From NCBI RefSeq assembly GCF_007752935.1, contig NZ_CP036319.1, positions 5,436,501 through 5,500,500 of the forward strand: a stretch of DNA of 64,000 nt, in the 5' to 3' direction. This document shows positions 1 through 64,000 of this stretch, one piece after another. Under the pieces are notes generated by a model. It searched no databases and was not told the DNA's origin. It worked only from the letters and a program-made list of their open reading frames with translations. Position 1 is the first letter of the stretch. Every line of letters starts with the position of its first letter. This DNA comes from Crateriforma conspicua. GTDB lineage: Bacteria; Planctomycetota; Planctomycetia; Pirellulales; Pirellulaceae. The position numbers were made by a program, and so were the translations under genes.

Positions 1-572
1 ACGTACATCACCAGCACCACGGTGACGATGCCACCGACCACCATCAAAACGATGGGGTAGGTCATGGCACCGGAAACCTTGCCGCGAATCGCATCCTGCT
101 TTTGTAGGAAGCCGGCGACGTGTTGCAACGATTCCTCAAGGAACGCACCTTCCAACCCCGCGCGGACCATGCTGACTACCAATTCGGAAAACACCTTGGG
201 GTGTGCCGCAAGTGCCTCATCCAAGTTCTCTCCATCAGCAACGCGATCACGAACGTCGGCCAAAACATCCGCCATCGTTTCGTCGGCACTCTGTTCGGCC
301 AGAATCGTCAGCGATTCCAACAGCGTGACGCCGCCGTTCAACAAATCGCTTAACTGTGTCAGCGTGTCGGCGATCGTTTCCGCTTTGACCCGCTTGGGCA
401 AATCCAACTTCCATTCGAAGGCCCCGGTTCGGGCGGACCGGTCGATCACTTCGATGGGAAACAAAGCCTGGCGACGTAACAACGCCATCGCTTCGCGGGC
501 GTCACCCGCGATGATCGTTCCGTCGGCGTTGTCACCGCCGGCGGTTTTTGCACGATAAGCGAAATTAGGCAT
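1..572 (-). CDS. gspF: Type II secretion / type IV pilus inner-membrane platform protein GspF (partial, 3' end outside window)
   Basis: Inner-membrane platform protein of a type II secretion or type IV pilus-like machine; it holds the assembly ATPase and the pseudopilins. The visible 190 residues begin MPNFAYRAK and contain the first T2SSF domain, with the family's helical pattern around LLNGGVTLLESLTILAEQ and the segment MVRAGLEGAFLEESLQHVA. The first transmembrane helix follows at about residues 170-190, where the window ends. Full-length GspF is about 400 residues, so roughly half is missing. It lies 60 bp downstream of gspE on the same strand, the classic E-F order, and was probably co-transcribed. 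The identification is firm; whether the machine secretes proteins or builds pili cannot be told from this fragment. Confidence 0.93.
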   Translation of the reverse strand, partial: MPNFAYRAKTAGGDNADGTIIAGDAREAMALLRRQALFPIEVIDRSARTGAFEWKLDLPKRVKAETIADTLTQLSDLLNGGVTLLESLTILAEQSADETMADVLADVRDRVADGENLDEALAAHPKVFSELVVSMVRAGLEGAFLEESLQHVAGFLQKQDAIRGKVSGAMTYPIVLMVVGGIVTVVLVMY

Positions 573-632
573 CGTTGATGTGGAATCAGTTTTGGTCAGG
601 ATTCAGTTTTGTGATCGGGCCGAACGCCCTGA

Positions 633-2321
633 TCAGGCGTCGGCTTTGGTGACACGCAAGACTTCATCAATCGATGTGACACCTTGCATGACTTTGTTCC
701 ACCCGTCGTGGCGGAGCGTCTTCATGCCGCCGCGAACGGCGGCTTTCTTGATTTCATTGCTGGCCGCTTGGTTGGTTGCCAAGTCACGGATTTCGTCATT
801 GGCGACCAGCAATTCGTACAGGCCCATCCGGCCGCGATATCCGCTGCCGCGACAGGCCGAACATCCAACGGGACGGTAGACCACCGTGCCGTTTTCCTTG
901 GCCTGCTCATAAGGAAAATCGTCGGGCAAATCCGCTTGGCGACACAGATCGGGTTCGCGACAATCCGGACACAGTTTGCGTACCAACCGCTGCGCCATCA
1001 CGCCTTCGACGGTGCTGCTGACCAGAAACGGTTCGACGCCCATGTCACACAATCGCATGAACGCGCCGGCGGAATCGTTGGTGTGCAGGGTACTGAAAAC
1101 CAAGTGACCCGTTAGCGAAGCCTGTGTGGCGTTTTCGGCGGTTTCCAAGTCGCGAATTTCGCCAACCAGAACGACATCGGGATCGTGCCGCAGGATGCTC
1201 CGCAGGCTGGCCGCAAACGTCAGCCCGACCTTCTTGTGCACTTGGATCTGGTTGATCCCTTCCAGCTGATACTCGATCGGATCTTCGGTGGTGATGATCT
1301 TGGTTTCTTCGTCCTGGATCTCACTGAGCGCGCTGTAAAGCGTCGTTGTTTTTCCCGACCCCGTCGGCCCCGTCACCAAGATGATCCCGTGTGGCAATCG
1401 GATCAATTTTTGAAAGCGTTGATAGACGTCATCGGGCATCCCGATGTCGGCGAGTGAAAACCGCAAATTTTCCTTGTCCAAGACCCGCATGACGATTCCT
1501 TCGCCGTGCAGCATCGGGATGATTGAAACGCGAATGTCGACTTCGCGTCCTTTGACGCGGATCTTGATTCGACCGTCTTGGGGGACACGCTTTTCCGCAA
1601 TGTTCAATCGCGCCATGATTTTCAGCCGGCTGACAATCGCCGACCGAAATTGATTCATCTCCGGCGGTGCCGGTTGACGCTGCAGAACACCATCAATCCG
1701 ATAGCGGATTTTGATGCCTTTTTCTTGAGCCTCGATGTGAATGTCACTGGCGCGTGCTTCGATGGCTTCGCTGAGAATCTCGTTGACCAATCGCACCACG
1801 GAGGCTTGCTGGGCGACTTCCGCATCTTCCAGATCTTGCCCGGTCAACGAATTCAGTTCACCCAAGTCCTCGTCTTTCTGCAGTGCCAGCAAACCGTCGA
1901 TCGTTTCGGCACCCACGCCCAGAAAACGCTTGATCAAATCGCGGACTTGCTCCGGATCACTAACGACCGGTTGGATGATTTGCCCAGTCGCAGCGCTCAA
2001 CGCGTCGATCGCTTGAAAATCGAATGGGTTGCTCAGCGCGACCACCAAAGCGTCCGATTTTTTGGCGATCGGGAACACTTCATAGCGGTGGATCAAACGA
2101 ACGGGAAAGCCTTCGAGTATTTGTTCGTCGATCTCGATGTCGGTCAGGTCCGCCAATTTCAGCCGCATCGAATCGGCGATCGCGCGCAGCAATCCGGATG
2201 CGTCTGCGAACCCAAGTTCGGGCGCGAAGTCCTGTATCGGACGCTGCGATCGAATCGCCTCAGCGGCACTGGCCAGCTGATGCTTGTCCAACCGGCCAGC
2301 GGTGGAAACGTCTTGAGACAT
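633..2321 (-). CDS. gspE: Type II secretion / pilus assembly ATPase GspE (PulE/PilB family)
   Basis: Hexameric cytoplasmic ATPase that powers pseudopilus or pilus assembly. The 562-residue protein has an MshEN-like N-terminal domain (about 20-140), then the ATPase core with a Walker A GPTGSGKTTT near residue 320, an Asp-box segment containing ITTEDPIEYQLEGI, and a Walker B/His box around DPDVVLVGEIRD and GHLVFSTLHTND. A zinc-binding tetracysteine follows, CPDC near 452 and CSAC near 487, typical of GspE. I chose the start at MSQDVS; an in-frame ATG 13 codons upstream adds an atypical basic stretch. It sits between the giant N-domain repeat protein (403 bp upstream) and gspF (60 bp downstream), all on the minus strand. 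Confidence 0.96.
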   Translation of the reverse strand: MSQDVSTAGRLDKHQLASAAEAIRSQRPIQDFAPELGFADASGLLRAIADSMRLKLADLTDIEIDEQILEGFPVRLIHRYEVFPIAKKSDALVVALSNPFDFQAIDALSAATGQIIQPVVSDPEQVRDLIKRFLGVGAETIDGLLALQKDEDLGELNSLTGQDLEDAEVAQQASVVRLVNEILSEAIEARASDIHIEAQEKGIKIRYRIDGVLQRQPAPPEMNQFRSAIVSRLKIMARLNIAEKRVPQDGRIKIRVKGREVDIRVSIIPMLHGEGIVMRVLDKENLRFSLADIGMPDDVYQRFQKLIRLPHGIILVTGPTGSGKTTTLYSALSEIQDEETKIITTEDPIEYQLEGINQIQVHKKVGLTFAASLRSILRHDPDVVLVGEIRDLETAENATQASLTGHLVFSTLHTNDSAGAFMRLCDMGVEPFLVSSTVEGVMAQRLVRKLCPDCREPDLCRQADLPDDFPYEQAKENGTVVYRPVGCSACRGSGYRGRMGLYELLVANDEIRDLATNQAASNEIKKAAVRGGMKTLRHDGWNKVMQGVTSIDEVLRVTKADA

Positions 2322-2724
2322 CGTTCGGTGGGGCCGGCAAAACATGTGCGTCCCTGGCACAGTTTCGCTGTGCGTGGGATCACCCGTCGGGCCGGTCGTT
2401 GGTGGGGTGGGGCACCGTGAAGGCGGGAAAGTTCGTCAACGACGCAATGTCGTGACGGGCCATCCAGACGGTGTAACCGGACGACCAACTGTCAGTATAA
2501 ACGGCCGGCGCCGCCCATGGACATTCCGATTCGTCGGTCGATCCCGATTGGCGGCTTTGGCGAACATGGACAAGCAGACGGACCCACCAAGGGAACACAC
2601 GCATCCACTAAAGACCACCCAAGGCCAAACAAAGCCCCATCGACAGCCAATGACTGCACATGGCCCGTCACCGGGCATGCCGGCTGCGACGCTTTGCCCG
2701 ATTCAATTGGTGATCAACTGCGAA
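2322..2724. other. 403-bp spacer between giant N-domain repeat gene and gspE
   Basis: I see no convincing gene, tRNA or strong intrinsic terminator here. Short open frames on both strands have no recognisable domain or start signal. The spacer is long for an operon, so gspE/gspF may have their own promoter in it, but I cannot point to one. Confidence 0.4.
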
Positions 2725-5700
2725 TCACCTGGCGATGAATTCGCGTAATGCCCGTTCGATGCTGTCAGACTTGGAACGTTTCAGGCGAATGATTTTGACG
2801 TTTCGGTTGCTTTGGTTCAGCGCCCGCTGATCCATGTCCGTCACGAAGGATCGAATCTCATCGCGAAGTTCCGCCGGCGCGCGGACGATCAGTGCATTGG
2901 CCGCCTCGTCCACTTCCAAAGTCAACAATGGCCCCGCCGCAGCGGCGTTCAACTGTTGCAACACCGAAGCCACCGACGCACCGACACCGCGTGGGACCTG
3001 CAGCGGTCGACGCCCACCGGCGGTACTCATCTGCGACCGATACACCGTCCGCAGGATTGTCAAAACACGATCGGCTTGCGTGTTCTCCAAGTTGATGATT
3101 TCGGGCCGATAGACATTCAAAAAGTCCGGCAGCTCATCCGTGTCCAAGACCTCCAACAAATCACCGACGATCTCTCGAGTCCGAGGGCTTCCGTAAACAA
3201 TCAATGCGTTCAATCGTTCGTCCGAAACGACTACGGCATCGGTCAGCCCGCCTCGCATGAACGGCATTTCATCGACCAAGCGTTTCAACAGCATTTCCAT
3301 ATCAATAGCGCCAGAGTTCTGGAGCATGAACACTGCAAAGTTGGTATCGGATGCTTCGGTGCGACCCAGTTGGCTGATCCCACGCAACAGGGTTTCCATA
3401 CGATCCAAAGCATCAGTGTCATCCGAGGAAATCGTGATGCTGTCGGGACCTGGAATGACGACCACATCCGCCAATTCCTCCGGTGCATCCCCCTGTTTCT
3501 CAGACGATGTCCCGGCTTGACCTTGATCGCTTCGTGTCTGTGGCGTGGGCGGGGCAGCACGCAGCGTGTCTTGCTGTGCCACCAGCCGAACGCCTGACAC
3601 CATCCCATCGACGCGTGCGTCGGTTGCAGGATCCATCGTACCGTCGGTTTCGCCTGGATTCTCAGGTGCAAGTTCCTGCTTTGGTGATTCGCCAGGCCAG
3701 GGTACGGCATCGCCACGTCGCTGCTGTGCCGGATAGATGACTTTGATGCGGTTTCCGCGAATCCGTGACCACACCGATTGCACCTGACGCACCGCAGATT
3801 CGGTGTCACCGGCAAACGGAATGCGTCGAGTGGTCCCTGTTCCCAATGCGGTGGCCGCTTTTTCATCGGCGTCCACTTGTTCGCCCAACTTGGTCAGCAA
3901 CGCACGGATTTGGGTCAATTGATCTTCGGTCCCCCGCACAAAGATCTTGTTCGTGCCGTAGTCGGTCGAAACGTACGGCCGGCTGGTCCCGATCAATCCG
4001 GCAAACAGATCGCGAACCGCCATTTCGATCATGTATGGATCGGTGGTTCGCAGTTGAAAGACTTCCAGGATCCGCTCGTCGCCGTCAAGCTTTTGCAGTG
4101 CCTGGGCGATTCGAGAGTGCTGTTGATCCGTCGCGACCACCACCAGCGAATTGCTGGTTCGATTGGCCAGAACCTCGGGACGCGGAACTTCATCTTGGAC
4201 AATCGAGTCGATCGTCGATGCGGCAACCGTCGCGCTGACGTTGGCCAACGGATAAAGCTGAGACGTTTGCGCCGGACGCTGCGGTGGCGGCTGGTCCATC
4301 GCTTGAAGCATTTCATCGATCGCCACCTGATGCTTTGGCATCGCCAGCACAAACAGAGTTTCGTTCGATTCCTGGTAAGTGATGGAATAATCGCGACTGC
4401 GTGCGAACGCCCGAATGACGGAATCTGCGATCGCGTCGGGATCACCGTTTCGAATCGGATAGGCCCGCATGACGGGTTCCTGCCCGGACGCCACATCCAA
4501 TTGACCGATCACTTCGTCGACTTTGGCATGCACGTCATCCGGTGCCGTCACCATGATTGAATTAGACCCCGCGTCGGCGGTGACAGTGGCGGTCGGAGCC
4601 AAGTCTTCGATTGCCTCGGCGACGCTATCAGGATCCGCCAGTGTTAACGGATAGACTTTCAACTTTTTCGTTGACTCGGGAACGTCCAGCGATTGGAACA
4701 TCTCCGCAAAGGTGGATTGATTGCGTGGGGTTGCAACGACGAAAACGGTACTGGTGTCTTCTTGATAGGTGATGTTGAAATCGTTGTTACGGTAAAACGC
4801 GATCGACAAGGATCGTGAAATGGATGTGGGGTCACCGTTGCGAATGGGATAGGCGCGGACCACAGGTTCTTGCCCTGATGCGACATCCAACTGTTCGACG
4901 ACACCACGGACCGCTTCATGGGTGTCATCGGTTCCGGTCACCAACAGTGAATTGGAACCTTCGTCCGCCGACACGATGGCTTCGGGACGAACGTCGGCAA
5001 TGGCATCGGCCACCGAATCGGGATCGGCCAACTTCAGCGGATAGACTTTGAGCTCTTTCTTTCCCTCGGCGACATCCAACGACTCAAACATCTGAGCAAA
5101 GATGGCTTGATAACGCGGCGTCGCGGTCACGAAGATGGTTTCGTTGGCACTCTGATAGGTCACAACGTAGTTACGGTCACGTAGGAACGCTTGCGTTAAC
5201 GCCTGTGAAACCGATGTCGGATCGCCGTTTTTGATCGGATAGGCTTCGACGACTGGCTCTTGGCCGGAAACGACGTCCAACTGTTCGATCAGTTCACCAA
5301 TGACGGCGTGGTCCTCATCGTCTCCGGTGACCAACAACGAACTGGAACCACTGTCGGCGACGACGGTTGCGTCGGAAGCAACGTTGGAAACGGCTCGAGC
5401 AACCGCGGAAGGTTCAGCCAACTGCAAGGGATAGACCTTCAGCACTTTTTTGCTTTCCGGCACATCCATCGCTTCAAACATTTCCGCAAAGATCGCTTGA
5501 TGCTTCGGTGTCGCTGTCACAAAAACCGTCTCGTTCACGGCTTGATAGCTGACGGTGTAATTTGGATTTCGATAGAACGCCAAGGTCAGAGCACGAGAAA
5601 CCGCAGCGGGATCCCCGTTGCGAATGGGGTATGCGTTCAAAACGGGTTCAGTCCCGGAGGCGACGTCCAGCGACTGGATAATCTTTGCAACCGATTCATG

Positions 5701-8700
5701 CGACTGCTCGGTTCCCGTCACCAGCAACGAATTGGAACCTCGGTCGGCGGTGACGACGGCATCTTTTTCCGCGTCACGCACGGCGGTCATGATGGACACC
5801 GCATCGGCCAGTTCCAAAGGATAGACCTTCAGTTCTCGTTTGCTTTCGGGAACATCCAGCGACTGGAACATTTCCGCAAACGTCGCCTGGCTGCGTGGCT
5901 TGGCGATCACGAATAGTGTTTTGCTGGCGTCTTGATAGGTGATCGAATAATCGGGGTTCCGCAGAAAGGCCAGCGAAACGGACCGATAGATCGCCTGAGG
6001 ATCACCATGCCGGATCGGATAGGCTTGGACGACAGGTTGTTGACCAGACACGACGTCCAACTTGTCAATCACCTCGGCGATGCGTTGGTGATCCTTTTCA
6101 AGTGCCGTGACGATCAACGTGGAAGATTCGGGTTCGGGAACGATGGTCGCATCGGTGGCGAATCGCGTCAGGGCTCGGGAAACGGAAGTGGGATCCGCCA
6201 TCTGGAGTGGATAAACGGCGGTTCGGCGACGTTGGGTATCGGGCAATTGCGACACGATCGCCTCGATCGCTTGGCCAATTTCCGCTTGCTGCGCAGGCGT
6301 CCCCCGTGCGACCAGGCTGTTGCTTTCGTTGCTGATCTGGACTGACATCAATCCAACCAGTCGCCGATCCAAAGCCCGGTAAACGGTGTACGCAGCCATC
6401 TTTTCGGGGTCGATCGGATACACGTGAACCAGCGGATCCGGTTCCGGTTTCATCGCTGTTTCAAATGACTCGATCAATGCAACGATTCGTTCGTGTTGCT
6501 GCTCCGATGCCCAGATGGACAGTGCGTCTTCCGATTCGCTGTCGACGAATCGCAACTGGGGAATCTCGTCTTTCAGATGTTCGCGGATCTCTGGCAACAA
6601 ATCCTTGCGGACCGGGTGTTGCCGCAGCACGGACGTTTTTCGGTCTTGGTTGGCCTGACGCAACTGTTCCAACATGGCCTTGATTTGCTCATGTTCCTGT
6701 TCGGTCGCCAAGACCATCAGTTGGTAGTCATCGGATTCCAAAACGGTCGCGTCCGGCAACTGTTCGCGCAGCATACTTTCGGCCGTTTCCACGCTGAAAT
6801 CGGAGATCGGATACACGCCAACCCTTCGGTCCGTGGCATCGCCGCCGAGTTCGGTTCGCAGACGTTCCAGCAAGGCTTCGATCGCATCGTGTTCGTCGGG
6901 AATCGCCCACAGAATCAGCCGATCGTCCGCCTGTGCATCCACCGACCGTGCATCCGGGGCAATGTCGTCCAAGACCTCCGCCGCCAGCGCAATGACTTCC
7001 GGCTTGTCGCGATAAACCCGCAAGACCTGGTCGTCCGATTTCGACGTTTGCTGATTCAATTGATCGAACGCAGTTTGAATCGTCTGGTGATCTTTTTCGC
7101 TTGCCCATACGACCAGATTTTCGCGAGCCTGATCCAGCGAAAACGCCGCATCATCGGCCATGGACTGAAACATGGTGATGGCGGTCGGCCCGATTCGGAC
7201 TGGCAAAGGGTAGGTCCGCAAGCTGAAGTCGGATTTGCCCGTCATTTGGGTGAACTGGTCGATCGCTTCGGCCACGGCCTGATGGTCTTCCTGGTCCGCC
7301 CAAACAAAGATTCGGCTTTCGTCTGGATCGGACGAAATGACCGCAGCGGGAACCAATTGCATCAATACGTTTTCCACCTCTTCTGCTTTCGTGTCGCCCA
7401 GATCGTAGCCCACCACCTTGGACGTTTGGGTCGAACGATTTCCATCGACACGTGCAATCGCTTGCGCAAGTTCCTGATGATCCAGCCCGGTTCCGGATGC
7501 CACCAATTGCTTGCTGTCGGCGTCAACGGTCAATCGCATACGGGGAAACAGAGGCTGTAGCATTCGTAAGACGTTGCTGGGGTTCAACGTTCGAAACGGA
7601 TACGAAACCACGCTTGTTTGACTGGCCTCGTCCGGGTCGGCATCCAATTGCCGAACCAGAGCTTGAATCCGAGGCTGTTGGGACAGCGGTGCGGCAACCA
7701 ACACCCGATTCGATCGTTCGTCGGCGACGATTTTCCATTCGGGCTGCATCCGTGAAAGTAGCTTGACGATGGCATCCGCATCGCCCTTTTCCAACGGATA
7801 AGCGATGGTCACACTGCGATCGGTTGTTGCATCGGCCGACAACTTTTCGATCAGCGATTGAACCTCCGTTTGATCTTCCGCGGTGGCACGCACAATCAAT
7901 CGACCGTTGGCCGAATCCGCGGTCACCACTGCATCGGGCACCAAAGATTGCAAGTTGCGTTGCAGATTGGAAAGGTCTGCGGCGTCGACGGCGTAGGTTT
8001 CCAGCACTGGTTCCCTTCGTGGTGGCAACGCTGCCGCCAGCTTGTCGTATTCTTGACGAACCTTTTCGAATTCCTCTTCCTGTGCCCAGACCGATAACAC
8101 CTCTGTCTGATCGTTGTAAATCATCTCCAACTGCGGGAACCGTTTTCGCAACGAAGCCAACAGTGTTCGGTCATCTTCGACATCCACCGCCAACGTTTGA
8201 ACGGGAATGAGCGCATCGTCGGTTCCCACATCCAACTGTGCCAACAAGCTGGTCAATTCCGCATGTTGACGTTCGCTTCCCCAAGCCGCCATTTCGGTCA
8301 AGCTGGCTTGCGGATTGATCTTCATCGTGGCTAGCGATTCGGGCAGATCGCGTTGGATCATTGCAAATCGATCACGCTGCAATGGACTGATCGGATACAG
8401 CTTCAACTGCCGCGGTGACGCGCCGCCCGCCTGTTCCATTTGGGCCAGTGTTTCGGTGACGCGTTGATGTTCACGCTGGGTCGCAACGACGCTTAACCGG
8501 CCTTCATCGCCCAACCACTCGACAGTGGCATCAGGCACCGCCTTGGTCAACATCGTCAGCATTTGACGGCTGAGCGGTTGCTGTTGCGGATAGAACGCAA
8601 GGGTTCGTTCCAGTGCCGGATCACGCGGGTATTGGTCGATGGTTTCTTTGGCCATCGACAATTCGCTCGAATTACCACGGATGACGATTCGTCCCGGTTG

Positions 8701-10026
8701 CGACAGCACCAGCGCACGTGGAACGACGTCTTGAACCAACGCCGACAACGCATCGGTGGAATCGGGGTCGACTTGGTGGATGGCCACCGCGAGTGCCGAA
8801 TCGTTTCCGCCAGATCCTCCCACGTCCAACCGCTCCAGCGTTGCCTTGACCGCGGTTTGTTGACGTCCATCGCCGACGACCAAAATTCGTTGGTTATCCG
8901 CATCGGCTTTGACCTGGACATCGGGATGCACCAATTGAATTTGTTCGACCAAGTCGTCCAAACGATCCGGATCGACATCGTAAGTTGTCACCGCATCCGC
9001 GTTGTCTCCGGATGCGTTTTCGATCATTTTCTGGATGCTGGCTTCGATACCCTTCTGCATTTCCGGCGTTGCGTGCGCGTGGACTTCGTCGGCATTGGGA
9101 TCAAAGCGAATCTGTGCCGACGAAAACAAGGCCTGCAGCGTTTCCACCGTCGCTTCGCCATCAAGCCCGGGGGCCGGATAGGTTGCAAAGACCGGTTTGG
9201 GTGCTTCTTTCTTTTCCTTGGGTTCAGGCTTTTTGGGTTCCGGGATCGATGCAATCAGGATATTGATCGCACGAAGTTTGCCGGCAGTTTCGGTCACCAA
9301 TAGTTTCTTGGCGGCGGCCATGGGTGTGACTTGGCCGTGCGATCCGACCAATGGCGTGACTTCTTGAACCACCACATCCATTGGACGCGCACCAACGGGA
9401 AACTCGGTCGAAACGATTTCAAACTTTCCACGCTCGGCCAGTTTGTCGACCGGCACTGTCGGCACGATCTCGAAGGGGATTCCGTCGCTGGTGTCGGCAA
9501 GGATCAGCATTTTTTCACGACGGATCAGCGTGTAGTCCTTGCTTAGCAACACACTGTTCAGTAGGTCGATCGCCTCGGTCGGTGTGTAATCATTCGTGTC
9601 GCTGTAGGTGAATTTCCCCGAGGGTTCGTTATCCATCACGAGCGATAGGTCAGCTTGATCGGCAAACCACTGCAGCACGCTGGACCAAGGCTGGCCGCGG
9701 AAGTTGAACTGGATTTTTCCGCTTTGATGAACGTTGTCGAACGCGCCACGTTGTTCGGGTGTCAGCACGGCGGCCAATCGTGCGTTGGAATCTTTGACCA
9801 CGTCATCGCGACGGTCACTGGCGACCTTGACCAATTCACTGACCCGTTGGTCCAAAATTTCGGCGATCTTGGCACGTTGTTGGTCCGTCAGATTCAACCG
9901 ATCGGCATACGTGGGCTGGGCCAAAAGGGAGTAGTCCGTCCCCTGTTGGGCACTGGCATCGGCAATCGTTGCCATGACCACCATCGCGGCCAGGAGCCAT
10001 CGATGCTGCGTTGTTAGTTTTTGCAT
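2725..10026 (-). CDS. Giant exported protein of ~30 secretin N-domain-like modules, no visible secretin barrel
   Basis: A 2433-residue exported protein. Residues 1-27 form a signal peptide ending near ASAQQ. Next comes a helical stretch with two LTxxQ-type motifs (LNLTDQQRAKI and LTPEQRGAF), as in Spy/CpxP proteins. An STN-like domain follows (about 108-175: QFNFRGQPWSSVLQWFADQA). The remainder is a chain of roughly 30 modules, each ending in a pattern like SNSLLVTGTEQSHESVAKII plus a helix and LD, as in secretin N1/N2 (short) domains. A Pro/Gln/Glu-rich linker separates the last three modules. The protein stops without the C-terminal secretin beta-domain. It precedes gspE and gspF on the same strand, which suggests a periplasmic component of that machine. 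The function is inferred; the repeats are visible. Confidence 0.85.
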   Translation of the reverse strand: MQKLTTQHRWLLAAMVVMATIADASAQQGTDYSLLAQPTYADRLNLTDQQRAKIAEILDQRVSELVKVASDRRDDVVKDSNARLAAVLTPEQRGAFDNVHQSGKIQFNFRGQPWSSVLQWFADQADLSLVMDNEPSGKFTYSDTNDYTPTEAIDLLNSVLLSKDYTLIRREKMLILADTSDGIPFEIVPTVPVDKLAERGKFEIVSTEFPVGARPMDVVVQEVTPLVGSHGQVTPMAAAKKLLVTETAGKLRAINILIASIPEPKKPEPKEKKEAPKPVFATYPAPGLDGEATVETLQALFSSAQIRFDPNADEVHAHATPEMQKGIEASIQKMIENASGDNADAVTTYDVDPDRLDDLVEQIQLVHPDVQVKADADNQRILVVGDGRQQTAVKATLERLDVGGSGGNDSALAVAIHQVDPDSTDALSALVQDVVPRALVLSQPGRIVIRGNSSELSMAKETIDQYPRDPALERTLAFYPQQQPLSRQMLTMLTKAVPDATVEWLGDEGRLSVVATQREHQRVTETLAQMEQAGGASPRQLKLYPISPLQRDRFAMIQRDLPESLATMKINPQASLTEMAAWGSERQHAELTSLLAQLDVGTDDALIPVQTLAVDVEDDRTLLASLRKRFPQLEMIYNDQTEVLSVWAQEEEFEKVRQEYDKLAAALPPRREPVLETYAVDAADLSNLQRNLQSLVPDAVVTADSANGRLIVRATAEDQTEVQSLIEKLSADATTDRSVTIAYPLEKGDADAIVKLLSRMQPEWKIVADERSNRVLVAAPLSQQPRIQALVRQLDADPDEASQTSVVSYPFRTLNPSNVLRMLQPLFPRMRLTVDADSKQLVASGTGLDHQELAQAIARVDGNRSTQTSKVVGYDLGDTKAEEVENVLMQLVPAAVISSDPDESRIFVWADQEDHQAVAEAIDQFTQMTGKSDFSLRTYPLPVRIGPTAITMFQSMADDAAFSLDQARENLVVWASEKDHQTIQTAFDQLNQQTSKSDDQVLRVYRDKPEVIALAAEVLDDIAPDARSVDAQADDRLILWAIPDEHDAIEALLERLRTELGGDATDRRVGVYPISDFSVETAESMLREQLPDATVLESDDYQLMVLATEQEHEQIKAMLEQLRQANQDRKTSVLRQHPVRKDLLPEIREHLKDEIPQLRFVDSESEDALSIWASEQQHERIVALIESFETAMKPEPDPLVHVYPIDPEKMAAYTVYRALDRRLVGLMSVQISNESNSLVARGTPAQQAEIGQAIEAIVSQLPDTQRRRTAVYPLQMADPTSVSRALTRFATDATIVPEPESSTLIVTALEKDHQRIAEVIDKLDVVSGQQPVVQAYPIRHGDPQAIYRSVSLAFLRNPDYSITYQDASKTLFVIAKPRSQATFAEMFQSLDVPESKRELKVYPLELADAVSIMTAVRDAEKDAVVTADRGSNSLLVTGTEQSHESVAKIIQSLDVASGTEPVLNAYPIRNGDPAAVSRALTLAFYRNPNYTVSYQAVNETVFVTATPKHQAIFAEMFEAMDVPESKKVLKVYPLQLAEPSAVARAVSNVASDATVVADSGSSSLLVTGDDEDHAVIGELIEQLDVVSGQEPVVEAYPIKNGDPTSVSQALTQAFLRDRNYVVTYQSANETIFVTATPRYQAIFAQMFESLDVAEGKKELKVYPLKLADPDSVADAIADVRPEAIVSADEGSNSLLVTGTDDTHEAVRGVVEQLDVASGQEPVVRAYPIRNGDPTSISRSLSIAFYRNNDFNITYQEDTSTVFVVATPRNQSTFAEMFQSLDVPESTKKLKVYPLTLADPDSVAEAIEDLAPTATVTADAGSNSIMVTAPDDVHAKVDEVIGQLDVASGQEPVMRAYPIRNGDPDAIADSVIRAFARSRDYSITYQESNETLFVLAMPKHQVAIDEMLQAMDQPPPQRPAQTSQLYPLANVSATVAASTIDSIVQDEVPRPEVLANRTSNSLVVVATDQQHSRIAQALQKLDGDERILEVFQLRTTDPYMIEMAVRDLFAGLIGTSRPYVSTDYGTNKIFVRGTEDQLTQIRALLTKLGEQVDADEKAATALGTGTTRRIPFAGDTESAVRQVQSVWSRIRGNRIKVIYPAQQRRGDAVPWPGESPKQELAPENPGETDGTMDPATDARVDGMVSGVRLVAQQDTLRAAPPTPQTRSDQGQAGTSSEKQGDAPEELADVVVIPGPDSITISSDDTDALDRMETLLRGISQLGRTEASDTNFAVFMLQNSGAIDMEMLLKRLVDEMPFMRGGLTDAVVVSDERLNALIVYGSPRTREIVGDLLEVLDTDELPDFLNVYRPEIINLENTQADRVLTILRTVYRSQMSTAGGRRPLQVPRGVGASVASVLQQLNAAAAGPLLTLEVDEAANALIVRAPAELRDEIRSFVTDMDQRALNQSNRNVKIIRLKRSKSDSIERALREFIAR
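4261..6210 (-). repeat. Five tandem 390-bp (130-residue) coding repeats inside the giant protein gene
   Basis: The same landmark, a TATCCGATTCG-like tract encoding AYPIRNGDP (seen on the plus strand as gaatcggatagg), recurs at 4451, 4841, 5231, 5621 and 6011, exactly 390 bp apart each time. Each unit encodes two different N-domain modules, one with DxGSNSLLVTG and one with YQxxNETxFVxATP. The outer edges are approximate. The exact period with diverged sequence indicates past in-frame duplication followed by drift. Confidence 0.85.
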
Positions 10027-10450
10027 GATTCAATGCGGACATCGCCGGTTCGCGACTGGACGTCATCGGGTCCAGTGAATCACGACGGCGACGAAGCGCT
10101 AGGCGGGATTTTTGGGGTAGGGCAAAGGCGGGAAGACGACGGGAAATACCCAACGTCTTATCCTGACAGGCTAATTTGACGGCCGGGACGTGTCGACAGA
10201 TCGGCCATCGTTCCTGGACAGATGTCACCACCAATCCACAAGCCACCAAAACCCACCGCCCACGATTTCCGCAGGTCCGAATCACCAAAAATCAATGCCC
10301 GGGCTATCACCGAAGACCTAAGACGGTGGCACGGGATTCGGGGTCGATGCCGGCAGGCGACAATATGTCGCGACCACGAACGGCGTATCGCTGACTCAAC
10401 TCGGTTGGTGGCCAACGCCGTGGGCACAACACCACGCCAGTGATTGACAA
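10027..10450. other. 424-bp spacer upstream of the giant repeat gene
   Basis: No gene is recognisable. A short perfect inverted repeat (actggac / gtccagt, arms 10055-10061 and 10070-10076) sits about 30 bp upstream of the giant gene's start codon and could be part of its leader or an operator; the arms are short, so this is weak. Nothing else stands out. Confidence 0.35.
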
Positions 10451-12022
10451 TTAAAAGCCGAACAGCGGCCGTGATTCCTGTTCAACCAAGTTCTGGTAAT
10501 CACGCCAGAGCTGGCCGTCATGCATTCGCCGAAGGTTTTCAGCCAGCACGACATTGTCGGCCGTTCGAATGAACCTTTCATATTTCACAGACCGTTCGGC
10601 ACTACTGAGTTGATTTTCCTGTTCGTCTTTCAGTTGCTGATAGCGAGCATAGTCGGGATGCTGCTTCACCGCGGCGATGAACTCATCACTGCGACGGGTC
10701 AACAGTTCCGTTGCGATCGGGTTCAACACATTCGCCAAACCGGGCCAACGTTCTTTCAGGCTGTCGCCGATACGGCGTTGAATCGAGAGCCATCGACCGT
10801 CGGATGTCCCGGATCGACGACGACGGCCACGTCGGGTTTGTCGATCGGCCTGCTGCACACGATCTTCGCCGGTCAGCCCCAACTGTTCCGAAAGACCGTC
10901 CAAGACGGCACGCTGGACAGGTCCGGCTAGTTGGACGATCTGGCTGTAGGGCACCGCATCGCCCAGCAGGTCTGGATCACCGGATTCTGCCAACCGGCTG
11001 TGGACCGTCAGGTATTCGCCCGAGGTGATGACGGGCAAATCAATCGTGTCGCTGTGCAGGACGGTCCAAGCGTGTGCTTCGGCGATGCTGATTTTGCCAT
11101 CGTCATCAAAATCGGCGGGAGCGGGACCGGATCGTTCCTGATCACGCGTTTGGTCCAGCGCTTCGAAAAACGACGTGCTGTATTCCCGATAGTCGGCTTG
11201 GTCGACATCCGCCGTGCATCCGGCCGCAGGACGGTCGTGCACTGTTGCAAACACGCCAATGCGTCGCTGCGCCGTCGGCTGCTGATCGGAATCGGTTGGA
11301 TCGAAGATCAGGCGAGCGAACCCACCGGAATAGCACTGGACCATGACCAGCACGACATCGACACCCTGGGGCAAGGTGTTCAACCACTGGTCGAATTGTT
11401 TCGTCGTGACGGACGTCTTGTTCCACGTTGCGATCGACGTGTCATAGGGATCTCGATTGCCGCGACTGGCATACCCATGGGCGGTGACATAGATCACCAA
11501 ACGATCACCGGCCGACAATTGTCGACCTTCAACCGAAAACCATCGCTGCAGGTTTTGTGGGGTCGCCGCACCGCGAACACCGTCGATCCGATGATCGCGA
11601 TAGTGCAGTCCCAGGTCAGTCGAATCCGATAAGAACTCTGCCATCAACTGATTGGCCATCGGAACGCTTTGTCGATCGATGACCTGAACGTCGTGCCCCG
11701 GTGAAGTTCCGTCCGCAAAGAAAATCCAGCTGCTCTTCACACCGGAATTCTGCAACGCAAGACGCTGCTGGGCCGCCAAGACGTTTCGTTCCAGAGACGC
11801 CTGATTCCCCTCGGGTGCGTAACCGCCACCGATAATCAACCAGTGGTCATCCGCGGCGACTTTTGCCGGGTTTCCACCAATCGCGATCAGGCAGCCGACC
11901 AGGGCGATCAGGTCCAGAACGCCGACACGTCGCCGAACGCCCAATCGGTCCAGTGATGGACCACCCCGATGAAGGCCCGCGTTCATGTCGATCCATTGGT
12001 GAGACGAAAGAAAGTGACGCAT
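10451..12022 (-). CDS. Secreted caspase-like (clan CD, C13/C14-type) peptidase homologue with EF-hand-like loop
   Basis: Predicted clan CD cysteine peptidase-like protein of 523 residues. A hydrophobic segment (DLIALVGCLIAIGG) after a basic N-terminus suggests export or membrane anchoring. The fold signature is visible: DHWLIIGGGYAPEGNQ, then the catalytic-His strand LVIYVTAHGYASRG (His near 181), then the catalytic-Cys strand VVLVMVQCYSGGFA (Cys near 228). This is the H-G ... Q-C-x-S-G pattern of legumain/caspase-like enzymes. A calcium-loop-like DFDDDGKISIAEA lies near 304. The C-terminal 200 residues are helical and unrecognised. The start is uncertain: ATGs at 12133 and 11986 are alternatives, and no clear ribosome binding site decides. 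It lies on the same strand as the giant repeat gene, 424 bp upstream of it. Confidence 0.75.
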   Translation of the reverse strand: MRHFLSSHQWIDMNAGLHRGGPSLDRLGVRRRVGVLDLIALVGCLIAIGGNPAKVAADDHWLIIGGGYAPEGNQASLERNVLAAQQRLALQNSGVKSSWIFFADGTSPGHDVQVIDRQSVPMANQLMAEFLSDSTDLGLHYRDHRIDGVRGAATPQNLQRWFSVEGRQLSAGDRLVIYVTAHGYASRGNRDPYDTSIATWNKTSVTTKQFDQWLNTLPQGVDVVLVMVQCYSGGFARLIFDPTDSDQQPTAQRRIGVFATVHDRPAAGCTADVDQADYREYSTSFFEALDQTRDQERSGPAPADFDDDGKISIAEAHAWTVLHSDTIDLPVITSGEYLTVHSRLAESGDPDLLGDAVPYSQIVQLAGPVQRAVLDGLSEQLGLTGEDRVQQADRQTRRGRRRRSGTSDGRWLSIQRRIGDSLKERWPGLANVLNPIATELLTRRSDEFIAAVKQHPDYARYQQLKDEQENQLSSAERSVKYERFIRTADNVVLAENLRRMHDGQLWRDYQNLVEQESRPLFGF

Positions 12023-12490
12023 CGGGACCGGAATTTCAGATTCCTGGTCAATCCGTTTGCTGTCATCCGAAAGCAGCGGCCGACGCCGACTTGCGGTCCA
12101 GGTTTTGAATGACAATTGCCGGATCACGGCCATGCCAGTGTATCGGATGTGAACCCCGCATCGGCGATTTCGTTCCGTCCAGGACGTGTTTTGCGTCGCT
12201 CCGGCCCCAACTGGCGGATTCGCCGGGGCAGGCCAGCAACGATCGATACCGCGACCGCATCGGGTGGTCTTGCCCGCCCGAATCGCGTCCGCGACGGGCG
12301 TTTGGGGATGAAGGTTTTGTGTTTTCGCCGGGTATCGGCATTGACTGCCGGGTCGCCAAGGGTGACAGTTGAGATCAGTTTGGCACCACACCAAACGGCG
12401 GGTAGCTGGATCGGACCGTTTTCTTTCCAAATCGCCGTTGGGAAAAGGAGGGCTTTCGCCTCCGTGGTGCTGGTTCGTAGGGTTAGTTTT
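12023..12490. other. Divergent intergenic region between caspase-like gene and RRM gene
   Basis: This region must hold the promoters of the minus-strand caspase-like gene and the plus-strand RRM gene. Part of it may be coding if the caspase-like gene starts at 12133. A purine-rich ggaaaaggaggg lies about 12436-12452, too far from the RRM start to be its ribosome binding site. A long untranslated leader for the RRM gene is possible. No gene is seen. Confidence 0.35.
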
Positions 12491-12847
12491 GTGACGAATA
12501 TTTATGTCGGGAACTTAGCGTTCTCAGCAACTGACGACGATTTGCGTGGTGCTTTCGAGCAGTACGGTCAAGTCGACACGGTGAACATCATCATGGACCG
12601 TGAGACGGGCAGGTCTCGTGGTTTCGCCTTTGTCGAAATGTCAGACGGCGAAGGTGCCAAAGAGGCAATCAACAATTTGAACGGCGCCGAAATCGCCGGA
12701 CGAAACGTGACAGTCAATGAAGCACGTCCCCGTGCACCCCGCGGAGCGGGCGGTGGCGGTGGCGGCGGCCGCGGTGGTTACGGTGGCGGCGGTGGTTACG
12801 GCGGCGGCGGCGGCGGCGGTCGTGGCCGCGGCGGCGACCGTTATTGA
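12491..12847 (+). CDS. Glycine-rich RRM RNA-binding protein
   Basis: Small single-domain RNA-binding protein of 118 residues, like the cold-inducible Rbp proteins of cyanobacteria and plant glycine-rich proteins. It has one RNA recognition motif, with RNP2 IYVGNLAF at residues 4-11 and RNP1 RGFAFVEM near 44-51, followed from about residue 83 by a low-complexity tail of Gly with scattered Arg and Tyr ending RGRGGDRY. The likely start is GTG at 12491, just ahead of TNIYVGN; there is no ATG at that position. A perfect terminator hairpin follows the gene, so it is probably monocistronic. A role as RNA chaperone or stress-response protein is inferred from the family. Confidence 0.92.
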   Translation: MTNIYVGNLAFSATDDDLRGAFEQYGQVDTVNIIMDRETGRSRGFAFVEMSDGEGAKEAINNLNGAEIAGRNVTVNEARPRAPRGAGGGGGGGRGGYGGGGGYGGGGGGGRGRGGDRY

Positions 12848-12907
12848 TCGAACCGGGCCTGTTCAATGGGCCCCCTCGACCAATGTTCATCTTTGAATGA
12901 ATGCCGT

Positions 12908-12927
12908 GTTCATTCAGCCGAATGAAC
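12908..12927. repeat. Short perfect inverted repeat downstream of the RRM gene
   Basis: Arms gttcattc (12908-12915) and gaatgaac (12920-12927) with a 4-nt loop. It lies in the 3' untranslated region ahead of the main terminator hairpin and may be a secondary RNA stem. Confidence 0.5.
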
Positions 12928-12956
12928 GGGCGAAGCCAAATCGATAGTTGAATCGC

Positions 12957-12995
12957 AAGGGAAGACGACCGGTCGGTCGTCTTCCCTTCTTTTTT
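12957..12995 (+). terminator. Rho-independent terminator of the RRM gene
   Basis: A perfect 14-bp stem (arms 12957-12970 and 12975-12988) with a 4-nt loop ggtc, followed by ct and five T's. It is 110 bp past the RRM stop codon and 54 bp before the convergent membrane-protein gene ends. It is one of the clearest intrinsic terminators in the window. Confidence 0.93.
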
Positions 12996-13048
12996 GCGCC
13001 CGGAGCGTTGCTTCGGCGATGACTGTCGTATCAATCGACATCAACGGC

Positions 13049-16000
13049 TCAGGTTTCCCAAGCTTTGAATCGTTGCGTCATGCTTTGCATCGCGGATCGG
13101 TTCTTTTCCAACAAGGCCAACCCGATCAATAGAGCGATCCCCGTTGTGATCCCGAACGCCCACCATGGCCATACCGCGTCCAACGCTTGCCCCGCGTGAT
13201 AGACCATGCTGATCAATGCGACCAACACGAAAATGAATCCAAGCACCAGGAACGAACGCCACCGCAATACCGCGCCCAACAGCATTCCGGCCAGCGCCAA
13301 CAGAATCAACACGATGGGGCCGGCAAGCGTTTCACCAATCCCGACGAAAAGCATGTCGGCGGTACTGCTTAGATAAATCACCAGGATCGCCGTCGAACGA
13401 ATGGCGGCCGATGCCGCGGGATCGCTGTGTTTGCGGTACAGCTGATTAACCACCAGCACGCAAACCGCCGGCGGGATCAGCCAAGCCTGTGGGTGCTGCA
13501 AGAATCCCCACCCGGGAACTTGGATCAGCGAAACCCACAAGGCAAGATTCCCGATCACAATTCCAACGACGCGCGACGAACGCTGTTTCCAAAGGATGGA
13601 CACCGCGATGTAAAACGCCGATGCGATTGCCAGGACGTATTGATAGCGAACGCCCGTTTGCGCCAGCATCCAATTGTCCGCTTGTCCCAACCACTGCAAA
13701 CCCGGCCGGTTGAAACTGAGCCAAAAACCGACAAGTGGAATCAAAGGCAGGAACAAGGCGGTGCGTCGTAGTTCACTTGCCAACACACGGTCACCACGTC
13801 GATTTGCCCATTCGGTCAATCCGACGCTGACAAACGCAAGGACCATCACCATCCATGGCCAATAAGGACGCAATCCAAGGATCGCCCAATCACTGCGGCA
13901 CAAATACAGGTGCCCCCATGTCGCCAGTGCCAACAACTGCGTCGCATCGATGCACATCCGACGCCATCCATCGCTCAGGTGCAAACGTGCGCTCCAACGA
14001 CTGGACATGCCACTGGCCACGCTGGTGATTGCCAGTGCGACGCTAAACAGTCCCAGAACGGCGGCGACCAAGATGATCAGGGCATCCTCCAAAGCTTCAA
14101 TCCCGACGCCCGATTCGTGGATCACGAGCTCCATGATCAGCATTCCGACCAACGACGCGAGAGCGATGCCCAGCGTCCAAATCGATCCACGACGCAGCGT
14201 GGCTTGCCAGTAGTCGGCCATTCGCTGCCCCAGAATCCACGGCAACCACCAGCCGATCATGAAGGTGGCCAATACCATGACCAGGAACGAGCGCATGACA
14301 AACTGCAGTGCCGGCCAAGGCTGATCGGCCGCCTGCAACCATGCAAACATCCCCAACGCCACGATCAACAAGCCCATTCCCAGATCACGCAGGCGTTCCG
14401 ACGCACTCGGCCAAGCCGCCCGTGCCCATTCGGCCAATTCAAATTGGCCGATGACGACCATCGCGATGACACCGATCCCCAACATCGCGGCGAAATCATC
14501 CGACGCATCAATGCCGACCACCGCCGTCCCCATACCGGCGACAGCCAGCAACAGCGCGACCACGCATAACGCGCGAAGGAAACGATGCAGCGCGATGGGA
14601 GGACCTCCCGCCAACGAACGCAGCACCGAAACGGTGTTGCCTGCGATAAACGTCCATACGGTGATTGTGGCGGCCGCGGCAAACAGCGCGATCGGCCACC
14701 CACGGGACATCGGGACATCCAGTGACAGAGTGATGCGAACTGCTGCAGTGAACGCCGACGCGGCCAGCGAAACGACCCACAACAAGGAAGTGGCGCGACG
14801 GCGTGCACGCCGCCCGGCGGTGGCCAGCACCGATGCCACCGATCCGAGCACCAAGACGTCGGCGAAAATATTGGCCGGCCAACGCACTTGGTCCTGAGCC
14901 CCCAAGAGGCTGTAGAACCCCAAAGATCCAATCAAACCGATCCATGGTGCCGCATCGGGCAATCCACCCAACCGCCACGCTCCGCCTGGGCGATCTTTCG
15001 CCGCCAATCGCCAGAACACCAACCAAGTCGACAACCAACCAATCCACGTGGCCACTGTTTCCGTAGGCGTCACCGTATTGCCCAATTGAATTGCCAGGAA
15101 AGGCAATCCGGCGAACACCACCATCCATCCCAAAACACGACCGGCCCCCACCATACTGCGGTTCATTGATGGATCACGGCCGATCGTGGACACGGTCAGA
15201 CCGCCAAGAATCAAGGCGGACAACTCAATGGCGGTCCGTATGTTTTGGATCGCCTGCGTTTGGATCCCCGGGTCGGTGAAGACGGACACCACGAAAATGC
15301 CGACCGACAAAACGATCGCGTGCAACAGGTCAATCACCTGGATTGATGGATCCTGACCACGATTCCAGACGACACGCCCAAGCGACCCGGAACCTGCGAC
15401 CAACAAGACCATCGCCCAGATCACGACCGTCGCTTCCGACATCACCCAGCCTGCATTGGTGGCCCCCGCAGCGCAAACCGCTGCGATTCCGGTCAACATC
15501 AGTGGCCACGGCAGCTCTCCCCAGTGCATCGGTAACGGGTCGGATTTCATAGCGATCCCACGAACGCAGCGGCGATGGATACCGAACCGCCGAATCAATC
15601 GGTCGCCGAATGACCAACAAGCCGCTACCGTCAGGGTCACCATGACCGCCACGGCCGAAGCGAACACGTCAAATGGCCGCCCACCGATCATCAAGACCAT
15701 CGTCGCACCGGCGACGAATACCGCCATCCCCCATACCGAAATCCACAGCACGCTGACAGCCGATGCGATGGAGACATCGGCAACTTTGGATGCACCGCTG
15801 GGGCCGATCATTTGCAGGCTTCGCTTACAGCGTGGCCACCCCAGGACCAACACGAACAGCCATCCCATTGCCGCCAAAGCCACCCACAACGTCAGAGTCA
15901 CCGCATCAGAAATCCTGAAGCAGGGCAGCACCAGCCCCAACGCCATCGGCGGAACCAATAGTGCCGTGGTCAAACCAGAAACAGATCGCCGAAGCACCGA

Positions 16001-18661
16001 GCGTATTCCGCCGATCAAGACGGTCGCCATCAACCACACCGTAAAAACCAGCACCGTCAATCGATCCACGGTAAAGCCAGCGTTCCAAGGTTCCCACCAA
16101 CCTTGCTTCCACAGCAACGGAGCCGTCAGGGCCAGGACGCCGAATGCGGCCACTGCGACGCTGGAAGCCACCTTGGATCGAGATCTGAAGACCCAAGCGA
16201 TTGCACCGGAGATCAATAGGTTCATGCTGCCCGCAACCATCCATTGTCGATCGGGGGCATTGTCGACCGATAGGGCGATGGCGACGGACGCCCAAACCGT
16301 CATCGCCGCGACAAGAGCACCGGAAAGTGTTTCCCACCCATCGGATGTCCGACGTGCCAACGTCCGCCAAGCGACGGTGGCGGCCAAATGCATGATCCAA
16401 ATCACGGCACCCAACAACGTCAATACGATGGCATCGTTGCCGGAGACCGGATGCCCCAAACCGGCCAACATCCTTACCAACCAAACAATGGTCGCCAGGC
16501 ACAGCAACGCGGACGCCACCGTCCAATAGATCTGAATCGACTGGGCTGGAGCCCGATGAACGCGAATTTTCGACGACGTCAAAGACCAACGCTTGACCGG
16601 CAATGACCGCAACGTCTGCCACACGGCGACTCCGGAAAAGATGGCCGCCCAACCGAACAACCCGCGTGTCTGGATGAACGCATCGAAAGTCACCAACCAA
16701 TCAGGCATCCGCGTCACGATCGGCAAGGCCAACGCCACGGTCGCCGTTGTCGGTGCGACCAGTGCCAGTCCCAGTGAACGCCGCTCAAGCGGAGAAACGA
16801 CCGCCGTCATCGCCAAAACCATGGCGATCGACGATGCAGAAATGCCCAGGTGCCAATCAGCAGGTCCCACCAACATCACGACGCCAATCACGCAGGTGGC
16901 GATTTGTGACACGATGCGGACGGGACGAATCCAATCGGTCCATTTTTGATTTGCGAACGCATCGCAAACGGCCAGCCCGATCGCCCAAAGTCCGGTCACC
17001 CAAACCGCCGGCCCGCTGATAAAGCATTGCCATCGCGCCACGCTTTGGAAATCACGGTTGCCCAGCCAAGCGGTCGACGTTGTCACCGACGCAATCCACA
17101 GCGATGCCAGGGCGACGATGGCCATGGAACGAAGATTCATGACCCAGGCCAGGACCGACGCGGAGCCGGCTAACACGATGGCCCATGTCCAAACCAACTC
17201 CACGTCACCGAACGCGGGCACAAACATCACAGCAACAACCAAACATGCGATGCAGATGAATGTATCGGCAACCATGCACAACGGGTTGCTGCGCGAACGT
17301 CGGGCATGGAAGTGAATCACCGATGCCATCGATAGCCAGGCGGGAATCGTGGCCAGCGCCAGCCAGACCAACTCCTTGGCCGTCACGGCATCCGTTTGCC
17401 CGTTCAACAACACGACGACCAAGTACGTCACCAGACAAGCCAGACCGAAAACCCCAAGTCCGATGGCAACCAATCGCCTGGAGAACAATCGCGGACGCAA
17501 ACCACGCTGTGGATCATTGAATTTTGGCTGAACGCGACGTACCCAAGGTTCCCACATCCATGCCGCGGCAACCGCCGATGAAACCAGACCCACAAAAACC
17601 GCCAAGCCCTGTGGCACCAGGGTCGAAGCCACCGTCGGCACCAGAGGAATCATCAGTGTGGGGCCCCACAACGAAAGCGCTGCCGGAACCCCCAGCTTGG
17701 ATCCGAACAAGACCTTGCACGCACGCAGCAACAGCCATCCGTACACACAAGCACCGGCAACCACGGTGGCCAACGTGACCGGGTCGACCAGGGAAACGCC
17801 AGTCCCGTATTCGCCGGTTGCCGCCAAGCCCGCCAGCACGGACAGCGGCACCAATAGACTGGCGATCACCAAGATGGCCCGACTGGTCGCTTGAACTCGC
17901 CAGCGGCTGAAGGTGTAAAAGCCTGCGGCGAATATCGATGCGTTGGCGGCCATGAAGATTAGCGAAGGCACCACACGATGCGTCGCCGTCAGCGTGTGCC
18001 AAAGGCTGACCACCAGCCCGATCGAACACACCACGATCATCGCGCCGGCGACCAGTTCGCCCCATCGGATGTTGCGGGTTGCCATGAACCGGCTGACCGA
18101 TTGCGACAATGTCGTTCCACGATCTGACGTGGCAGCGCCGCCCATCGACGTCACCGCATCGTCGACGACTTGTCCGACGAAGATCCCTGATTCATTCGGC
18201 TGTACCGACGATGGTGCTTCGTCGTCTTGACCGGTCCCCGATGTTTCCCGGACGTCATCGTGTGGCTGGGGATCGAACGATGCTTCGGGATCGAATTTTC
18301 CAACATCGCTGGAATCAGATTCGGGGTCGACCGCTTCTTCTTGCTCGGATGATGCATCGCGATCGGGCACCAGAAACGGCAACGGATCGGGAAAGTGCTC
18401 TTCGGCCAGCCGGATCCACTGATCCCCTTTGCCCTGTTGCAAGACGCCTTTCCATTCCAGGCGGCGAACCACCACGCGAAAATCGACCAGCGGGTCTCGC
18501 TGCACCGGTTCCTGCGGTCGCTTTCGTCCCAGTGGCGTCACCGCGTCGTCATCCGCCCCGCCGATCATCGCACGCAAGATCATGGCACAGATGACCCAGG
18601 CCCCATGGCCCAAAACCATCATGATGAACAGGCCAAGAACGACGACGATGAATACTTTCAT
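13049..18661 (-). CDS. Giant polytopic membrane protein of unknown function (1870 aa)
   Basis: I do not recognise a characterised family. The N-terminus MKVFIVVVLGLFIMM is a membrane helix. A soluble acidic region of about 110 residues follows, including a stretch (FRVVVRRLEWKGVLQQGKG) that may be a small cytosolic domain. From about residue 190 to the end the protein is almost continuous hydrophobic helices, several dozen by eye, with short Arg/Trp-rich loops. The ATG at 18661 is preferred over an upstream extension to 19042, because that extension would run back through the divergent kinase gene. The 171-bp gap to the kinase start is a shared promoter region. Possible roles are transport or sensing; the sequence does not decide between them. 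Confidence 0.85.
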   Translation of the reverse strand: MKVFIVVVLGLFIMMVLGHGAWVICAMILRAMIGGADDDAVTPLGRKRPQEPVQRDPLVDFRVVVRRLEWKGVLQQGKGDQWIRLAEEHFPDPLPFLVPDRDASSEQEEAVDPESDSSDVGKFDPEASFDPQPHDDVRETSGTGQDDEAPSSVQPNESGIFVGQVVDDAVTSMGGAATSDRGTTLSQSVSRFMATRNIRWGELVAGAMIVVCSIGLVVSLWHTLTATHRVVPSLIFMAANASIFAAGFYTFSRWRVQATSRAILVIASLLVPLSVLAGLAATGEYGTGVSLVDPVTLATVVAGACVYGWLLLRACKVLFGSKLGVPAALSLWGPTLMIPLVPTVASTLVPQGLAVFVGLVSSAVAAAWMWEPWVRRVQPKFNDPQRGLRPRLFSRRLVAIGLGVFGLACLVTYLVVVLLNGQTDAVTAKELVWLALATIPAWLSMASVIHFHARRSRSNPLCMVADTFICIACLVVAVMFVPAFGDVELVWTWAIVLAGSASVLAWVMNLRSMAIVALASLWIASVTTSTAWLGNRDFQSVARWQCFISGPAVWVTGLWAIGLAVCDAFANQKWTDWIRPVRIVSQIATCVIGVVMLVGPADWHLGISASSIAMVLAMTAVVSPLERRSLGLALVAPTTATVALALPIVTRMPDWLVTFDAFIQTRGLFGWAAIFSGVAVWQTLRSLPVKRWSLTSSKIRVHRAPAQSIQIYWTVASALLCLATIVWLVRMLAGLGHPVSGNDAIVLTLLGAVIWIMHLAATVAWRTLARRTSDGWETLSGALVAAMTVWASVAIALSVDNAPDRQWMVAGSMNLLISGAIAWVFRSRSKVASSVAVAAFGVLALTAPLLWKQGWWEPWNAGFTVDRLTVLVFTVWLMATVLIGGIRSVLRRSVSGLTTALLVPPMALGLVLPCFRISDAVTLTLWVALAAMGWLFVLVLGWPRCKRSLQMIGPSGASKVADVSIASAVSVLWISVWGMAVFVAGATMVLMIGGRPFDVFASAVAVMVTLTVAACWSFGDRLIRRFGIHRRCVRGIAMKSDPLPMHWGELPWPLMLTGIAAVCAAGATNAGWVMSEATVVIWAMVLLVAGSGSLGRVVWNRGQDPSIQVIDLLHAIVLSVGIFVVSVFTDPGIQTQAIQNIRTAIELSALILGGLTVSTIGRDPSMNRSMVGAGRVLGWMVVFAGLPFLAIQLGNTVTPTETVATWIGWLSTWLVFWRLAAKDRPGGAWRLGGLPDAAPWIGLIGSLGFYSLLGAQDQVRWPANIFADVLVLGSVASVLATAGRRARRRATSLLWVVSLAASAFTAAVRITLSLDVPMSRGWPIALFAAAATITVWTFIAGNTVSVLRSLAGGPPIALHRFLRALCVVALLLAVAGMGTAVVGIDASDDFAAMLGIGVIAMVVIGQFELAEWARAAWPSASERLRDLGMGLLIVALGMFAWLQAADQPWPALQFVMRSFLVMVLATFMIGWWLPWILGQRMADYWQATLRRGSIWTLGIALASLVGMLIMELVIHESGVGIEALEDALIILVAAVLGLFSVALAITSVASGMSSRWSARLHLSDGWRRMCIDATQLLALATWGHLYLCRSDWAILGLRPYWPWMVMVLAFVSVGLTEWANRRGDRVLASELRRTALFLPLIPLVGFWLSFNRPGLQWLGQADNWMLAQTGVRYQYVLAIASAFYIAVSILWKQRSSRVVGIVIGNLALWVSLIQVPGWGFLQHPQAWLIPPAVCVLVVNQLYRKHSDPAASAAIRSTAILVIYLSSTADMLFVGIGETLAGPIVLILLALAGMLLGAVLRWRSFLVLGFIFVLVALISMVYHAGQALDAVWPWWAFGITTGIALLIGLALLEKNRSAMQSMTQRFKAWET

Positions 18662-18832
18662 AGGACGGCTGGGGGTGGGCGGCTGTTCACGACCGATTCT
18701 TTCGGGCTCTGCGATCAACAGAGCCCATTGTGAAACCTGCACCGCGCCACTTTTTCGATGTTCCTCGCCCGCTTGGGGAAAGCCGATGACCGGCCGATCG
18801 AGTGGATCCCGCGAATGACCTAAACTGTGGCG

Positions 18833-20566
18833 ATGACATCCACCGGCCCCGGAACGAACGACGACGCCGATCCGCCACCGACGCTGCCGCCGCGGTCGGA
18901 CGCGCCGGGGAAATCGTTGGAATCGATCATGGCCGATTTCTTGCAGCAGGCTGAAAGCGGTCAGACGCCCGATCCGCAACAGATCTTGCGTCGCTATCCG
19001 CAACATGCCGACGAGCTGCAAAGCTTCTTTGACAATCATCAATGGATGGCCGGGGATCCGGGTGAAACCTGTGACAGTTCACCACCAGCGGGCGTCAACG
19101 TCACCGACGCGGGCGAATTGGTTGGACACCGGGTCGGCCCCTATTGCATCGAAAGCGAAATTGCCCGTGGCGGGATGGGCGTCGTCTATCGGGCACGACA
19201 ATCCGGACTGCAGCGTCCCGTCGCACTGAAACTGATCGGCAGCGGCGTGCTGGCGGGGCCGGAACAGCGGATCCGATTTCGCAACGAAGCCGAGGCGGCC
19301 GCCAATCTGCAACATCCCGGGATCGTGCCGATTCACGAGACCGGTTCTTGGCAGGGCTATGAGTATTTCTCGATGGCCTTGGTCGAAGGCCCGACGCTGC
19401 AATCTTGGGTCCAGCAGACGCGGCAACATATCGACGACGGCGGCGTCCGCGGGCAGAGCTATGAAACATTGGCAGCCGTGGTGCGAGACATCGCCCGCGC
19501 GGTGGCCTATGCGCATGACCACGGGATCGTGCACCGTGACCTGAAGCCGGAAAACATTTTGATGGCGGATGGAAACCGGCCGATGGTGACCGATTTTGGG
19601 CTGGCCAAGTGGCATCGCGAAGGCACGGTGGTCACGCGTACCGGTCAAGTCTTGGGCACCCCCAATTACATGAGCCCCGAACAGGCGGCCGGATTCAGCG
19701 ACGGTGATTGTCGCGTCGATGTGTACGCCTTGGGGGCGATTCTTTATGCGTTGCTTTGTGGGCGCCCGCCGCACGAAGGACCGGCTGTTGCGGAGGTTTT
19801 GCGCAGTGTGCTGCAAGACGAACCAATCGCGCCCCGTCAAATCTGTCGTGACGTTCCGCCGGACTTGGAAATCGTTTGTTCGACCGCAATGCGGTTCGCG
19901 CCCGACGATCGTTACGAATCCGCCACCGCGATGGCCGACGACCTGGATCGTTTCTTACAAGGCGAAACCTTGGTGGCCCATCACAGCGGCATCGTCGATG
20001 TGGTGACTCGCGAACTGCGACGTGATCAACACGGTGAAGCGTTTCAACGCTGGGGAGGTCCGCTGCAACTGATCGGTCACATCGTGCTGACGGCACACGT
20101 GATCATTTTCGCACTCCAGCAGTATGGTTGGCCGCGTTGGTGGTCCGTGTGGCTGCCAAGGCTGATGATGTTGGGCGCTATTTTGGGGGTGATCCACTGG
20201 GCACGCGGCGGCGCGTTGATGCCACGAACCGCCGCGGAGCGTCCGCTGTGGTCGATCTGGCTGGGCTACTTGGCGGCACTAGGCATGATCAACCTGTTGA
20301 TGATCTTTGGCGGCGTGGACCCCGGCGGCCTGTTTCCCATTGCCGCGGCGATGAGCGGGTTCGGTTTCATGGCCATGGGCGGCCACGTCTGGGGCGTGTC
20401 CGCGGCGTTGGGGATCTCGTTCCTGGTGGTCGCTGCGTTGAACGCATGGATTCCGTCGGCGGCACCCCTGATATTCGGCGGCATGTGGTGGATCGCCTTG
20501 GCGGTTCTGGGACGGCGCTATCGCGGGCACCAGCCTCAGGATTCCTCTTCCCTAATCGATTCGTGA
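18833..20566 (+). CDS. Membrane-anchored Ser/Thr protein kinase (PknB-like)
   Basis: Hanks-type kinase of 577 residues. The first 100 residues include a planctomycete-style preface (MADFLQQAESGQTPDPQQ and ILRRYPQHADELQSFF). The kinase domain spans about 103-372, with glycine loop EIARGGMGVVYRAR, the VALKLIG lysine, catalytic loop IVHRDLKPENI near 230, DFGLAKW, and APE-like MSPEQAAG. The C-terminal 160 residues hold several hydrophobic helices (LIGHIVLTAHVIIFALQ onward), so the kinase is tethered through its C-terminus with no extracellular sensor visible. All key catalytic residues are present. An alternative GTG start lies two codons upstream at 18827. It is divergent from the giant membrane protein, a possible but unproven functional partner. 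Confidence 0.95.
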   Translation: MTSTGPGTNDDADPPPTLPPRSDAPGKSLESIMADFLQQAESGQTPDPQQILRRYPQHADELQSFFDNHQWMAGDPGETCDSSPPAGVNVTDAGELVGHRVGPYCIESEIARGGMGVVYRARQSGLQRPVALKLIGSGVLAGPEQRIRFRNEAEAAANLQHPGIVPIHETGSWQGYEYFSMALVEGPTLQSWVQQTRQHIDDGGVRGQSYETLAAVVRDIARAVAYAHDHGIVHRDLKPENILMADGNRPMVTDFGLAKWHREGTVVTRTGQVLGTPNYMSPEQAAGFSDGDCRVDVYALGAILYALLCGRPPHEGPAVAEVLRSVLQDEPIAPRQICRDVPPDLEIVCSTAMRFAPDDRYESATAMADDLDRFLQGETLVAHHSGIVDVVTRELRRDQHGEAFQRWGGPLQLIGHIVLTAHVIIFALQQYGWPRWWSVWLPRLMMLGAILGVIHWARGGALMPRTAAERPLWSIWLGYLAALGMINLLMIFGGVDPGGLFPIAAAMSGFGFMAMGGHVWGVSAALGISFLVVAALNAWIPSAAPLIFGGMWWIALAVLGRRYRGHQPQDSSSLIDS

Positions 20567-20725
20567 ATCATGGCCGGATCAGACGTCACAGTCGTTACCA
20601 GTGGCGTTTCCCGAATTCGGCATAGGACGATCGCGAACCACCCGACCGGAAGCCGAAACTGGAGGGTGTCGCAAACGGCTGGAAAGGATTCGTGCCGTGC
20701 CGACCCCGCCCCGAAAGGATTCGAC

Positions 20726-21229
20726 ATGCGAATTGCCATCTTCACCGCGGTTGTCGCGGTCATGACGATACCGGCCAGCGCCCATCATCCAAATCGCGAA
20801 ACCACGCCCGTCATCCCGCGGGTCGACTTGCTGCCGCCGCTGGGCAACTGCCTGCCAGAAGGCTATCGCCGCAAGTACAACCGACCAACGTACATCGGCG
20901 GCAAGATCGCCTATCACATTGCACCGTCCAGCCAGGAAGCGATGGCCTGGCACCGCGCGGAGCACCGTGGTGATTACGAGTGCAAGCGAGGTCGCGTGGT
21001 GCCTCAGTACTTCTACCAAAAGCCGTATGAGGCTTTGAAAATTGGCGGCCGCAAGGACGTCAACGCACCGGCACGGTCCGAACAAACCAGCCCGTCGGAT
21101 CGATTGGAAGATGTCCAGCTGCGTGAAGTCGACGAAAAACCCGCCGGTGACATGTTGCCCGAGCTGCCCGTTGCACCCGCGGAAGACGACTTGGACTTTT
21201 CGGCCTTGGAACTGATCCCATTGCGATAG
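20726..21229 (+). CDS. Small exported protein of unknown function
   Basis: A 167-residue protein starting MRIAIFTAVVAVMTIPASAHHP, a clear signal peptide cleaved after ASA. The mature part is rich in Pro, Tyr, Arg and His (GNCLPEGYRRKYNRPTYIGG) and ends in an acidic tail. It has two cysteines. The start is supported by an AAAGGA ribosome binding site 6-8 nt upstream of the ATG at 20726; longer in-frame starts lack this. It follows the kinase gene by 159 bp on the same strand. I recognise no family. A periplasmic or surface role is inferred from the signal peptide only. Confidence 0.8.
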   Translation: MRIAIFTAVVAVMTIPASAHHPNRETTPVIPRVDLLPPLGNCLPEGYRRKYNRPTYIGGKIAYHIAPSSQEAMAWHRAEHRGDYECKRGRVVPQYFYQKPYEALKIGGRKDVNAPARSEQTSPSDRLEDVQLREVDEKPAGDMLPELPVAPAEDDLDFSALELIPLR

Positions 21230-21562
21230 TCGATCATCGCCAGTCCGGTCGCGATCGCCGGCGAGGTTCGACGTGCGAAACACGCGCGTGAAACCGTGCC
21301 GGCATCGAAGTGACGGATTCTTGAGAAAGTTTTCAGGAACCGTCAAAGTTTGCCACCGGGGCTTCCGATAACTGCCCGTGGACGAGGTCTTTTCGCCAAT
21401 CGTTGGTGGACGGTGTACGCGAAGACGACCTCGGTGGGGGGCTTTCCAATTAACGGCCCGCATTGCGGGAACACGCCATGCCGACGAATCGGCACGCCGG
21501 TCGATTGACCGACGTCTGACGGGTGTGTTTCACAGCGGCACCGCGACAGGGAAGCCCGGAGC
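21230..21562. other. 333-bp spacer upstream of the TolC-like gene
   Basis: No gene or terminator is recognisable. An AGGGA ribosome-binding-like tract sits just before the TolC-like start. The promoter of that gene is probably here but I cannot place it. Confidence 0.35.
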
Positions 21563-24034
21563 ATGAATCGCTCGCTGTTTCGACTGACTGCATACTTGCA
21601 AATCGGCCTGACGGTCTTGTTGGCCACCGGCTGCGCGCCCACGCAACCTTTCTTTTTGAAAGAGTCGCCGGAGCTGCAGCACTATCTGAATACGGCCACC
21701 CAGATCGAATATCCCGATGTGGAAGTCGAAAGCCTCGCGGAGACACGCGAGGCGCTGCCGCCGTTGTCGATCAACAACCACGATTACCAGTTCTGGGATC
21801 TGACGCTGGAAGAATGCGTCAACATGGCGTTGCATAACGCCAAGTTCATGATCACCACCAACGGTATCGCCGAGCAACGCGCCAACACGGCTGAACAATT
21901 CATCGCGGGCACCTCCGATCAATTCGGCAGCGTTTACGACGTGGCCATCGCCCAGTCGACGACTCAGTCGATCCCGTTGACGGTCGACGGCAACGGCAAT
22001 CGCGTGCTGCCCCGTGGCGTGTTGCGAGCCAACCAGGTCGGCGGCGTGGAAGACGCCTTGGCCGAATTTGATGCCCAGGCGACCGCATTCTTCGACTATC
22101 AAAAGGGCGACCGTCCGAACAACGTGCTGCCCGGCAACGTGTTTAACCCGGTGTTCGCCCAGTCGGACACGGCCACCCAACAATCGGCGATCAGCAAACG
22201 ATTCGCCACCGGTGGTGTTGCCACGCTGCGTCAACAAATCCTGTATTCGCGAAACAACACCCAACCCAACAGCATCGCACGATCGGTCGCCAGTGACTGG
22301 ACCGCCATCGTCGAAGCCCAAGTTCAACACCCGTTGATGCGAAACCGTGGCACACTGGTCAATCGCATCCCGGTCGTCTTGGCCAGCCTGAACGAAGACA
22401 TTTCGATCGCCGAGTTTGAATTGCAAGTCCGCAACCTGGTTCGCGACGTGGAAGTCGCTTACTGGGACCTGTACGTCGCCTATCGTGCATTCGCCAGCGT
22501 GGCCGTCGGCCGAAACAGCGCTCAGGTCACCGCGGACTTTGCCAAGCTGAATATGGAAGAAGGCATCGGCACAATCCAAGACTTGAAACAAGCCCAAGGA
22601 CAATACCACAGCTTCCAAAACCAACTGGTCGGAACGCTGACCGGGTCGAATGTTTTGGGCCAAGACCGATTCGGCGTGTTCGGCCGCGAACGCCGCTTGC
22701 GTGAACTGATCGGCCAATCGGCCACCGACGGACGTTTGATTCGCCCGATCGATGAACCGACGATCGCCCGCGTCGAACACGACTGGTTCGTTTCCACCGC
22801 ACAAATGCTGTATCTGAACGCTGAACTTCGCCAAACCAAGTTCCGCATCAAGCAAAGCGAATTGGAATTGATGTCGGCCAAGAATCAGATCTTGCCGGAA
22901 GTGAACCTGTCGCTGCTGTACCGCTGGGTCGGTGTGGGTGACCAACTGGGTCCGCCGGAACGTCGTGCACAGAACTTCCCGCTGCCCGGCAGCAGTGCGT
23001 TGGGTGAATTGACCGAAGGCAATTACCAGGAAGGCGGCGTCCGACTGGAAATCACTCCGCCCGCGTTCGGTGCCCGTCGTGAACTGACTCGCATCAACGG
23101 TGCCGAATGGCGACTGGTCCGCGAGAAAGCCAACTTGCAAGAAAAGGAACGCTTGCTGACGTTCTTGCTGTCCGACGCGATCACCAAGACGGCCACCCAC
23201 TATCGTCAAATCCAGATTTCCGCCGCCCAGTGGGCCGATGCGGAAGACGAAGTCGACGCACGCTTGGCCAACTTGAAGGAAGGCCGTGGGGACACCAACG
23301 TCGTGCTGCAAAGCCAACAACGTCGGGCCGACGCCCAGATCGCTTACTACCGTGCGGTCGGCGAATACAACAAATCACTGAACTATGTCGATTACCTGGT
23401 CGGAACCCTGTTGGTCAACAACGGCATCACGGTCAGCGAAGGCCCGTGGCATGAAAAGGCCTACTGTGACGCCTTGGAACGTGCCCGGGAACGCAGTGCG
23501 GGTTACCACCTGGAATACGGTGTCACCCGTCCCGCGGTGGTCCGTCGCGGCCCGGTCCAGTCGGCCGACGCCGCGGCCCAGATGATCCCCGGACCCAACG
23601 GCGGAACTGTCGGCAGCACGATGGCCCCCGGCATGACCATGTCCGAAGGCGAAGTGATCAGCGACACCGTCTTGGGCGGCGCCGATGCCTTCGTTCCAGA
23701 ATTGCCCGAATCGATGGCCCCGACCTTGTCGGACGCCCTGGGTGATTCGACCGGCGACGTGCTTTACGGGGCTCCGGTGGATCGTTTGGAAACCGTTCCG
23801 GGTGCCCAACCGACGCCGGAAACGTTTGAGGCCCCGATCGGATCGGGGACGATCGATCGCAGCCTGCCTGCACCGCAAAACGGCCCATCCGCCGAAGTCC
23901 GACAGATGACCTATCACTGGAACGGTGGCGGTGAATCGGGCGTGTCGCAAGCGTCACCCGCCGTGACGTCTCGATCGACGACGAAGGTTCAAACCGCACC
24001 AGCACCGGTGCGACGCGTCCCGCTGCCACGCTGA
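21563..24034 (+). CDS. TolC-family outer membrane efflux lipoprotein
   Basis: An outer-membrane channel component of efflux or type I export systems. The 823-residue protein begins with a lipoprotein signal (lipobox LATGC, Cys near residue 24). The central part, about 70-620, has the long heptad-like helices and repeated plan of outer membrane efflux proteins, for example LRDVEVAYWDLYVAYRAFAS-like and YRAVGEYNKSLNYVDYLVGT-like stretches. The C-terminal 200 residues are a low-complexity Pro/Gly/Ala/Thr tail, much longer than in TolC (about 470 residues in E. coli), and lack an obvious fold. No membrane-fusion or pump partner is adjacent; the next gene is a flippase. Family assignment is good and the substrate unknown. 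Confidence 0.88.
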   Translation: MNRSLFRLTAYLQIGLTVLLATGCAPTQPFFLKESPELQHYLNTATQIEYPDVEVESLAETREALPPLSINNHDYQFWDLTLEECVNMALHNAKFMITTNGIAEQRANTAEQFIAGTSDQFGSVYDVAIAQSTTQSIPLTVDGNGNRVLPRGVLRANQVGGVEDALAEFDAQATAFFDYQKGDRPNNVLPGNVFNPVFAQSDTATQQSAISKRFATGGVATLRQQILYSRNNTQPNSIARSVASDWTAIVEAQVQHPLMRNRGTLVNRIPVVLASLNEDISIAEFELQVRNLVRDVEVAYWDLYVAYRAFASVAVGRNSAQVTADFAKLNMEEGIGTIQDLKQAQGQYHSFQNQLVGTLTGSNVLGQDRFGVFGRERRLRELIGQSATDGRLIRPIDEPTIARVEHDWFVSTAQMLYLNAELRQTKFRIKQSELELMSAKNQILPEVNLSLLYRWVGVGDQLGPPERRAQNFPLPGSSALGELTEGNYQEGGVRLEITPPAFGARRELTRINGAEWRLVREKANLQEKERLLTFLLSDAITKTATHYRQIQISAAQWADAEDEVDARLANLKEGRGDTNVVLQSQQRRADAQIAYYRAVGEYNKSLNYVDYLVGTLLVNNGITVSEGPWHEKAYCDALERARERSAGYHLEYGVTRPAVVRRGPVQSADAAAQMIPGPNGGTVGSTMAPGMTMSEGEVISDTVLGGADAFVPELPESMAPTLSDALGDSTGDVLYGAPVDRLETVPGAQPTPETFEAPIGSGTIDRSLPAPQNGPSAEVRQMTYHWNGGGESGVSQASPAVTSRSTTKVQTAPAPVRRVPLPR

Positions 24035-24430
24035 CGCCATGCATCGTCGGTGGTCGATCGACCGCCGACGAACCCATCACACATCCGTTAGGGGCGGAGG
24101 TTTGAAAAGGGTCGTCGCTCGCGCTAGCGAACGGGGCCGACCACTTTTCCGCACGACAGGTTCGAACGTGTCTTTTCTAGACCGTTCGAACCTATCGTCG
24201 TTTCCGGGGGGTCGTTCATCGCCACGACGACCTGTCGCGATCCGATGATTCGTTGCGGTCCGCACAACCGTCAACCCTTTGTTGATCATGGTGTTTCGTT
24301 GTGCACCTCTTGGGCCCGCCCGCCACGGACCGTAAGCGATATTCAGGCAGGGGATTCGGTCGCGGGGAACCGATCAGCGACAGGCCAGCGGTGCCTGTCC
24401 GATTCGCACACCACCAAACCATTTGATTTC
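24035..24430. other. 396-bp spacer between TolC-like and flippase genes
   Basis: No gene seen. It contains a long imperfect inverted repeat at 24153-24198, listed separately. Confidence 0.5.
24153..24198. repeat. Inverted repeat with duplicated GTTCGAAC palindrome
   Basis: The arms 24153-24168 and 24183-24198 are complementary with one mismatch across 16 bp, around a 14-nt loop. Each arm holds the 8-bp palindrome GTTCGAAC (24160-24167 and 24184-24191), centres 24 bp apart. It could be an RNA stem-loop or a pair of binding sites for a dimeric regulator. There is no T-tract directly after it, so it is not a standard intrinsic terminator. Confidence 0.6.
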
Positions 24431-25972
24431 ATGAGCGATGCCGACGCGGCCAACGGGTCGTCAGCTACGGCCGAAAACGCAGCGTCAGGGCGGGGCACCG
24501 GCTTCAAAGCGGATTCGCTTGCGCTCGGCATGGTCATCGTCTTGGCAATGACGATCGTCCAGCGTGCGATCGGGTTCTTTCGCGGCATCTGGTTTTGCCG
24601 GTTGATGGACGACGCCGTCGTCGGCCAGTGGTCAATGGCGTTTGGATTCATCACGCTGATCACGCCGGTGATGTTGCTGGGGATTCCCGGTTCGCTACCG
24701 CGCTACGTCGAACATTTCCGCAGCCGAGGCCAATTGGGGTCATTCCTTCGGCGCATCGGTTTGACCACCGGGTGCTTGGCAGTGATCGGATTCTGCATCA
24801 TGTGGTGCTGTCCGCAATGGTTCGGCTGGCTGATCTTCCTGCAGCCCCAAGACGCCACCTTGATCTACGCGGTCGGTGTTGGCGTGTTGTCGATCGTGTT
24901 CTTCAACTTCATCAACGATTTGAATTCTTCCTTGCGGCAGGTTCGCATGGTTTCGGTGATGCAGTTCATGCAGGGCGTCGGTTTTGGAATCGGCGGTGTC
25001 GCTTGGCTGGCGACCGGTGGTGGGTTGACCGGCCTGGTGTTGACATTTTCGGTGACGACCTTGCTTGCCACCACGCCAGGCCTGTGGCGATTGCGTCGCG
25101 GTTGGTCGGGAATGCCGACCGCCACCGAATCGTTTGATGCGTCGAAGATGTGGCGACGCATTGTGCCGTATGCCGCGGCCCTGTGGGCGATGAACTTGAT
25201 TGGGAACGTGTTTGAACTTTCCGATCGATACATGATTCTGCACTTCATGCCGGGCGCCGGTGTGGGCGGCGAATCCATCGGCCAGTCCGCGGTGGGTCAA
25301 TATCACAGCGGCCGTATCCTGCCGATGTTATTTCTAAGCTTGGCAACACTGCTGGGCGGGATTTTGATGCCTTACTTGGCCGCCGACTGGGAAGCCGGCC
25401 GCGTGGATGCCGTGCGGCGTCGATTGAAACAAGTGCTGCTGGGTGTTTCGGCGTGCTTTACGTTGATCGCCTCGGGCACCTTGATTCTGTCACCCTGGTT
25501 GTTCGGCACCCTATTGGAAGGCCGCTATGACGACGGGCTTTCGCTGTTGCCAATGGCATTTGTCTTTTGCAGTTGGTCGGCGTTGGTGATGATCGGTCAG
25601 AACTATCTGTGGGTTGCCGAGAAAGGCAAATGGGTGACCGTCGCCCTTAGCATCGGTTTGGTCAGCAATATCGCGTTGAATGCTTGGCTGTTGCCCTTGA
25701 TGGGTCTGCAGGGCGCCGTCATGGCCACATTGACCGCCAACGGGATCGTCATGGTCGGCGTTTGGTTGGCGATGGTGCGTTGCGGCTTCGTCGCCGACCA
25801 CACCGCGTTCTATGTCGCTGTCATGCCGGCAACCGTGCTGGCGGGTCCCTGGGTGGCGGTCGCTGCGGTCACGATCGTGATGATCACCAGTCCCGCAATG
25901 CGTCAGTGGGCAGACGAAGGCATCGCGTTGGCACGAGAACGCTTTGCGTTTCTTGCCCCGGCGTCGGCGTGA
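24431..25972 (+). CDS. Polysaccharide-type flippase / MATE-like (MOP superfamily) membrane protein
   Basis: A 513-residue polytopic membrane protein resembling Wzx-type lipid-linked oligosaccharide flippases of the MOP superfamily. After about 35 polar residues come some 12-14 hydrophobic helices, starting at LALGMVIVLAMTIVQRAIGF and including LLGIPGSLPRYVEHFRSRGQ, a family-like loop after helix 2. The start at MSDADAANG (24431) is preferred; the open frame extends 62 codons upstream into the inverted-repeat spacer without a plausible signal. A role in exporting envelope or exopolysaccharide precursors is inferred. No glycosyltransferase gene is adjacent, so the substrate is unknown. Confidence 0.85.
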   Translation: MSDADAANGSSATAENAASGRGTGFKADSLALGMVIVLAMTIVQRAIGFFRGIWFCRLMDDAVVGQWSMAFGFITLITPVMLLGIPGSLPRYVEHFRSRGQLGSFLRRIGLTTGCLAVIGFCIMWCCPQWFGWLIFLQPQDATLIYAVGVGVLSIVFFNFINDLNSSLRQVRMVSVMQFMQGVGFGIGGVAWLATGGGLTGLVLTFSVTTLLATTPGLWRLRRGWSGMPTATESFDASKMWRRIVPYAAALWAMNLIGNVFELSDRYMILHFMPGAGVGGESIGQSAVGQYHSGRILPMLFLSLATLLGGILMPYLAADWEAGRVDAVRRRLKQVLLGVSACFTLIASGTLILSPWLFGTLLEGRYDDGLSLLPMAFVFCSWSALVMIGQNYLWVAEKGKWVTVALSIGLVSNIALNAWLLPLMGLQGAVMATLTANGIVMVGVWLAMVRCGFVADHTAFYVAVMPATVLAGPWVAVAAVTIVMITSPAMRQWADEGIALARERFAFLAPASA

Positions 25973-26083
25973 CTGGCCATCATTAGCGCGGTGTGGCAAC
26001 GTTCCCCAACAGTCCGTCTGGTTGGTGATCGCCGGGGTGGTCCGCTGGTGCCCAGGACGCGGATCATCGGTTAGCTTTGCCGC

Positions 26084-26755
26084 ATGAATTTTCTGTGCCA
26101 CGCTTTGCCGTATCTGAACGATCCCATGATGGCCATCGGCACGGGAGTGCCCGATTGGTTGTCGGTGGTGGATCGTAAAATCCGCGCCCGCAGCCGTATG
26201 GCGGTGCCTTATGTCGATGACTCCGATCCCGTCCTAAGTGCGATCGCCCGCGGGATCGTCCGACATCACGACGACGACCGATGGTTCCATGGAACCGAAG
26301 CTTTTGTGACGACCAACTTGCAGTTCGCCGTGCAGCTGCGCGATCAGTTGCCCGGTGATGAAGGTTTTCGCCCCAGTTTTGTGGGGCACATCTTGATCGA
26401 GGTCTTGTTGGACGCGTCGTGGTTGCGACAGCAGCCGGATTTTGGTGAACGGTACTATGCCGAGCTTGCCGGCGCACCGTTGGAACACATCCAGCACTGC
26501 GTCAATGTGATCACCGGTCGACCGACCGACCGACTGGTGGAAGTCTTGCAGCGATTCACACGATCGCGGTTTCTGTTCGATTATCTGGATCAGGAACGTT
26601 TGCTGTTCCGCCTGAACCAAGTCATGAATCGTGTGGGACTAAGCCCGTTGCCCGAAAGCTTGCTGCCGTGGTTGGCCCAAGCGGAGCAGCACGTGGTGCG
26701 GCAACGCGATATGATGCTGTCGCCCCCCGGGGCCGCATCGCCGTTTCCGCTTTAG
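26084..26755 (+). CDS. ACP phosphodiesterase-like (AcpH-related) helical protein
   Basis: A 223-residue soluble helical protein. It opens with MNFLCHALPYLNDPMMAIGT and has FVGHILIEVLLDASWLRQQ near residue 100 and IVRHHDDDRWFHGTEAF near 60, a pattern of conserved His/Asp in helices like the AcpH family, which releases 4'-phosphopantetheine from acyl carrier protein. The match is by pattern only, and the protein may be a planctomycete paralogue with another substrate. It lies 111 bp after the flippase and 60 bp before the epimerase on the same strand, possibly an operon. Confidence 0.6.
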   Translation: MNFLCHALPYLNDPMMAIGTGVPDWLSVVDRKIRARSRMAVPYVDDSDPVLSAIARGIVRHHDDDRWFHGTEAFVTTNLQFAVQLRDQLPGDEGFRPSFVGHILIEVLLDASWLRQQPDFGERYYAELAGAPLEHIQHCVNVITGRPTDRLVEVLQRFTRSRFLFDYLDQERLLFRLNQVMNRVGLSPLPESLLPWLAQAEQHVVRQRDMMLSPPGAASPFPL

Positions 26756-26815
26756 CAACGCCTGCCAGCGGCCCCATTCCCACCGCCACTTCGTGACGAA
26801 AGAGAATCAAGATCA

Positions 26816-27667
26816 ATGCTGTACGGAATGAATCTGTTGTTGTGGTCCGGCGAAGTCACCGAGGACCTGTTGCCGATCTGTGAAAAGCTGAAAGCGATGG
26901 GATTTGACGGCGTCGAAATACCGATGTTCAACCTGGATTTGGATTACACCAAGCTGGGCAAACAGTTGGATGACTTGGGACTACGCCGGACCGCAGTGAC
27001 GATTCGCAATCTGGAAGACAACCCGATTTCCTCGGAAGCCGCCGTCCGCGCCAAAGGCGTGGAATTGAACAAGAAAACGCTGGACTGTTGCGCCGCGGTG
27101 GGCGCCGAAACATTGGTCGGCCCCTATCACTCGGCGATCGGCCACTTCAGCGGTGCGGGCGCGACCGCCGATGAATGGCAGTGGGGTGTGGACAGCATCC
27201 GCGCGACGGCCGAGCATGCCGCCGACGTCGGCGTTCGTATGGGCATGGAGGCGCTGAACCGCTTCGAATGTTACTTCCTAAACTGTCACGCCGATTCGGC
27301 GCGTTTCGCACGTGACGTCGATCATCCGGCATGCGGCATCATGTACGACACCTTCCATGCCAACATCGAAGAAAAATCGATGCGTGACGCGGTCCTGGCC
27401 GGTGGCGACAAGCTGTATCACATCCACATCAGCGAAAACGATCGCAGCACGCCGGGCACCGGTGGTGTGAACTGGGATGAGAACTTCGATGCAATTGCCG
27501 AAAGCGGTTACGACGGCTGGTTGGTCATCGAGGCATTCGGTTTGGCTTTGCCGGAAATCGCCGCCGCCACCAAGATTTGGCGGAAGATGTTCGATACGGA
27601 ACTGCAACTGTCCGAAAACGGTTTGAACTTCATGAAATCTGAGATGGAAAAACGCAGTGGCAGCTGA
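26816..27667 (+). CDS. Sugar isomerase/epimerase, D-tagatose/D-psicose 3-epimerase-like TIM barrel
   Basis: A 283-residue xylose-isomerase-like TIM barrel, probably a ketose 3-epimerase. The four metal ligands expected for this family can be placed: Glu in MGMEALNRFE, Asp in GIMYDTFHANIEE, His in LYHIHISEND and Glu in WLVIEAFG. The N-terminus MLYGMNLLLW is the usual first strand. The ATG follows a purine-rich tract (gaaagag). Its 3' end overlaps the next gene by 11 bp, so the two are likely co-translated. The substrate cannot be read from the sequence. Confidence 0.9.
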   Translation: MLYGMNLLLWSGEVTEDLLPICEKLKAMGFDGVEIPMFNLDLDYTKLGKQLDDLGLRRTAVTIRNLEDNPISSEAAVRAKGVELNKKTLDCCAAVGAETLVGPYHSAIGHFSGAGATADEWQWGVDSIRATAEHAADVGVRMGMEALNRFECYFLNCHADSARFARDVDHPACGIMYDTFHANIEEKSMRDAVLAGGDKLYHIHISENDRSTPGTGGVNWDENFDAIAESGYDGWLVIEAFGLALPEIAAATKIWRKMFDTELQLSENGLNFMKSEMEKRSGS

Positions 27668-28049
27668 CTCTGATGCCGGCAACACTGATTCGGCGCCCGT
27701 GCGTCCCGATAAGGTTCTGTTCTTGTCGGGCGATCTAATGTTCGCCTCCAGGGTCGGTGCCGCGGCCGAGGCTGCGGGGATGCAGTTTCAAATGTCGGGC
27801 AACTTGCCGGCCGATCCGGCACGTGACGTTCGTGTGGTCATCTTGGACTTGGCCACGCGTTCGTCCATCGTCCAAGGATTCGGCGCGAAGGTCGCCGATG
27901 CTTGTCCCAACGCGATGACGATCGCCTATGGACCACATGTTCAGGTCGGACCGTTGGAATCCGCCAAGGCAGAAAAATTGGACCATGTGATGACACGCGG
28001 ACAATTTGACCGCCAGATCGCTGGATTCTTGCAATCGCTGGCGAATTGA
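27657..28049 (+). CDS. Small response-regulator receiver-like protein (degenerate)
   Basis: A 130-residue protein with an alternating beta/alpha plan like a CheY receiver: KVLFLSGDLMFASRV (first strand), VRVVILDLAT (third strand with the candidate phospho-Asp), MTIAYGPHV (fourth strand) and LDHVMTRGQF (fifth). The acidic pair after strand 1 is reduced to one Asp, the strand-4 Ser/Thr is not evident and the strand-5 Lys is Arg, so phosphorylation is doubtful. The start is GTG at 27657, inside the 3' end of the epimerase gene. I infer a non-phosphorylated regulatory or scaffold role; the fold assignment is moderate. Confidence 0.72.
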   Translation: MAADSDAGNTDSAPVRPDKVLFLSGDLMFASRVGAAAEAAGMQFQMSGNLPADPARDVRVVILDLATRSSIVQGFGAKVADACPNAMTIAYGPHVQVGPLESAKAEKLDHVMTRGQFDRQIAGFLQSLAN

Positions 28050-28240
28050 CGGGGCTCCGCAAACTTTCCCCAACCGGTACGACACCCAATGGTCGATCGG
28101 TCCCGTGAAGGTTCGTCACTGATCAAGGGGTTTCGGTTTGCCCACGCATTCCCCCTCGCCGACAGAGTGTCTACTAGAAGCGTTGATCAAGCGGACGAGA
28201 TGCGCTTCGTCAGGATGACTTATGAAGCGAGCTCGGAACG

Positions 28241-29590
28241 ATGCGTTGGGTGAAATGGTTGGGCGCGACAACGGCGGGGCCGGCATGCTTTCGTTGGTTG
28301 GCAATGGCAGTATTGACCCTGCATTTCTACGCCGCACCGGCACGTGATGCTTCAGCACAGGGTTTTTGTGACGGGGGCGTCGCCTGTGATGCCTACGGCG
28401 TCGATGCCTGCGATGCCTACGCCAGTGACGACAATTGCCATTGCGGATCGCTGCTGGAACGCTTTCGTGCCGACATGGCCGACTGCGGAATCACGTTTCA
28501 AAACAACCTGACGCAGTTTTATTTTGGAACCGTCTCGGGCGGGCTTGAGCGTGAATTTGCCTATGGCGGTCATGGCGACTACGTGGCCAACTTTGACTTG
28601 GGCAAAGCCGGAATTCACGATGGTTTGTTGGTCAAACTGCGTGCGGAACATCGCTTCGGCGAATCCGCCGGTCCGTTTACTGGTTCCTTTTTACCGGCGA
28701 CCCTGGCAACTGAATTGCCGGTCGCCAACAGCACGGAACTGTATCTGACGAATGTTCTATTCACCCAGTTTTTGAGTGAACGCTTTGCCGTTTATGCGGG
28801 CAAACTGGACACGCTGGACGGCGACCTTAACGCTTACGCGCACGGTCGCGGCATTCGACAGTTTTCCAACACCGCCTTCATCGTAAACCCGCTGGCCTTG
28901 CGGACGATTCCCTATTCGACCCTGGGCTGCGGCTTTTTCATTCTGGGCGCTGAGGGAACACCGCTGTTGAACTTCACTGTCCTTAACCCGACCGATACCG
29001 CCGACAGCGACGGCTTTGACGAACTGTTTGCCGAAGGTGTTTCCTTATCGACGGAACTTCGATTCGCGACGCCGCTGATGGGCAAACCAGGTCACCAACT
29101 GTTCGGGTTCACCTGGAGCAGCCGTGACTATGTGGCGTTGGGACAGGACCCGCGGATCATTTTGCCCAACGTCCCAATCAATCGCGCCGACGGATCATGG
29201 TCGTTTTACTGGAACACCGACCAGGCGTTGTGGGTGGATCCATGCGATCCGACGCGTCACTGGGGTTACTTCGCACGCGCCGGCGTGGCGGATGAAGACG
29301 CCAATCCGCTCAGCTACCTGTTGAACTTCGGACTCGGCGGTGCCAGCCCGCTTCGCCGGGGTGATTCATTCGGGGCAGGGTACTTCTACAGCGGAACCAG
29401 CGATGAAATCGGCCCGTTCCTGCAAATTCCCTTTGGACCGATTGACGACGGACAGGGCGTGGAACTTTTCTATAACATCCAGATCGGCAAATCCCTGACG
29501 GTCACGCCAGATTTCCAATGGCTGGATTCGGCGCGTGAAAACGTCGACGACGCCTACGTGATGGGCTTGCGAGCGAATTTGGCCTTTTGA
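28241..29590 (+). CDS. OprB-like carbohydrate porin
   Basis: Outer-membrane beta-barrel of the carbohydrate-selective porin (OprB) family, 449 residues. A signal peptide (about 1-40, ending ASAQG) leads to a Cys/Asp/Ala-rich segment with repeats of CDAYG/CDAYA, an unusual decoration. The barrel follows: alternating strands with many Tyr/Phe, including DYVANFDLGKAGIHDGLLVK, GKLDTLDGDLNAYAHGRG and the end VMGLRANLAF with the terminal Phe common to outer-membrane proteins. It probably imports sugars or other small polar solutes, by analogy. It stands alone between the receiver-like gene and a convergent helical-repeat gene. Confidence 0.88.
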   Translation: MRWVKWLGATTAGPACFRWLAMAVLTLHFYAAPARDASAQGFCDGGVACDAYGVDACDAYASDDNCHCGSLLERFRADMADCGITFQNNLTQFYFGTVSGGLEREFAYGGHGDYVANFDLGKAGIHDGLLVKLRAEHRFGESAGPFTGSFLPATLATELPVANSTELYLTNVLFTQFLSERFAVYAGKLDTLDGDLNAYAHGRGIRQFSNTAFIVNPLALRTIPYSTLGCGFFILGAEGTPLLNFTVLNPTDTADSDGFDELFAEGVSLSTELRFATPLMGKPGHQLFGFTWSSRDYVALGQDPRIILPNVPINRADGSWSFYWNTDQALWVDPCDPTRHWGYFARAGVADEDANPLSYLLNFGLGGASPLRRGDSFGAGYFYSGTSDEIGPFLQIPFGPIDDGQGVELFYNIQIGKSLTVTPDFQWLDSARENVDDAYVMGLRANLAF

Positions 29591-29632
29591 TGGTCGGGCC
29601 CGTTGCCGCTCGACACGTCAGCGGCGAACCGC

Positions 29633-30868
29633 TTAGCGAACCGCATCGCCATCGCGACGCAAATCGCCCTGGTAACGCGACCGCTGCAGTGCGAAATGAC
29701 GACGCCACGCGTTTTCATCAAACCCGTAATCCGCCTCCGGTTCAATCATCCGTAACAGATTCCGAACCTCGCCATTCTGACTGCGGCGAATCTCGGCTTT
29801 CGCTGCGCTACCGGCCTGCATGCCATTAGCCCCGGTATCGCCGAAACCGAATGTCATGCCAGGCTGTTGAGGCGCCGCACGAATATGCTCAGTGACCAAA
29901 GCATCGACCCATACCAGCGCCATTTCGGGATCGACAAACGATTGCAATGCCGTCGCAGCCAGTGATACGCCCTTGGCATCAGGGTGTTTCCCCGCGGCGG
30001 CTTTGACCAAAACGTCGGTGTAGGATGCGACGGCCGAGGAACGACCGTTGGTTTGCAGCTGTTCCAAAATGTCTTGCTGTAGCCGACGATCGGGTTCTTC
30101 CAGTCCCGCGCGGACCAGAGCCTTGCGAGCGGACGGGTGATCCAGCTTGCCCAACAGACGCACCCACAGACTTCGCAGCCGGCGTGGCTGTCGGCCGCCC
30201 CGCGACTTTTCCAACTGTTCGGCAATCGCGTCGGCCGCCAAGGGATCGTCGATCGCTTCCAAATTTGCCCACGCATCGGGTTCCTCGCGGCTCAGTGCCG
30301 CCAGCATTTGCGACAGCTTTCGTTTCCATAGCTTGGCCGTCTTGTCGGTTTCCTTGCGGACCTCTTCGCGAGAGATCTGTTCGGGTGCCTTCCACAGATT
30401 ACCGCCGACGTGAACCAGGCCACGTGACCGCTGCAAGTCAGTGAACAACGTCCAGCGACCGTTGATCTGCTTGTAACCCAACGATGCACGGGCGGCAACG
30501 TGATCAGGATTGAGGGTGATCGCGCGTTGCAGGTGATACCGCGACTGTTCCGGCAAGTGGTTGGTCTTGCACCACACGGACAGCTTGTAATGCCGCTCGG
30601 CGTCTTGGCCGGTCTGGCCGGCAAAGCGCTCATACGCGGCCAACTTGTCCGCCGGCTCGATCGAACGCACGCGGGATTTCGGCAGCACCAAGACCAGATC
30701 TGGGTCGGTCTTCACCCAGACCTGCTGGCGGTCCTTGTCGTCGCTGACCACCTTGGTCTGGCCGGTCACGCCGCCACCGACGTACAGGTCGACTCGTTCG
30801 CCAACAGCCGCCGGCAAAGGCAGCGTGATCGCCACCCAAAGCATTCGTGTCAAAGTTTGCCAGTTCAT
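29633..30868 (-). CDS. Secreted helical-repeat protein of unknown function
   Basis: A 411-residue protein with an N-terminal signal (MNWQTLTRMLWVAITLPLPAAVG) and a short beta region (RVDLYVGGGVTGQTKVVSDD, a likely SH3-like or DUF fold). A TPR-like stretch follows around HYKLSVWCKTNHLPEQSRYH, then HEAT-like helices from about 180 to 340 (KLDHPSARKALVRAGLEEPD). The C-terminus is charged (ALQRSRYQGDLRRDGDAVR). I recognise no named family with certainty. The start at 30868 fits the signal peptide; the frame extends upstream without one. It is convergent with the porin gene and divergent from the APS reductase gene. Confidence 0.75.
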   Translation of the reverse strand: MNWQTLTRMLWVAITLPLPAAVGERVDLYVGGGVTGQTKVVSDDKDRQQVWVKTDPDLVLVLPKSRVRSIEPADKLAAYERFAGQTGQDAERHYKLSVWCKTNHLPEQSRYHLQRAITLNPDHVAARASLGYKQINGRWTLFTDLQRSRGLVHVGGNLWKAPEQISREEVRKETDKTAKLWKRKLSQMLAALSREEPDAWANLEAIDDPLAADAIAEQLEKSRGGRQPRRLRSLWVRLLGKLDHPSARKALVRAGLEEPDRRLQQDILEQLQTNGRSSAVASYTDVLVKAAAGKHPDAKGVSLAATALQSFVDPEMALVWVDALVTEHIRAAPQQPGMTFGFGDTGANGMQAGSAAKAEIRRSQNGEVRNLLRMIEPEADYGFDENAWRRHFALQRSRYQGDLRRDGDAVR

Positions 30869-31061
30869 CGGAATGCACCGTCGGTCGAAGGTTCTCGTCT
30901 CCAGAGTATCTGGTCCACAGCTGGGCAGAATCGCAAAACCGGATCGAAGTGAAAAAACGACTGGTCCGAACGATCGGAATGTCCGAATTTCATAACCAGC
31001 ACCATACTTGACCATTCTGGTCGAATTGGTACTGTTTAGGCGTCGGTGGCCGGAAACGGCC

Positions 31062-31090
31062 GGCCGATTAGATCGGCCCGAGGCTTTTTT
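31062..31090 (+). promoter_or_regulatory. Possible attenuator/terminator-like stem-loop in the cysH leader
   Basis: A perfect 7-bp stem (ggccgat 31062-31068, loop tag, atcggcc 31072-31078) is followed at 31085-31090 by six T's, ending 35 bp upstream of the APS reductase start codon. The spacing between stem and T-tract is 6 nt, looser than a normal terminator. It may instead mark the end of an upstream transcript. Confidence 0.35.
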
Positions 31091-31125
31091 CCCGTTCATC
31101 CGCCCCTGTTTTTGATCCTGATTCG

Positions 31126-31959
31126 ATGTCACCGATTGCCAGCGACCGAAATTTGCCGGTGGTTTCCCCCACCGACCTGCCGGGCGATTACGACGCAACG
31201 GTCGATCCAAAGGTGGGCCTGGACGGTCTGCCGGGTGCCCTGGGGGCCGATCCTCCGCTGGCCCCGACGACCGATTTTTTGAACGAGTTGGAAAAGGAAA
31301 GCCGCCAGTTGGAATCGGCGACTCCCACGGAAATCCTTCGCTGGGCCGTGGATCGATACGCTCCCAAATTCACGATGGCCACGGCGTTCGGTCCCGAAGG
31401 GATGACGATCATTCACATGCTGGCGCAGATCGCCCCGGAAACGCCGATCTTCAACCTGGACACCGGCTACCAATTCGAAGAAACCCTGCAACTACGCGAG
31501 CGGGTCAAAGAGCGTTACGGCATTGAGGTCGAATTCAAGCTGCCCGAGCTTTCGGTCGAAGCGTTCGAAAAGGCCAACGGCGGTCCGATGTACCAGACCG
31601 ATCCGAACCGTTGTTGTTTCGAGCGAAAGCTGAAGGTTCTGCACCGCGCCGCACAGGGTTGGCACGCCTGGGCCAGTGCGATTCGGCGCGACCAAAGTCC
31701 GGATCGTGCCAAGGCGCCGATCGTGGGTTGGGACAAGAAATTTCACTTGGTCAAAATCAGCCCGCTGGCGAATTGGACCAAGAAAGATGTCTGGTCGCTG
31801 ATCACCAAAGAAGACATCCCGTACAACCCGCTACACGATCGTGGCTATCCCAGCATCGGTTGCCAGCCATGCACCCGTGCGGTGATGGCGGGCGAAGACG
31901 AACGCGCCGGGCGGTGGAGCGGCTTCCAAAAAACCGAATGTGGGCTGCACAGCAGCTGA
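31126..31959 (+). CDS. cysH: Adenylylsulfate (APS) reductase, thioredoxin-dependent, CysH family
   Basis: Reduces APS (or PAPS) to sulfite in assimilatory sulfate reduction. The protein has 277 residues: a 45-residue N-terminal extension, then the PP-loop-like core with FTMATAFGPEGMTIIHMLAQ and IFNLDTGYQFEETL. A Cys-Cys pair (near 162, in NRCCFERKLKVL) and a CxxC (near 246, in SIGCQPCTRA) are the 4Fe-4S ligands that mark the APS-reductase type rather than the cluster-free PAPS type. The C-terminal catalytic motif is KTECGLHSS. An Rrf2-family regulator starts 19 bp downstream, an arrangement known for cysteine metabolism control. No sulfate transport or adenylyltransferase gene is nearby. Confidence 0.95.
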   Translation: MSPIASDRNLPVVSPTDLPGDYDATVDPKVGLDGLPGALGADPPLAPTTDFLNELEKESRQLESATPTEILRWAVDRYAPKFTMATAFGPEGMTIIHMLAQIAPETPIFNLDTGYQFEETLQLRERVKERYGIEVEFKLPELSVEAFEKANGGPMYQTDPNRCCFERKLKVLHRAAQGWHAWASAIRRDQSPDRAKAPIVGWDKKFHLVKISPLANWTKKDVWSLITKEDIPYNPLHDRGYPSIGCQPCTRAVMAGEDERAGRWSGFQKTECGLHSS

Positions 31960-31978
31960 CGTGCAACGAGGTGCTTCG

Positions 31979-32404
31979 ATGGTCATTTCTGCACGGGTGC
32001 ATTACTCATGCCTGGCATTGGTCGAATTGGCGTCACGGATGGATGATCCGTCGCCCGTGGCGGCCAGTGACATCAGCCAACGCCATGCGATCCCGGGACC
32101 TTTCTTGAATCAGATCCTGCGAACCCTTCGCGCCGCCGGATGGGTCCAAAGCATTCGAGGCAGTCACGGCGGCTATCGTTTGGCGGTTGATCCTACATCG
32201 ATCACGCTGCTGGACATCGCCGACGAAGTGGGATGTCAGGAAACCCAGGATCACGGTGAAAGTCAAACCGGCGTTGCCGCGGAAACGTTGCAAGACATCT
32301 GGGCCGAAGCGACCCAAAGTGCGCGGGACGTGCTGGCCAAGATCACGCTTTCCGAACTGGCGCGACGGTGCCGCCAAGACGACGGCGTGATGTTTTACAT
32401 CTGA
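31979..32404 (+). CDS. Rrf2-family transcriptional regulator (CymR-like)
   Basis: A 141-residue winged-helix regulator beginning MVISARVHYSCLALVELASR, with the Rrf2 signature in the recognition region (HAIPGPFLNQILRTLRAAGW, VQSIRGSHGGYRLA). The three clustered cysteines that bind the Fe-S cluster in IscR are absent; only single cysteines remain near 93 and 133. It is therefore more like CymR-type regulators of sulfur/cysteine metabolism than IscR. A GAGG ribosome binding site 8 nt before the ATG at 31979 decides the start against an upstream ATG at 31940. Linkage to the APS reductase gene suggests it controls sulfate assimilation. Confidence 0.9.
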   Translation: MVISARVHYSCLALVELASRMDDPSPVAASDISQRHAIPGPFLNQILRTLRAAGWVQSIRGSHGGYRLAVDPTSITLLDIADEVGCQETQDHGESQTGVAAETLQDIWAEATQSARDVLAKITLSELARRCRQDDGVMFYI

Positions 32405-32472
32405 AACACGACGGGCACGGGCCCTCGCTCCGCGGCGGACACACCACCAGATGTCGCTGTGTCGTTCGTTTC

Positions 32473-34227
32473 CTAGCCGTCCACATCAGCCGACGAATCT
32501 TCATCGGCGACCGAATCCAGGTCTTCCGCTTCATCACGGTGGTAGGTGCGCATCGGCTCGGGCAATGGATCCATCGCCAACTGTTGTTGCAAGAACCCAC
32601 TGTCTTTGGCTTCTCGTAGCACTGTGACCACGTCCCCGTAGCCGCCGCCGACGTCTGCGATCCCGTGAATCAGTGCCGTCAGGTTGGCGGGCACGATGGC
32701 CAATCGATCGTCTTCGCCCGGCAAGAATCGATTGATTCGCAGCTGACCTGGGTTTTCAGGATCTTGCTTGATCAACAGACCACCGGGGCCGAACAATGGG
32801 TGCGTCACGTCGATCGTTTCGTCGGGGCCGAACATGACAATCTCTGGCGACTCGCGCAGGGAGACCACGATCGCCGGCTGGCAAGAGCAGGGCACCGTGA
32901 ACAAGCGAAACTGTCCACTGACGTTTTGACCGGCCAGAACCGATGCACCATCGGGCCGTCGACGAATCGCACAGAAGGCGCCGTAGCGTGTCTCCAAGCT
33001 GGGTTGATCCATCAAACGACGCAAGGTTTCCACCGCCGCGGATCCGTCCATCCCCTCGATCGCCAACAATCCGGGAAAGCGAAACGCGGGTGAATCTGCG
33101 ATTGCCGATTCCAGTGGAGGCAGCGCTTCATCGCGATCCAAATATGCCAGCGCCTCGGCGACATAAAATCGCAGTTCTGGATTGTCTTGTTCCAAGGCGT
33201 CGACCAACGTGGGAATTGCGCTATCGCCCATTCCTTCCAGCTGCAGGGCCGCGTCGGCGGATGTCTCGGGATCGGTCAACTTCTGACCCAAGTCGGCCAG
33301 ACGCTGTTGCGTTTCCGCCGATTCGGGTTTGACCCCGATGGCACGAGCGACTTCCATCATCCGATACTGGTTGCGGCGATAACGCGGATGGACTTCGATC
33401 TTGATGTAGTCGTCTTCCAAGGGTTCGGCGATGCCGCGTCGCTCGGTCCCATCAAAGAAAAAGAATCGCCGGTTGATGGCTTGCGCGATCGCCGCGGCCA
33501 TTTTGACGTGCTGAAACTCGGGCCGCAGAATCAATCCCAGGTCTCGATTTTCGATCACGCGTCCACCGGCAATCACAATGGCTTTGGTCCGCAAGCTGTC
33601 GTCGGTCCCCGGCGTCGTGTCGGCTCGTGTCAGCAGTGGCCCTTGGCCGATTGCCAACGGTTCACTTTTTCGCAGACTATTTCGCAGCATCTGTTGGTGC
33701 CGCAAGCGTGTTTCCATCAACCATCCGCCATGCAAGTCACGAACATGGCTTTGCACCGGAGCGACGACCAGCAAATCCATGGGATCCCCGGTCCGGGCGC
33801 CGGGCGGAATCACGCCGCGGACTTCCACCAATGCCGTTTCCGAACTTTCCAGCACGTGATTGGGGTTGGCCACGTCGTGGCGACGCATTTGTTCGACCAA
33901 TTCGTCTCGCATAATCGACGGTTCCGGCGCACCACCGGTGGCGACCAATCGATTCACCAAAGCCACGCCGTCGACACGAACCGAGTGCAGACCTTTGGGC
34001 ACCGCCGCTTCACGCACCAGATCGGGTGCCTTGGGTACCTTCAGCAACTTTTCCAATTTGGCGTCGGCCGAATCGTCGTCGTCGCGGCGCCACATCGATG
34101 AACAGCCTAGTGTACTGGTGCCGGCGATCATCAAAGCCGCGGCAGCAACGATCCCGTTGCGGCGTGTCATGCGAAGACCGACCGGCGGCGTTTCTTGGCG
34201 TCCGTGGGCGGTGGACTTGGTCGACAT
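32473..34227 (-). CDS. Lipoprotein with FlgI (flagellar P-ring)-like domain and HEAT-like repeats
   Basis: A 584-residue predicted lipoprotein: after a basic twin-Arg N-terminus comes MIAGTSTLGCSS with the acylated Cys near 42. The region from about 60 to 290 resembles FlgI: GVALVNRLVATGG, VEVRGVIPPGARTGDPMDLL, LHGGWLMETRLRHQQ, RTKAIVIAGGRVIENRDLGL and AAAIAQAINRRF. This is followed by HEAT-like helical repeats (ADAALQLEGMGDSAIPTLVD, LRFYVAEALAYLDRDEALPP) and a beta-rich end with an acidic tail. No flagellar gene is near, and canonical FlgI is not a lipoprotein with HEAT repeats, so a different role is likely. An alternative start is at 34236. Confidence 0.72.
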   Translation of the reverse strand: MSTKSTAHGRQETPPVGLRMTRRNGIVAAAALMIAGTSTLGCSSMWRRDDDDSADAKLEKLLKVPKAPDLVREAAVPKGLHSVRVDGVALVNRLVATGGAPEPSIMRDELVEQMRRHDVANPNHVLESSETALVEVRGVIPPGARTGDPMDLLVVAPVQSHVRDLHGGWLMETRLRHQQMLRNSLRKSEPLAIGQGPLLTRADTTPGTDDSLRTKAIVIAGGRVIENRDLGLILRPEFQHVKMAAAIAQAINRRFFFFDGTERRGIAEPLEDDYIKIEVHPRYRRNQYRMMEVARAIGVKPESAETQQRLADLGQKLTDPETSADAALQLEGMGDSAIPTLVDALEQDNPELRFYVAEALAYLDRDEALPPLESAIADSPAFRFPGLLAIEGMDGSAAVETLRRLMDQPSLETRYGAFCAIRRRPDGASVLAGQNVSGQFRLFTVPCSCQPAIVVSLRESPEIVMFGPDETIDVTHPLFGPGGLLIKQDPENPGQLRINRFLPGEDDRLAIVPANLTALIHGIADVGGGYGDVVTVLREAKDSGFLQQQLAMDPLPEPMRTYHRDEAEDLDSVADEDSSADVDG

Positions 34228-34348
34228 GTTCGGCATCCTGCCAGTCGGCTGTCGTGGATTCGTCGTTGATCTCAGCGCACTCCGTCCGGAGTGCGGAAAA
34301 TTCCTGCCGTGTGCCTACTCCAGCGGACCGCCCGGTGGCAAGATCGAA

Positions 34349-34711
34349 TCAGTCTTGCAGCTTTTGATTGGTGCGATGCCGATCGGCGTCGCGGCGGGTC
34401 TTCTTGTCCAAATTGGCACGCAAGGCGCTGGTCAGATCGATCCCCGACTGGTTGGCCAAGCAGATCACGACAAACAGAACGTCGGCCAATTCGTCGGGCA
34501 AACTGCCACGTGTCGCGTCTTTTTTCCAGCTCTGTTGGCCATGAGTCCGTGAAATGATACGTGAAACTTCACCGACCTCTTCGACCAACTGGGCCAGGTT
34601 GGTCATCGGATCAAAGTACCGCACGCCGATCGTTCGGATCCACCGATCGACCTGATCCTGGGCTTCACGCAACGTCCACGATTCATCGTCGGCACCGGTA
34701 TCCCCATCCAT
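34349..34711 (-). CDS. MazG-like nucleotide pyrophosphohydrolase
   Basis: A 120-residue all-alpha NTP pyrophosphohydrolase of the MazG/dUTPase superfamily (YpjD-like). The metal-binding helices are visible: LVEEVGEVSRIISR with the ExxE pattern, and DELADVLFVVICLANQSGID with the ExxD pattern. These enzymes hydrolyse NTPs or modified nucleotides to NMP and pyrophosphate. The start is either ATG at 34711 or at 34729; I took the shorter. It lies between the FlgI-like gene and the FG-GAP gene, on the same strand as both. Confidence 0.9.
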   Translation of the reverse strand: MDGDTGADDESWTLREAQDQVDRWIRTIGVRYFDPMTNLAQLVEEVGEVSRIISRTHGQQSWKKDATRGSLPDELADVLFVVICLANQSGIDLTSALRANLDKKTRRDADRHRTNQKLQD

Positions 34712-34781
34712 GCCCGTTGGACTCCACACATCAAAGTTGACGTCGACGTTACCCGTCGACCGCAGGGTTCAGCGCCGGCCG

Positions 34782-36029
34782 CTACTGGGCCAACAGCACA
34801 AAGGTACCGCTCTTCCCCGCCACCGCCAGGTCCACCGCGCCATCATCATTCAAGTCTTGCGCGACGATCTGCAATCCGGTTCCGACGTGTCCTTCGTCGA
34901 TGGTGAAACGCTGAAACTGGTGAGTCTGCGGATCCACGCGATAGGCGTACAAACAGGGCATGTCCATCCCGCCGGGATCGCGTCCGTTGTGACCAAAGTA
35001 CCGTTTACCGGTGATCAATTCAGGCCGTTTGTCACCATCCAAATCCACCCAAGCCAAACAATGGGGCTGGCTGAAACGGTCGTCAATCAAGTGTTCTTGC
35101 CAAGTGAATTCCCCGTCCGCATCGACACCGGTGTTTTCCCACCACTGCAGTCCGAAGTCGTGACCGTTGCCGAAAATCAAATCGCTGTCGCCATCGGAAT
35201 CCACATCCGCGACGACCATCGGCAAACTGCTGTGCAACTTCCAAGCGTCATGGAACTTCCAAGGTTGGCCCCACGGATTTTCCGCAGGCTGTTCGTACCA
35301 TCCATGGCCGACCAGGACATCGGTTCGCCCGTCACCACTGAGGTCGCCGATCGCCGCACCGTGCCCATTGATGTCGCCCAGGACGTGAGGAACCATTTGG
35401 TACTGTGCCGGTTTGCCTTGGGCTTTGGCGGACTTTTTGCCGGTCGCGTTTTTTGTTGCAACAGAACCGGCGGCTTTCGGCGTCTTTTCGATGCGTTCCA
35501 ATCGCCAAATCGTCGTGGCTGTTTCAGCTTTCCAACTGTTGACGATCCACTCGGGTGTTCCATCCCCGTCGATGTCGCCAAACAACTGGCCTTCGTTGGC
35601 GGAATTCTTGGTGTCCACCAACAAGTGCTGGGTCCACTGCTGGCCCAAACGCAATCCTTCGGCACCCGGGTTTTCGTACCAGTGGACTTCGGTCGGCAAG
35701 AAGGATCCGGCAATCACATCCAGCCATCCATCATCGTTGACGTCGAACAGATAGTCGCCATTGCTTTGAACGTACCCATTCCAGTCGTCAATCGTTCGCA
35801 AGGGACGCGCGGTCCAATCGACCCCGCTGTACCAGTTGCGACCTGCCACCAAATCCATGTGGCCGTCACGATTCACATCGCCGGCGGCGATGCCTTCGTT
35901 GGCATCCACCGCCAGGGGTCGAATCGCGAACGACATCCGCGTCGACTTTTCGCTGACGTCAGCGGCATGGACCGAACCGGCCAGAATTAGGGACAGAGCC
36001 AACAATAACTTTCGTGCAGAGAGACACAT
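34782..36029 (-). CDS. Secreted FG-GAP/VCBS-repeat protein
   Basis: A 415-residue exported protein with signal peptide MCLSARKLLLALSLILAGSVHA. The rest is a beta-propeller-like chain of FG-GAP/VCBS repeats with calcium-binding loops: DVNRDGHMDLVAG, DVNDDGWLDVIAG, DIDGDGTPEWIVN, DLSGDGRTDVLVG, DVDSDGDSDLIFG, DLDGDKRPELITG and DLNDDGAVDLAVAG. That is seven blades by eye, as in integrin-like propellers. A Lys/Ala-rich linker interrupts between blades 3 and 4. The function is unknown; surface adhesion or glycan binding is often proposed. The start at 36029 is fixed by the signal peptide. Confidence 0.92.
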   Translation of the reverse strand: MCLSARKLLLALSLILAGSVHAADVSEKSTRMSFAIRPLAVDANEGIAAGDVNRDGHMDLVAGRNWYSGVDWTARPLRTIDDWNGYVQSNGDYLFDVNDDGWLDVIAGSFLPTEVHWYENPGAEGLRLGQQWTQHLLVDTKNSANEGQLFGDIDGDGTPEWIVNSWKAETATTIWRLERIEKTPKAAGSVATKNATGKKSAKAQGKPAQYQMVPHVLGDINGHGAAIGDLSGDGRTDVLVGHGWYEQPAENPWGQPWKFHDAWKLHSSLPMVVADVDSDGDSDLIFGNGHDFGLQWWENTGVDADGEFTWQEHLIDDRFSQPHCLAWVDLDGDKRPELITGKRYFGHNGRDPGGMDMPCLYAYRVDPQTHQFQRFTIDEGHVGTGLQIVAQDLNDDGAVDLAVAGKSGTFVLLAQ

Positions 36030-36511
36030 CGGCGGGAACCCGTAAGCGGGCCTCGTGGGAAGGGGGCGGCGTTGGTGCAGATCACGTCGACACGGATCAG
36101 GGCGGGGCCGCGCGTCGCCTGATGCAATCGACGAGGTAAACGGGGCAAAGATTCCCGGCAAGAAACAGCCGGCAATTCGATTGCGGTTCGACCAAACCGG
36201 TGACGCGTGGTCCAACAATCATAACCGTTTTATGGACACCACGCGTTGCATTGCAGACGTGCCGAACGGACGGCACAATGCCCCACAGCCCGACCGGGGG
36301 GACCATTCGAAAGCCTTTGGCTAGCCGCTAGAATCCTTGCCCAGCAAAACAATCTGAAACGAATCCGTGCATTGACGGTTTCGCAGATCGGCATGCTCCT
36401 TCATATTCCCCCCTTGCAGCGGTTGACGGAAAACTTCTCGCCGCGGCCATTGGATTCGACAGCAACGTTGTCCATCTGTTTGCTTCATTCCTTCAATCGA
36501 TCGAGCTGGTT
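36030..36511. other. 482-bp divergent intergenic region
   Basis: It separates the minus-strand FG-GAP gene from the plus-strand MaoC-like gene and must hold both promoters. No gene, RNA or strong hairpin is recognised. Confidence 0.4.
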
Positions 36512-37042
36512 TTGGAAGCTACCACCTCCACGGATGTCTTGTACTTCGAAGACTTAGCCGTTGGTGACCGATGGTTCAGCCCCGAAAGGGTCATCACGGA
36601 ACAGGATGTTGCCGACTTCGCCGCATTGACCGGCGACCACGATCCGCTTCATCGTGACGCCTCCAGCCACGGCCTGCCTTTCGGCGAACCAGTTGCTCAT
36701 GGGCTGTTGGGGCTAAGCGTCTTGGCGGGCCTGAGCACTGAGCATCCTCGGGTCAGCACGCTGGCTTTGACCGGGCTGAGCGAATGGTCGTTCGAAGCCC
36801 CCATTTACTTTGGTGATCGCGTGCGGGTCGCCACGACCGTGTCGGAAATCCAACCTCATGGCCGGCGGGCTGCTCGGGTGACTTGGTTGCGTGAGCTAAT
36901 CAATCAATCCGATCGAGTGGTCCAGCGTGGGCACTTGGTCACCTTGGTCGCCAGCAAACGACGTCGGCGTGGCACCACGCCCGCCGCCATCGTCGATACG
37001 ACCGACACACCTTCACAACGCGGCACGCTGCCGGCCCGCTAA
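36512..37042 (+). CDS. MaoC-like (hot-dog fold) dehydratase/hydratase
   Basis: A 176-residue hot-dog-fold protein of the MaoC/R-hydratase family, which hydrates or dehydrates acyl-CoA or acyl-ACP thioesters. The active-site motif is visible: DFAALTGDHDPLHRD with Asp and His in the usual places, then PVAHGLLGLSVLAGL. The C-terminal 30 residues are basic and Thr-rich. The start is TTG at 36512; no in-frame ATG exists before the domain. No fatty-acid or PHA gene is adjacent. Confidence 0.88.
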   Translation: MEATTSTDVLYFEDLAVGDRWFSPERVITEQDVADFAALTGDHDPLHRDASSHGLPFGEPVAHGLLGLSVLAGLSTEHPRVSTLALTGLSEWSFEAPIYFGDRVRVATTVSEIQPHGRRAARVTWLRELINQSDRVVQRGHLVTLVASKRRRRGTTPAAIVDTTDTPSQRGTLPAR

Positions 37043-37403
37043 GCGATCCTTTGCGATCCACGCCGCTCGTCGCACCTTCTTTGGTGCAGCGGCCAAGACA
37101 GCCGTCGTATCCGACAGATTCGTCGCGACAAGTTCGCCCCGGGACCGAGGTCGTCGTCATCCGGTCCGACCCGATGGATAACCGGGGACGGTGCGGTCGA
37201 TAGCTGGAAACGTACCGCCATTGCCGGGCGGCTGTTTCGTTGTTGCCGCCTGCGCTGATGCGTGGGCCGCCCTCCGACCTGTCGGGTATGCTGCCGTGAA
37301 GTCGCACTTGAACCATTCAGATTCCGTCGAACCGACGACGCCCGCCGCTACCGAAGTGGCAACGAGTCACCGGCGCCCCGTCCGCCGGAAAGAGGGAAGC
37401 TTT
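37043..37403. other. 361-bp spacer upstream of the histidine-kinase-like gene
   Basis: No separate gene seen. An in-frame ATG at 37191 would extend the next gene by 71 residues of low plausibility, so I leave the stretch as leader. Confidence 0.35.
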
Positions 37404-38789
37404 GTGTCGTCACGCCACGACGCGGTGCTGCAACAAACCCTGGGCGATGTCCAACGCCCGCTAAGGGGTGTCCGAGAAACCGTTCGGCAAGTCCGCGCCG
37501 GCGAACTGGGCACACTGTCACTGAGACAGGCGGAATGTCTGGACGAAGTTCTGCGTCAGTGTGATGGGCTGGAGCAACTGATTCGACAAGCCTATCCCGA
37601 CGACGGAGACAACCTTGATATTCCGGCGGTCCGTCGGCGTTGGGTGGCCACGTCGGACGTTCGCCGCAGCGTCGAATCGGCGCTTCCGCAGTGCTTGCCT
37701 GACGGGATCGAAGTCTTGTGGGACGGCGGTACCGATCCATCGCAACGCGTGTTTGGCGACCCCGATGTTTTGGCCGCGCTGATGATCCACCTGATCACCC
37801 GATCGGCCTTGGTTTCTCGCGGCAGGCCCCCCGTACTGGTGCGATTGAACCACAGTGACGACGGCGATTATCAACAATGGTCAGTCATTGATCGCGGCCC
37901 GGGATTGTCCGCCGACCAGCTACAGCAGTTTGTGGAATCCGACGCGCGCGATGGTGATAGTTTTTCACAAGGATTGATGCTGTGTCGCCAATTGGCGGGC
38001 ATGCACTTTTCCCCGCTAACAATTATCTCCGATGCAAGCACTGGTACCGAAACGGGGCTAAGCATCCCCGCGTCCGGTCCACGTTCGGTGGCCAAAGCAT
38101 GGTGCCAGTGGCGACTGCAGTATCGCCCGCCCTCGGTGGCACCAAGACGCACTCATGCAATCCGTCCACAAAAGACGTCCGCCAATTCCGTGCGACACAT
38201 CACGCGTCTGGATCGACCGCGTGCGGCCCAGTCTGCATCGCGTGGGGCAAACCGTGTCCAGCTGAATTGGAATGACATTCGTCCTCGTTCTCCGCATCAA
38301 ATCGTTGCGGGCACCGTGACGCTGGGTGCCGCGTGTTCGAAACAATTGGCAACACGCTTGGACGATCTGTTTCATGAACGACTGTCGGCATTCGACTTCG
38401 TTTATCGCATCGGTGACCGACAATGGGTGTGGGTGTTCGATGCGTCGATCGACCAGATGGAAGAACGGTGGGAACGTTTGAATGAATCCGTGCGTCACCA
38501 AGTCCCCGAAGCGCGACTGGATTGGAGCGATCCTCAGATCATTCCCGTCGATCAGCGTCGCATGACGTCACGGATCAGCGACCTGTTGGTGCGTCAAACC
38601 CTTTCGTCACAAACCGACTTGCGGCACTTTGATCACAATCAAGTCCGACTGGGCACCAAGCCGCTGGAACCTTCACCGGTGGCGATGGCTCGTCTGGATG
38701 AAGAAATGCTGCGGATGGGAGCAAGACTTCGCAAGCAGACGCAAAGCCTGCAATCCCATGCCAGTCGCATGCGTCCGAAAGAACGCTAG
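37404..38789 (+). CDS. Histidine-kinase-like protein with degenerate catalytic boxes
   Basis: A 461-residue soluble protein. Its first 65 residues look like a DHp helical hairpin (HDAVLQQTLGDVQRPLRGVR aligned to FxxxxSHELRTPL), but the phosphoacceptor position is Gly. An HATPase-like domain follows (about 90-235). Its N-box region LMIHLITRSALVS has lost both Asn residues, while the G1 box VIDRGPGLSAD and a G2-like QGLMLCRQLAGMH remain. The C-terminal 200 residues are unrecognised and basic. GTG at 37404 is preceded by AGAGGGA at good spacing, which decides the start. It is probably a pseudokinase or an ATP-binding regulator; no response regulator gene is adjacent. Confidence 0.75.
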   Translation: MSSRHDAVLQQTLGDVQRPLRGVRETVRQVRAGELGTLSLRQAECLDEVLRQCDGLEQLIRQAYPDDGDNLDIPAVRRRWVATSDVRRSVESALPQCLPDGIEVLWDGGTDPSQRVFGDPDVLAALMIHLITRSALVSRGRPPVLVRLNHSDDGDYQQWSVIDRGPGLSADQLQQFVESDARDGDSFSQGLMLCRQLAGMHFSPLTIISDASTGTETGLSIPASGPRSVAKAWCQWRLQYRPPSVAPRRTHAIRPQKTSANSVRHITRLDRPRAAQSASRGANRVQLNWNDIRPRSPHQIVAGTVTLGAACSKQLATRLDDLFHERLSAFDFVYRIGDRQWVWVFDASIDQMEERWERLNESVRHQVPEARLDWSDPQIIPVDQRRMTSRISDLLVRQTLSSQTDLRHFDHNQVRLGTKPLEPSPVAMARLDEEMLRMGARLRKQTQSLQSHASRMRPKER

Positions 38790-38868
38790 ACTTGACTTCG
38801 GAACGACTTGCCCACGCTCGTCTTACGCCAGCCGGCTGATCGGCATTCGGCCACACAGAATTCATCAA

Positions 38869-39309
38869 TCACTTTGACGAATTCCAGCGACGATCGCTTT
38901 CCGCGTCCGCAGAATCGGACGCCGATGGACCGGGTGTATCAACCGCGTACGCTTCCACCTCAAACGGGTTTTCGCGATACCCGTCGCGTCCGCGTAGTTG
39001 CAACCACAAAGACCAGCCCAGATAGGCCGGGATGAACACCGGCCCCCATCGTTCGTATTGCCGAACGTGAACGCGTTCGTGGGCGCGCGTTACCGTCAAA
39101 GCAGCCAGGTCGGTACCGAAAACAACATGGCCGACCGTCATCGCCCGTGGTTGAATGGGCAAACGATTCAGCGTTTGGCGCACCCATGGCCCATCGATTT
39201 CGATGACGCCCTGGACCCAGCGGAATCGTCCGCAGAGCAACAAGCCGATCGCGACGGCGGCCAACGTATTGGGAGACGCCCAAAGATAGCCGATGGCACG
39301 TCGCATCAT
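38869..39309 (-). CDS. Small membrane protein with HExxH motif (putative metalloprotease-like)
   Basis: A 146-residue protein starting MMRRAIGYLWASPNT followed by a hydrophobic helix (LAAVAIGLLLCGRF). The later part contains LTVTRAHERVHVRQYERWGP, an HExxH zincin signature, then a second hydrophobic segment (PVFIPAYLGWSLWLQL) and NPFEVEAYA, where a Glu could be the third zinc ligand. The arrangement is consistent with a small membrane-associated metallopeptidase-like family. A GTG start at 39411 would add 34 residues. Activity is unproven. It is convergent with the histidine-kinase-like gene. Confidence 0.7.
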   Translation of the reverse strand: MMRRAIGYLWASPNTLAAVAIGLLLCGRFRWVQGVIEIDGPWVRQTLNRLPIQPRAMTVGHVVFGTDLAALTVTRAHERVHVRQYERWGPVFIPAYLGWSLWLQLRGRDGYRENPFEVEAYAVDTPGPSASDSADAESDRRWNSSK

Positions 39310-39481
39310 TTCCCAGTGACCATGTCCTGATGTCAGATCAACCGTTTCGGCCCGTTGGCCGGAACGAACCCATCGCCGCATCAGTCTAAACGTCCGCTGG
39401 TAGTCGCGCACATCCGCCGGTCAAAACCCGACGGATCATTCGACAGGATCGTTATGTAAACGGCCGTTGCGTATCGATGGA

Positions 39482-39892
39482 CTAGGCCAGGTCGTCCGCT
39501 TCGCCCAATTCGTCCATTTCAGCATCGGCGGCATCGGCCGCGTCTTCATCGACATCGGTGTCCAGGCCCAACTGAGCGATTTGTTCGTCGTCCAGCTTGA
39601 CGTATCCCAGCGAACGCACCACTTCCAAGACTTCGCTGCACGTGGGGAACATCCGCCCGCTGCTTTGCTTATAGTCGTCCATCGCACGCATGAACTCGAT
39701 CTCTTGATCGTTGTAGTCACGCTCGCAAGTCGTGGGATCGATATGGCGACGACGTTGCTTCTTGCGACGGGTCTTGCTGCCAGCTTCGGCTTCGACCGTG
39801 GCGGCTTTGTCGGCACGCCGATCTTTGCGACGGCGGTCCAGAGTCAAGATTTCGCCGGCAAACTGGTCGTTGTTGGTGGTCGAAGCGGTCAT
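39482..39892 (-). CDS. Small charged protein of unknown function
   Basis: A 136-residue soluble protein with a basic middle ([20 protein letters not shown]), a predicted helical segment [20 protein letters not shown] leading to [15 protein letters not shown], and a very acidic tail ([20 protein letters not shown]). The middle helices look like a small DNA- or protein-binding fold but match no family I know. A GAGGGG ribosome binding site 7 nt upstream supports the ATG at 39892 rather than the one at 39898. Confidence 0.75.
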
Positions 39893-40187
39893 CAGCATTC
39901 CCCTCGTGCGTGCTTTGCCGACGTCGATGATGCGTCGGCGATTCGAAGTGATTTCGGATCGGAACAGCTGGGGAATCTTTGACGTCAGCGGTGAAGTGTT
40001 TCACGCCGACAATCCCCGGCCGTTAGAACAGTAGCACGCAGATTGCGCAAACCTTTCCGGAACAGGGCACCTTTCGGGCTGGAGAAACTTTAACGGGCAT
40101 GGGCCGCGACAGTTATGACGGTTGCAACGACAGATCGCCGTTTCGACGACCAGAGCACCGGCAAACCGGTCGTTTTTTGCAAAGAAT

Positions 40188-41000
40188 TCAGGCCACCGGG
40201 GCCGAGTCGATCGCCGTTCGCAGTTCGCCGACAAACTGGCTGACCCGTTTCACGGCGTCGTCGCGATCCGCCGCCGCCGCGATACGCCGGACCACGGCCG
40301 AACCAACGATCAGACCGTCGGCGACGGGAGCCAGTTGCGCCGCCGTTTCCGGACCGCTGATCCCGAAACCGATGCAGATCGGCAGATCAGTGCGCTGCTT
40401 CAACCAACGCACGTTCTCCCCCAGCGTTTCGGGCAATGCGGCACGTTCACCGGTGATCCCCGTCACCGACACGAAGTACAGAAACCCGGTGGACGATTCG
40501 GCGATGCGGATCTGGCGGTCGCGTGAGGTCGTGGGTGTGACCAGCAACACAAGAGAAAAGCCAAGTTCCGAGCAGACTTTTGACAGAGGCCCGGCTTCTT
40601 CGACCAACAAATCGGGAACGATCGCTCCCGCGTAGCCCGCGTCGATCGCACGCTGCACGTATTGCCGAAGCCCCATGCGATAGATGATCGAATAGCTGGC
40701 CATGGTGACCAAGGGCAGCTGGGCATCCGCACCACGGACCTGGGACGGCAAATCGAACAGGCCATCCAAACGGAAACCGTGATCCAGGGCCCGTTGATAG
40801 GATTCTTGAATCACCGGCCCGTCAGCAATCGGGTCGCTGTACGGAACGCCGATTTCGCATAAATCAGCGCCAGCCGCTTTGACCCCGTTCAAGATGGCCG
40901 CGGTGGTTTCAAAATCCGGATCGCCGGCGGTAATGAAGGGCATCAATGCTTTACGGCCATCATCACGCAACCGCTGAAACAGTTCGTCAACTTTCGACAT
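40188..41000 (-). CDS. trpA: Tryptophan synthase alpha subunit
   Basis: Cleaves indole-3-glycerol phosphate to indole and glyceraldehyde-3-phosphate in the TrpAB complex. The 270-residue TIM barrel has the catalytic Glu in CEIGVPYSDPIADGPVIQ (with the following catalytic Asp), the phosphate-binding segments CIGFGISGPETAAQL and ADGLIVGSAVVR, and the usual start KVDELFQRLRDDGRKALMPF. It lies 3 bp downstream of pgi on the same strand, an unusual pairing; trpB and other trp genes are not in the window. Confidence 0.97.
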   Translation of the reverse strand: MSKVDELFQRLRDDGRKALMPFITAGDPDFETTAAILNGVKAAGADLCEIGVPYSDPIADGPVIQESYQRALDHGFRLDGLFDLPSQVRGADAQLPLVTMASYSIIYRMGLRQYVQRAIDAGYAGAIVPDLLVEEAGPLSKVCSELGFSLVLLVTPTTSRDRQIRIAESSTGFLYFVSVTGITGERAALPETLGENVRWLKQRTDLPICIGFGISGPETAAQLAPVADGLIVGSAVVRRIAAAADRDDAVKRVSQFVGELRTAIDSAPVA

Positions 41001-41003
41001 CGA

Positions 41004-42422
41004 TCAGGCGCGTCCCAAGTTCTTATTCATGTTTTTCTTGTACTGTTCGACACCCGGTTGGCCGTAGGGATTGATCCCAAGCAAACGGCCTTCGATCACC
41101 GTGGCGATCATTAGCATTTGGAACAGCTGGCCCAGAACATGGGTGTCGATCTTCGGCAAGATGATGTCGGTGGTGGGTCGCCCATCGGCGTGCAACGCGT
41201 CGTTGGTCCCCTTGATGGCCGCCGACATGATTTCGGGCAACGTTTTTTCGGCGATGTCATTCATGCCGTCCTGGTTGCGCTCGCTATGCCCCACGGCCAA
41301 CGCATCGGTGCGAACCGATTGAACGATCACATTGTTGAAGACTTTGTCGTTGGCCCCTTGTTGATGCTGTTGGTGCCGGCTGTGCAGATCACGTGTATTG
41401 ACCGTGGTCAGCGGCGTGACACCCTTGCCATCCTTGCCGTTGGATTCGGCCAACAACTGGTCGTACCACAACCCGAGCGATTCCAGTGCCTTGGTCCAAA
41501 CACTCATCACCCGGATCGATTTCCCGCGATGTTGTGCCAGCAAATGATTGACGGCGACGTACTGCAGCACGACGTTGTCGGCGTAGTCGGCGGTCTTGAA
41601 ATGCTCGTTCATCGCCACGGCGCCTTCGAGCAATTTCATACAGTCCAGCCCCAGGAATGCCGCGGGCACCAGACCGACTGGTGACAGGACGCTGAAACGT
41701 CCGCCCACACCATCGGGAACACTGAAGACTTCTTCGCAACCGATCTCCTGAGCCAAGTTGAACAACTTGCCGCCTTCGCCGGTGACCGGAACCACCAGCT
41801 TGCCCAACCAGTCCTTGGCCTGTTCGCCCAATTCCGATTCCAGCGCGGGCAAAAACAAACGGAATGCCGCCGCCGTTTCCATCGTCCCGCCCGACTTGCT
41901 GATCACGACCAGCGCCGATCGTTTTTCGGCCACCGAATCGCCGTAGCCGCCGGACCGCAAACGGCGCAGCAGTGAATCAGCGGCATCGTTGTCGACGTTG
42001 TTGCCCTCGAAATACATCCGCGGCTTACTGCCACGGGCGGCTCGCGTCAGTTCATTGTGGTAGGGATCACAGCAGGCTTCCATCATCGCGCGGGCGCCCA
42101 TGTAGGAACCGCCGATCCCCAGCACGGTCACCGCATCGATCGAATCATGCAGTCCGTTGGCGACCTTGAAGATCCGGCCCAGTTCGCTGGCTTCGCGGTC
42201 CTTCTGATAGGCTTCCAGTTGTTCTTCGGGCAGCCAGAAGAACCGAGCGTCCAGGGGCTGCTTTTCGGCGGGAACATCGCCGCTGTCGTATTGCTTGCGG
42301 TCGGTTTCCACCATCTCCGTCCGCAGTGCCGCCAATTCGTCACCCAGCGAATCGATTTGGGCTTGGGTGACGCCGTAGTCGTCGTTGATGGAACCGGACG
42401 GATCGAACTGCAACAGAGACAT
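41004..42422 (-). CDS. pgi: Glucose-6-phosphate isomerase
   Basis: Interconverts glucose-6-phosphate and fructose-6-phosphate. The 472-residue protein has the sugar-isomerase fold with VLGIGGSYMGARAMMEAC (phosphate-binding loop), LVVISKSGGTMETAAAFRLF, FSVLSPVGLVPAAFLGLD and a C-terminal region with GRLLGINPYGQPGVEQYKKN. The length matches shorter bacterial Pgi proteins. It is followed after 3 bp by trpA, so the two are probably co-transcribed, and it is divergent from gpmI 262 bp away, a second glycolytic enzyme. Confidence 0.97.
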   Translation of the reverse strand: MSLLQFDPSGSINDDYGVTQAQIDSLGDELAALRTEMVETDRKQYDSGDVPAEKQPLDARFFWLPEEQLEAYQKDREASELGRIFKVANGLHDSIDAVTVLGIGGSYMGARAMMEACCDPYHNELTRAARGSKPRMYFEGNNVDNDAADSLLRRLRSGGYGDSVAEKRSALVVISKSGGTMETAAAFRLFLPALESELGEQAKDWLGKLVVPVTGEGGKLFNLAQEIGCEEVFSVPDGVGGRFSVLSPVGLVPAAFLGLDCMKLLEGAVAMNEHFKTADYADNVVLQYVAVNHLLAQHRGKSIRVMSVWTKALESLGLWYDQLLAESNGKDGKGVTPLTTVNTRDLHSRHQQHQQGANDKVFNNVIVQSVRTDALAVGHSERNQDGMNDIAEKTLPEIMSAAIKGTNDALHADGRPTTDIILPKIDTHVLGQLFQMLMIATVIEGRLLGINPYGQPGVEQYKKNMNKNLGRA

Positions 42423-42684
42423 CTTGGAATCGCTCGTTGTGGACCAGGAAAATTCGGGCAGACGGTCCGCAGAGCTTAGCGAATCGAACCGCCGCGCCGA
42501 AGCCTACGTCCGACGCGACACTGGTGGCCCCGCACCCGAGGCGGCCCGTTTCGTCGCCGCCGTAGGCCCGCGGACCGATTGGTCACCACGAGGACTCGTG
42601 GGACAATTCGGTGATGCGCGTTAGACTCCCCCGCGAAAATCAGTTTCCATTCCATTCTGTCCTTCGCGAAAGAGACACGCCGCC

Positions 42685-44292
42685 GTGACTGACCTGCGTC
42701 GCAAACCTGTCGTTTTGATCGTTCGTGATGGTTGGGGGCAAAACCCCGACCCCCAGTGGGACAAGGCCAACGCCATCGTGCAGGCCGATACCCCGGTGGC
42801 CGACGAACTGATGCAGAAATACCCGAACGTCCTGATCCACACATCCGGCGAAGACGTCGGTCTGCCCGACGGCGTGATGGGCAATAGCGAAGTCGGACAC
42901 CAAAACATCGGCGCCGGACGCATCGTTGATCAAGAAGTGATGAGAATCACGCGGGCGATTCGTGAAGGCAGCTTTTTCGAAAACAAAGTCGTCAACGCCG
43001 CTGTCGATCATGTCAAAGAAACCGGCGGCACCCTGCACCTGTTGGGGCTGATGTCCGACGGACGGGTCCACAGCGATATCACCCACGCCGATGCGTTCAT
43101 CCGAGTCGCCAAGGATGCGGGCTTGGGACACGACCGGCTGGCGATCCACGCGATCACCGATGGCCGTGACACTTCGCCCACCGGCGGTGCCGCGTTCGTC
43201 GAAAGTGTCCAACAGAAGTGCCAGGAACTGGGCGCCGGCCACATCGCCAGCGTCATCGGACGTTTCTATGCCATGGACCGTGATTTCCGTTGGGACCGAG
43301 TCCAACAAGCCTATGACATGCTGACCAAGGGTGCCGAAAAGACTGCACAATCCGCCGTCGACGCCATCCGTGATTACTACGACAACCCGACCGAACCCAG
43401 CCGCAGTGGCGATGAATTCATCACGGCCACGACCATCCCGTACAACGGCAAGCCGTCGTTGATCGGTCCCGGCGATGCGGTCGTCTTCATGAATTATCGC
43501 GGTGACCGCCCCCGCGAATTGACCAAAGCGTTTGTCTTGGACGACGACGCGTGGTCGCAAATCCAAGGCGGTGGTTTTGACCGTGGTGAGAAGATCGACA
43601 ATCTGTATTTTGCCACCATGGCGGGCTACGAAACCGGGTTGCCGGTCAACGTGATTTTCGAAAAGCCTCCCAAGATGCCGAATATCTTGGGTGAATACGT
43701 TTGCAAGCTGGGACTGAAACAATTCCGCTGTGCCGAAACGGAAAAGTACCCCCACGTCACGTTCTTCTTCAACGATTACCGCGACGATCCTTTCGACGGC
43801 CAAAACAATGAAATGGCCCAGTCGCCACGCGACGTGTCGACTTATGATCAAAAGCCAGAAATGTCGGCACCCGAGGTCACCCAGATCGTCCTGAAAGAGA
43901 TCGAATCAGGACGCAGCGACATGATCATCGTTAACTATGCCAACGGCGACATGGTCGGCCACACGGGCAACTTGGATGCGGCTGTCAAAGCGGTCGAAAC
44001 CGTCGATGATGGCGTCGGCCAATTGGTCAAGGCAACCCTGGCCAAGGGCGGGTCCCTGGTCGTCACGGCAGATCACGGCAACTGCGAACAGATGACCAAC
44101 CCGGAAACCGGCGGCCCACACACCGCCCACACCACCTTTGACGTGCCGTTGATCGTTGTCGACCCCGATTCGGTCGGCAAATCGCTGCGTGAAGGTGGCC
44201 GCCTGGCCGACATCGCGCCGACAGTGCTGGCTTTGATGGGCTTGGAAAAGCCCGCGGAGATGACCGGCGAATCGTTGGTTGACGTCAGCTGA
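42685..44292 (+). CDS. gpmI: 2,3-bisphosphoglycerate-independent phosphoglycerate mutase
   Basis: Cofactor-independent phosphoglycerate mutase of glycolysis and gluconeogenesis, 535 residues, Mn-dependent, alkaline-phosphatase superfamily. The phosphoserine loop MGNSEVGHQNIGAGRI is intact near residue 70, the substrate segment ITDGRDTSPTGG follows, and the metal ligands lie in NYANGDMVGHTGNLDAA and VTADHGNCEQM. The start is GTG at 42685. A strong intrinsic terminator follows. It is divergent from pgi. Confidence 0.97.
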   Translation: MTDLRRKPVVLIVRDGWGQNPDPQWDKANAIVQADTPVADELMQKYPNVLIHTSGEDVGLPDGVMGNSEVGHQNIGAGRIVDQEVMRITRAIREGSFFENKVVNAAVDHVKETGGTLHLLGLMSDGRVHSDITHADAFIRVAKDAGLGHDRLAIHAITDGRDTSPTGGAAFVESVQQKCQELGAGHIASVIGRFYAMDRDFRWDRVQQAYDMLTKGAEKTAQSAVDAIRDYYDNPTEPSRSGDEFITATTIPYNGKPSLIGPGDAVVFMNYRGDRPRELTKAFVLDDDAWSQIQGGGFDRGEKIDNLYFATMAGYETGLPVNVIFEKPPKMPNILGEYVCKLGLKQFRCAETEKYPHVTFFFNDYRDDPFDGQNNEMAQSPRDVSTYDQKPEMSAPEVTQIVLKEIESGRSDMIIVNYANGDMVGHTGNLDAAVKAVETVDDGVGQLVKATLAKGGSLVVTADHGNCEQMTNPETGGPHTAHTTFDVPLIVVDPDSVGKSLREGGRLADIAPTVLALMGLEKPAEMTGESLVDVS

Positions 44293-44326
44293 AAGCGACA
44301 TTCCCCAACATCAAAACGCGATCCAC

Positions 44327-44361
44327 CGCCGGTCGGGCTCAGGCTTTGACCGGCGTTTTTT
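44327..44361 (+). terminator. Rho-independent terminator of gpmI
   Basis: An 8-bp stem (cgccggtc 44327-44334 and gaccggcg 44348-44355) with a 13-nt loop, followed by six T's (44356-44361). It overlaps the last codons and stop of the convergent HTTM gene. Confidence 0.88.
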
Positions 44362-45331
44362 CATGCGCACCGCGCCCCATCAGACGCCGCCAAAGATCGG
44401 GCGGGACGAAGATCATGTTGGCCACAATCATCATCACGCCGAACGTGATCATCCCCAAGAACAACGCGATCCCGCCGTGCACAGCAACGGCCATCGCCAA
44501 CACGATCGGGCGAGTTAAACGAGGCCAAACGAGCGCACAATAGAAGACTTCCCAAAACAGCGTGGTGTGCGTCAGCAGGGAAAACAGCCGCGGATAGCGT
44601 CCCATCCAAGTCATGTCCCACGACTGGTATTCATAGTTGGCCACCGCAAACCAAACCGCCGTTCCATCCCACCACATTTCTCCACGGGCCTTCGCCAGTC
44701 CGCCAAATAGATAGATGACACAGACGTGAATCTGAAACAAACGCGTCGCCACATTGGTCGACACATACGAACGATTCGCCGGCAGCCAGCGGTCACGCAT
44801 CTTTGCCGACCATTTGCCCTGACGTCGCAACCACGCGTCCACCGACCAAACGGCACCACAGGGAGCCAGACTTAAATACATCGCGGAATAGGTCATGATC
44901 TGGTCCAGCCCGAACAATGCGCCCGTCAAACGGTGCACGTACATCAGGTTCAAGAACCAAGCCAACGGAACCGTCAGACGTGACAGGAAACCGACCGCCA
45001 TCAATGCCGACGCGGTGATTGCCAACGCTTGATGGGCCCACAACAGCGATGCGTTGTCGATGTGCCACAGATAGCTGCGTGCCCAATCGCTGACGCCAAA
45101 AGCACCGTCGTGTAATTGCTTAGCCGTAACGTTGTCGATCCAGGCATCGGGCCCCACGAACGACATCAGGTCCTTGGCCAAAACCAAATGGGAATACAAC
45201 AGCATGACGCCGGTGGCGATGCGAATGACGGCCAACGTTTCACCGGTACGACCGCAAAACCAGAATCTGTCCCAAGCCGCGGCCACGTCGTGCAGCCAAG
45301 ACCGAATTTCACCCATCGCTGCACCGATCAT
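44339..45331 (-). CDS. HTTM-domain membrane protein (vitamin K gamma-carboxylase-like)
   Basis: A 330-residue polytopic membrane protein of the HTTM (horizontally transferred transmembrane) family, related to the membrane part of vitamin K-dependent gamma-carboxylase. Its family-like features are the opening ETLAVIRIATGVMLLYSHLV, MYVHRLTGALFGLDQIMTYS and IHVCVIYLFGGLAKARGEMW followed by WWDGTAVWFAVANY. The ATG at 45331 overlaps the stop of the preceding gene as ATGA, so the start is set by coupling. The soluble epoxidase-like half of the true carboxylase is absent. The activity is unknown. Confidence 0.9.
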   Translation of the reverse strand: MIGAAMGEIRSWLHDVAAAWDRFWFCGRTGETLAVIRIATGVMLLYSHLVLAKDLMSFVGPDAWIDNVTAKQLHDGAFGVSDWARSYLWHIDNASLLWAHQALAITASALMAVGFLSRLTVPLAWFLNLMYVHRLTGALFGLDQIMTYSAMYLSLAPCGAVWSVDAWLRRQGKWSAKMRDRWLPANRSYVSTNVATRLFQIHVCVIYLFGGLAKARGEMWWDGTAVWFAVANYEYQSWDMTWMGRYPRLFSLLTHTTLFWEVFYCALVWPRLTRPIVLAMAVAVHGGIALFLGMITFGVMMIVANMIFVPPDLWRRLMGRGAHEKTPVKA

Positions 45332-46128
45332 CGACCGTCGACTCCCGATTCGGTGGCGTCAGCCGGCGAAGTCGAATCTTGTGGCAAGGTCGGCTGTCGT
45401 GGCGAATGGGACGTGGGCGAAACCGTTTCGGGCAACAATTCGGGAGCCGGCGCGGGTGCGACTGCCCCAGCCGCCATGGGCATCGGTGCAGGATCCCACT
45501 GGTCGGGCATCACGCGATAAGACTGCTCGGACCGCAGATCCGTCGTCCCCGGATCAAAATCCAGAAAGCTGGGCAGCAAATGCTCCAACCGTCGAATGGC
45601 AACGGCGCGTCCAGGATGCTTCGACTGCAGATGCCGTACATAGGACTGACGCACGTATTCGTAGCGGGCCCGGGTCGCTTCCCACAACTCGGCCGCGGCG
45701 GGATCCTGATCTTTCAGCTCAGGTGGCGGTCCCGGCGGGTGATGAATTTCGGTCAAATACTCTGCCAACATGAAATGCCGGTGATACAGCAGGCGTGGCC
45801 AGTCGCGATCCAAGTCCGGATAAACCGGCTCCTGTAGATCGGGATCGGTCAATTCACCAATCGCCGCTTGAACCAGGTGACTGGGACCGGGGTCGGGTGC
45901 AAAGAACGCGTAGCCGCGGTTCAAATACAGGAATTCACCATAGCCACGCAGCGGCATCAGTAACGTATCGACCGACGGCGAACTTCCCAGCGAACCACGC
46001 GTTTGAAAACTTAACGGTGCCAAGAAAACGGCGCCCACATGCAAGACCACCAACGCGCTAATGCATCGCTTGAGCGCCGGCCGAATCGGTACCGGTGTAT
46101 CTTGGCCGGCTGGTTCAATGCTTGACAC
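45328..46128 (-). CDS. Membrane-anchored partner protein of the HTTM gene
   Basis: A 266-residue protein with one N-terminal transmembrane helix (CISALVVLHVGAVFLAPLSF), a soluble domain of about 150 residues rich in Tyr, Arg and Asp (YLNRGYAFFAPDPGPSHLVQ, LYHRHFMLAEYLTEIHHPPG), and a Pro/Ala/Ser-rich tail. Its stop codon overlaps the HTTM start, so the two are translationally coupled. I chose GTG at 46128 because the ATGs at 46182-46185 lie inside a terminator hairpin of the upstream gene. A planctomycete HTTM-associated protein; the function is unknown. Confidence 0.75.
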   Translation of the reverse strand: MSSIEPAGQDTPVPIRPALKRCISALVVLHVGAVFLAPLSFQTRGSLGSSPSVDTLLMPLRGYGEFLYLNRGYAFFAPDPGPSHLVQAAIGELTDPDLQEPVYPDLDRDWPRLLYHRHFMLAEYLTEIHHPPGPPPELKDQDPAAAELWEATRARYEYVRQSYVRHLQSKHPGRAVAIRRLEHLLPSFLDFDPGTTDLRSEQSYRVMPDQWDPAPMPMAAGAVAPAPAPELLPETVSPTSHSPRQPTLPQDSTSPADATESGVDGR

Positions 46129-46147
46129 GTCAATGGATCCGTCAAAC

Positions 46148-46182
46148 GAAAAAATGCCGCGTCCCACAACGGGACGCGGCAT
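46148..46182 (-). terminator. Rho-independent terminator of the Gly/Ser-rich gene
   Basis: On the minus strand, the perfect 12-bp stem (arms 46171-46182 and 46154-46165, loop gttgt) is followed by a run of T's (46149-46154 as A's on the plus strand). It is 143 bp past the stop of the Gly/Ser-rich gene. Confidence 0.9.
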
Positions 46183-46249
46183 CAAAGTATTTCCTCGGCG
46201 GCCAACTTGCCACCAGTGATCGGTCGGTCAAATCATCGCAAGCAGCCGC

Positions 46250-46276
46250 GTGGTTTGGTTTTAACGGCCAAACCAC
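46250..46276. repeat. Perfect 9-bp inverted repeat in the 3' untranslated region
   Basis: Arms gtggtttgg (46250-46258) and ccaaaccac (46268-46276) with a 9-nt loop, between the stop of the Gly/Ser-rich gene and its terminator. No T-tract follows, so it is probably a 3' RNA stem. Confidence 0.55.
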
Positions 46277-46324
46277 TGGCGACGGTCTGGCGACGCGCCG
46301 GCAACCATCGGACGTTTGGTTCGC

Positions 46325-47764
46325 CTAGCGGCTGGCCAAACGCTGTGCGTCGAAATCGAAGTCCACTTGGTGGGTCTGGCCTTGGCGAACCGTGATCGAA
46401 CGCGTTTGCGTGACGGGCGTGCCGTCAACATCCGCGGTCACTTCGATCGTGTAGTCTTCCCAGACCTGGCCGGCTTTCAGCGTCCGAGTCCGGAATGTAC
46501 GCGTTGCTCCCTGACCCGCCGTTTCATTGCCAGCCAGAACGACCTTGGCGTCCTGGGGAACACGAATCGTCACGACCGTTTCTTCCACGGATTCGGCTTC
46601 TTCCGAGACGATCGTTTCGTCAACAACTTCGGCGGACTTGGCGTCAAAGAACAGACGCTGCTTGTCGCCCGGACGCATCTTCACCGTTTGCGTGTCTTGG
46701 ATGGTTTGGCCGTCTTGCTGGTACTGGACGTTCACGACGTACGTGTAAACAAATCCTTCCTTCAATCCACGCGACAAGAACTGGCGAATTTCGCCTTCGC
46801 TGCGGGTGCGATGTCCGTTGACTTCCAACACAGCGTCTTCGCTGGGAACCGCAACGGTCAACAAAGCCGCATCGCTAAGCGAATCGGTGGAAGCAAACTG
46901 CGCCGATCCGTACTGGATACTCGCATCCGATTCGCCTTCGGCTGAAACGTCAGGGGTTTGGATCGAATCCGACGGTACAAAACCATCGCCGGGAGCAGAC
47001 GAATCCACCGGAGCGCTGTACTCCATCGGTGCGCCACTTTCGACCGGAGTGCCGTATTCCACCGGTGCGCCGTACTCGACGGGCGCCGACATCTGTGGTT
47101 GGACCTGGTAGCCGCTTTGAATCTGGGACGATTCGTAGCTGGGCGATTCGATCACGCCCGAGACTACGGGAGCGGAGTAGGACGACACCGACCCACCACT
47201 GCTGCCGCCGGACGATCCGTACGTCGCGCGGGCGGCAGAATAGCCGCCGGATGAACCACCGCTGCTGGCTCCACCACTGCTGGCCGAATAGGCATACGAA
47301 TAGGAAGCGTATCCGCCGGAGCTGCCGCCGCTGCTGGCCCCCGCCCAGCGGGCACGGATGGCCGCCTTCTTGGCGTGAATGTGATCGGCCAATCGACGCA
47401 ACGGCCCGACATGTCCGCCGCTGCTGGCGCCACCGCTGCTGGCTCCGCCGCTGCTGGCCGAATAGGAGTAGGCCGCATAGCCGCCGGACGAACCGCCACT
47501 GCTGGCACCACCACTGCTGTACCAAGCGGCTCGCTTGGCAGCAATCTTTGCCTTCAAGTGGCTCAACACCGGGTGATGCCCGCCGCTGGATCCATATCCA
47601 CCCGACGACGCGTATCCGCCCGAAGACCCGCCATAGGAAGCATATCCGCCGGAAGATCCATAGCCTCCGGACGATCCGTAACCGGCTTGGGCCGCTGAAA
47701 ACGGAATCGAGGCCGCCACAACGGCACAGATTCGAATCCAAGCTCGAATGCCACGCTGTTTCAT
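46325..47764 (-). CDS. Exported Gly/Ser-rich protein with two TIGR03000-like domains
   Basis: A 479-residue exported protein: signal peptide to AAQAGYG, then about 180 residues of GYGSSGG/ASSGG repeats interrupted by two similar basic helices (HPVLSHLKAKIAAKRAAW and PLRRLADHIHAKKAAIRARW). A Pro/Val-rich linker with EYGAPVEYGTPVESGAP repeats follows. The C-terminal 190 residues hold two TIGR03000-like planctomycete domains, each with a VxVPxDAxVxxxGxxT start (VPSEDAVLEVNGHRTRS; VPQDAKVVLAGNETAG) and a YTY/DYT strand. The start at 47764 follows a conventional signal peptide. It is probably a surface or cell-wall-associated protein. Confidence 0.88.
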   Translation of the reverse strand: MKQRGIRAWIRICAVVAASIPFSAAQAGYGSSGGYGSSGGYASYGGSSGGYASSGGYGSSGGHHPVLSHLKAKIAAKRAAWYSSGGASSGGSSGGYAAYSYSASSGGASSGGASSGGHVGPLRRLADHIHAKKAAIRARWAGASSGGSSGGYASYSYAYSASSGGASSGGSSGGYSAARATYGSSGGSSGGSVSSYSAPVVSGVIESPSYESSQIQSGYQVQPQMSAPVEYGAPVEYGTPVESGAPMEYSAPVDSSAPGDGFVPSDSIQTPDVSAEGESDASIQYGSAQFASTDSLSDAALLTVAVPSEDAVLEVNGHRTRSEGEIRQFLSRGLKEGFVYTYVVNVQYQQDGQTIQDTQTVKMRPGDKQRLFFDAKSAEVVDETIVSEEAESVEETVVTIRVPQDAKVVLAGNETAGQGATRTFRTRTLKAGQVWEDYTIEVTADVDGTPVTQTRSITVRQGQTHQVDFDFDAQRLASR

Positions 47765-47865
47765 CGTCTTGTTTGCCTGAATAAAGTTTGGTTTCCGATC
47801 CCATGGAATGCGCACACGCGTTCACATCAATTCTGCGAACTTATGCCACACCCGTTAGCCATGTT

Positions 47866-47893
47866 AGGATAGCGAAGGCGAATGTCGGATCAA
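47866..47893 (-). promoter_or_regulatory. Candidate sigma-70-like promoter for the Gly/Ser-rich gene
   Basis: On the minus strand, TTGATC (47893-47888) and TATCCT (47871-47866) are 16 bp apart, about 100 bp upstream of the start codon. The boxes match the consensus at about 4 of 6 positions each; planctomycete promoters are poorly characterised, so this is only a candidate. Confidence 0.25.
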
Positions 47894-48000
47894 GCATTTC
47901 AGGCGATTTTTGCGGCCTGGGCGAAATAGAGAACACTGTGACGCTATCCGGCCTCCACCAGTGCCACAGACGGGTGATCACCCCCGGACGCCCGACGGGG

Positions 48001-49269
48001 CTAGTGGACCTTTTGAATTGAGATCGAATCGAAGTCAGCCGTTCCGGTGGCTCCGAACAGTCCGATCCGCAGAATGGCCTCGCGTGTCTGCAAGGGAATG
48101 CGAATCAGCTTGCTGGTCTTTCGCCACGGCCGGGTGCCTTTGAACGGCCCGATCCAGGAAGTGCCCAAGTCCCGACGCTGATCGTCGTACAGGCTGATCG
48201 CAATCATCGCCATCGCGTCGGGCGCATCGCCCGCCACCACACCAGCGGTGCGGACTGAGCCGGATAAGCGAACTGTGGTGACTTGCCGCCCGTCGATCGC
48301 GACTCCTTGCAACAGATGAGAGCTAAGCCCGGGGGTCTCATTTTCGCAGCGGACAAACCCAGAACCTTCATCGGCCTGGCCGACGTCGATATTGGCTTTC
48401 AGCAATCGGACTTGGCGGCCGTAATACCAGCCCGGGACAAAGTCGTCGTTCGATGCATCGGATCCGGCGACGGTTGATCCGGCCGAAGCTTCTGTTTCAA
48501 AGTCACCGTTGACCACCGACGGGTTGGCCGGATCGGGCTGGACCTGGCGTTCATCTTCGGCCTGTCCAGTCATCGGGACGAACAGCGTGGGACGCAAACG
48601 TTTGCGTTGCAACTGTCCGTCCTGTTTGACCAAACGGTACAGCGACTGCTGATAACGTTGTCCGACCGGAATGATCATCTGGCCGCCTTCGCGAAGCTGA
48701 TCGACCAGCGGCTGGGGGATCGATTCAGGGCTGCAGGTCACGATGATTTTGTCGAAGGGCGCCGCATCGGGCCAACCCAAGAAACCGTCGCCGATTCGGG
48801 TATGCACGTTCTCGTACCCCAATCGCTCGATCGTCTTGGCGGCTTGGCGTCCCAATTCGTCCACGATTTCGATCGTATAGACCTGATCCACCAACGGGCT
48901 TAACACCGCGGCCTGATAGCCACTGCCCGTCCCGATTTCCAAGACCTTGTCGGTGGGTTGTGGATCGATCGCCTCGGTCATCATGGCGACGATGAAGGGG
49001 CTGCTGATCGTTTGCGAACTGCCAATCGGCAGTGCCATGTCCAGATAAGCCCGCGGAACTTGCGTGGCGGGAACAAACTCGTGCCTGGGCGTTTGGCGGA
49101 TCGAATCCAGAACCCGCGGGTCAGTCACACCCGCGTTTTCGATTCGGTCGCGAACCAACCGCTGTCTCGCTTCGGCGTATGGATCGTCATCATCACAATG
49201 GGCAAAGCTTAGGGGCACGGCAGACAAGCAAACAAAACTGGCGATGGTACAAATCGACTTGATTGACAT
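48001..49269 (-). CDS. pcm: Exported protein-L-isoaspartate O-methyltransferase with C-terminal beta domain
   Basis: PCMT repairs isoaspartyl residues using S-adenosylmethionine. This 422-residue version has a signal peptide (MSIKSICTIASFVCLSAVPL ... FAHC) and a full PCMT domain (about 30-220), including RHEFVPATQVPRAYLDMALP, the SAM loop VLEIGTGSGYQAAVLSPLV and FDKIIVTCSPESIP. An additional C-terminal domain of about 150 residues is beta-rich (VVNGDFETEASAG, GWYYGRQVRLLKANID, DFDSISIQKVH) and looks like a carbohydrate-binding or galactose-binding-like fold. Typical bacterial Pcm proteins are cytosolic and about 210 residues. A periplasmic repair role is inferred; SAM supply there would be a problem. 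Confidence 0.9.
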   Translation of the reverse strand: MSIKSICTIASFVCLSAVPLSFAHCDDDDPYAEARQRLVRDRIENAGVTDPRVLDSIRQTPRHEFVPATQVPRAYLDMALPIGSSQTISSPFIVAMMTEAIDPQPTDKVLEIGTGSGYQAAVLSPLVDQVYTIEIVDELGRQAAKTIERLGYENVHTRIGDGFLGWPDAAPFDKIIVTCSPESIPQPLVDQLREGGQMIIPVGQRYQQSLYRLVKQDGQLQRKRLRPTLFVPMTGQAEDERQVQPDPANPSVVNGDFETEASAGSTVAGSDASNDDFVPGWYYGRQVRLLKANIDVGQADEGSGFVRCENETPGLSSHLLQGVAIDGRQVTTVRLSGSVRTAGVVAGDAPDAMAMIAISLYDDQRRDLGTSWIGPFKGTRPWRKTSKLIRIPLQTREAILRIGLFGATGTADFDSISIQKVH

Positions 49270-49417
49270 TGTTCCTTCAAACCAACCAAACGACGCAACG
49301 AATGAGGGAGCGGCACCCCATGGCACCGACGATCAATCGAATCAAAAAAGGACCGACCAACAAGCCGTTCACGCGTCGCGTCGATGGACGTGGCAGCCTG
49401 TTGGGTCATCCCCGCAG

Positions 49418-51061
49418 TCAACGTGTCGACGTGGTCCGCAGTAACACGGGCACGCCGAAAATTTCTTGAAACAGCCCCGATGCTTTTTGCATCGCCAAAC
49501 GTTCCAGCGAAACGTCTTCCACATCAGGAACGACGATCACCAGCCGTTTTTCTTCGCGTAAACAACGAATTTCCCGAATCCGACCGCTTCGTGTGTCATT
49601 CAGGGCGATGGCCAATCGCAACAACGCCGCCGCCTTGGCCACCGCCACACGGTCGTCCCGATTCAAGTTGCGATAGACCTCGTGGGACGGCTGGGGAAAC
49701 GCACGGCGATAGTAGCGGGCGATCAAACCGACCAGGTTCTTTTCGCTCTTGGACAGCCCGAACAGTTCACTGTTGCGAATGATGTAAAAGGCGTGCTTGT
49801 GATTGCTTTGAACGTTGATGAACAATCCGATCTCGTGCAGCAATGAAGCCACATACAACAAGACTTCAAAACGCTGGCTAAGCTTGTGTTCGTCGGCCAA
49901 TTCGGTGAACAGGCGCCGTGACAGTTCGGCCACGCTGTTGGCATACGATTCGTCGTAGTCGAAACGACGCCCAAGCGCCCGAGCCGATCGAATGGTCTGG
50001 TCCCTGAATTCGCTGGTCCAGTCACCGCCGCTGGCCATATCACGAAGCAACCCATCGCGCAAATTGGCTTCGCACAGATAGACTTCGTCCAGCGAAAATC
50101 GCTCGGTCAGCAACGAATACGTCAGCAAAGCCGGCCCCAACGTTTGGGCGTCCAGAAAGCTTGCGCCGTACTGCTTGACGATTTGATCTTCGTCCATCCG
50201 CAAGACTTTGTCAGCGAAAGCGCGCAGATCCGCCGTGTCCAGTCGGGTCAATGACACGCCGTCCCAGTCTGGCAGCAAACAGTGACCGGCGAAACGCATG
50301 TCGCCGCCCAGTGCGACCAAGTGGATGGGGCCGTCCACACGAACCTGATCGGCCATCCGCATCAGCGTGCGTTTGATGTGACTTTCCAACAAACCGCGTC
50401 GCGCCGAAGCCGTCGCCCGAGATCCCCGCAAGGTTTCTTGCAAACGCAACGCGCCCAGCCGAAACGATTCACTGTGCAGGACGTTGCCGCCACGAATCAC
50501 AAGTAGTTCGGTGCTGCCGCCCCCCATTTCCACCACGACGATTTTGCGTGGATCTTCGAATGCGGCGGAATGAAGGTGTGGCATCACGCCCATGAACGTG
50601 ATGCGGTTGACCTCCGCTTCGTCCATGACTTCGACATCCAGCCCGGTGGCCACATAGACGCGATCGATGAACGCCAGACGATTGCTGGCTTCACGAACCG
50701 CACTGGTCGCCACCACGCGAACGCGATCGGTGCTTTCGATGCCATATTCCAACAGTGTTCGACGATAGCGTCGCAAGATCTCGACCGACTTTTCGATCGT
50801 CCCACGTGTCAAAAAACGCTGATTGAAACTATCACGGCCCAATTCGACCGGCTGGATCAATGAATCCAATTGCCGGACGGAACCACCGGCGTGAATCTCA
50901 GCGACCGCCATGCGGATGCTGATCGCGCCGATATCGATCACGGCCACCACCTCACTGCGCCGGACGCGACCGCTTTTCTTCGTCGCGGGACTTTTGGCGC
51001 TCCGCTTTTTGACGCCCTTTTTCCGGGTGGCTTGTTTTTTGGTGGTGGGCGAATCTGCCAT
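49418..51061 (-). CDS. Ppx/GppA-family phosphatase (exopolyphosphatase-like)
   Basis: An ASKHA-fold enzyme that degrades polyphosphate or pppGpp. The 547-residue protein has a Lys/Arg-rich N-terminal tail of about 35 residues (KKQATRKKGVKKRSAKSPAT), the Ppx core with VVAVIDIGAISIRMAVAEI (phosphate 1), VVATSAVREASN and VVVEMGGGSTELLVIRGG, then a C-terminal HD-type helical domain (ASLLHEIGLFIN, HKHAFYIIRN). The first motif reads DIGAISIRM rather than the usual DIGSNSxRL, so the Ser-Asn pair is changed. The start is MADSPT at 51061. Confidence 0.9.
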   Translation of the reverse strand: MADSPTTKKQATRKKGVKKRSAKSPATKKSGRVRRSEVVAVIDIGAISIRMAVAEIHAGGSVRQLDSLIQPVELGRDSFNQRFLTRGTIEKSVEILRRYRRTLLEYGIESTDRVRVVATSAVREASNRLAFIDRVYVATGLDVEVMDEAEVNRITFMGVMPHLHSAAFEDPRKIVVVEMGGGSTELLVIRGGNVLHSESFRLGALRLQETLRGSRATASARRGLLESHIKRTLMRMADQVRVDGPIHLVALGGDMRFAGHCLLPDWDGVSLTRLDTADLRAFADKVLRMDEDQIVKQYGASFLDAQTLGPALLTYSLLTERFSLDEVYLCEANLRDGLLRDMASGGDWTSEFRDQTIRSARALGRRFDYDESYANSVAELSRRLFTELADEHKLSQRFEVLLYVASLLHEIGLFINVQSNHKHAFYIIRNSELFGLSKSEKNLVGLIARYYRRAFPQPSHEVYRNLNRDDRVAVAKAAALLRLAIALNDTRSGRIREIRCLREEKRLVIVVPDVEDVSLERLAMQKASGLFQEIFGVPVLLRTTSTR

Positions 51062-51211
51062 TGCGTTTCTTTGACCATCCCTTCGATTGAGCGAACCACG
51101 ATCGGGCGAATTCATTCGGACCGTGCGATCACAGGCAATTTCCGTTCCGCCACGAACCGGCCAGACGCGTGCACCAATGACTCGTGCACGCCAACCGGGA
51201 TCGAAACCAGT

Positions 51212-51868
51212 TTATCCGATCAGTTGGTGTCGCGTCAGAGCGTCGCGCACCTGGTCCAGCCCCATCGCGACCTCGGCAACCCAGCCACGTCGTCGTGCCG
51301 CTTCGACGTTTTCCGGTTTGTCGTCGACGAAGAAGATCGACGATGGCCGGCAATCGGCCATCGATTCGGCGGCCTGATAGATCGCCACGTCGGGCTTCAT
51401 GCTGGCCACGCGACAGCTAAGGACGATCGGATCAAAACCGGAATCCAGAAACGAATACGCTTGGCGATTGATCCAATCCCAGTGGGCTTCACAAGTGTTC
51501 GACAGCATGCCGACGCGACCGACACGATCCCGCGTTTGAACGACCAATTGGTCCATCCCGTCAACCGCGGTGAACATATCGCTGACCGCGTCCAACACCG
51601 CAGCAACACCAGCCTGATCGCCGCCGGTGGCCTGGCTCAGCCAATCCGGGCGACCGCAGCGCCGACAGACTTCGTCGGCGTACTGTGCCCCGGTGATCTC
51701 GCCATGCTCGAATCGTTCCTGCAGATCCGCCCCGTGCAACACGTCGTCGGCCGCAGCCCGATCGACCGACAACAATTCGGCCAGGTTGGCCGACGCCAAC
51801 GATCGGTCAAAGGCACACAGGATGTTCCCCAAATCGAAATAGACGATTTGAATATCACTTGAATTCAC
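51212..51868 (-). CDS. HAD-superfamily hydrolase (YihX-like)
   Basis: A 218-residue haloacid-dehalogenase-like phosphatase. Motif I is YFDLGNILCAFD (D-x-G-N form as in YihX sugar-phosphate phosphatases), motif II is MLSNTCEAH, the conserved Lys is in ASMKPDVAIYQ and motif III is FFVDDKPENVEAARRRGW. The start ATG overlaps the stop of the upstream DUF1080 gene as ATGA, so translation is coupled. The substrate is unknown; a sugar phosphate is plausible. Confidence 0.92.
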   Translation of the reverse strand: MNSSDIQIVYFDLGNILCAFDRSLASANLAELLSVDRAAADDVLHGADLQERFEHGEITGAQYADEVCRRCGRPDWLSQATGGDQAGVAAVLDAVSDMFTAVDGMDQLVVQTRDRVGRVGMLSNTCEAHWDWINRQAYSFLDSGFDPIVLSCRVASMKPDVAIYQAAESMADCRPSSIFFVDDKPENVEAARRRGWVAEVAMGLDQVRDALTRHQLIG

Positions 51869-52542
51869 GGATCCAGTCTTCGCAATCGGATTTCGCGGTA
51901 CCAGGCTTCGGTCGGCGGTCCACTGTGAATTTGCAAGCCGATCACTCCGGTGCGTTCGATTGTATCATCGTCTTCGCGATAGTCGACGGTTTGCGTCCCA
52001 TTCAAATAGATCTGGATTCGATCACCGCGACAGATCACACGCATCTCATTCCACTGGCCGGGGCGGACGAGCGACTTGGCCAACTGGGCGTCGGGTTCGG
52101 CCAGCATTTTGCGACGTCGTGATTCGTCATACAGCGCGCCCCAGACCGGGCGCTTCCAAGCAATGCCGATATCGGCTTGATATCCGCGCACTTCGGTCTC
52201 GTCGGGAATTCGTTGCGAGCGGAATTGCACACCCGCGTTTTTACCTTCGCCGACCAGCTTGGCTTCGAAACTGAGCTCAAAGTCCCCGTAGGTTTCGCGG
52301 GTGCACAAAAAATAGTTGTGCGGAATCTTTTTCTTCAACGTCCCGGCAACGATACAGCCATCTTGGACTCGGAAGTACTGCGGATCGCCTTCCCAGCCGT
52401 CCAAGCTGTGGCAGTCGAACAGCCCAATCCAATCGCCCGTGGCGACGGGCGAATCGGCATCCGTGGTGTCCGCGCACAGCAACACCAACCACGGCAGCAT
52501 GCCGGACACGAAAACCATCATCCAACGACGTTGAAAACGCAT
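51865..52542 (-). CDS. Secreted DUF1080 (3-keto-disaccharide hydrolase-like) protein
   Basis: A 225-residue exported protein with signal peptide (MRFQRRWMMVFVSGMLPWLV ... ADA). The mature part is a concanavalin/jelly-roll DUF1080 domain: GDWIGLFDCHSLDGWEGDPQ, IPHNYFLCTRETYGDFELSF, GKNAGVQFRSQRIPDE, GQWNEMRVICRGDRIQIYLN, and GVIGLQIHSGPPTEAWYREI. DUF1080 proteins are abundant in planctomycetes and some hydrolyse 3-keto-glycosides or bind glycans. It is coupled to the HAD gene by a 4-bp overlap. An alternative start is at 52554. Confidence 0.9.
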   Translation of the reverse strand: MRFQRRWMMVFVSGMLPWLVLLCADTTDADSPVATGDWIGLFDCHSLDGWEGDPQYFRVQDGCIVAGTLKKKIPHNYFLCTRETYGDFELSFEAKLVGEGKNAGVQFRSQRIPDETEVRGYQADIGIAWKRPVWGALYDESRRRKMLAEPDAQLAKSLVRPGQWNEMRVICRGDRIQIYLNGTQTVDYREDDDTIERTGVIGLQIHSGPPTEAWYREIRLRRLDP

Positions 52543-52898
52543 GCTGAACACCATCAAAACCGGAAAACGAATACGCCGCGTCCGCGGAGGCACGGCGGGC
52601 CGCCGACTGAAAAATTGCCACTGCCGACAACACATCGGGATTTCGCCAGACGAACCCAAACCGACGGGACACGGTCACCTTGGACATGCCGTTTTAACCG
52701 ATCCCCGAGCAACGTGGGGGCCCTAGCATGGTTACGGCCATCGCCCAGCATTGTCGCAGCCGACGTCGCCGGGTCGCTGCCGTCCTTGGCTCGGCGGGAC
52801 GGTCCCACCATAATCGCAGGCCCCCGCCCGGCGCCGAACACACCGACGCCGGCCATCGACGCCCGTTCCTTTCACACTTTTTTGCTCCCTACGCCGCA
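52543..52898. other. 356-bp divergent spacer before ilvD
   Basis: No gene is recognised. The frame of ilvD stays open upstream to 52728, but those residues do not resemble the family and ATG 52899 is the better start. Promoters for ilvD and the DUF1080 gene must lie here. Confidence 0.4.
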
Positions 52899-54578
52899 AT
52901 GTCCACAGCACTGAACAAATACAGTTCACGAATCACCCAACCGAAAAGCCAGGGCGCGTCACAGGCCATGCTGTACGCCACCGGCATGTCGTCCGAAGAC
53001 ATGAACAAGGCACAGGTTGGTATCGCCAGCATGTGGTACGAAGGCAACAGCTGTAACATGCACCTGTTGGACTTGGCGGGCGATGTTAAAGAAGGCGTGG
53101 AAAAATCCGGCTTGGTCGGCATGCGTTTCAACACGATCGGCGTCTCCGACGGGATCAGCATGGGCACCGAAGGGATGTCCTACAGTTTGCAAAGCCGTGA
53201 TCTGATCGCCGATTCGATCGAAACCATCATGGCCGCCCAGTGGTACGACGCGCTGATCGCGCTGCCCGGTTGTGACAAAAACATGCCCGGGTGTCTGATC
53301 GCCATGGGCCGATTGAATCGTCCCGCGATCATGGTTTATGGGGGCACCATTCGTCCGGGATCTTACAAGGACGAAAAATTGGACATCGTCAGCGCATTCC
53401 AGTGCTATGGCCAATTCATCGCCGGACAGATCAGTGAAGATGAACGCCAAGAAATCGTGCGTCGGTCTTGTCCCGGTGCGGGCGCTTGCGGTGGCATGTA
53501 CACGGCCAACACGATGGCGACGGCAATCGAAGCCCTGGGGATGTCACTGCCCTATTCGGCCAGCATCCCCGCGGAAGACCCCGACAAAAAAGACGAATGT
53601 CACCGCGCCGGCGAAGCGATCCTGGAACTGTTGAAAGCGGATATCAAGCCTCGCGATATCATGACGCGCACAGCGTTTGAAAACGCGATGGTCACCGTCA
53701 TGGCCTTGGGCGGTTCGACCAACGCCGTTCTGCACTTGATCGCGATGGCCCGCAGCGTTGACGTACCGCTGACCATCGACGATTTCCAAAGCGTTAGCGA
53801 TCGTGTTCCCTACCTGGCCGACTTGAAGCCCAGCGGCCGGTTCGTCCAAGAAGACCTGCACAGCATCGGCGGCACCCCCGCGGTCATGAAGTATCTGCTG
53901 AAAGAAGGGCTGATGGATGGATCGTGCTTGACCGTGACCGGCAAGACGTTGGCGGAGAACTTGGAATCAGTGCCCGGCTTGAAAGAAGGTCAAACGATTG
54001 TGCACACGGTTGACGCGCCGATCAAGAAATCGGGCCACCTTCGAATCCTGAAAGGCTCGCTGGCCCCCGAAGGCGCCGTCGCCAAAATCACCGGCAAAGA
54101 AGGGCTTCGGTTCAGCGGCCCGGCTCGCTGCTTCGACAGCGAAGAACTGATGCTGGCCGCGTTGGAACAAAAACAAATCCAGAAAGGTGACGTGGTCGTC
54201 ATCCGCTACGAAGGCCCCAAAGGCGGCCCCGGCATGCCGGAAATGTTGACCCCGACCAGTGCCATCATGGGCGCGGGCTTGGGCAGCGACGTCGCCATGA
54301 TCACCGACGGTCGCTTTAGCGGCGGCAGCCACGGATTCATCGTCGGGCACGTCACACCGGAAGCCCAAACCGGTGGCCCGATCGGGCTGCTGCAAGACGG
54401 TGACGTTGTCACGATCGATGCCGAAACAAATTCGCTGGACGTCGATGTCAGTGAAAAAGAACTGGAAGCACGGCGTGCAAAGTGGCAGGCACCGCCGTTG
54501 AAAGCGACTCGTGGCACCCTGCACAAGTACATCAAAAACGTGAAGACCGCCAGCGAAGGCTGTGTGACCGACGAATAG
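52899..54578 (+). CDS. ilvD: Dihydroxy-acid dehydratase
   Basis: Dehydrates 2,3-dihydroxy-isovalerate and -methylvalerate in branched-chain amino acid synthesis. The protein has 559 residues, the normal length. The Fe-S ligand cysteines are in GCDKNMPGC and [15 protein letters not shown], and the typical segments [32 protein letters not shown] and [17 protein letters not shown] are present. It is convergent with the cytochrome gene 24 bp away. Confidence 0.97.
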
Positions 54579-54602
54579 TCGATCACCGGAAGCGGCGAAT
54601 GC

Positions 54603-56327
54603 CTAACGTTGCGGCGCAGGGGTCGGTGTCGGCCCCTTGGCCCATTTCAAAAAGGCGTCCACAAAGGCTTCAACCGTGACGCCATAAGCGCCTTGAAAGC
54701 CGGATTCGAACGGCTGGCCCGCGTTCATCTGCCGAATCATCGTTTGGAATCCACGGCGTCGCGGCGGTGCCATCATCGCACCGGCCACCGCGATCGATAA
54801 CGCATCAACCTGCTGGGCGGGCAGACGTTGTTGCAACAAGTCCCCCGCATTCTTGGCGGCAATCGCTGCGTCGCGTTGGGCGGCCAACAATCGACTGCGG
54901 CTGTCACGGTCCAGTTTTCGAACACGGTCGTTGGCGATCGATTCGCCCACACCGCCAGCCAGCCACTCCGGCACGTCGGCGGCCCGCGTGGCCATCGCCA
55001 TGGAAAACAGCGGCCCGGCCAAGCGGCTTCGCAGACCTTCATCATCCAAATCCGGCGTCACCACCAACGACGCGTACGCCAGAATGGCGTCGGAGCGAAA
55101 GTGAGAAACCCACTGGGCGGGAATGCTGCGCTGTTCGACCATCTTGGAAAACTCCGCGTACTCGTAGGGCCGCGGAAAAACAAACAACGTCGCGCGGCCA
55201 CGAAAGTATTCGCCTTTATCCGCCCCGGAAACCGCTGGAATTACCGAACGCACGACTTTCATCTGACCATCGGCCAACTTCCCGATTTCCTGCAACCGCC
55301 TTTCGGTCATCGGGCCGATGACCATAAAGTAGTCCGATTCCACCATCGCCACGCCATCGGGTGCAACCATCCGTATGGACTCTTGGGCGTGTTGTCGCCT
55401 TCGTTCGTTCCGTTGGTCGGTAGTCGCCGATGATGCCCAAGCCTGCATCGATGCCGTCTTTAAATCTTGGCCGGGACGAATCGCGTCGTCCTTGGCACCT
55501 TGGTCGATCCAGCGACTGATCAACTGAATCGAATCTTCGGGAACGCGTGGTCGTCCACCGGGCGGCATCAAATCACCGCCTTCGCCACGCATCCGCAACA
55601 CCAAACCACTCTCATCGCCGCTGCCGGCGATCACCGTGTCGCCTTCATCGCCCCCACGCATCAATCCGGCAAAGGTATTCATATTCAACCCGCCGCGCAC
55701 CTGACCGCCGCCGACATGACAACCACCGCAGTGTTCGATCAAAACGGGGGCCACGTCACGAACAAAGGACACCGTGTCGGATTCACCTTCGGCGTCGCCC
55801 GTCGCGGAATCACCGGTGCTGCTGGCCATGGCCGGTACGTCGCCGGACGTCGCCATCGCTTCCATCTCTTTTTTTGGCAACGATGACGCCAGCGAAGCGT
55901 CGGGGTCCAATTCCGCCCCCGGCAACATGACGACCTCCGGTGCAACCCCCGGTTCTTCTTGCCACCATGCTGTACCATCATCAATGCGAATCGGTGGTAC
56001 CCGGACGCCTTCCAATTGCAGCATGACGTGTGCGTTTCGCATGCGAGACAACAAATCCGATTCCTGTTCCAGCACCGCTTCGCGCCGGGCGGGTTCCGTT
56101 TTGGCAAGTGTCGCCTGCAGGGTGGACGAGGCGGTCACCAATGCTTGACCGGCAGCGACGTATTCACGGTTCCGATAGGCCACCGCGGCCTTTGCCAATT
56201 GGTCCTTGGCCGTCGCTAACCCCTCGGGTGCAGACTGGGCGGTGGCATCACCGGCGAAACAAAAAACGACCAGGCATGCCAAAATGCAACGGGTCCCAGA
56301 CTGTGATGTGATCCGTAAAATCGTCAT
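54603..56327 (-). CDS. Exported c-type cytochrome fused to a degenerate gluzincin-like domain
   Basis: A 574-residue exported protein. A signal peptide (MTILRITSQSGTRC ... GDATAQS) is followed by a helical region. A planctomycete-type cytochrome c domain comes next (about 210-310: FVRDVAPVLIEHCGGCHVGG with CxxCH, then LMPPGGRPRVPEDSIQLISR with the axial Met). The C-terminal half resembles the gluzincin peptidase plan (RLAGPLFSMAMATRAADVPE then WLAGGVGESIA), but the expected HExxH is missing. Heme attachment is predicted from CxxCH. The start at 56327 is set by the signal peptide. Confidence 0.82.
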   Translation of the reverse strand: MTILRITSQSGTRCILACLVVFCFAGDATAQSAPEGLATAKDQLAKAAVAYRNREYVAAGQALVTASSTLQATLAKTEPARREAVLEQESDLLSRMRNAHVMLQLEGVRVPPIRIDDGTAWWQEEPGVAPEVVMLPGAELDPDASLASSLPKKEMEAMATSGDVPAMASSTGDSATGDAEGESDTVSFVRDVAPVLIEHCGGCHVGGGQVRGGLNMNTFAGLMRGGDEGDTVIAGSGDESGLVLRMRGEGGDLMPPGGRPRVPEDSIQLISRWIDQGAKDDAIRPGQDLKTASMQAWASSATTDQRNERRRQHAQESIRMVAPDGVAMVESDYFMVIGPMTERRLQEIGKLADGQMKVVRSVIPAVSGADKGEYFRGRATLFVFPRPYEYAEFSKMVEQRSIPAQWVSHFRSDAILAYASLVVTPDLDDEGLRSRLAGPLFSMAMATRAADVPEWLAGGVGESIANDRVRKLDRDSRSRLLAAQRDAAIAAKNAGDLLQQRLPAQQVDALSIAVAGAMMAPPRRRGFQTMIRQMNAGQPFESGFQGAYGVTVEAFVDAFLKWAKGPTPTPAPQR

Positions 56328-56674
56328 GAACCACGTTCGAATAATCACGAGAAGCGGACGAAAACTGCAGTTTGTAACGCGAACCGATTCTAATTGTGCT
56401 CGACCGAGCCCGTCGAATCCGAACCAGCCCCCCAATCTCCCGATCTTTGTCGGCGTTTCGCCCCACGGCGGATGCAGCGGAAAATCTGCCGGATTTTCCA
56501 GTTGCAAATCGAATCCTAATCGTTTCGCCATCACTACGAGCAAGATTGATTCGGTCGCAACGAATGTCCGTCAAGGCGTTGACGATACAACACGCTGCTC
56601 CGGCCACTCCTTCGATCAACGCCACCGACCGGCGAGGTCAGCTGAAATCAATACACCAGCCCCCCGAAGCGATC
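56328..56674. other. 347-bp divergent spacer
   Basis: It separates the cytochrome gene (minus) and the first PH-domain gene (plus). The frame of the latter is open back to 56396 without a recognisable domain. No other gene is seen. Confidence 0.35.
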
Positions 56675-57232
56675 ATGACCGATGACCATCGCGTCCGGCA
56701 ACACACCATTGCCCCAAGGGTGCTGTCGGTCTGGCGAATGACGTTCGGCCTATTCGGTGGACCGGTGATCGTCGTCCTTGCACTCGTCGCCGCCTTGCTG
56801 GCTTGGTCACATGATTCAGTGCTGGTCCGGGGGGTGATCGCTGCGGGATCGATCGTCGTGATGGCGACACTGGCTGTTGGCCTGGGTCCAGGCTTGGCAC
56901 TGATCCAACGATCATGGTCGTATCGCTGGACCGACGACGTGTTTGAATTGGGGCATGGTGTGATCTGGCGACAATCGGTGTCCATTCCCATTTCGCGATT
57001 ACAACATGTTGATATCCATCGCGGCCCGCTTGAACGGCGGGCCGGCCTGGCCACCTTGGAATTGCACACCGCGGGAACACGCCACGCCAGTCACCGTCTG
57101 CCCGGTTTGGAACATGCCGATGCGATCCAGTTGCGAGATGAATTGTTGAAACGGATACGTCATCAAACAGAACGGTCCCATGAATCGGGACGGCCTCATC
57201 AATCGGAATGGCCCAGTGACGACGACACCTGA
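56675..57232 (+). CDS. Membrane PH-domain protein (YdbS-like)
   Basis: A 185-residue membrane protein with two transmembrane helices (FGLFGGPVIVVLALVAALLA and VRGVIAAGSIVVMATLAVGL) followed by a bacterial PH (bPH2, DUF304) domain: YRWTDDVFELGHGVIWRQSV, SIPISRLQHVDIHRGPLERR and AGLATLELHTAG. YdbS/YdbT proteins are paired in many bacteria and influence antimicrobial-peptide resistance in Bacillus. The last 50 bp overlap the next gene, a YdbT-like protein, so this pair is an operon. Confidence 0.9.
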   Translation: MTDDHRVRQHTIAPRVLSVWRMTFGLFGGPVIVVLALVAALLAWSHDSVLVRGVIAAGSIVVMATLAVGLGPGLALIQRSWSYRWTDDVFELGHGVIWRQSVSIPISRLQHVDIHRGPLERRAGLATLELHTAGTRHASHRLPGLEHADAIQLRDELLKRIRHQTERSHESGRPHQSEWPSDDDT

Positions 57233-58844
57233 CGCCGTTTCCGGCACGAATGATCCACCGCCGGTCATGGCGGCAAAGGCTCAAGCCGATGGATCCCTGC
57301 GGTTGCACAACGCAACACTGTGGTTGCCCGTCTTAGAAAACCTTCGACGTTCGCTGGTTCCGCTGGCGGTCGGATGCCTGGTCATGACGCCGCCCGTTGC
57401 GATCGGATTCTATGCTTTGTTTTTCGTGGCGCCCGTTGTTCTGTACTTCACGATCCGTTACCTCACGCTAACGTATCAAATCCGCCAAGACGCCTTGGTG
57501 ATCCACACGGGCTGGCTGGCACGACGCGAACGACGCATTCCTTGGGACCGAGTCCAGGAAGCCAAACAAGAACAAAGTCTGTTCGGTAAGCCTTTGGGTT
57601 TGACTCATTTGACGCTAAAGACCGCGGGCAGCGATGACGAAGAAGCCGCGTTGAACGTCATCACGTCCAAGCAAGCCGATGAAATCCGCCACCACATCGT
57701 TTCCGGACAGTCGCTTGCACCGGAGAACCAGCCCGCCGCAAGCGTTGCCGACCCAGCAATCACGAGCCACTCGGATTTTGACCAATCCTTGACCACCAAA
57801 GAACTATTCCTTGGCGGTTTGACATCGCAGTTGATTGCGGGGATTTTCGGTGTGATGGGTGCCATCGCCTATTTCCAGCTTTCCTGGGGTGGCCCGTTTG
57901 ACTGGCTGGGCGGGCCAATGGACTGGCTGGAACATGTACCGGCACCGCCGTGGGTCGCGCCCATGGAACAGGCCACCGAAACATTGCGTTCGCAAGTGCC
58001 CAGCCTTGGTCCGCTTGACGTCCTGATCGACTTGGTGCTGTCGGAGACCATGTTCAAGAGCGTCACGTTGGCGGTCCTGTCAATGATCGCGGCGACCATC
58101 GCGTTTGTCATTCGATACCATGCGTACGAAATTCGCCGCAGCGACGACCGGTTGGTCGTCGCGCACGGGCTGCTGACGCGGCAGGAAAGCAGCCTTTCGC
58201 GTCGCCGGATTCAATCATTAAAGCTGGAAGAAAGCCCACTGCGTCGCTGGGCCGGACTGGCGTCAATCCGGGTCGATAATGCGGGCGACCATCGCGAAGT
58301 CGACGAGAACAAAAAACGCAGTCTGCTGGTCCCAGCCGCCGAGCGAAACAAAGCAATCGAAATCGCCGAACAGGTCATTGGAGAATTTCCGATCGACCAG
58401 CCCGGGTGGCAAAAAGTGTCCTCCAAAGCCATCGGCCGCGGAACACGTTTGGGATGCCTGATCTATGCCGCCGTCCTGGCGCAAATTGCCTCCTGGTCGC
58501 TAATCCTGGCCGTCGCTCTGTCACCAGGCTTCGCACTGGTCTACCTATGCAATCGCCAGTGGTATCGGCACACCGGATACCGCATCAGTGACCATAGTGT
58601 GATGTATCGCAAAGGCTGGATCAGCCGAGCGACCTTGGGCCTGCCGATCGAAAACATCCAGAATCTGCGAATCAGTCAATCGCCGCTGGATCGTCGCCTA
58701 GGCTTGGCCACGCTGTCGATCGATACGGCGGGTCAATCAAACACCGGTGGCGGACCGGTGATCCAAAACTTGACGTTGCTAACAGCCGTCCGATTGCGAC
58801 GCCGACTGGCCAAGCGGATCGCCGACCAGCCGTTTCGCTGGTGA
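57180..58844 (+). CDS. Membrane protein with tandem PH domains (YdbT-like)
   Basis: A membrane protein of up to 554 residues with three bPH2-type modules, each near a hydrophobic pair: IRQDALVIHTGWLARRERRI/PWDRVQEAKQ (first), RRSDDRLVVAHGLLTRQESS/SLSRRRIQSLKLEESPLRRW (second) and RISDHSVMYRKGWISRATLG/PIENIQNLRISQSPLDRR (third). This matches the YdbT half of the YdbS-YdbT pair. The start is uncertain: ATG at 57180 overlaps the upstream gene by 53 bp; GTG at 57216 and ATG at 57267 are alternatives. Confidence 0.9.
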   Translation: MNRDGLINRNGPVTTTPDAVSGTNDPPPVMAAKAQADGSLRLHNATLWLPVLENLRRSLVPLAVGCLVMTPPVAIGFYALFFVAPVVLYFTIRYLTLTYQIRQDALVIHTGWLARRERRIPWDRVQEAKQEQSLFGKPLGLTHLTLKTAGSDDEEAALNVITSKQADEIRHHIVSGQSLAPENQPAASVADPAITSHSDFDQSLTTKELFLGGLTSQLIAGIFGVMGAIAYFQLSWGGPFDWLGGPMDWLEHVPAPPWVAPMEQATETLRSQVPSLGPLDVLIDLVLSETMFKSVTLAVLSMIAATIAFVIRYHAYEIRRSDDRLVVAHGLLTRQESSLSRRRIQSLKLEESPLRRWAGLASIRVDNAGDHREVDENKKRSLLVPAAERNKAIEIAEQVIGEFPIDQPGWQKVSSKAIGRGTRLGCLIYAAVLAQIASWSLILAVALSPGFALVYLCNRQWYRHTGYRISDHSVMYRKGWISRATLGLPIENIQNLRISQSPLDRRLGLATLSIDTAGQSNTGGGPVIQNLTLLTAVRLRRRLAKRIADQPFRW

Positions 58845-58905
58845 CCATTTTTCAAACCGGACACCAACTTTTCAAGCAACGGAACGTCGCATATCAGCGT
58901 TGGCA

Positions 58906-59889
58906 TCAGGTGGCATAGCCGCGAGGATGATCGCGGTGCCACGCCCAAGCAGTTTCAACGATTGATTTGGCGTCGTTGTACTTGGGTTCCCATCCCAACA
59001 CTTGGCGCGCCATCGACGCATCGGCGACCAATTCGGGCGGATCCCCGGCGCGACGTTCGCCCATTTTTTCCGGAATCGGATGTCCGGTGACTTCGCGACA
59101 CGCCTCGACAATTTCACGGACGCTTGTGCCCTTGCCGGTCCCCAGATTGACACAAATGCCCTTGCCGGGCTCCAGTTTTTCCAGCGCTTTCAGGTGGGCG
59201 TCTCCAAGATCATTGACGTGGATGTAGTCGCGGATGCACGTTCCATCGGGCGTCGGATAGTCGTCGCCAAAGATGGTGATGAATTCACGCTGCCCCAATG
59301 CCACCTGCAAGACGATCGGAATGATGTGCGATTCCGGATCGTGATCTTCGCCAATCGTTCCGTCGGGCCGCGCGCCGGCGGCATTGAAATACCGCAGCGC
59401 GGCGTAGGCAAACCCGTAGGCAGCGGCGTAATCGGCCAGGGCTTTTTCGATCACCAGCTTGGTGAAGCCGTAAGGGTTGATCGGATTTTGGGGCGTCGTT
59501 TCGGGGATCGGGATCGTGTCGGGCTCACCGTAAGTCGCCGTCGTGCTGCTGAAGACGATCTTCTTCACATCGGCTTCGCGCATCGCTTCCAAGAGTTCCA
59601 ACGCCGCGATCACGTTGTTGCGGTAATACAGCGCCGGATCGTTGACAGATTCATTGACCAGCGCGAACGCGGCGAAGTGCATGACCGCATCGATATGCTT
59701 GTCCTTCAATACTTGGACCAGCTTGGCACGATCGGCCACATCACCTTCGACCAACATGCCTGCGGGGACCGCTTCGCTGTGTCCACGTGACAAATTGTCG
59801 TAAACCACCACTTGGTGCCCGGCGTCTAGCAGCAGACGGACCGCGTGCGAACCGATATAGCCGGCGCCACCGACAACCAAAACGTTCAT
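58906..59889 (-). CDS. galE: UDP-glucose 4-epimerase
   Basis: A 327-residue SDR-family epimerase converting UDP-glucose and UDP-galactose. The NAD-binding loop VLVVGGAGYIGSHAVRLLLD is at residue 3, the active-site elements are FSSTTATYGEPDTIPIPETT and NPYGFTKLVIEKALADY (Tyr and Lys), and GTCIRDYIHVNDLGDAH is typical of GalE. Start ATG 59889. It is divergent from the recombinase gene and stands alone; use in envelope polysaccharide synthesis is inferred. Confidence 0.96.
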   Translation of the reverse strand: MNVLVVGGAGYIGSHAVRLLLDAGHQVVVYDNLSRGHSEAVPAGMLVEGDVADRAKLVQVLKDKHIDAVMHFAAFALVNESVNDPALYYRNNVIAALELLEAMREADVKKIVFSSTTATYGEPDTIPIPETTPQNPINPYGFTKLVIEKALADYAAAYGFAYAALRYFNAAGARPDGTIGEDHDPESHIIPIVLQVALGQREFITIFGDDYPTPDGTCIRDYIHVNDLGDAHLKALEKLEPGKGICVNLGTGKGTSVREIVEACREVTGHPIPEKMGERRAGDPPELVADASMARQVLGWEPKYNDAKSIVETAWAWHRDHPRGYAT

Positions 59890-60034
59890 TGATTCGACCC
59901 GATGTTCGTTCGAGTAAGAAAAGGACTGGCCGCGGATCGATACCAGACGAAGCCGCGGTGGATCGCCATCCATCATCCCGCATCCGCCGGCTTTCGCTAA
60001 GGGGACACCACCGCAATACCAAGCGGAAACGCTA

Positions 60035-60988
60035 TTGAGTCGACGATTAACCAAACTGCAGATGCTTCGCCAGGGCGAAGCCCCGAAACCGGCGTCCCCC
60101 GCACAGGACACGGTATGCGGCGATTTTTTGGACTATCTGAAGGGCGAATGCCACCTGGCGGCCAACACGATCGACGCCTACGGACGCGACATTCGACTGT
60201 TCCTGCAGTGGTTGGGCGGTAAAGACCTGCGGAAAGTACGGGTCGGCCAGCTTTCCGATTTCATGGGCCACCTGCGTGACAAAGGCCAGGCGCCTTCATC
60301 GATCGCGCGAACCGTGGTCGCCGTCCGGACGTTTTTCCGCTACCTACAGCTCGAAGGCCGCGTCACCGATAACCCGGCCGAATTGCTGTCCACCCAGAAA
60401 ATGTGGCAGCGGGTCCCCGGCGTCCTGTCGATTCGTGAAGTCGACGATTTCCTGCGGTCGCCGCGAAAAACGGACACGTTCTGGCAACGTGATCGTGCGA
60501 TCTTGGAAGTCCTGTACGCGACCGGATGTCGAGCCAGCGAAGTTTGTTCGCTGCGTGTTCGTGACATGTCGCTGAAAGAACGCCACATCAAGGCGCACGG
60601 AAAAGGCGGCAAGCAACGCATGGTGCCCATCGGTTCGCGTGCGATTCAGGCCATTGAACTGTATCTCGAACAACTGCGGGGCAAGTTGGCGGCGAAATCT
60701 CCGCACCCGCCCGAAGCCTTGTTCTTGTCACGCGGCGGCCGACCGCTGGATCGCATCCAGCTTTGGCGTCTTGTCAAGCTGTACGCACGCCGCGTCGGGA
60801 TTGATCCCAAAATCAGCCCGCACAGTCTGCGGCACAGCTTTGCCACGCACATGCTGGCCGGCGGCGCGGACCTGCGTCAGGTCCAAGAACTGCTTGGACA
60901 CGCCAGTATCCAAACGACACAGATTTACACCCATGTCGAACATTCGCGGCTGAAAAAAGTCCACCGACAATTCCATCCCCGTGCCTGA
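60035..60988 (+). CDS. xerD: XerC/XerD-type tyrosine recombinase
   Basis: A 317-residue site-specific recombinase, likely resolving chromosome dimers. The N-terminal SAM-like core-binding domain is FLDYLKGECHLAANTIDAYG. The catalytic residues are all visible: Arg in ATGCRASEVCSL, Lys in GKGGKQRMVPIG, HSLRHSFATHML, GH in LLGHASIQTTQ and the nucleophile Tyr in IYTHVEHSRL. The start is TTG at 60035 or ATG at 60059. The motif order and length fit XerD. No phage or integron context is present, so this is housekeeping rather than mobile. Confidence 0.93.
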   Translation: MSRRLTKLQMLRQGEAPKPASPAQDTVCGDFLDYLKGECHLAANTIDAYGRDIRLFLQWLGGKDLRKVRVGQLSDFMGHLRDKGQAPSSIARTVVAVRTFFRYLQLEGRVTDNPAELLSTQKMWQRVPGVLSIREVDDFLRSPRKTDTFWQRDRAILEVLYATGCRASEVCSLRVRDMSLKERHIKAHGKGGKQRMVPIGSRAIQAIELYLEQLRGKLAAKSPHPPEALFLSRGGRPLDRIQLWRLVKLYARRVGIDPKISPHSLRHSFATHMLAGGADLRQVQELLGHASIQTTQIYTHVEHSRLKKVHRQFHPRA

Positions 60989-61018
60989 CGATCCGCCTCG
61001 CTGAACCAGCGGGATCGG

Positions 61019-62689
61019 TCAGCGTGCGTCAATGATTTCCTTGCCGGCGCGGGTGATCATCTTCTTGAACGTTTCAGTGCCCAATGATTCGTCAAACACC
61101 AACACCGCACCGTCGGCCATCAACACTTGAACACCGCCGGGTTCCATTCGTTTGATTCCGGCAAGCGGAGCATCCCAGTCGATTTCGAAATCAACCGGCG
61201 CGGTCCAGGGCACGGCGTTTTCCTTGGTCACTTGGACCGCCATGATCGTGTTGCTTAAACCATCCAAACAGTCGCGAAACCGGTTCGGGCCGCCGTGCTT
61301 TTGCAACGCTTTGTCATCCACCATCGCGTGGTAAATCGTTTCGCCCGGATCCGTTTCGATATCGGGATCGCGATACACGTCGGGCATCTGGTCGATCAGT
61401 TGAATGTTGTGGGGGCTGTCCCACGGTTCGTCCAAATGAAATTGCTCGTACAACGTTTGCTGTTCCACGAAAGGCAAGACCGCGACGCGCCAACTGAGCA
61501 ACGGCTTGCCGTCTTCGTCGACGATGGCCGGCCCGGGCAACTTGCGGTAGGCGGAATGATAGTTGTGCATCGCCAATCCGATTTGTTTCAGATTGTTTGC
61601 CGTGGCAACACGACGCGCCGCATTACGTGCCGCCTGAACAGCCGGTAACAGCAATCCCGTCAGCACACCGACGGCCGCAACGGACACGCCTGATTCGGCT
61701 TCGTACAGCAATCGGTCGCCTTCACGCTGGGGCTGCATCATCGCCAGCATGCCGTCGGCCAGTCGCCTTGCGTAAGCCCGTTGTGCCTGACCGATCGGCC
61801 CATCGTCATCGACTTCGGCGTCCATTTGTTGAACAAACATGTCACGCGCATTGACGATCGCCTCGTCGACAATGTCCTGCAGTTTTTCCGCGGACCCGTC
61901 ATCGCTGGCAATCAAACGCAGTTCCGTGTGAAAGGTTGCCTGTTTGGCGGAGACGTTCAACCAGATCGCGTCTAGATAGTTTGGCACTTCAGTCAACCGC
62001 CGCATCGGTGGCGGCAAGTCTTCGCCGGCCTGCTGTGCCATCTGCATCGCGATCGGGCGCAACATCAACATGCCAATCCCGATTTCCACCGCGGGCTGGT
62101 CCGATGATTCAGTGGCGACCAAATCGGCCAGTTCACCGGTGCCGTCTTCGGCCAAAATCATCGGCTCCAGCATGGTGGGGCTGGCGATCAAAATCGTTTG
62201 CGGGTCCAACGCGTGCAGCAGGAAAGGCATCTGCCGATCCCCAAGGGCGTAGACCTGTCGCTGACCCACCATTTGCGGGTCTTCGACCGCCAGTAGTTCC
62301 GGATCAATGCCGGCGGGATCAAACGGCTGGGACAATCGAATGACGAATCCCATCGGCGGTGCGCCGCGACCGGCGGGAAAATTCAAGACGAATCGCACGT
62401 CCTGAACGCTTCTCAGATCCAGTCCCAATGCTTCTTGCGTCCAAGCCTCGGCGACCTCGATCGGCATCCACTGAAAGATCTCTGATTCCAACAGCAGCTG
62501 GGGGCGGATCCGAGCGGTGGCGATGGAGGTCGGTGGCAAGTACGCAGAATCAACTAACGAGCCGCCGGACGCACGTTCATCATCGGATTGAGCATCACAG
62601 GTGCCCCCGAACAATGCCATCAAAAGAAACGCTGCCGTGGAAGCAGCTGGCGACAGAATTCGGCAATTCGCCACGGTCGACAAACTCAT
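61019..62689 (-). CDS. Exported protein with C-terminal DUF1559 domain
   Basis: A 556-residue exported protein. An N-terminal signal segment ([20 protein letters not shown]) precedes about 290 residues of unrecognised domain. The DUF1559 domain follows (about 330-540: [74 protein letters not shown]). DUF1559 normally follows a type IV pilin-like prepilin N-terminus (GFTLVELLV); here that cleavage motif is absent and the domain sits at the C-terminus of a larger protein, though its LLPAVQAAR remnant is retained. It is convergent with the recombinase gene. Confidence 0.9.
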
Positions 62690-62934
62690 TCTACGCGTCC
62701 TTGGTTAACCGGAAGGTTTGAAAAGGCGGAACCAACGGGCGGCAAAAATCGTCGCAGCATGTGGAAAATTCCGCCACATAAACCGACAAAGATGTCTCGG
62801 ACTTTTGCCGACGTGACGTATCATAGGGGCTGCGGTCGCCGTCTGCTGATGGCGGAGCGACTTGGTGGCTTATGGACAAGTCACCGGAAAGTCGGCTTGG
62901 ATCCACCACCGCACCGTAGCCCCCCACGACGCGA

Positions 62935-64000
62935 ATGATCTCCACCACTCGTTTCGAACCCACGCCGACGCTGACGTTCCACGGATCGAAGGTTCAGCAA
63001 TCGGATTCACGTCTGGTTCAGCATTACGACGATCTGACTCGGGGCAACAAACTCAGTTGGACCGGCCACTACCACCTTCGCCGCATGTTGGGCAAAGGGG
63101 GCCAGGGCGAAGTGTACTTGACCGAAGTGCGTGGCACTGACGGCTTCACCGTTCCCGCGGCGATGAAAATCTTCAGCCCCGAACGGTACAAAGACACCCG
63201 CAGTTACGAAGACGCGATGGCTCGGGTCGCTTCCATTGCGGCCAAGGTCGCGTTGATCCAAAACGACAACCTTCTGGACGTCCAGAACTTCTTCGAACGC
63301 CATCGCATCCGCGTCATGCTGATGGAATGGGTCGACGGCTATGACTTGCGACAACTGATGTCGCCCAAATGTTTGGAACTGCTGCAATCGCGTCTGCCGA
63401 TCAAGCGATGGCGGTACATCAACGAAGTCATCCTGACCGCCGGCCCGGAACAGTCCCGATTCAAAGCGGGGGTCGCCGTTGCGATCGTCCGCGAATGTTT
63501 GGCGGCGCTGGCGGCTTTGCACCGCGAAGGCATGGTCCATGGCGACATCAAGCCTGCCAACATCATGCTGAAACGCAGCGGCCACACCAAGTTGATCGAT
63601 CTGGGATCCGCGTTTTTCTATGACGACCCGCCCAACGAGCGCGACTGCACGCCGTTGTACGCAGCACCGGAAGTGCTGGAAAACCAGCGTTCCAGTCCCA
63701 AAAGCGATTTGGCCAGCATCGGCTATGTTCTGATCGAACTTTTGAGCGGAAAAAATCCTTTCGCAGATGCGACAAAACTTCGCGATCTGTTGGTCGCCAA
63801 ACGCGAACTTCCCAAGAATCTGCATAAGATTTTGCCCAAGGAAGTTGTGGTGAACGACCTTCTGATGAGCTTTTTGAAGGGTTTGATCGCCTACGACCCC
63901 AACAAGCGGTTCCCCAGCGCCGAAGCGGCCGAGCACGTCGATCAGGGGGCCGCGGCCTTCCATCGCCAGCTAATTATCAGCAACATGTCGACAGAGTACG
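62935..64000 (+). CDS. Ser/Thr protein kinase-like protein (partial, runs off the window end)
   Basis: At least 355 residues of a Hanks-type kinase, open to the last base. The glycine loop is RMLGKGGQGEVYL, the VAIK-type Lys is in PAAMKIFSPERYK, and the catalytic loop is MVHGDIKPANIMLKRS, which has HGD instead of HRD (non-RD kinase). The DFG element reads DLGSA and the APE element is YAAPEVLE. The insert between the N- and C-lobes is long (MSPKCLELLQSRLPIKRWRY). Activity is plausible since the catalytic Asp remains. ATG at 62935 is the chosen start. Confidence 0.88.
   Translation, partial: MISTTRFEPTPTLTFHGSKVQQSDSRLVQHYDDLTRGNKLSWTGHYHLRRMLGKGGQGEVYLTEVRGTDGFTVPAAMKIFSPERYKDTRSYEDAMARVASIAAKVALIQNDNLLDVQNFFERHRIRVMLMEWVDGYDLRQLMSPKCLELLQSRLPIKRWRYINEVILTAGPEQSRFKAGVAVAIVRECLAALAALHREGMVHGDIKPANIMLKRSGHTKLIDLGSAFFYDDPPNERDCTPLYAAPEVLENQRSSPKSDLASIGYVLIELLSGKNPFADATKLRDLLVAKRELPKNLHKILPKEVVVNDLLMSFLKGLIAYDPNKRFPSAEAAEHVDQGAAAFHRQLIISNMSTEY

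Follow-up and report, generated by a model that had tools for sequence, protein, structure and literature searches.

What is a protein of 2433 amino acids, built mainly of secretin N-domain modules and with no secretin barrel of its own, doing at the head of a type II secretion system (T2SS) operon? We examined this question in Crateriforma conspicua, in a 64,000-nt stretch of its genome (the whole stretch is referred to here as the window; the host genome is G000), and found that the chain probably forms the N-terminal, periplasmic part of a T2SS secretin encoded in two pieces, its module array having expanded in tandem and the GspD of the same operon being the barrel half.

The chain protein and its modules

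An earlier note on this DNA had placed an exported chain of 2433 residues at positions 2725–10026, counted approximately 30 secretin N-domain modules in it and found no barrel; all of this was borne out, and the gene, whose strand had not been stated, lies on the minus strand. The chain gene has the following features:

2725..10026, minus strand: barrel-less chain, 2433 aa (signal peptide, LTXXQ-like segment, N0, ~31 N1-type modules, half-module)
9949..10026, minus strand: signal-peptide-like start, residues 1–26 (by eye, a hydrophobic stretch and then A-S-A)
9733..9909, minus strand: LTXXQ-like segment, residues ~40–98 by eye (the Pfam match covers residues 40–60)
9487..9714, minus strand: GspD-type N0 domain, residues 105–180
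9241..9417, minus strand: first N1-type module past N0, residues 204–262 (from sequence and model)
3877..9186, minus strand: array of 27 N1-type modules, residues 281–2050 (25 of the 27 at i-E < 1e−3)
4285..6234, minus strand: five two-module units, residues 1265–1914 (tandem expansion)
2728..3837, minus strand: conserved C-terminal (CT) module, residues 2064–2433 (an insert-bearing module, two modules and a half-module)

The Pfam family Secretin_N matched the chain with an E-value of 1.4e−152, in 17 stretches at E ≤ 0.01, and a purpose-built module profile recovered 27 chain modules at i-E < 1e−3, against a best i-E of 0.0069 among 20 shuffles of the chain protein used as the control. Three weak stretches lay in register at residues 209–264 (i-E 0.07), 415–455 (0.18), and 614–665 (0.0013); the first two did not outscore the shuffles at the sequence level and fold as beta-alpha-beta-beta-alpha in the model, and the third is outside both structure models. 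One further module carries a long disordered insert (residues ~2066–2222), which brings the chain to approximately 31 N1-type modules, one N0 domain, and a terminal half-module. The LTXXQ-like segment matched PF07813 (E-value 1.5e−4) at 22.9 bits, just below the cut-off of 24.3, and the Pfam score of the N0 domain was also under its family cut-off, a point against reading the chain as part of a secretin. Against NCBIfam TIGR02517, the chain scored 303.4 bits, short of the cut-off of 351.35. The chain therefore has the N0 domain and the beta-alpha-beta-beta-alpha N1-type modules of a GspD, but because neither a barrel query nor a Pfam scan found the C-terminal PF00263 barrel in the same protein, we do not file it as GspD by itself.

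The earlier note had proposed structure prediction as a check. AF2 models of the two chain ends showed secretin folds with beta-alpha-beta-beta-alpha modules, and the best fold matches of both ends were GspD/PulD (by Foldseek and VIA-align for the N-terminal model, and by Foldseek against solved structures for the C-terminal model). The models have pTM values of 0.39 and 0.26 and leave the spatial order of the modules open, and the whole-chain TM-scores against known secretins were at most 0.25 of the query; these low values count against the split-secretin reading.

When the gene was compared with its counterpart in the same-genus genome G001, dN/dS was 0.077 for the whole chain gene, 0.012 for N0N1, 0.032 for the youngest repeats, and 0.329 for the disordered insert; the whole-gene value indicates that the gene is under selection. 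The missing barrel might suggest a broken or decaying secretin gene without function. Given the values for the whole gene, N0N1, and the youngest repeats, the equal length of the chain in the same-genus genome, and the lack of a barrel match in all 54 complete related frames among the best 80 of 137 relatives, such decay has a negligible probability, and we regard it as refuted by constraint and conservation.

The operon and its GspD

The chain gene heads a T2SS operon lying on one strand, in which it is followed by gspE, gspF, gspG, gspH, I, J, K, L, M, GspD, and a lipoprotein-like gene. The co-oriented gspE and gspF reported previously are present, gspE lying downstream of the chain gene at a distance of 364 bases:

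633..2360, minus strand: gspE (TIGR02533, 631.3 bits against a cut-off of 630.25; PF00437, 1.3e−141)
1..572, minus strand: 5′ part of gspF, which runs out of the window (407-aa ORF, G000:C1:5435849-5437072)
L020:1972-3063, minus strand: 363-aa lipoprotein-like gene after GspD

Curated cut-offs were reached by GspE, GspG, GspF, GspH, and the GspD barrel (for gspF, by PF00482 in the part within L020 and in the G001 copy). GspI, GspJ, GspK, and GspM gave matches below cut-off, and GspL, with no family match, owes its name to its position between K and M. GspC (PF11356) had no match at E ≤ 0.1 in the whole host genome; as a control, the same model had matches in 3 of 14 genomes.

The separate barrel gene that the earlier note had suggested seeking elsewhere in the genome was found just beyond the window edge, still within this operon. 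It encodes a GspD of approximately 1160 aa that follows gspM, 10.6 kb downstream, and has its own N-modules and a barrel (G000:C1:5425447-5425965, E-value 4e−43). The N0 profile detected no N0 in this GspD, which was also below the TIGR02517 cut-off (339.4 vs 351.35 bits). The 363-aa lipoprotein-like gene follows GspD or a fused secretin in a number of relatives; its product gave no informative Pfam or NCBIfam match, and a pilotin-like role is possible.

Seven frames of the host genome had a barrel above cut-off and four had N0N1, with no frame in both sets. The four are the window chain and three barrel-less, N0-bearing paralogues, L022:8254-11571 (minus strand), L023:8252-11389 (plus strand), and L024:8931-11915 (minus strand), of which L023 lies directly before a second gspE and gspF. 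At L025:7061-11935 (minus strand), a relative of the 363-aa lipoprotein comes after a 1322-aa barrel secretin, and no other queried T2SS protein was recognised in the 19 kb around it. The T2SSE ATPase family PF00437 had 14 matches in the host genome, and several type IV filament-like machines are therefore likely. Elsewhere in the window, a 1997-codon frame at 13049–19042 (minus strand) looks by eye like a very large many-pass membrane protein, with no Pfam match at E ≤ 0.01.

One-piece homologues of the chain and GspD

Among 79 genomes of the class, N0N1 was found in 55 and the barrel (PF00263) in 78. N0 and PF00263 occurred in one frame of 1893–3269 aa in at least 16 of the 79 genomes (13 of f21, two of f24, and one of f22), among the matches listed, for which the N0N1 and PF00263 tables were joined by eye via place and frame length. 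All eight fused proteins that were fetched contained PF00263 and had the same order: one N0, modules, the CT module, a GspD-type stretch, and the barrel. Their best CT matches scored 79–129 bits, and positions 345–461 of the GspD N-terminal profile fell between CT and barrel in all eight (13.7–33.2 bits). Both profiles include general module likeness, which weighs against the split-secretin reading: in split GspDs the full CT profile reached up to 57.3 bits, and in L025 it reached 72.5; in the fused proteins, matches of the GspD N-terminal profile scatter both before and after CT. The insert-bearing CT front scored 7.0–55.4 bits in the eight fused proteins (L152 being lowest, at 7.0) and at most 2.4 bits in 14 split GspDs. 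At E ≤ 10, the N0 profile found no match in any of 14 split-type GspD frames (L054 and L092 being the same contig). In the fused consensus, a Gly-rich stretch after the half-module marks the point where the window chain stops, and most of the 12 short chains inspected have a Gly-rich tail at the corresponding point. A recognised gspM lay just before the secretin in seven of the eight fused loci, and the lipoprotein just after it in four; the place of the fused secretin is that of GspD in the split operon.

Three features of a split secretin were present: a barrel-less part with N0, an N0-less barrel part in the same cluster (the operon's own GspD), and a one-piece homologue in the same order. 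The chain's N0 domain, its barrel partner in the same operon, and the fused homologues make the front half of a secretin the preferred reading. Judging from sequence, it is a probable Rosetta-stone case, the chain being the front and the operon GspD the back of one secretin. The periplasmic scaffold proposed in the earlier note is partly supported, in that the folds, operon, and gspE linkage favour an extended periplasmic component of a T2SS-type machine; with N0 and a barrel partner in the same operon, it is more probably a secretin front half. A one-piece secretin of 3240 aa at L155:4835-14557 (plus strand) has 22–23 N1-type modules and a barrel, and its array apparently expanded independently.

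In at least 15 f20 genomes, among the matches listed, a barrel frame (1318–1491 aa) carries its own, weaker N0, and the same genomes have another N0 frame without a listed barrel; in the pair that we read, L161:4305-8303 (minus strand) and L162:7472-11194 (minus strand), N0 is on both the barrel protein and the chain. The f20 chain is better described as a paralogue than as a half, which counts against a split secretin, and the window chain could therefore be an accessory ring, namely a GspD paralogue of ancient origin, since deprived of its barrel, that surrounds the pseudopilus or platform as an independent periplasmic collar or scaffold, for example replacing GspC, and does not continue the GspD channel. 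The same could be claimed of the window operon had its GspD lost N0 otherwise. Such a ring would agree with the lack of GspC in the host genome and with its three further barrel-less N0 paralogues, one of them beside the second gspE/gspF pair, but not with the one-piece homologues that hold both parts in the same order or with the absence of N0 from the 14 tested GspD frames of split-form genomes, and we consider it unlikely.

Growth of the module array

The modules have a median period of 66 aa (55 chains). Ten of them, at residues 1270–1854 within the five two-module units, are more like one another than like any homologue outside the genus, and the closest matches of the other 17 array modules are in other genera, in 15 cases in L072, L074, or L075; the same-genus genome was left out of this comparison. 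Since the chain has an identical length in that genome, the unit duplications predate the split from it. The repeats of the tandem expansion are under strong constraint (dN/dS 0.032).

The number of modules in complete long chains ranged from 15 to 46, with many values between. This variation bears on the idea of a lateral array, in which neighbouring modules of a single chain are arranged laterally and complete a ring or coil within that molecule, so that a few chains replace many subunits. Approximately 30 modules are twice the 15 subunits given for GspD (PMC10128026), and the AF2 models, with their open module order, would accommodate such an arrangement; a number that varies so widely, and a fused giant that keeps a barrel on each chain, make it quite improbable.

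Distribution and linkage among relatives

At 1e−10, the chain had a match in 34 of 40 genomes, a count that includes its own. With an N0-N1 profile (A1, 20 rows), the best 80 of 137 relatives were kept, and 79 of the 80 titles name planctomycete taxa, the other only "bacterium"; the family and genus names in them we take to be planctomycete, that of Thermoguttaceae having been checked. Near-duplicate genomes were dropped by eye (45 of 49 sequences were kept in A2 and 31 of 36 in A3, and A4 was likewise thinned). Contig ends truncate 26 of the 80 survey frames; these show no barrel either, and the barrel-free count rests on the 54 complete frames; none of the 54 matched the barrel of the operon GspD as query at E ≤ 1e−4. 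They comprise 27 long frames (1590–2851 aa, ≥13 modules) and 27 short ones (444–1692 aa), and separately fetched chains reached 3749 aa and 46 modules. Across 20 long chains (19 of the 27 complete long survey frames and P0001), 20 families had at least one match, and PF00263 was none of them. In f19, N0N1 matched none of 19 genomes; a 2316-aa barrel frame in one of these genomes, L160:5008-11958 (plus strand), has no recognisable N0 or N1 modules.

Linkage with gspE across relatives, another check named in the earlier note, was seen at 12 of 21 testable long-chain loci, where a co-oriented gspE lay no more than 4 kb downstream, and at 2 of 21 short loci (loci with at least 3.5 kb downstream were counted). 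In the fetched flanks, no T2SS gene was recognised at 11 of the 27 long loci and at 20 of the 27 short ones. The 11 long loci, as well as the rarity of a nearby gspE among short chains, are points against a split secretin, and the unaccompanied loci of both kinds would suit a repeat protein with a binding role at the cell surface or in the periplasm and no part in secretion. That the chain sits in a T2SS operon here and in part of its relatives, carries an N0 domain, and has fused forms renders such a protein very improbable.

In a quick, unrooted N0N1 tree (78 rows, with SH-aLRT as the only support measure and with long branches for L022, L155, and L166), all 34 long rows fell within one 36-row set (SH-aLRT 99), and a single set, likewise at 99, held the seven ordinary fused rows. 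The separate position of the fused giant L155, at the end of a long branch, suggests that expansion happened a second time. With an unrooted tree, the one-piece form of canonical GspD is the sole argument on fission versus fusion. Within the long clade, two rows classed as "short", L077 and L079, may be broken frames.

Proposed mechanism and comparison with known systems

If the chain and GspD are two halves of one secretin, the chain would oligomerise like canonical secretin N-domains, ring on ring, and its C-terminal end would meet the N-terminal modules of GspD. Together they would form a long pipe around the pseudopilus, able to extend to an inner membrane lying well away from the outer one, and the length of the pipe would change through duplication of two-module units. 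The front part would have been relocated to the operon head, with GspD keeping the original place. We infer, as the earlier note did, that the chain spans an enlarged periplasm, and stacked rings are our favoured mechanism; by our estimate, the chain alone would measure ~80–120 nm if its modules stack like those of Thermus PilQ. Cryo-tomography of crateriform structures revealed press-stud-like contacts of both membranes with pilus-like fibres attached (PMC5394234), and the portions of the published literature available to us gave no molecular identity for them. A pipe of chain and GspD, tens of nanometres to ~100 nm long and pinning the inner to the outer membrane, might be the basis of these structures, a rather unlikely conjecture that becomes testable through one gene.

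The secretins described so far are channels of one protein with few stacked rings; here, what appears to be the periplasmic part is a separate protein of 15–46 modules. If true, these would be among the longest protein-export channels known, a concrete planctomycete candidate for crossing an enlarged periplasm. The channel was apparently cut in two and lengthened in one lineage, and a one-piece form apparently expanded separately, which gives a natural length series for asking how a channel matches the width of the periplasm. Open-licence papers on planctomycete GspD or secretins, split or barrel-less secretins, and extra N-domains did not yield this architecture, nor was a split bacterial T2SS secretin with ~30 modules found reported in that literature. 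Within the literature searched, the combination of a split in a bacterial T2SS with an N-domain array five times the longest that we found described is new.

In its canonical form, GspD carries N0 to N3 on a single polypeptide (PMC10128026). The chain resembles GspD/PulD in its N0-N1 order, folds, and operon, with the barrel half in the same operon, and differs in that two proteins are involved, with ~31 N1-type modules in the barrel-less one. The split secretin RhcC1/RhcC2 of the T3SS of rhizobia and some Pseudomonas syringae (PMC3574062, PMC3973906) likewise has its N-terminal and barrel parts in two genes; it belongs to a T3SS rather than a T2SS, and the available parts of these papers mention no large module array. 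In the mitochondrial T2SS, GspD is barrel-only and the N-domains are on separate proteins, GspDN1-3, called short sequences (PMC10128026); The barrel-only GspD with its separate N-domain proteins is the likeness; the differences are that the system is eukaryotic and the N-domain proteins are short. The earlier note held that known secretins have 2 to 4 N-domains, a range that is too narrow, as PilQ of Thermus thermophilus has six rings, N0–N5, in a 350-Å complex with an exceptionally long tail, and its authors related the number of rings to a wide periplasm (PMC5745081). PilQ resembles the favoured mechanism in placing extra N-rings across a wide periplasm, and differs in having six rings, on one polypeptide, in a type IV pilus.
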